From a bacterium (GTDB lineage: Bacteria; Vulcanimicrobiota; Vulcanimicrobiia; Vulcanimicrobiales; SCRA01): a stretch of 11,357 nt of DNA. The notes below the pieces were generated by a model. That model saw only the letters and a program-made list of their open reading frames with translations. It was not told the origin of the DNA and ran no database searches. The number at the start of each line of letters is the position of its first letter. The stretch's first letter is position 1. The translations under genes and the position numbers were made by a program. Location: assembly GCA_004298675.1 (NCBI GenBank), contig SCRI01000071.1, forward strand, positions 1-11,357. The letters run 5' to 3'. Of this stretch, positions 1-11,357 are shown piece by piece.

Positions 1-2
1 CC

Positions 3-596
3 TCGATGACCGGCTTCACCTACATGAACGCCGTCAGCGGAGCGATGACCTACTACACCTCCGTGGGCGGGTACTTCAGCTCCACCGCAGCCGAGAATGC
101 CGTGGCCTCCAACGGCCTGGTCCGCCAGAGCCGGCTTCAGGCCACCCAGCCGGTGCTCTACAATCTCTACGGTGAGATTACGTGGCTGGTGCCCGTGGTC
201 GCGGACACCGGCAAGTTCCAGACGCTGGCGCTCGTGGAGGCGCGTAACGGTCACGTGGTGGTAGGGAATCCCGCCGGCGCTCTGCCGGTGCAGGACGCGC
301 TCGCACAGTACCAGTCGTGGGTCGGTGGCCTGGCCCCACAGAGCGCACAGCACGGGGGCGAGGCCGGCGTGATCGACCGTCTGGGCCGCAGCGGCAACGC
401 GTTGATCTTCACGCTGCGCGGCCGCGCCGGCGTCTACGTCATCAACGATCCCTCGCACCCCGGCGAGGTCCTCGCGCGTCCGGGCGACAGCGTGCGCGTC
501 GAGAGCGGCCCCGCCGGTCCCGAGGGCGAGCGCATCGTCACGACGTTCGAGAACGCCAGCCTCACTCGCCATTCGCCGGCTCCGGCGAAGCGCTAG
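3..596 (+). CDS. Partial hypothetical protein, C-terminal part
   Basis: An open frame enters from the left edge and ends at TAG 594-596, giving at least 197 residues; the true start is outside the window because the frame is already open before the first ATG at 6. I do not recognise the family. The early part is rich in Tyr, Ser and Gly (MTYYTSVGGYFSS). A segment around LYNLYGEITWLVPVV and ALVEARNGHVVVG reads like alternating beta strands. The last third (GVIDRLGRSG, FTLRGRAGVYVIN, PGDSVRVE) resembles a small beta-barrel or OB-like fold ending in a Ser/Pro/Lys tail. No membrane segment or cysteine is visible in this part. It lies more than 1.7 kb from the cas operon, with decayed genes between, so I see no link to CRISPR. 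Coding looks real (long frame, strong third-position GC), but function is unknown. Confidence 0.6.
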   Translation, partial: SMTGFTYMNAVSGAMTYYTSVGGYFSSTAAENAVASNGLVRQSRLQATQPVLYNLYGEITWLVPVVADTGKFQTLALVEARNGHVVVGNPAGALPVQDALAQYQSWVGGLAPQSAQHGGEAGVIDRLGRSGNALIFTLRGRAGVYVINDPSHPGEVLARPGDSVRVESGPAGPEGERIVTTFENASLTRHSPAPAKR

Positions 597-699
597 CCGG
601 CGCCGCAGGCGCAACCATAGGATCGTTCCGTCGGTGGTTGAAATGATCATCACCCTCTAGTTCACGCGCGCCGCGCGGCCGTCAACCCCCGCAAGCGCC

Positions 700-858
700 G
701 TGCCACACTCCTGGCGCGCGCGCGGCGTCATCGCGAGCCTCGCAATCAGCGCCACGCCCAACCTGATCCCCGGCATCACCGCTAGTGTGCCGATCACGGT
801 GACGGCGAAGGACGCGGCCGGCTACACCATCGTCGGTACCCACACCACACCCCTCGCC
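700..858 (+). pseudogene. Remnant of a secreted beta-rich domain protein
   Basis: A short frame (GTG at 700) contains a stretch around ASVPITVTAKDAAGYTIVG, followed by THTTPL. This looks like the bacterial Ig-like/beta-sandwich segments of exported proteins, in which 'vTv.A.DadGntIvG' is common. There is no signal peptide, no good ribosome binding site, and the similarity stops near 850, exactly where an unrelated sedolisin-like sequence begins in another frame. I read it as a fragment left after a deletion rather than a working 61-residue gene. Family assignment is from memory of similar sequences and is tentative. Confidence 0.35.
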
Positions 859-859
859 G

Positions 860-1102
860 CCGTGCGATGTGCAGAATGCCTATAGCCTGGCCTCGGCCGT
901 CACCGCCGGCACCGGCAAGACGATCGCCATCGTCGATGCCTACGACGATCCCAATGCCGAAAGCGACCTCGCGGTCTACCGCGCGAAGTTCAATCTGCCG
1001 CCCTGCACCACGGCCAACGGCTGCTTCACGAAGGTGGATCAGAACGGCGGCAAGGCCTACCCCGCCCCCGATCCCACCGGTAATTGGGAGGGCGAGGAGT
1101 AG
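860..1102 (+). pseudogene. Truncated S53 sedolisin (serine-carboxyl peptidase) fragment
   Basis: The frame reads PCDVQNAYSLASA, then GKTIAIVDAYDDPNAESDLA, then YRAKFNLPPCTTANGCFTKV and NWEGEE before TAG at 1100-1102. This is the characteristic start of the catalytic domain of secreted S53 peptidases (kumamolisin/pseudomonalisin type): 'D.q.AY.l', 'IAIVDAYDDPNAESDL' and 'CTTANGCF'. Intact members run for several hundred residues, with a Glu-Asp pair just after this point and a catalytic Ser near the C-terminus. Here the protein ends around the expected catalytic Glu (WEGE), and the propeptide, Asp and Ser regions are absent. A GTG at 869 could start a 77-residue product, but it would be inactive. 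The 5' side abuts an unrelated domain remnant. I am confident of the homology and of the decay. Confidence 0.75.
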
Positions 1103-1123
1103 CGGCGCGCCGCAACACCCGCG

Positions 1124-1155
1124 AAGGGTGAGGCCCCATTCGGAGCCTCACCCTT
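1124..1155 (+). terminator. Hairpin after the sedolisin remnant, possible terminator
   Basis: A perfect 11-base inverted repeat (AAGGGTGAGGC at 1124-1134 and GCCTCACCCTT at 1145-1155) encloses a 10-base loop. It lies 22 bases after the stop of the sedolisin remnant. A terminator from the former gene is the likeliest reading. The 3' side has only TT and then GACC, so a classical U-tract is missing and efficiency is uncertain. Confidence 0.5.
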
Positions 1156-1178
1156 GACCAGGGTGCACCGCGATCCGG

Positions 1179-1200
1179 TTGTGCCAAACTGTTGGCACGA
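1179..1200 (-). terminator. Second hairpin, downstream of the toxin gene
   Basis: GTGCCAA (1181-1187) and TTGGCAC (1192-1198) pair perfectly around an ACTG loop, with a further wobble pair and an A-T pair outside. It lies about 77 bases beyond the stop of the minus-strand toxin gene, so it may end that transcript. No T-run follows on the minus strand; an operator or a remnant is also possible. Confidence 0.3.
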
Positions 1201-1276
1201 AACGGAGTTAGCATACTAGCAGATTCGCCTCAGAACAAGATGGTGCGTTATGCGAAGCGAGTGGCGAGAACGCGTA

Positions 1277-1663
1277 TCAGGTGGAAGACCACCGCGGTCT
1301 TCGAAGATGGTTGAGGATTACAATTTCCCCCGCCACACCGTCAGGGTAGCAATCCGCGATGCGATCGATCGCCATTGCGATCTCTTCCCAGCTCATGTCT
1401 CGTCCATCGCCGTCGTAATGAACGAAGAGCATCCCGTCGTGGCCACCGTCGCCTTCATGCAACGTGAGGAAATCGCTGCAGTCCGAAGTCAGTATTACGC
1501 GGTGCTCTCGTTTTGCAAGTGTAAACACCTCAATGTCGGTCGCCCCGCTGCCAAGATACTCGCGCGATGTTACGACATCGTGGCCAGCTCGCTGCAGCCG
1601 ACGGACGAGAAACGGCGTGGCCAGGCACTCATCAACGAGCAGACGTCGCGGCCGCGAGCTCAA
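1277..1663 (-). CDS. DUF5615 (Mut7-C/PIN-like) toxin of a toxin-antitoxin pair
   Basis: Predicted 128-residue PIN-like ribonuclease-fold protein, the probable toxin. The N-terminus RRLLVDECLA (acidic D11, E12) followed by RRLQRAGHDVV is typical of DUF5615/Mut7-C proteins, which begin 'LLvDE.L...l...L...GHdv'. Next come ATDIEVFTLAKRE (D43) and VILTSDCSDFLTL (D61, D64), matching the family's 'iltkD.DF' motif. These acidic residues would form the metal site; the enzymatic role is inferred from the fold family. The frame is open upstream to 1738, but I prefer the TTG at 1661-1663: it puts the conserved LLVDE about 8 residues in, and a GGAGG lies 12 bases upstream inside the antitoxin gene. The gene then overlaps the antitoxin end by 32 bases, as expected for a co-translated pair. 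The exact start is uncertain; the family call is good. Confidence 0.75.
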   Translation of the reverse strand: MSSRPRRLLVDECLATPFLVRRLQRAGHDVVTSREYLGSGATDIEVFTLAKREHRVILTSDCSDFLTLHEGDGGHDGMLFVHYDGDGRDMSWEEIAMAIDRIADCYPDGVAGEIVILNHLRRPRWSST

Positions 1664-2129
1664 AGCCGCGCCGCTCCTCCGCAGCTTCGGCCGCAAGAAG
1701 ACCTGCGAAACGCTCCGCGTAGTCCACGGCTTCGACAACTGCCTCGAACGGAAGATCGAACTCGCGCGCTGCAGCCGCCTCGTCCAAGGCGTTGGCTCGC
1801 ATTTGAGCCACGAGTTGCCCGACCGTGAGACGGCGGCCCTTCAGCGATAGCTGCCTCCGCCACGAGTGGGGACGCCGGACCAAGTACCGGTACTGCCGCT
1901 CCGGGGCCACGGCGTTCGTCAGTTCCGGTGCCGCGTCGGCAAAGCGCGGCTCGTCCGCCGGCACGGCGGCGATCGTGAAGCCGTTCTCGATAGCGTCGGC
2001 AAGCCGGGCAAGCAGGGCAAACGCTCGTCTTCCGATCTCGGCGTCGGTGTGCCCAAGGCCCCGGATCCGTTCGAAGGCGCTCAGTTCGGTGGCGCCGAGC
2101 TCGATTTGGATTCGCTTGCGTATTGTCAC
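1632..2129 (-). CDS. DUF433-like antitoxin paired with the DUF5615 toxin
   Basis: A 165-residue protein immediately upstream of, and overlapping, the toxin gene. Residues about 98-143 (KGRRLTVGQLVAQM, LDEAAAAREFDLP, FEAVVEAVDYAERF) follow the DUF433 pattern 'gRrltv..v...m...g.s.eeaA..ydLp...v..al.Y'. This is a small helical DNA-binding domain found in antitoxins of PIN-like toxins. The N-terminal part (RKRIQIELGATELSAFERIRGLGHTDAEIGRRAF) is helical and may be a second DNA-binding or dimerisation element. A GTG at 2127-2129 is the chosen start. The frame stays open to 2315, but the upstream residues are unlike a protein of this family and would run through the divergent promoters. The start is unusual: GGAGG directly abuts the GTG, while a TACAAT lies 6 bases upstream, suggesting a leaderless mRNA. 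Expected role: neutralise the toxin and repress its own promoter. Confidence 0.7.
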   Translation of the reverse strand: MTIRKRIQIELGATELSAFERIRGLGHTDAEIGRRAFALLARLADAIENGFTIAAVPADEPRFADAAPELTNAVAPERQYRYLVRRPHSWRRQLSLKGRRLTVGQLVAQMRANALDEAAAAREFDLPFEAVVEAVDYAERFAGLLAAEAAEERRGFELAAATSAR

Positions 2130-2135
2130 CCTCCA

Positions 2136-2141
2136 ATTGTA
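2136..2141 (-). promoter_or_regulatory. -10 element for a leaderless antitoxin mRNA
   Basis: On the minus strand TACAAT (one mismatch to TATAAT) ends 6 bases before the GTG start of the antitoxin gene. Transcription from it would begin at or next to the start codon, as in leaderless genes. A TTGACA lies farther upstream, but at 27 bases it is too distant to serve as a normal -35. Confidence 0.4.
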
Positions 2142-2203
2142 CTCAAAATGGCGTGAATTCGGCCTTGTTGTCAATATACGCGTGCTTCGCACATATTCAA
2201 CAG

Positions 2204-2233
2204 TTGACTTTCCTCTATCCTCAATGCTATGCT
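2204..2233 (+). promoter_or_regulatory. Sigma-70-like promoter of the cas operon
   Basis: TTGACT (2204-2209) and TATGCT (2228-2233) are separated by 18 bases, each close to consensus for -35 and -10. Transcription would start near 2240, leaving a leader of about 137 bases before the cas3 ATG. It lies in the only sizeable gap upstream of the cas genes and diverges from the antitoxin promoter. Predicted by eye only. Confidence 0.4.
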
Positions 2234-2271
2234 CGCCGGAGGCTCGGCTCCCTTGAAGCAATATATGCGCC

Positions 2272-2299
2272 GCTCGCTTCGTATGCGAAGCAACCGAGC
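2272..2299 (+). other. Hairpin in the cas3 leader
   Basis: GCTTCG (2276-2281) and CGAAGC (2286-2291) form a perfect 6-bp stem with a TATG loop. An outer GCTC/GAGC pair (2272-2275, 2296-2299) extends it across a one-sided AACC bulge. It would sit in the 5' untranslated RNA of the cas operon. A role in regulation or RNA stability is possible, but the structure is short and could be chance. Confidence 0.3.
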
Positions 2300-2377
2300 A
2301 TCTCCGCGGCGGCAACGTCGCGGCCCCAATATCTATCCCAGATACTCCGCAACCCGCAAGGAGGCGGAACTCAAGAA

Positions 2378-4753
2378 ATGAGCGCTCTCGACAACTATAA
2401 CGAATTCTTCCGTATCGCGACGGGCGGAGCCGAGCCGTACCCGTACCAACGGCGCCTCGCAGAGCAGCACGTGGACTTCGTCCGCGTGCAGACCGGACTC
2501 GGGAAGACCGAGGCGCTTGTTCTTGGTTGGCTCTGGCGCCGGCTCCGCGGCGAGGCCGCGCCGCGAAAGCTCGTGTATGTCCTGCCCATGCGCTCGCTAG
2601 TCGAGCAGACTCGCAGCCGAGTTCAGGATTGCATCGGCCGCCTCGCCGCCGCGGGCATCGACGATCTCCCTAAGGTCGAAATCGTCATGGGCGGCGACAT
2701 TGGTGAAGAGTGGTACGAGAACCCCGAAGGAATGTGGGTCGTCATCGGCACTCAAGACGCGCTGCTGTCACGTGCTCTCAACCGCGGATACGCCATGTCG
2801 CGCTTCCAATGGCCGATGACCTTCGGCGCGATCAACAACGACGCACAGTGGGTCATCGATGAGGTCCAGCTTCAGGGCATTGGCGCTGTCACCGCGACGC
2901 AGCTCCAGAGCTTCCGCGAGCGCTTCGGAACGTATGGCGAAACGCGGACGACGCTTGCCTCCGCAACCCTCGATACGTCGTGGTTCGAGAGCGCGGACTA
3001 CTCCCTTGACGGGCGCATCACCGTCTGCCTGAGCGAAGACGATCTTGCAAACGCCAACGTGCAACGCATCACCAATGCGCCGAAGACCCTTGAGCGGCTC
3101 GAAACCTCCTCGGAATCCGATATCGCTAGCGCCGTGCTCGAGAAGCATCGCCCCGGAACCCAGACGCTCGTCGTCGTCAACACGGTAACGCGCGCGAAGG
3201 AGATCTGTCGCCGCCTACAGCGAGCAGCGCCACGTGCAGATGTCATGCTGCTCCATTCGCGGTTTAGGCCAGAAGATCGGATCACGCACGCCAATAAACT
3301 GAGCCAGCCGATCGACCAGAGCGGGCCTGGCCGCATCGTCGTCGCAACGCAAGTCATCGAGGCCGGTATCGATATCACCTCAGCAATACTGTTTACCGAA
3401 GCAGCGCCGTGGTCGTCCGTGGTGCAGCGGCTTGGCCGCTGCAATCGCCGCGGTGTGGACCACGACGCGCGCGTTATCTGGATCGACACCGGTGCACCGA
3501 CGGCGAAGAGTAGCCAGCCGTACGCATTGGAGGAGATCCAACAAGCGCGAACGATGCTGGAGACACTGGTCGGCCAGGACCTCGCACCGGCAAAGCTCCC
3601 TGCTTTGTCTATCGATCGCGGCCGCGGCCTCGTGTTGCGTCCACCCGACCTCCTCGACCTCTTCGATACCTCTCCCGATCTCGCTGGTCACGATATTGAC
3701 GTCTCGCCTTACATACGGGATGCCGATGATTTCACCGTCTCTATATTTTGGCGCGACCAGCCACCCACCAGTGATGCGCCTCCGCGGCGAGAGGAGCTCT
3801 GCCCAGCCACTGTTGGTGACTTGAAGAAGGTACTGGACGAGCTGCGAGCCGCAGGCCACAACGACGGTATTCGCATTGCAGACCAGTTCGCGCGTGCCCA
3901 TGCCGAGTGGGTACCGTTGACGCCCGAAGCGGTGCGGCCAGGGCTCCTAGTCTGGCTTCACGTTAGCGTTGGCCGATATGATAGCGAACTCGGCTTCGAT
4001 CTCGTGACCAAGGCGCGCGTGAATCCGATTGAGCCCAAAGAAGCTGCTCCGGCGTTCCACCAAACATGTGACTCGATCGATGGCGATCAGGAAAGCGAGA
4101 TCGGCGTCGCCCAGACGATCACCGAGCACGGGCAGTGGACGCGAGAAGAAGCGGCCGCCATCGTCGAACAGCTTTCATTGAGCGAGCATGACACGGAAGC
4201 CGTCGCGCGCGCGGCGCTGTGGCACGACGTGGGAAAAGCTCACCCGGTCTTCCAGCGCACGATGCGTGCCAGCATGCCGGATGCGGACCAGGACAAGCTA
4301 TGGGCGAAATCGGTTGCGCGCGGTGCTCGTCACGAGCGCAAGGGCTTCCGGCACGAGCTACCAGGCGCACTAGCCTACCTCGCTGCCTACGGGAGCGCGA
4401 ACGGCTCGAGTCTCATTGCGTACCTCATCGCATCGCACCACGGCAAGCTTCGCGTTGCGCCGACGCCGCTCCCGTACGAGCGGCAAGGTCATACGCAATA
4501 TCTTCTCGGCAATCGCGACGGGGACCGCGTGCCTGCCGTCTCGTTGTCCAACGGTGAGTCATCACCGGAGATCGACGTTTCTCTCGCAGCGTTTCGGGTC
4601 GGTACCGAAGATGGATCCTCGACGTGGGTCGACCGTGTTATGGGTTTGCGAGACGACGTTGCGTACGGACCATTCAAACTCGCTTATCTGGAATTACTCG
4701 TGCGAGTAGCCGACTGGCGTGCGAGCCGCAGAGCGGCAAAGGTTCGCCCATGA
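2378..4753 (+). CDS. cas3: Cas3 helicase-nuclease, type I-G, C-terminal HD domain
   Basis: A 791-residue Cas3, which unwinds and degrades DNA recognised by the surveillance complex. The helicase comes first: a Q-like YPYQRRLA (21-28), Walker A QTGLGKTE (38-45), motif II DEVQ (161-164; DExQ rather than the commoner DExH), SAT (195-197), VVATQVIEAGIDI (321-333) and QRLGRCNRRG (350-359). The HD nuclease is at the C-terminus: H584, WHDVGK with H616-D617, H659, HH 687-688, and a late Asp in RVADW (D779). This helicase-then-HD order is typical of I-G Cas3 and opposite to most type I systems. The start at 2378 puts YPYQ and Walker A at the usual distance from the N-terminus. The frame is open to 2123, but those residues look non-coding. 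An AAGGAGG at 2358-2364 is 13 bases away, longer than ideal. Its stop overlaps the next gene (ATGA). All catalytic motifs look intact. Confidence 0.95.
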   Translation: MSALDNYNEFFRIATGGAEPYPYQRRLAEQHVDFVRVQTGLGKTEALVLGWLWRRLRGEAAPRKLVYVLPMRSLVEQTRSRVQDCIGRLAAAGIDDLPKVEIVMGGDIGEEWYENPEGMWVVIGTQDALLSRALNRGYAMSRFQWPMTFGAINNDAQWVIDEVQLQGIGAVTATQLQSFRERFGTYGETRTTLASATLDTSWFESADYSLDGRITVCLSEDDLANANVQRITNAPKTLERLETSSESDIASAVLEKHRPGTQTLVVVNTVTRAKEICRRLQRAAPRADVMLLHSRFRPEDRITHANKLSQPIDQSGPGRIVVATQVIEAGIDITSAILFTEAAPWSSVVQRLGRCNRRGVDHDARVIWIDTGAPTAKSSQPYALEEIQQARTMLETLVGQDLAPAKLPALSIDRGRGLVLRPPDLLDLFDTSPDLAGHDIDVSPYIRDADDFTVSIFWRDQPPTSDAPPRREELCPATVGDLKKVLDELRAAGHNDGIRIADQFARAHAEWVPLTPEAVRPGLLVWLHVSVGRYDSELGFDLVTKARVNPIEPKEAAPAFHQTCDSIDGDQESEIGVAQTITEHGQWTREEAAAIVEQLSLSEHDTEAVARAALWHDVGKAHPVFQRTMRASMPDADQDKLWAKSVARGARHERKGFRHELPGALAYLAAYGSANGSSLIAYLIASHHGKLRVAPTPLPYERQGHTQYLLGNRDGDRVPAVSLSNGESSPEIDVSLAAFRVGTEDGSSTWVDRVMGLRDDVAYGPFKLAYLELLVRVADWRASRRAAKVRP

Positions 4754-6954
4754 ATGAGATGGTTTTGCCGGGCTGTCGGAATGATAGCCTTCTGGGTTAC
4801 CTCAAAGCACTTGGCCTCCTTCGCGTCTTTAGCACGCAGGCGGACCAGGCTGTACGAGCATCATGGCGGGATGCCACGTTGGTACTGCACACCGCGCAGA
4901 GCAACAGTGACGTAGCAACGTTCTTGCTTGAAGCCTATGCTCCGACGCCGGTGGTAAACCCATGGAATAACGGAGCCGGCTTCGATGGCAAGGCAGATGC
5001 GGCAACGCAGATCATCGATACGATACGGAAGACGAAGTCGCCACGTTGGGCCGCCTACCGGAGTATTGTGGAGCTCATTACGGAGCGCTACGTCAAGACC
5101 GGGCGGCGTCAGGCATTCATAGCCGAAAAGAAGAAGGAAGAGTTTCTACGCGATTTACGGCAGCACTATCCCGAAGAAGGCCTTGCGTGGCTGGACGTAG
5201 CCGTCGTCATCGCTGCCGATCGAGTCGTGTATCCGTACCTGCTCGGCAGCGGCGGAAACGACGGCCGGCTAGACTTTGCGGTAAACTTCGCGGCGCGCGC
5301 CCTTGAGGTTATCGGTGATGAGCCACTCAAGGAGTCTTCGAGTCTCCTAGCCGACGCACTTTACGAAACGTCGACGGCGCAGCTGAAGCAGAGCGCGATC
5401 GGCCAGTTTAGCCCGCGCTACGCAAGCGGACCAAATGCAACCAGCGGCTTTGACGCCGAATCCCTGGTAAACCCGTGGGACTTCGTGTTGATGATCGAGG
5501 GCGCGATGATGTTCTCCGGCGCGTTGGTAAAGCGCATCGAAAGCGACGGAAATTCTTCGGACGGGCGCAGCCGGTCCACTCAGTTCGCATTTCCCTTCGC
5601 CTTCCGGTCAGCAGGCGGATATGGCGCTTCCAGTACCGAGGAGGGCACGCGCGGCGAGGTGTGGTTGCCAATCTGGAATGGCCGTGCCAGCCTGCAGGCG
5701 CTGCGAGATCTCTTCCGCAAAGCGCGGGCGGATATCGTGCCAGGGAACGGCTCGCAGGTACGAGCCGCGGCGTCGGCCTCCGAAGCGGCAGTAGCGGCAC
5801 TGACCGCTGGAATCAGTACTGGGGTTGGAAGGCTGCAACGGGTCGCGTTCGTCCAGCGTAACGGTCTGGCGTATGCCGCAACGGTGGCGGGCACGGTGTC
5901 TGCACCAGAGCACGGAGATGAGCTTACGGCGCTGATTACGGGATCGATCGCGCATTGGGTTGAAGGGATGCGCAAAGGCGATGCTGCAAAGGGCGGTGCG
6001 GTTGCAGAGGCCTTGAGGCAGTTCGATACGCTTCTCTTTGAATATGCCGCGGCCCCCGAAGAGCGGAATAAGCACGCAGGGCAAGAGCTCCTAGCCGGCC
6101 TCGCAGCGCTCGATGTTGCGCTCTCGCGCAAACAGCCGGGGTGGCCGCCTCCACTACGGTACCTCAACGCCGCAGCTATCAATACCCTTGATGACGGATC
6201 GTGGGAGCACAACGTTGCCGCTGCCCTGGCTTCCCTGGGTGGTAGTGACCGGGCCAAGCGCCTTCGCCTACAGCTCGAGCACGTGAAGGCGGATGAGTCG
6301 GGTTTACGGCTGGTCTACGACCGGACTATCCAGCCCGCCACGCTCTCTGCTCCAACTCTCGCAAAGTCACTCGCGCAGATCGCGGCGGTTCGCGCCAGGC
6401 GTGCAGCGGAGCCGAAGGGCAGGGTCTGGTGGACTGCGGCGCGCGGGGCTGCAGTCAAAGACGTCGCGGCCATGCTGCAATTCGATCGCGATAATAAGAG
6501 ACATCAGCGTTGTTGGGATCGGCTCGCAAACCTGATTCTCGCTTACGCCATTGTTGAACCGTCGGCGCGCTTTGCCGGCACAGACGGCGACGACGATGAG
6601 CCGGCGCAGCCGGCGATCCCGGGCCCCTATGCAGTGATGAAGCTGATCCTCGATCATCCGCGAGCCCGTGACGAGAGAATTCTCGCCCTGCTCGCGGCCG
6701 GCCATCCAGAACGAGCATTGGATCTGGCCGCCCGCCGCGCTCGTACAATCGGCGGCCTACGTGGACGGTGGCGCGACGTTGATGGTGCGATCATTAGTGA
6801 CCCGCAGTGGTATGCGGCGGCGCTTTTGGTGCCGATTGCGCGGGGATGGAAGGAGTATCGCCGGCTATTGTGCGCAGCCATGACTCACAAGGGTGAAGAA
6901 CATGTGTATGAGGATTATAAACAACTCGTAAATTCCGGGGACGCAAAGGAGTAA
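4750..6954 (+). CDS. csx17: Cas8u2 (Csx17) large subunit, type I-G
   Basis: A 734-residue protein of the Csx17 family, the signature large subunit of type I-G, thought to act in target or PAM recognition within the surveillance complex. Recognisable motifs: LPGCRNDSLLGYLKALGLLRV (6-26), NPWNNGAGFDGK (70-81), LLGSGGNDGRLDFAVNF (164-180), NPWDFVLMIEGAMMFSGAL (241-259), and RLQRVAFVQRNGLAYAAT (361-378). These are the conserved blocks of the family, in order. The chosen ATG overlaps the cas3 stop (ATGA) and has AAAGG 7 bases upstream, so translation is probably coupled; the frame opens earlier, inside cas3, but that part duplicates cas3 codons. The second half is Ala/Arg/Leu-rich and helical, with an acidic loop TDGDDDEPAQP near residues 617-627. 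The end carries the ribosome binding site of cas7. Length and motifs suggest a working gene. Confidence 0.92.
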   Translation: MNEMVLPGCRNDSLLGYLKALGLLRVFSTQADQAVRASWRDATLVLHTAQSNSDVATFLLEAYAPTPVVNPWNNGAGFDGKADAATQIIDTIRKTKSPRWAAYRSIVELITERYVKTGRRQAFIAEKKKEEFLRDLRQHYPEEGLAWLDVAVVIAADRVVYPYLLGSGGNDGRLDFAVNFAARALEVIGDEPLKESSSLLADALYETSTAQLKQSAIGQFSPRYASGPNATSGFDAESLVNPWDFVLMIEGAMMFSGALVKRIESDGNSSDGRSRSTQFAFPFAFRSAGGYGASSTEEGTRGEVWLPIWNGRASLQALRDLFRKARADIVPGNGSQVRAAASASEAAVAALTAGISTGVGRLQRVAFVQRNGLAYAATVAGTVSAPEHGDELTALITGSIAHWVEGMRKGDAAKGGAVAEALRQFDTLLFEYAAAPEERNKHAGQELLAGLAALDVALSRKQPGWPPPLRYLNAAAINTLDDGSWEHNVAAALASLGGSDRAKRLRLQLEHVKADESGLRLVYDRTIQPATLSAPTLAKSLAQIAAVRARRAAEPKGRVWWTAARGAAVKDVAAMLQFDRDNKRHQRCWDRLANLILAYAIVEPSARFAGTDGDDDEPAQPAIPGPYAVMKLILDHPRARDERILALLAAGHPERALDLAARRARTIGGLRGRWRDVDGAIISDPQWYAAALLVPIARGWKEYRRLLCAAMTHKGEEHVYEDYKQLVNSGDAKE

Positions 6955-6960
6955 AAGATT

Positions 6961-7959
6961 ATGTCTGAAATGCTCGCGGGAGCTCGGGACGCCAAGCGGC
7001 TGCTGATCGAAGCTGATCTCAAGCCGGCACAGGGCATGCGCTTCCAGCCGACCGGCTTCCCAAGCCTTGGAGCCGCGGAGTTTCGTGGCCCCAATGGTAT
7101 TGACGTTCTGCTGGTAGAGTCGGCGCAGTCTATGGCCAACCGGCTTGAATCCACGGCATGGGACGATCCCAAGGAGGATTTGGTTGAAGTCTTCTCAGGG
7201 CTGCCGTACGTATTGACGACCGTTGACGGTCGGCAGACCGATTCGATCAGAGAAGCACATCGCTTGAATTCGCCTTATTTGATTGGCGGCCTCAAAGATG
7301 AGTTATCGAAACTTGCTGGGGTCGCAGGCCGCAAGGCCAAGGGCAAAGCTTCCGCGGACGACGAGACCGCGGACGAGAGTTCTGGCGTGGACCTGCGGAA
7401 GCTAGCCCACGCTGTCTTCCACTTTGATCCGAATTCCGTGCTTCATGGCGTGTTCTTGGAGAAGATCGTTGGAACGGCGCGGCTGACCCGTGTGCTCTCC
7501 GCATTTATCGAGGCCACCGGCGTGCACGCCGCCGAAAGCGGTGGCGTGAAGAATGATCGGGTCGACCCCGTAGGCCGGGCAAAGGGTGGCGCCGACAAGG
7601 GCTTCGGAAACGTTCCCTATGCGCGGACTGAGTACACGGCGGAAAAGATCGTGGCGTATTTTTCCATCGATCTGGCACTCCTCCGGTCGTACGGGCTTGG
7701 AGAATCCGCGGAGAACCTTCTCACCGCAATGGCGCTCTGGAAGATCCAACAGTTCCTCGAGAGTGGCGGTCGCCTCCGTACGGCGTGCGATTTCGAGGTT
7801 GACGGACAACCACGCGTCACCCGCCCGAATGGCTTCACGCTGCCGTCGCTCCAGCAGCTCGAGGGCGTGATCGCGAGTGAGATCACCAACTGCCGCGAAG
7901 CTGGCCTTTTCGCACAGCCGGCTAAGACGGCCGTCACTTTCGACGTCAAAGCAAAATGA
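6961..7959 (+). CDS. csb1: Cas7 backbone subunit, Csb1/GSU0053 family
   Basis: A 332-residue Cas7 of the Csb1 (GSU0053) family, which polymerises along the crRNA spacer to form the backbone of the type I-G complex. Conserved blocks: LIEADLKPAQGMRFQPTGFP (15-34), VLLVESAQSMANRLE (49-63), LNSPYLIGG (102-110), HGVFLEKI (162-169), LSAFIEATG (179-187), GGVKNDRVDP (194-203), GNVPYARTEYTA (216-227), and ALWKIQQFL with RLRTACDFEV (258-280). A strong AAAGGAG (6945-6951) runs up to the csx17 stop and lies 9 bases before the ATG. This is consistent with the high expression needed for a multi-copy subunit. Residues about 122-143 are a low-complexity charged stretch (GRKAKGKASADDETADESS), probably an exposed loop. 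The stop overlaps the next start by ATGA. No defect seen. Confidence 0.95.
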   Translation: MSEMLAGARDAKRLLIEADLKPAQGMRFQPTGFPSLGAAEFRGPNGIDVLLVESAQSMANRLESTAWDDPKEDLVEVFSGLPYVLTTVDGRQTDSIREAHRLNSPYLIGGLKDELSKLAGVAGRKAKGKASADDETADESSGVDLRKLAHAVFHFDPNSVLHGVFLEKIVGTARLTRVLSAFIEATGVHAAESGGVKNDRVDPVGRAKGGADKGFGNVPYARTEYTAEKIVAYFSIDLALLRSYGLGESAENLLTAMALWKIQQFLESGGRLRTACDFEVDGQPRVTRPNGFTLPSLQQLEGVIASEITNCREAGLFAQPAKTAVTFDVKAK

Positions 7960-9422
7960 TTGCGCTACGCATCGAGTTCCTTGCTGGCCGTTTTCACGCT
8001 AACCCGTGGGACGCCGGAACCAACGAAGGGGAAGTGGAGTGGCCGCCGTCCCCGTGGCGCCTGCTCCGTGCGATCACCGCGGGGTGGTTTCGCGCGGGCG
8101 GTGAGCACCGCGACGTTTTCCTGCGCATGCTTGACGCGCTCTGCGAGGCGCCGCGCTTCCTTCTTCCAAGAGCAACGGCGGGCCATTCTCGTCATTACGT
8201 TCCGCTAGGCGGGTTCAAGAACGGCAAGCCCGAGAAGACGCAGATCCTGGATTCGTTCCTCGCGCTAGATCACGACAGCGAGCACCCGGCCGTGGCATAC
8301 GCCGTGTGGCCAGCGATCGATCTTCCCGAGGAAGTGCGGGCGCTGCTCGAGCGTGCGTGCAATCTCATCGGGTACCTTGGACGCGCTGAATCATGGTGCT
8401 CCGTCGAAGTCGTGGACTCCGCACCCCACGACGGAGAGTTGACGCTCGTCGATCTCGCGTCGCGGGAGGATGTGCCGTCCGCGGGGCCGCTGGTGCGACG
8501 CCTCGCTCCCAGCCTTTCGCTTCGCGGTGCAGGGCTACTACGCTCTCTTGTGCAGACGACGGCCGATATGCGCCGCTCCAAGCGGCTCATGCCTCCGGGC
8601 ACGGCATGGGTGGAGTACCGCCTGCCGCCCGGGTTTCTTCTCGTCCAAGAGCAGTACGAGGAGCAAGAACTACGTGGGTCGGTCTTTGATAAGATCGTCC
8701 TACGCTTCAGCGTTGAACGCCCGCGGCAGGGTGTGCTCCCGCCAGTCACGCGGGCCGTCGATGTCGCTGAGCTGATGCGCCGTTCCGCGTTATCCCGATA
8801 CAGCCGCCGCGACGGGCCAGCATCGACGCTCCTAGCAGGAAAGGCCGACGATGGCGATGGGAAGCGTCAGGGTCACGACCACCCGTACTACCTACCGTTC
8901 GATTCGCGTGGCGATGGGAAGATCGACCGCATCGATGTGTGGTTTCCAAAGGGATGTCGCCACCAAGAGTACCTCGCGGTCTCATCCGTCGATGCGCTGT
9001 GCGATTATCGCATTTTCGACGAAACGCTCCCGCTTACGTTTCTCGGAAGCGTCACACCCGATACGTCCTCGCTCGTGTGGGAGAGCATCACGCCCGTCGT
9101 TTTGGATCGTTTTCCCAAGCTTCGGGGTCAGGGCCACTCGCTGCTCCTGGATGGGCCGGAGGAGCAAATCGCCGCAATGCTAGGTCGTCGCTCGGACACT
9201 GTAGCCGAGGTCGAGGTATGGCCGGCCGGCGCGCATGTGCGTCGTCGCGGGGGCAGTGGGGCGCGCATTGACGCGTTCCGTGCGCGGCGTCGCGGAAAAC
9301 CTGAGCGCCTGCCGCCGCTCGTCGGAGCAACGCTCCGTTTCAGCGAACCCGTTTCCGGACCTATCGTTCTCGGCCGTCTCGCCCACTTCGGTCTTGGCCA
9401 ATTCGCACCGTGTGAGTTTTGA
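7956..9422 (+). CDS. csb2: Cas5-Cas6 fusion, Csb2/GSU0054 family
   Basis: A 488-residue Csb2 (GSU0054) protein, in which a Cas5-like part caps the crRNA 5' handle and a Cas6-like part cleaves pre-crRNA. The N-terminus has the family hallmark FLAGRFHANPWDAGTNEG then EVEWPPSPWRLLRAI (8-40), followed by SRHYVPLG (78-85). The middle has GHDHPYYLPFDSRGDGKIDR (306-325), another diagnostic block. The C-terminus ends with GPIVLGRLAHFGLGQFAP (468-485), the glycine-rich loop typical of Cas6 RAMP folds. H80, H307, H309 and H477 are conserved-looking histidines, but I cannot say which is catalytic. The start overlaps the cas7 stop (ATGA) and has no clear ribosome binding site of its own, implying translational coupling. 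It is the last gene of the tight interference cluster; the next cas gene follows after 81 bases. No terminator is seen after it. Confidence 0.93.
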   Translation: MIALRIEFLAGRFHANPWDAGTNEGEVEWPPSPWRLLRAITAGWFRAGGEHRDVFLRMLDALCEAPRFLLPRATAGHSRHYVPLGGFKNGKPEKTQILDSFLALDHDSEHPAVAYAVWPAIDLPEEVRALLERACNLIGYLGRAESWCSVEVVDSAPHDGELTLVDLASREDVPSAGPLVRRLAPSLSLRGAGLLRSLVQTTADMRRSKRLMPPGTAWVEYRLPPGFLLVQEQYEEQELRGSVFDKIVLRFSVERPRQGVLPPVTRAVDVAELMRRSALSRYSRRDGPASTLLAGKADDGDGKRQGHDHPYYLPFDSRGDGKIDRIDVWFPKGCRHQEYLAVSSVDALCDYRIFDETLPLTFLGSVTPDTSSLVWESITPVVLDRFPKLRGQGHSLLLDGPEEQIAAMLGRRSDTVAEVEVWPAGAHVRRRGGSGARIDAFRARRRGKPERLPPLVGATLRFSEPVSGPIVLGRLAHFGLGQFAPCEF

Positions 9423-9491
9423 GAGAACGAACCGAGCAAGCCAACAATCCATAATCGTTTGCCGATAAGTGTAGCAAATGCCCAAGTCTAT

Positions 9492-9497
9492 TAGGGT
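9492..9497 (+). promoter_or_regulatory. Possible -10 / weak RBS before cas4-cas1
   Basis: TAGGGT ends 6 bases before the ATG of cas4-cas1. It fits the TANNNT pattern of leaderless promoters, with the same 6-base spacing as the antitoxin's TACAAT. The AGGG within it, 7 bases before ATG, could equally be a weak Shine-Dalgarno site read from the upstream operon transcript. The 81-base gap 9423-9503 is otherwise plain. Confidence 0.25.
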
Positions 9498-9503
9498 ACT
9501 GCT

Positions 9504-11156
9504 ATGCTTACCTCTCTTGAGGCGCCCGATCCGTTACCGGCGCGGATGGTCAACGAATTCGTCTACTGCCCCAGACTCTTCTGGCTCGAGCACGTAGAGC
9601 GGGAGTTCGAAGAGTCGTACGATACGGTCGATGGCGAGCGAGTACATCGCCGCGTCGATCAACCCCGCGGAACGATCCCTGATGATATCGCCCAGATGCG
9701 GTCCGAAGCATCATCCGTCGAGCTTGCGTCGGAGCATCTGGGCGTGGTCGCGAAGATCGACCTGGTCCGCGCGGACGGTGGCCAGGCGGTCCCGATCGAC
9801 TTCAAGCGCGGACGAGCGCCGGCGATTCCCGGCGGCGCCTACGACCCCGAGCGCGTACAGGTCTGTATTCAAGCCCTGCTCCTGCGTGAGAACGGATATC
9901 GGTGCGATCTCGCGCGCATCTACTACGCGGCATCCAAAACGTACGTCGATATTCCTATCGATGAGGCCCTGGTCACTCAGACCCTTAACGCGATCTCCGG
10001 CGCCCGCGTCGCCGCTGTGGCCGGCACGCCACCAGCTCCGCTGATCGACAGCCCAAAATGCGCGCGCTGCTCATTGAACTCGATCTGCCTCCCGGATGAG
10101 ACGAATGCGCTACGGCGGCGGAATGGCGAGACGCGCGTTCGCGCTTTTGCCGCTCCCTCGGATGACCGGATCCCCATGTACGTGATGGAGCCCGGTGCCC
10201 GCGTTGGACTGTCGGGCGAGAGGCTGGAGGTACGAACCGACGCCGGAGTCCAAGCCGATGCGCGCTTGGACGATATCACGCATCTCTCACTCTTCGGCAA
10301 CGTACAGGTTTCATCGCAGGCGGCGCGCGCGCTACTTTCGCGTGACGAGCCGATCTTCTATCTCAGCTACGGGGGCTGGCTCAGCGGCTACGCGCGTTCA
10401 ATCAACGATCACAGCCTAGACCTTCGGGTTGAACAGCACCTGCTCGCCCGTGACAAGGAGCGCAGCTTAGCCATCGCGCGTGAGATCGTGTTCGGGAAGG
10501 TCAAGAATCAGCGCACGATGATGCGGCGTGCGTTGGGGGCGAAGGCGAAGCCGGCGCTGCGTGCGATGGCATTCTTAATGCATCGGGTTCAGCATGCCGT
10601 CAGCGCTGATGAGCTGCTCGGTTTCGAAGGTGCCGCCGCGCAGAGATATTTCGAGGCGTTCGGTGAGATGCTGAGCATTGGCACAGGCTTCGAGGTGACA
10701 GGACGTAATCGGCGGCCGCCAACGGATCCGGTCAATGCCATGCTCTCGTTCGGTTATTCGATGCTGGCAAAAGAGGCCGTTGCCGCCGCCCTGGCGGTTG
10801 GCTTTGAGCCCGGGCTGGGATTCTATCATCGCCCGCGCCCTGGGCGGCCATCACTTGCGCTCGATCTCATGGAAGAGTTCCGGCCGCTTGTTGTCGATTC
10901 GACGGTACTGACGCTGGTGAACTCGCGTGAGATTCGCCCCAATCACTTCGACCGGCGTGGGCGGGCTATCGTCTTGACGACCGACGGAAGACGGGCCTTC
11001 ATAGCAGCCTTGGAGCGGCGGTTACGAGCGAGCATTAGCCATCCGATTTTCGGCTATCAGGTGACATATCGTAGAGCGCTGCACGTTCAGGCGAGACTCT
11101 TGGCTAGGGCGATTCAGGGAGACCTGCCTCAGTATCCGCCCTTTACGACCAGATAG
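9504..11156 (+). CDS. cas4-cas1: Cas4-Cas1 fusion, spacer integrase with PAM-processing nuclease
   Basis: A 550-residue fusion common in type I-G loci. The Cas4 half (about 1-200) trims prespacers in a PAM-dependent way; the Cas1 half (about 220-550) inserts spacers together with Cas2. Cas4 features: VNEFVYCPRLFWLE with C22, KIDLV (D86), PIDFKRG (D99, K101), ERVQVCIQALLL (Q119, Q123), and CARCSLNSIC (C186, C189, C195). C22, C186, C189 and C195 match the four iron-sulfur cluster ligands. Cas1 features: LFGNVQVSSQA, LLGFEGAAAQRYFEAF (E375 metal ligand), RPPTDPVNAMLSFGYSML, and GFYHRPRPGRPSLALDLMEEFRP (H442, D454, E458), the metal site. Nothing is missing in either half. The ATG at 9504 precedes the conserved Cas4 N-terminus by about 14 residues. 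The gene ends 3 bases before cas2. Its normal partner, Cas2, is disrupted here, so spacer acquisition is probably impaired even though this protein looks sound. Confidence 0.95.
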   Translation: MLTSLEAPDPLPARMVNEFVYCPRLFWLEHVEREFEESYDTVDGERVHRRVDQPRGTIPDDIAQMRSEASSVELASEHLGVVAKIDLVRADGGQAVPIDFKRGRAPAIPGGAYDPERVQVCIQALLLRENGYRCDLARIYYAASKTYVDIPIDEALVTQTLNAISGARVAAVAGTPPAPLIDSPKCARCSLNSICLPDETNALRRRNGETRVRAFAAPSDDRIPMYVMEPGARVGLSGERLEVRTDAGVQADARLDDITHLSLFGNVQVSSQAARALLSRDEPIFYLSYGGWLSGYARSINDHSLDLRVEQHLLARDKERSLAIAREIVFGKVKNQRTMMRRALGAKAKPALRAMAFLMHRVQHAVSADELLGFEGAAAQRYFEAFGEMLSIGTGFEVTGRNRRPPTDPVNAMLSFGYSMLAKEAVAAALAVGFEPGLGFYHRPRPGRPSLALDLMEEFRPLVVDSTVLTLVNSREIRPNHFDRRGRAIVLTTDGRRAFIAALERRLRASISHPIFGYQVTYRRALHVQARLLARAIQGDLPQYPPFTTR

Positions 11157-11159
11157 CCA

Positions 11160-11239
11160 ATGCTGCGCGCGTACATTCTCTCGTACGACATCTCGTCTCC
11201 CAAGCGTCTTAGAGCGATGTATAAGATTGCGAAGGCCTA
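11160..11239 (+). pseudogene. cas2: cas2, truncated by IS3-family insertion
   Basis: ATG at 11160, 3 bases after the cas4-cas1 stop, opens a frame reading MLRAYILSYDISSPKRLRAM then YKIAKAY. This is the Cas2 N-terminus: a first beta strand ending in SYD (metal-site D10), then 'sp.RLr..yKi.k.y'. Cas2 proteins are usually about 90-100 residues, and the next segment should be 'G...Q.SVF.c'. Instead, from codon 27 the sequence is the terminal repeat of an IS3-family element. The frame continues into the IS and stops at TGA 11319-11321, giving at most a 53-residue chimera lacking most of the Cas2 fold. The remainder of cas2 should lie beyond the IS, outside the window. Without a second Cas2 the Cas1-Cas2 integrase could not assemble. 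Confidence 0.85.
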
Positions 11240-11265
11240 TGAAGCTGGTCCGGTTTCGTGGAGAG
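11240..11265. repeat. Terminal inverted repeat (IRR) of the IS3-family element
   Basis: The 26 bases following the cas2 break begin TGAAGCTGGTCC and end GGAGAG. The partner repeat would be at the other end of the IS, outside the window. The exact border could be off by one or two bases because it cannot be compared with an empty site. Confidence 0.55.
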
Positions 11266-11279
11266 TTTGTGATTGGACA

Positions 11280-11357
11280 TCAGGCGGGCTGACTCATGCG
11301 GCGCTCGAAGTCCATGGGTGAGAGGAAGCCGATTGACGTGTGTCGGCGGTGTGGGTT
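11280..11357 (-). CDS. IS3-family transposase, C-terminal 25 codons
   Basis: On the minus strand the frame runs from the window edge to TGA (plus-strand TCA at 11280-11282). It reads NPHRRHTSIGFLSPMDFERR then MSQPA. IS3-family OrfB transposases (DDE integrase core) end with the well-known 'YN..RrHssLGylSP.efE' block, which matches closely. The last catalytic residue (Glu of DDE) would be upstream, outside the window, so activity cannot be judged. The gene is read towards cas4-cas1. Confidence 0.85.
   Translation of the reverse strand, partial: NPHRRHTSIGFLSPMDFERRMSQPA

Follow-up and report, generated by a model that had tools for sequence, protein, structure and literature searches.

Locus organization

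The window, a stretch of 11,357 nucleotides, is the whole of contig C58 in a draft genome of 3,027,335 bases (3.03 Mb), which comprises 87 contigs and has an estimated completeness of 98.5%. It contains a type I-G operon in the order cas3g-csx17-csb1-csb2-cas4/1-cas2, in which cas2 is the last gene:

2378–4753, plus strand: cas3g, intact, with helicase and HD motifs (TIGR02621, alignment)
4744–6954, plus strand: csx17 (cas8g), intact (TIGR04113)
6961–7959, plus strand: csb1 (cas7g), intact (TIGR02570)
7956–9422, plus strand: csb2 (cas5-cas6), intact (TIGR02165)
9504–11156, plus strand: cas4g/cas1g fusion, intact (NCBIfam NF049935, 711 bits against a cut-off of 560; alignment)
11160–11239, plus strand: 5′ part of cas2, 26 codons and 2 bases (homology to the 98-aa Cas2 of loci L014, L144, L145 and L146)
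11240–11357, minus strand: right end of a multi-copy IS3-family element with a transposase C-terminus, running off the contig (five other contig ends, OrfB match)

With the exception of cas2, all of these cas genes (cas3g, csx17, csb1, csb2 and cas4g/cas1g) score above their NCBIfam cut-offs. The frames of Cas3, Csx17, Csb2 and Cas4–Cas1 are full length, as in the orthologues of L144–L146, and that of Csb1 is as in L144 and L146. The Cas3 alignment retains TGLGKTEA, IDEVQ and LWHDVGKAH, and that of Cas4–Cas1 retains the cysteine cluster and the IDFKRG, GFEG, GFYH and LALDLMEEF blocks. Scores and motif alignments thus agree with a sequence-only reading of the window, which had described the interference genes as intact. 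That reading had also credited both halves of Cas4–Cas1 with their motifs; the intactness holds, but the two halves are one intact 550-aa fusion gene. A search for a second cas1 showed this one to be single in the genome bin. The type I-G effector set (cas3g, csx17, csb1 and csb2) is present, and the adaptation set is incomplete, with an intact cas4g/cas1g fusion and a cas2 interrupted after 26 codons. Judged by its gene content, the locus is a derived type I-G system whose adaptation module is broken.

Divergent to cas3, on the minus strand at 1277–2129, lies a gene pair in which a 165-aa gene without a Pfam match is upstream of a gene for a DUF5615, PIN-like protein. Both L144 and L145 carry homologues of these genes at the corresponding position, and the pair is possibly a toxin–antitoxin pair linked to the CRISPR locus.

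An IS3-family element in cas2

The cas2 gene starts at ATG 11160, and its homology to the four intact 98-aa orthologues ends at 11239/11240, after 26 codons and 2 bases of codon 27. In the homologous part the window reads GCGAAGGCCTA, against GCGAAGGCCTT in L146. The frame that is left codes for a product of 53 aa, and Cas2 accounts for just 26 of them. From 11240 onwards the window reads TGAAGCTGGTCCGG..., and this 118-bp end recurs with 99–100% identity at the ends of contigs C78, C26, C17, C51 and C33 (over 76 bp in C33). The flanking DNA differs at each of these five right ends, and identity starts at the same TG. The alignment to orthologues and the shared IS end confirm the earlier description of a cas2 that reads normally for about 26 codons and then passes into an IS3 terminal repeat with a transposase C-terminus behind it.

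Contigs C28 and C74 terminate in the matching left end (TGAAGCTGGCCCGGTTCC...), with the start of OrfA, MARKHPRSYPPEFRHNVVELA, after it. The right (TGAAGCTGGTCCGGTTTCGTGGA) and left (TGAAGCTGGCCCGGTTCCGTGGA) terminal repeats are alike at 21 of 23 positions and begin with TG, as in the IS3 family. On the minus strand of the window, the transposase C-terminus NPHRRHTSIGFLSPMDFERRMSQPA aligns at 15 of 25 residues with the last part of a complete IS3-type OrfB. In the phylum, related elements code for an OrfA with HTH_Tnp_1 and an OrfB with HTH_21 and rve; these domains were tested on a complete relative, L156, whose OrfB end the window fragment matches. The two genes that characterize the IS3 family, OrfA and an OrfB with a DDE integrase core, are thus represented by the OrfA start at the left ends and by the domains in L156. 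The element shares with the family its TG...CA termini with inverted repeats, the OrfA HTH, the OrfB HTH_21 and rve domains and its many copies; we saw no difference from the family, although its full length is not assembled in the genome. It is a real multi-copy IS of the IS3 family. Relatives of the element are scattered across the phylum (23 of 149 genomes).

Contigs at the IS ends stop 117–120 bp into the element, the sole exception being C33, which stops after 76 bp. Contigs halting inside an IS are the usual sign of an assembler stopped by a repeat, and C58 stops at 11357 because the IS is such a repeat. The bin holds at least six right ends and two left ends (C28 and C74); in all, the element interrupts the assembly at no fewer than eight contig ends. 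As to target duplications, the flanks of C26 and C74 both read CTT, perhaps by chance between unrelated ends, and those of L156 (GTC and CAT) do not match.

The proximity of the junction to the contig end, beside a repeat, could point to a chimeric assembly in which cas2 is in fact intact. We consider this highly improbable, as the join coincides precisely with the terminus that the IS shows at five further sites, and at the junction cas2 and the IS have no long word in common that might have misled the assembler. A chimeric join was rejected on the coincidence of the edge with the terminus common to six contigs.

The insertion had been proposed to be recent, from its sharp junction and the absence of decay in the cas genes. 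Recent activity of the IS is indicated by its ends, which are 99–100% identical. The intactness of the cas genes does not serve as dating evidence, because their orthologues are only about 47–70% identical.

Consequences for adaptation and interference

The IS3-family insertion in the proposed 'split' of cas2 is established. The split itself we infer, because the assembly does not reach the other side of the IS: the contig stops 118 bp into the element, and the second half of cas2 and a target duplication are unseen. The rest of cas2 was not found in the bin with a loose-threshold HMM, with the orthologue protein or next to the left ends of the IS, where the flanking DNA in C28 and C74 does not continue cas2. 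Searches at the loose HMM threshold and with the orthologue protein also uncovered no other cas2 in the genome. None of three congeners searched carries the locus, so that they offer no empty site for comparison.

A search of the bin for a type I-G array (ATTGAAGC-type) found none. The joint absence of this array and of the cas2 3′ half from a bin that is 98.5% complete could reflect an IS-linked deletion or rearrangement that also removed the CRISPR array along with the remainder of cas2, in which case interference would be lost too. However, the bin as a whole lacks most left junctions of the IS (at least four of six), which were either not assembled or not binned. Moreover, in L144–L146 the array starts about 175 bp past cas2, and the cas2 3′ half and the array would therefore share the missing contig, so that one assembly break would lose both. 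Their absence is thus no proof of deletion, which we regard as unlikely.

Alternatively, the insertion may be polymorphic, with the population mixing intact and interrupted cas2, the assembler having taken the interrupted path and the lineage keeping adaptation. The genome resembles a metagenome bin, the nearly identical IS ends speak for recent activity and the surrounding cas genes are without decay, all of which would fit such a mixture; the bin, however, holds on searching neither an intact cas2 nor a cas2 3′ half. We consider this possible but doubtful.

We put at about 0.78 the probability that an IS3-family insertion lies in codon 27 of cas2 in an otherwise intact type I-G operon, such that spacer acquisition should stop and interference could continue. 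Under this reading, a recently active, multi-copy element would have transposed into codon 27. Like other spacer-acquiring systems, type I-G relies on an integration complex formed by Cas1 and Cas2, its integrase being Cas4/1–Cas2 (PMC10274657). The 53-aa product, with its 26 Cas2 residues, misses most of the Cas2 fold; no Cas4/1–Cas2 integrase would then form, and acquisition would stop in cells with the insertion allele. Adaptation is therefore likely lost in the interrupted allele. The upstream cas genes precede the insertion and are untouched, so that interference could go on with existing spacers. Interference needs an array, and as the array is unseen, we infer its survival and continued interference. 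The picture of a system that 'can defend but not learn' is thus plausible, and half of it has been tested.

Insertions of this kind are well documented: a survey of natural IS insertions into cas genes lists 163 cases from 20 IS families and 57 genera (PMC10359306). The cas2 insertion is a new case and ordinary in kind, an IS having transposed into a cas gene and inactivated part of the system. In contrast to that survey, which stresses loss of whole immunity, the gene hit here is the adaptation gene cas2, in type I-G and in a little-studied phylum. The locus offers a natural CRISPR system that probably lost learning while its effector genes stay intact, and can help in asking whether CRISPR systems lose adaptation more easily than interference.

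A CRISPR-like mini-array in the operon leader

The operon leader (2229–2335), upstream of cas3 and its likely ATG at 2378, contains two degenerate CRISPR repeats flanking a 40-nt guide, and a candidate target lies nearby:

2158–2200, minus strand: protospacer-like target, read from 2197 downwards, with a TTG PAM at 2200–2198
2229–2259, plus strand: psiR1, a degenerate repeat that keeps the I-G repeat 5′ handle CCCTTGAAGC (12/14 match)
2260–2299, plus strand: spacer-like guide of 40 nt with seed AATATATGCG (matching the cas promoter at 9/10 positions, beside a TTG PAM)
2300–2335, plus strand: psiR2, a degenerate repeat with the stem-loop kept (26/36 matches with the L015 repeat; predicted to fold into an 8-bp stem)

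No other site in the window matches the handle as well as psiR1 does, the runner-up reaching 10/14. For psiR2, shuffled windows compared with the L015 repeat reach at most 22 matches, against the observed 26 of 36. The retained parts are those that a mature guide RNA needs: the first repeat supplies its 5′ handle and the second its hairpin.

The guide seed AATATATGCG pairs with the target AATATGTGCG, which lies on the minus strand from 2197 behind the PAM TTG, with a sole mismatch at position 6. This position is left unpaired by type I effectors. No other TTN-flanked match in the entire window is as good, and the target adjoins, at a distance of 3 bp, a −35-like TTGACT at 2204. The type I-G PAM is GAA, or TTC on the other strand (PMC10274657).

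Similar arrangements occur in other loci. In the order-mates G065 (L144) and G066 (L145), psiR1, guide and psiR2 are found in the same place. The seeds are ATTGCGTGCG in L144 and ATTGCATGCG in L145, and the respective targets are TTC followed by ATTGCATGCG and TTC followed by ATTGCTTGCG; both pairs are mismatched only at position 6 and lie beside TTGACT, as in the window. Between the window and L144/L145, guide and target covary at three seed positions, and swapping the guides between them yields 6/9 matches instead of 9/9. In an alphaproteobacterial type I-G locus from Reyranella (L087), the guide is reversed in orientation (ATGATTTGAA), with a target (TTC followed by ATGATGTGAA) near the cas3 promoter. 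With their targets, the mini-arrays lie at 2158–2335 in the window, at about 11086–11347 on the minus strand in L144, at 948–1209 in L145 and upstream of cas3 in L087.

Across 58 cas3 upstream regions, 4 of 27 handle-led candidates have a 9/9 target with the required TTN PAM (position 6 being left out of the count), against 9 of 10,110 control words; these are the four loci described. This corresponds to a binomial p of about 1e-8, a value that calls for caution given the relatedness of L144 and L145. A search of L015 and L146 revealed no leader mini-array, so that the feature is not universal in type I-G, and a search for further I-G loci among plasmids gave one remote hit. Upstream of cas3 in L150 and L151 are repeat-handle-like remnants (GGCCCAATTGAAGC and GGGCTCAGTTGAAG) without a recognised promoter target.

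A candidate autorepressor

The leader feature resembles the cas-regulating CreR RNAs (reviewed in PMC12737573) and the CreA antitoxin guides (PMC8501985, PMC9458426), with which it shares a single guide enclosed by a pair of degenerate repeats in the vicinity of cas genes and complementarity to a promoter at the level of the seed only. Unlike these, it belongs to type I-G, and in three loci the mini-array lies downstream of the targeted promoter, within the cas leader. CreR-type autorepression is the likely mechanism suggested by this arrangement. The cas transcript would begin with psiR1, guide and psiR2, which Csb2 would excise, and the effector loaded with the leader guide would bind beside the −35 box of its own promoter and repress the cas operon. 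That the transcript would carry the guide is suggested by the predicted promoter, a consensus match, which precedes the mini-array in the window as well as in L144 and L145.

The target also overlaps a promoter-like site on the minus strand, and the guide may instead repress the divergent gene pair at 1277–2129, in the manner of CreA in CreTA modules. Another possibility is that the target region is a protein operator, as it forms an imperfect palindrome, but this leaves the two flanking degenerate repeats unexplained. We lean towards a CreR-type autorepressor that carries its own guide within the leader it controls and that, together with the interrupted cas2, would make this a self-limiting, interference-only system. 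The literature searched offered no type I-G example of a CreR-type guide. The leader guide is more novel than the cas2 insertion. If this reading is true, type I-G would join the systems under crRNA-like autorepression, with a seed, PAM and target that are readable from sequence and directly testable.

Adaptation-module relatives

The closest Cas4–Cas1 records come from a bog Candidatus Eremiobacterota MAG (L014, 72%) and from MAG DX1.bin67 (L015, 70%). In L014, cas2 is intact, and the 8 kb upstream have no match to the type I-G effector genes of the window, which suggests that adaptation modules may have been exchanged between effector types.
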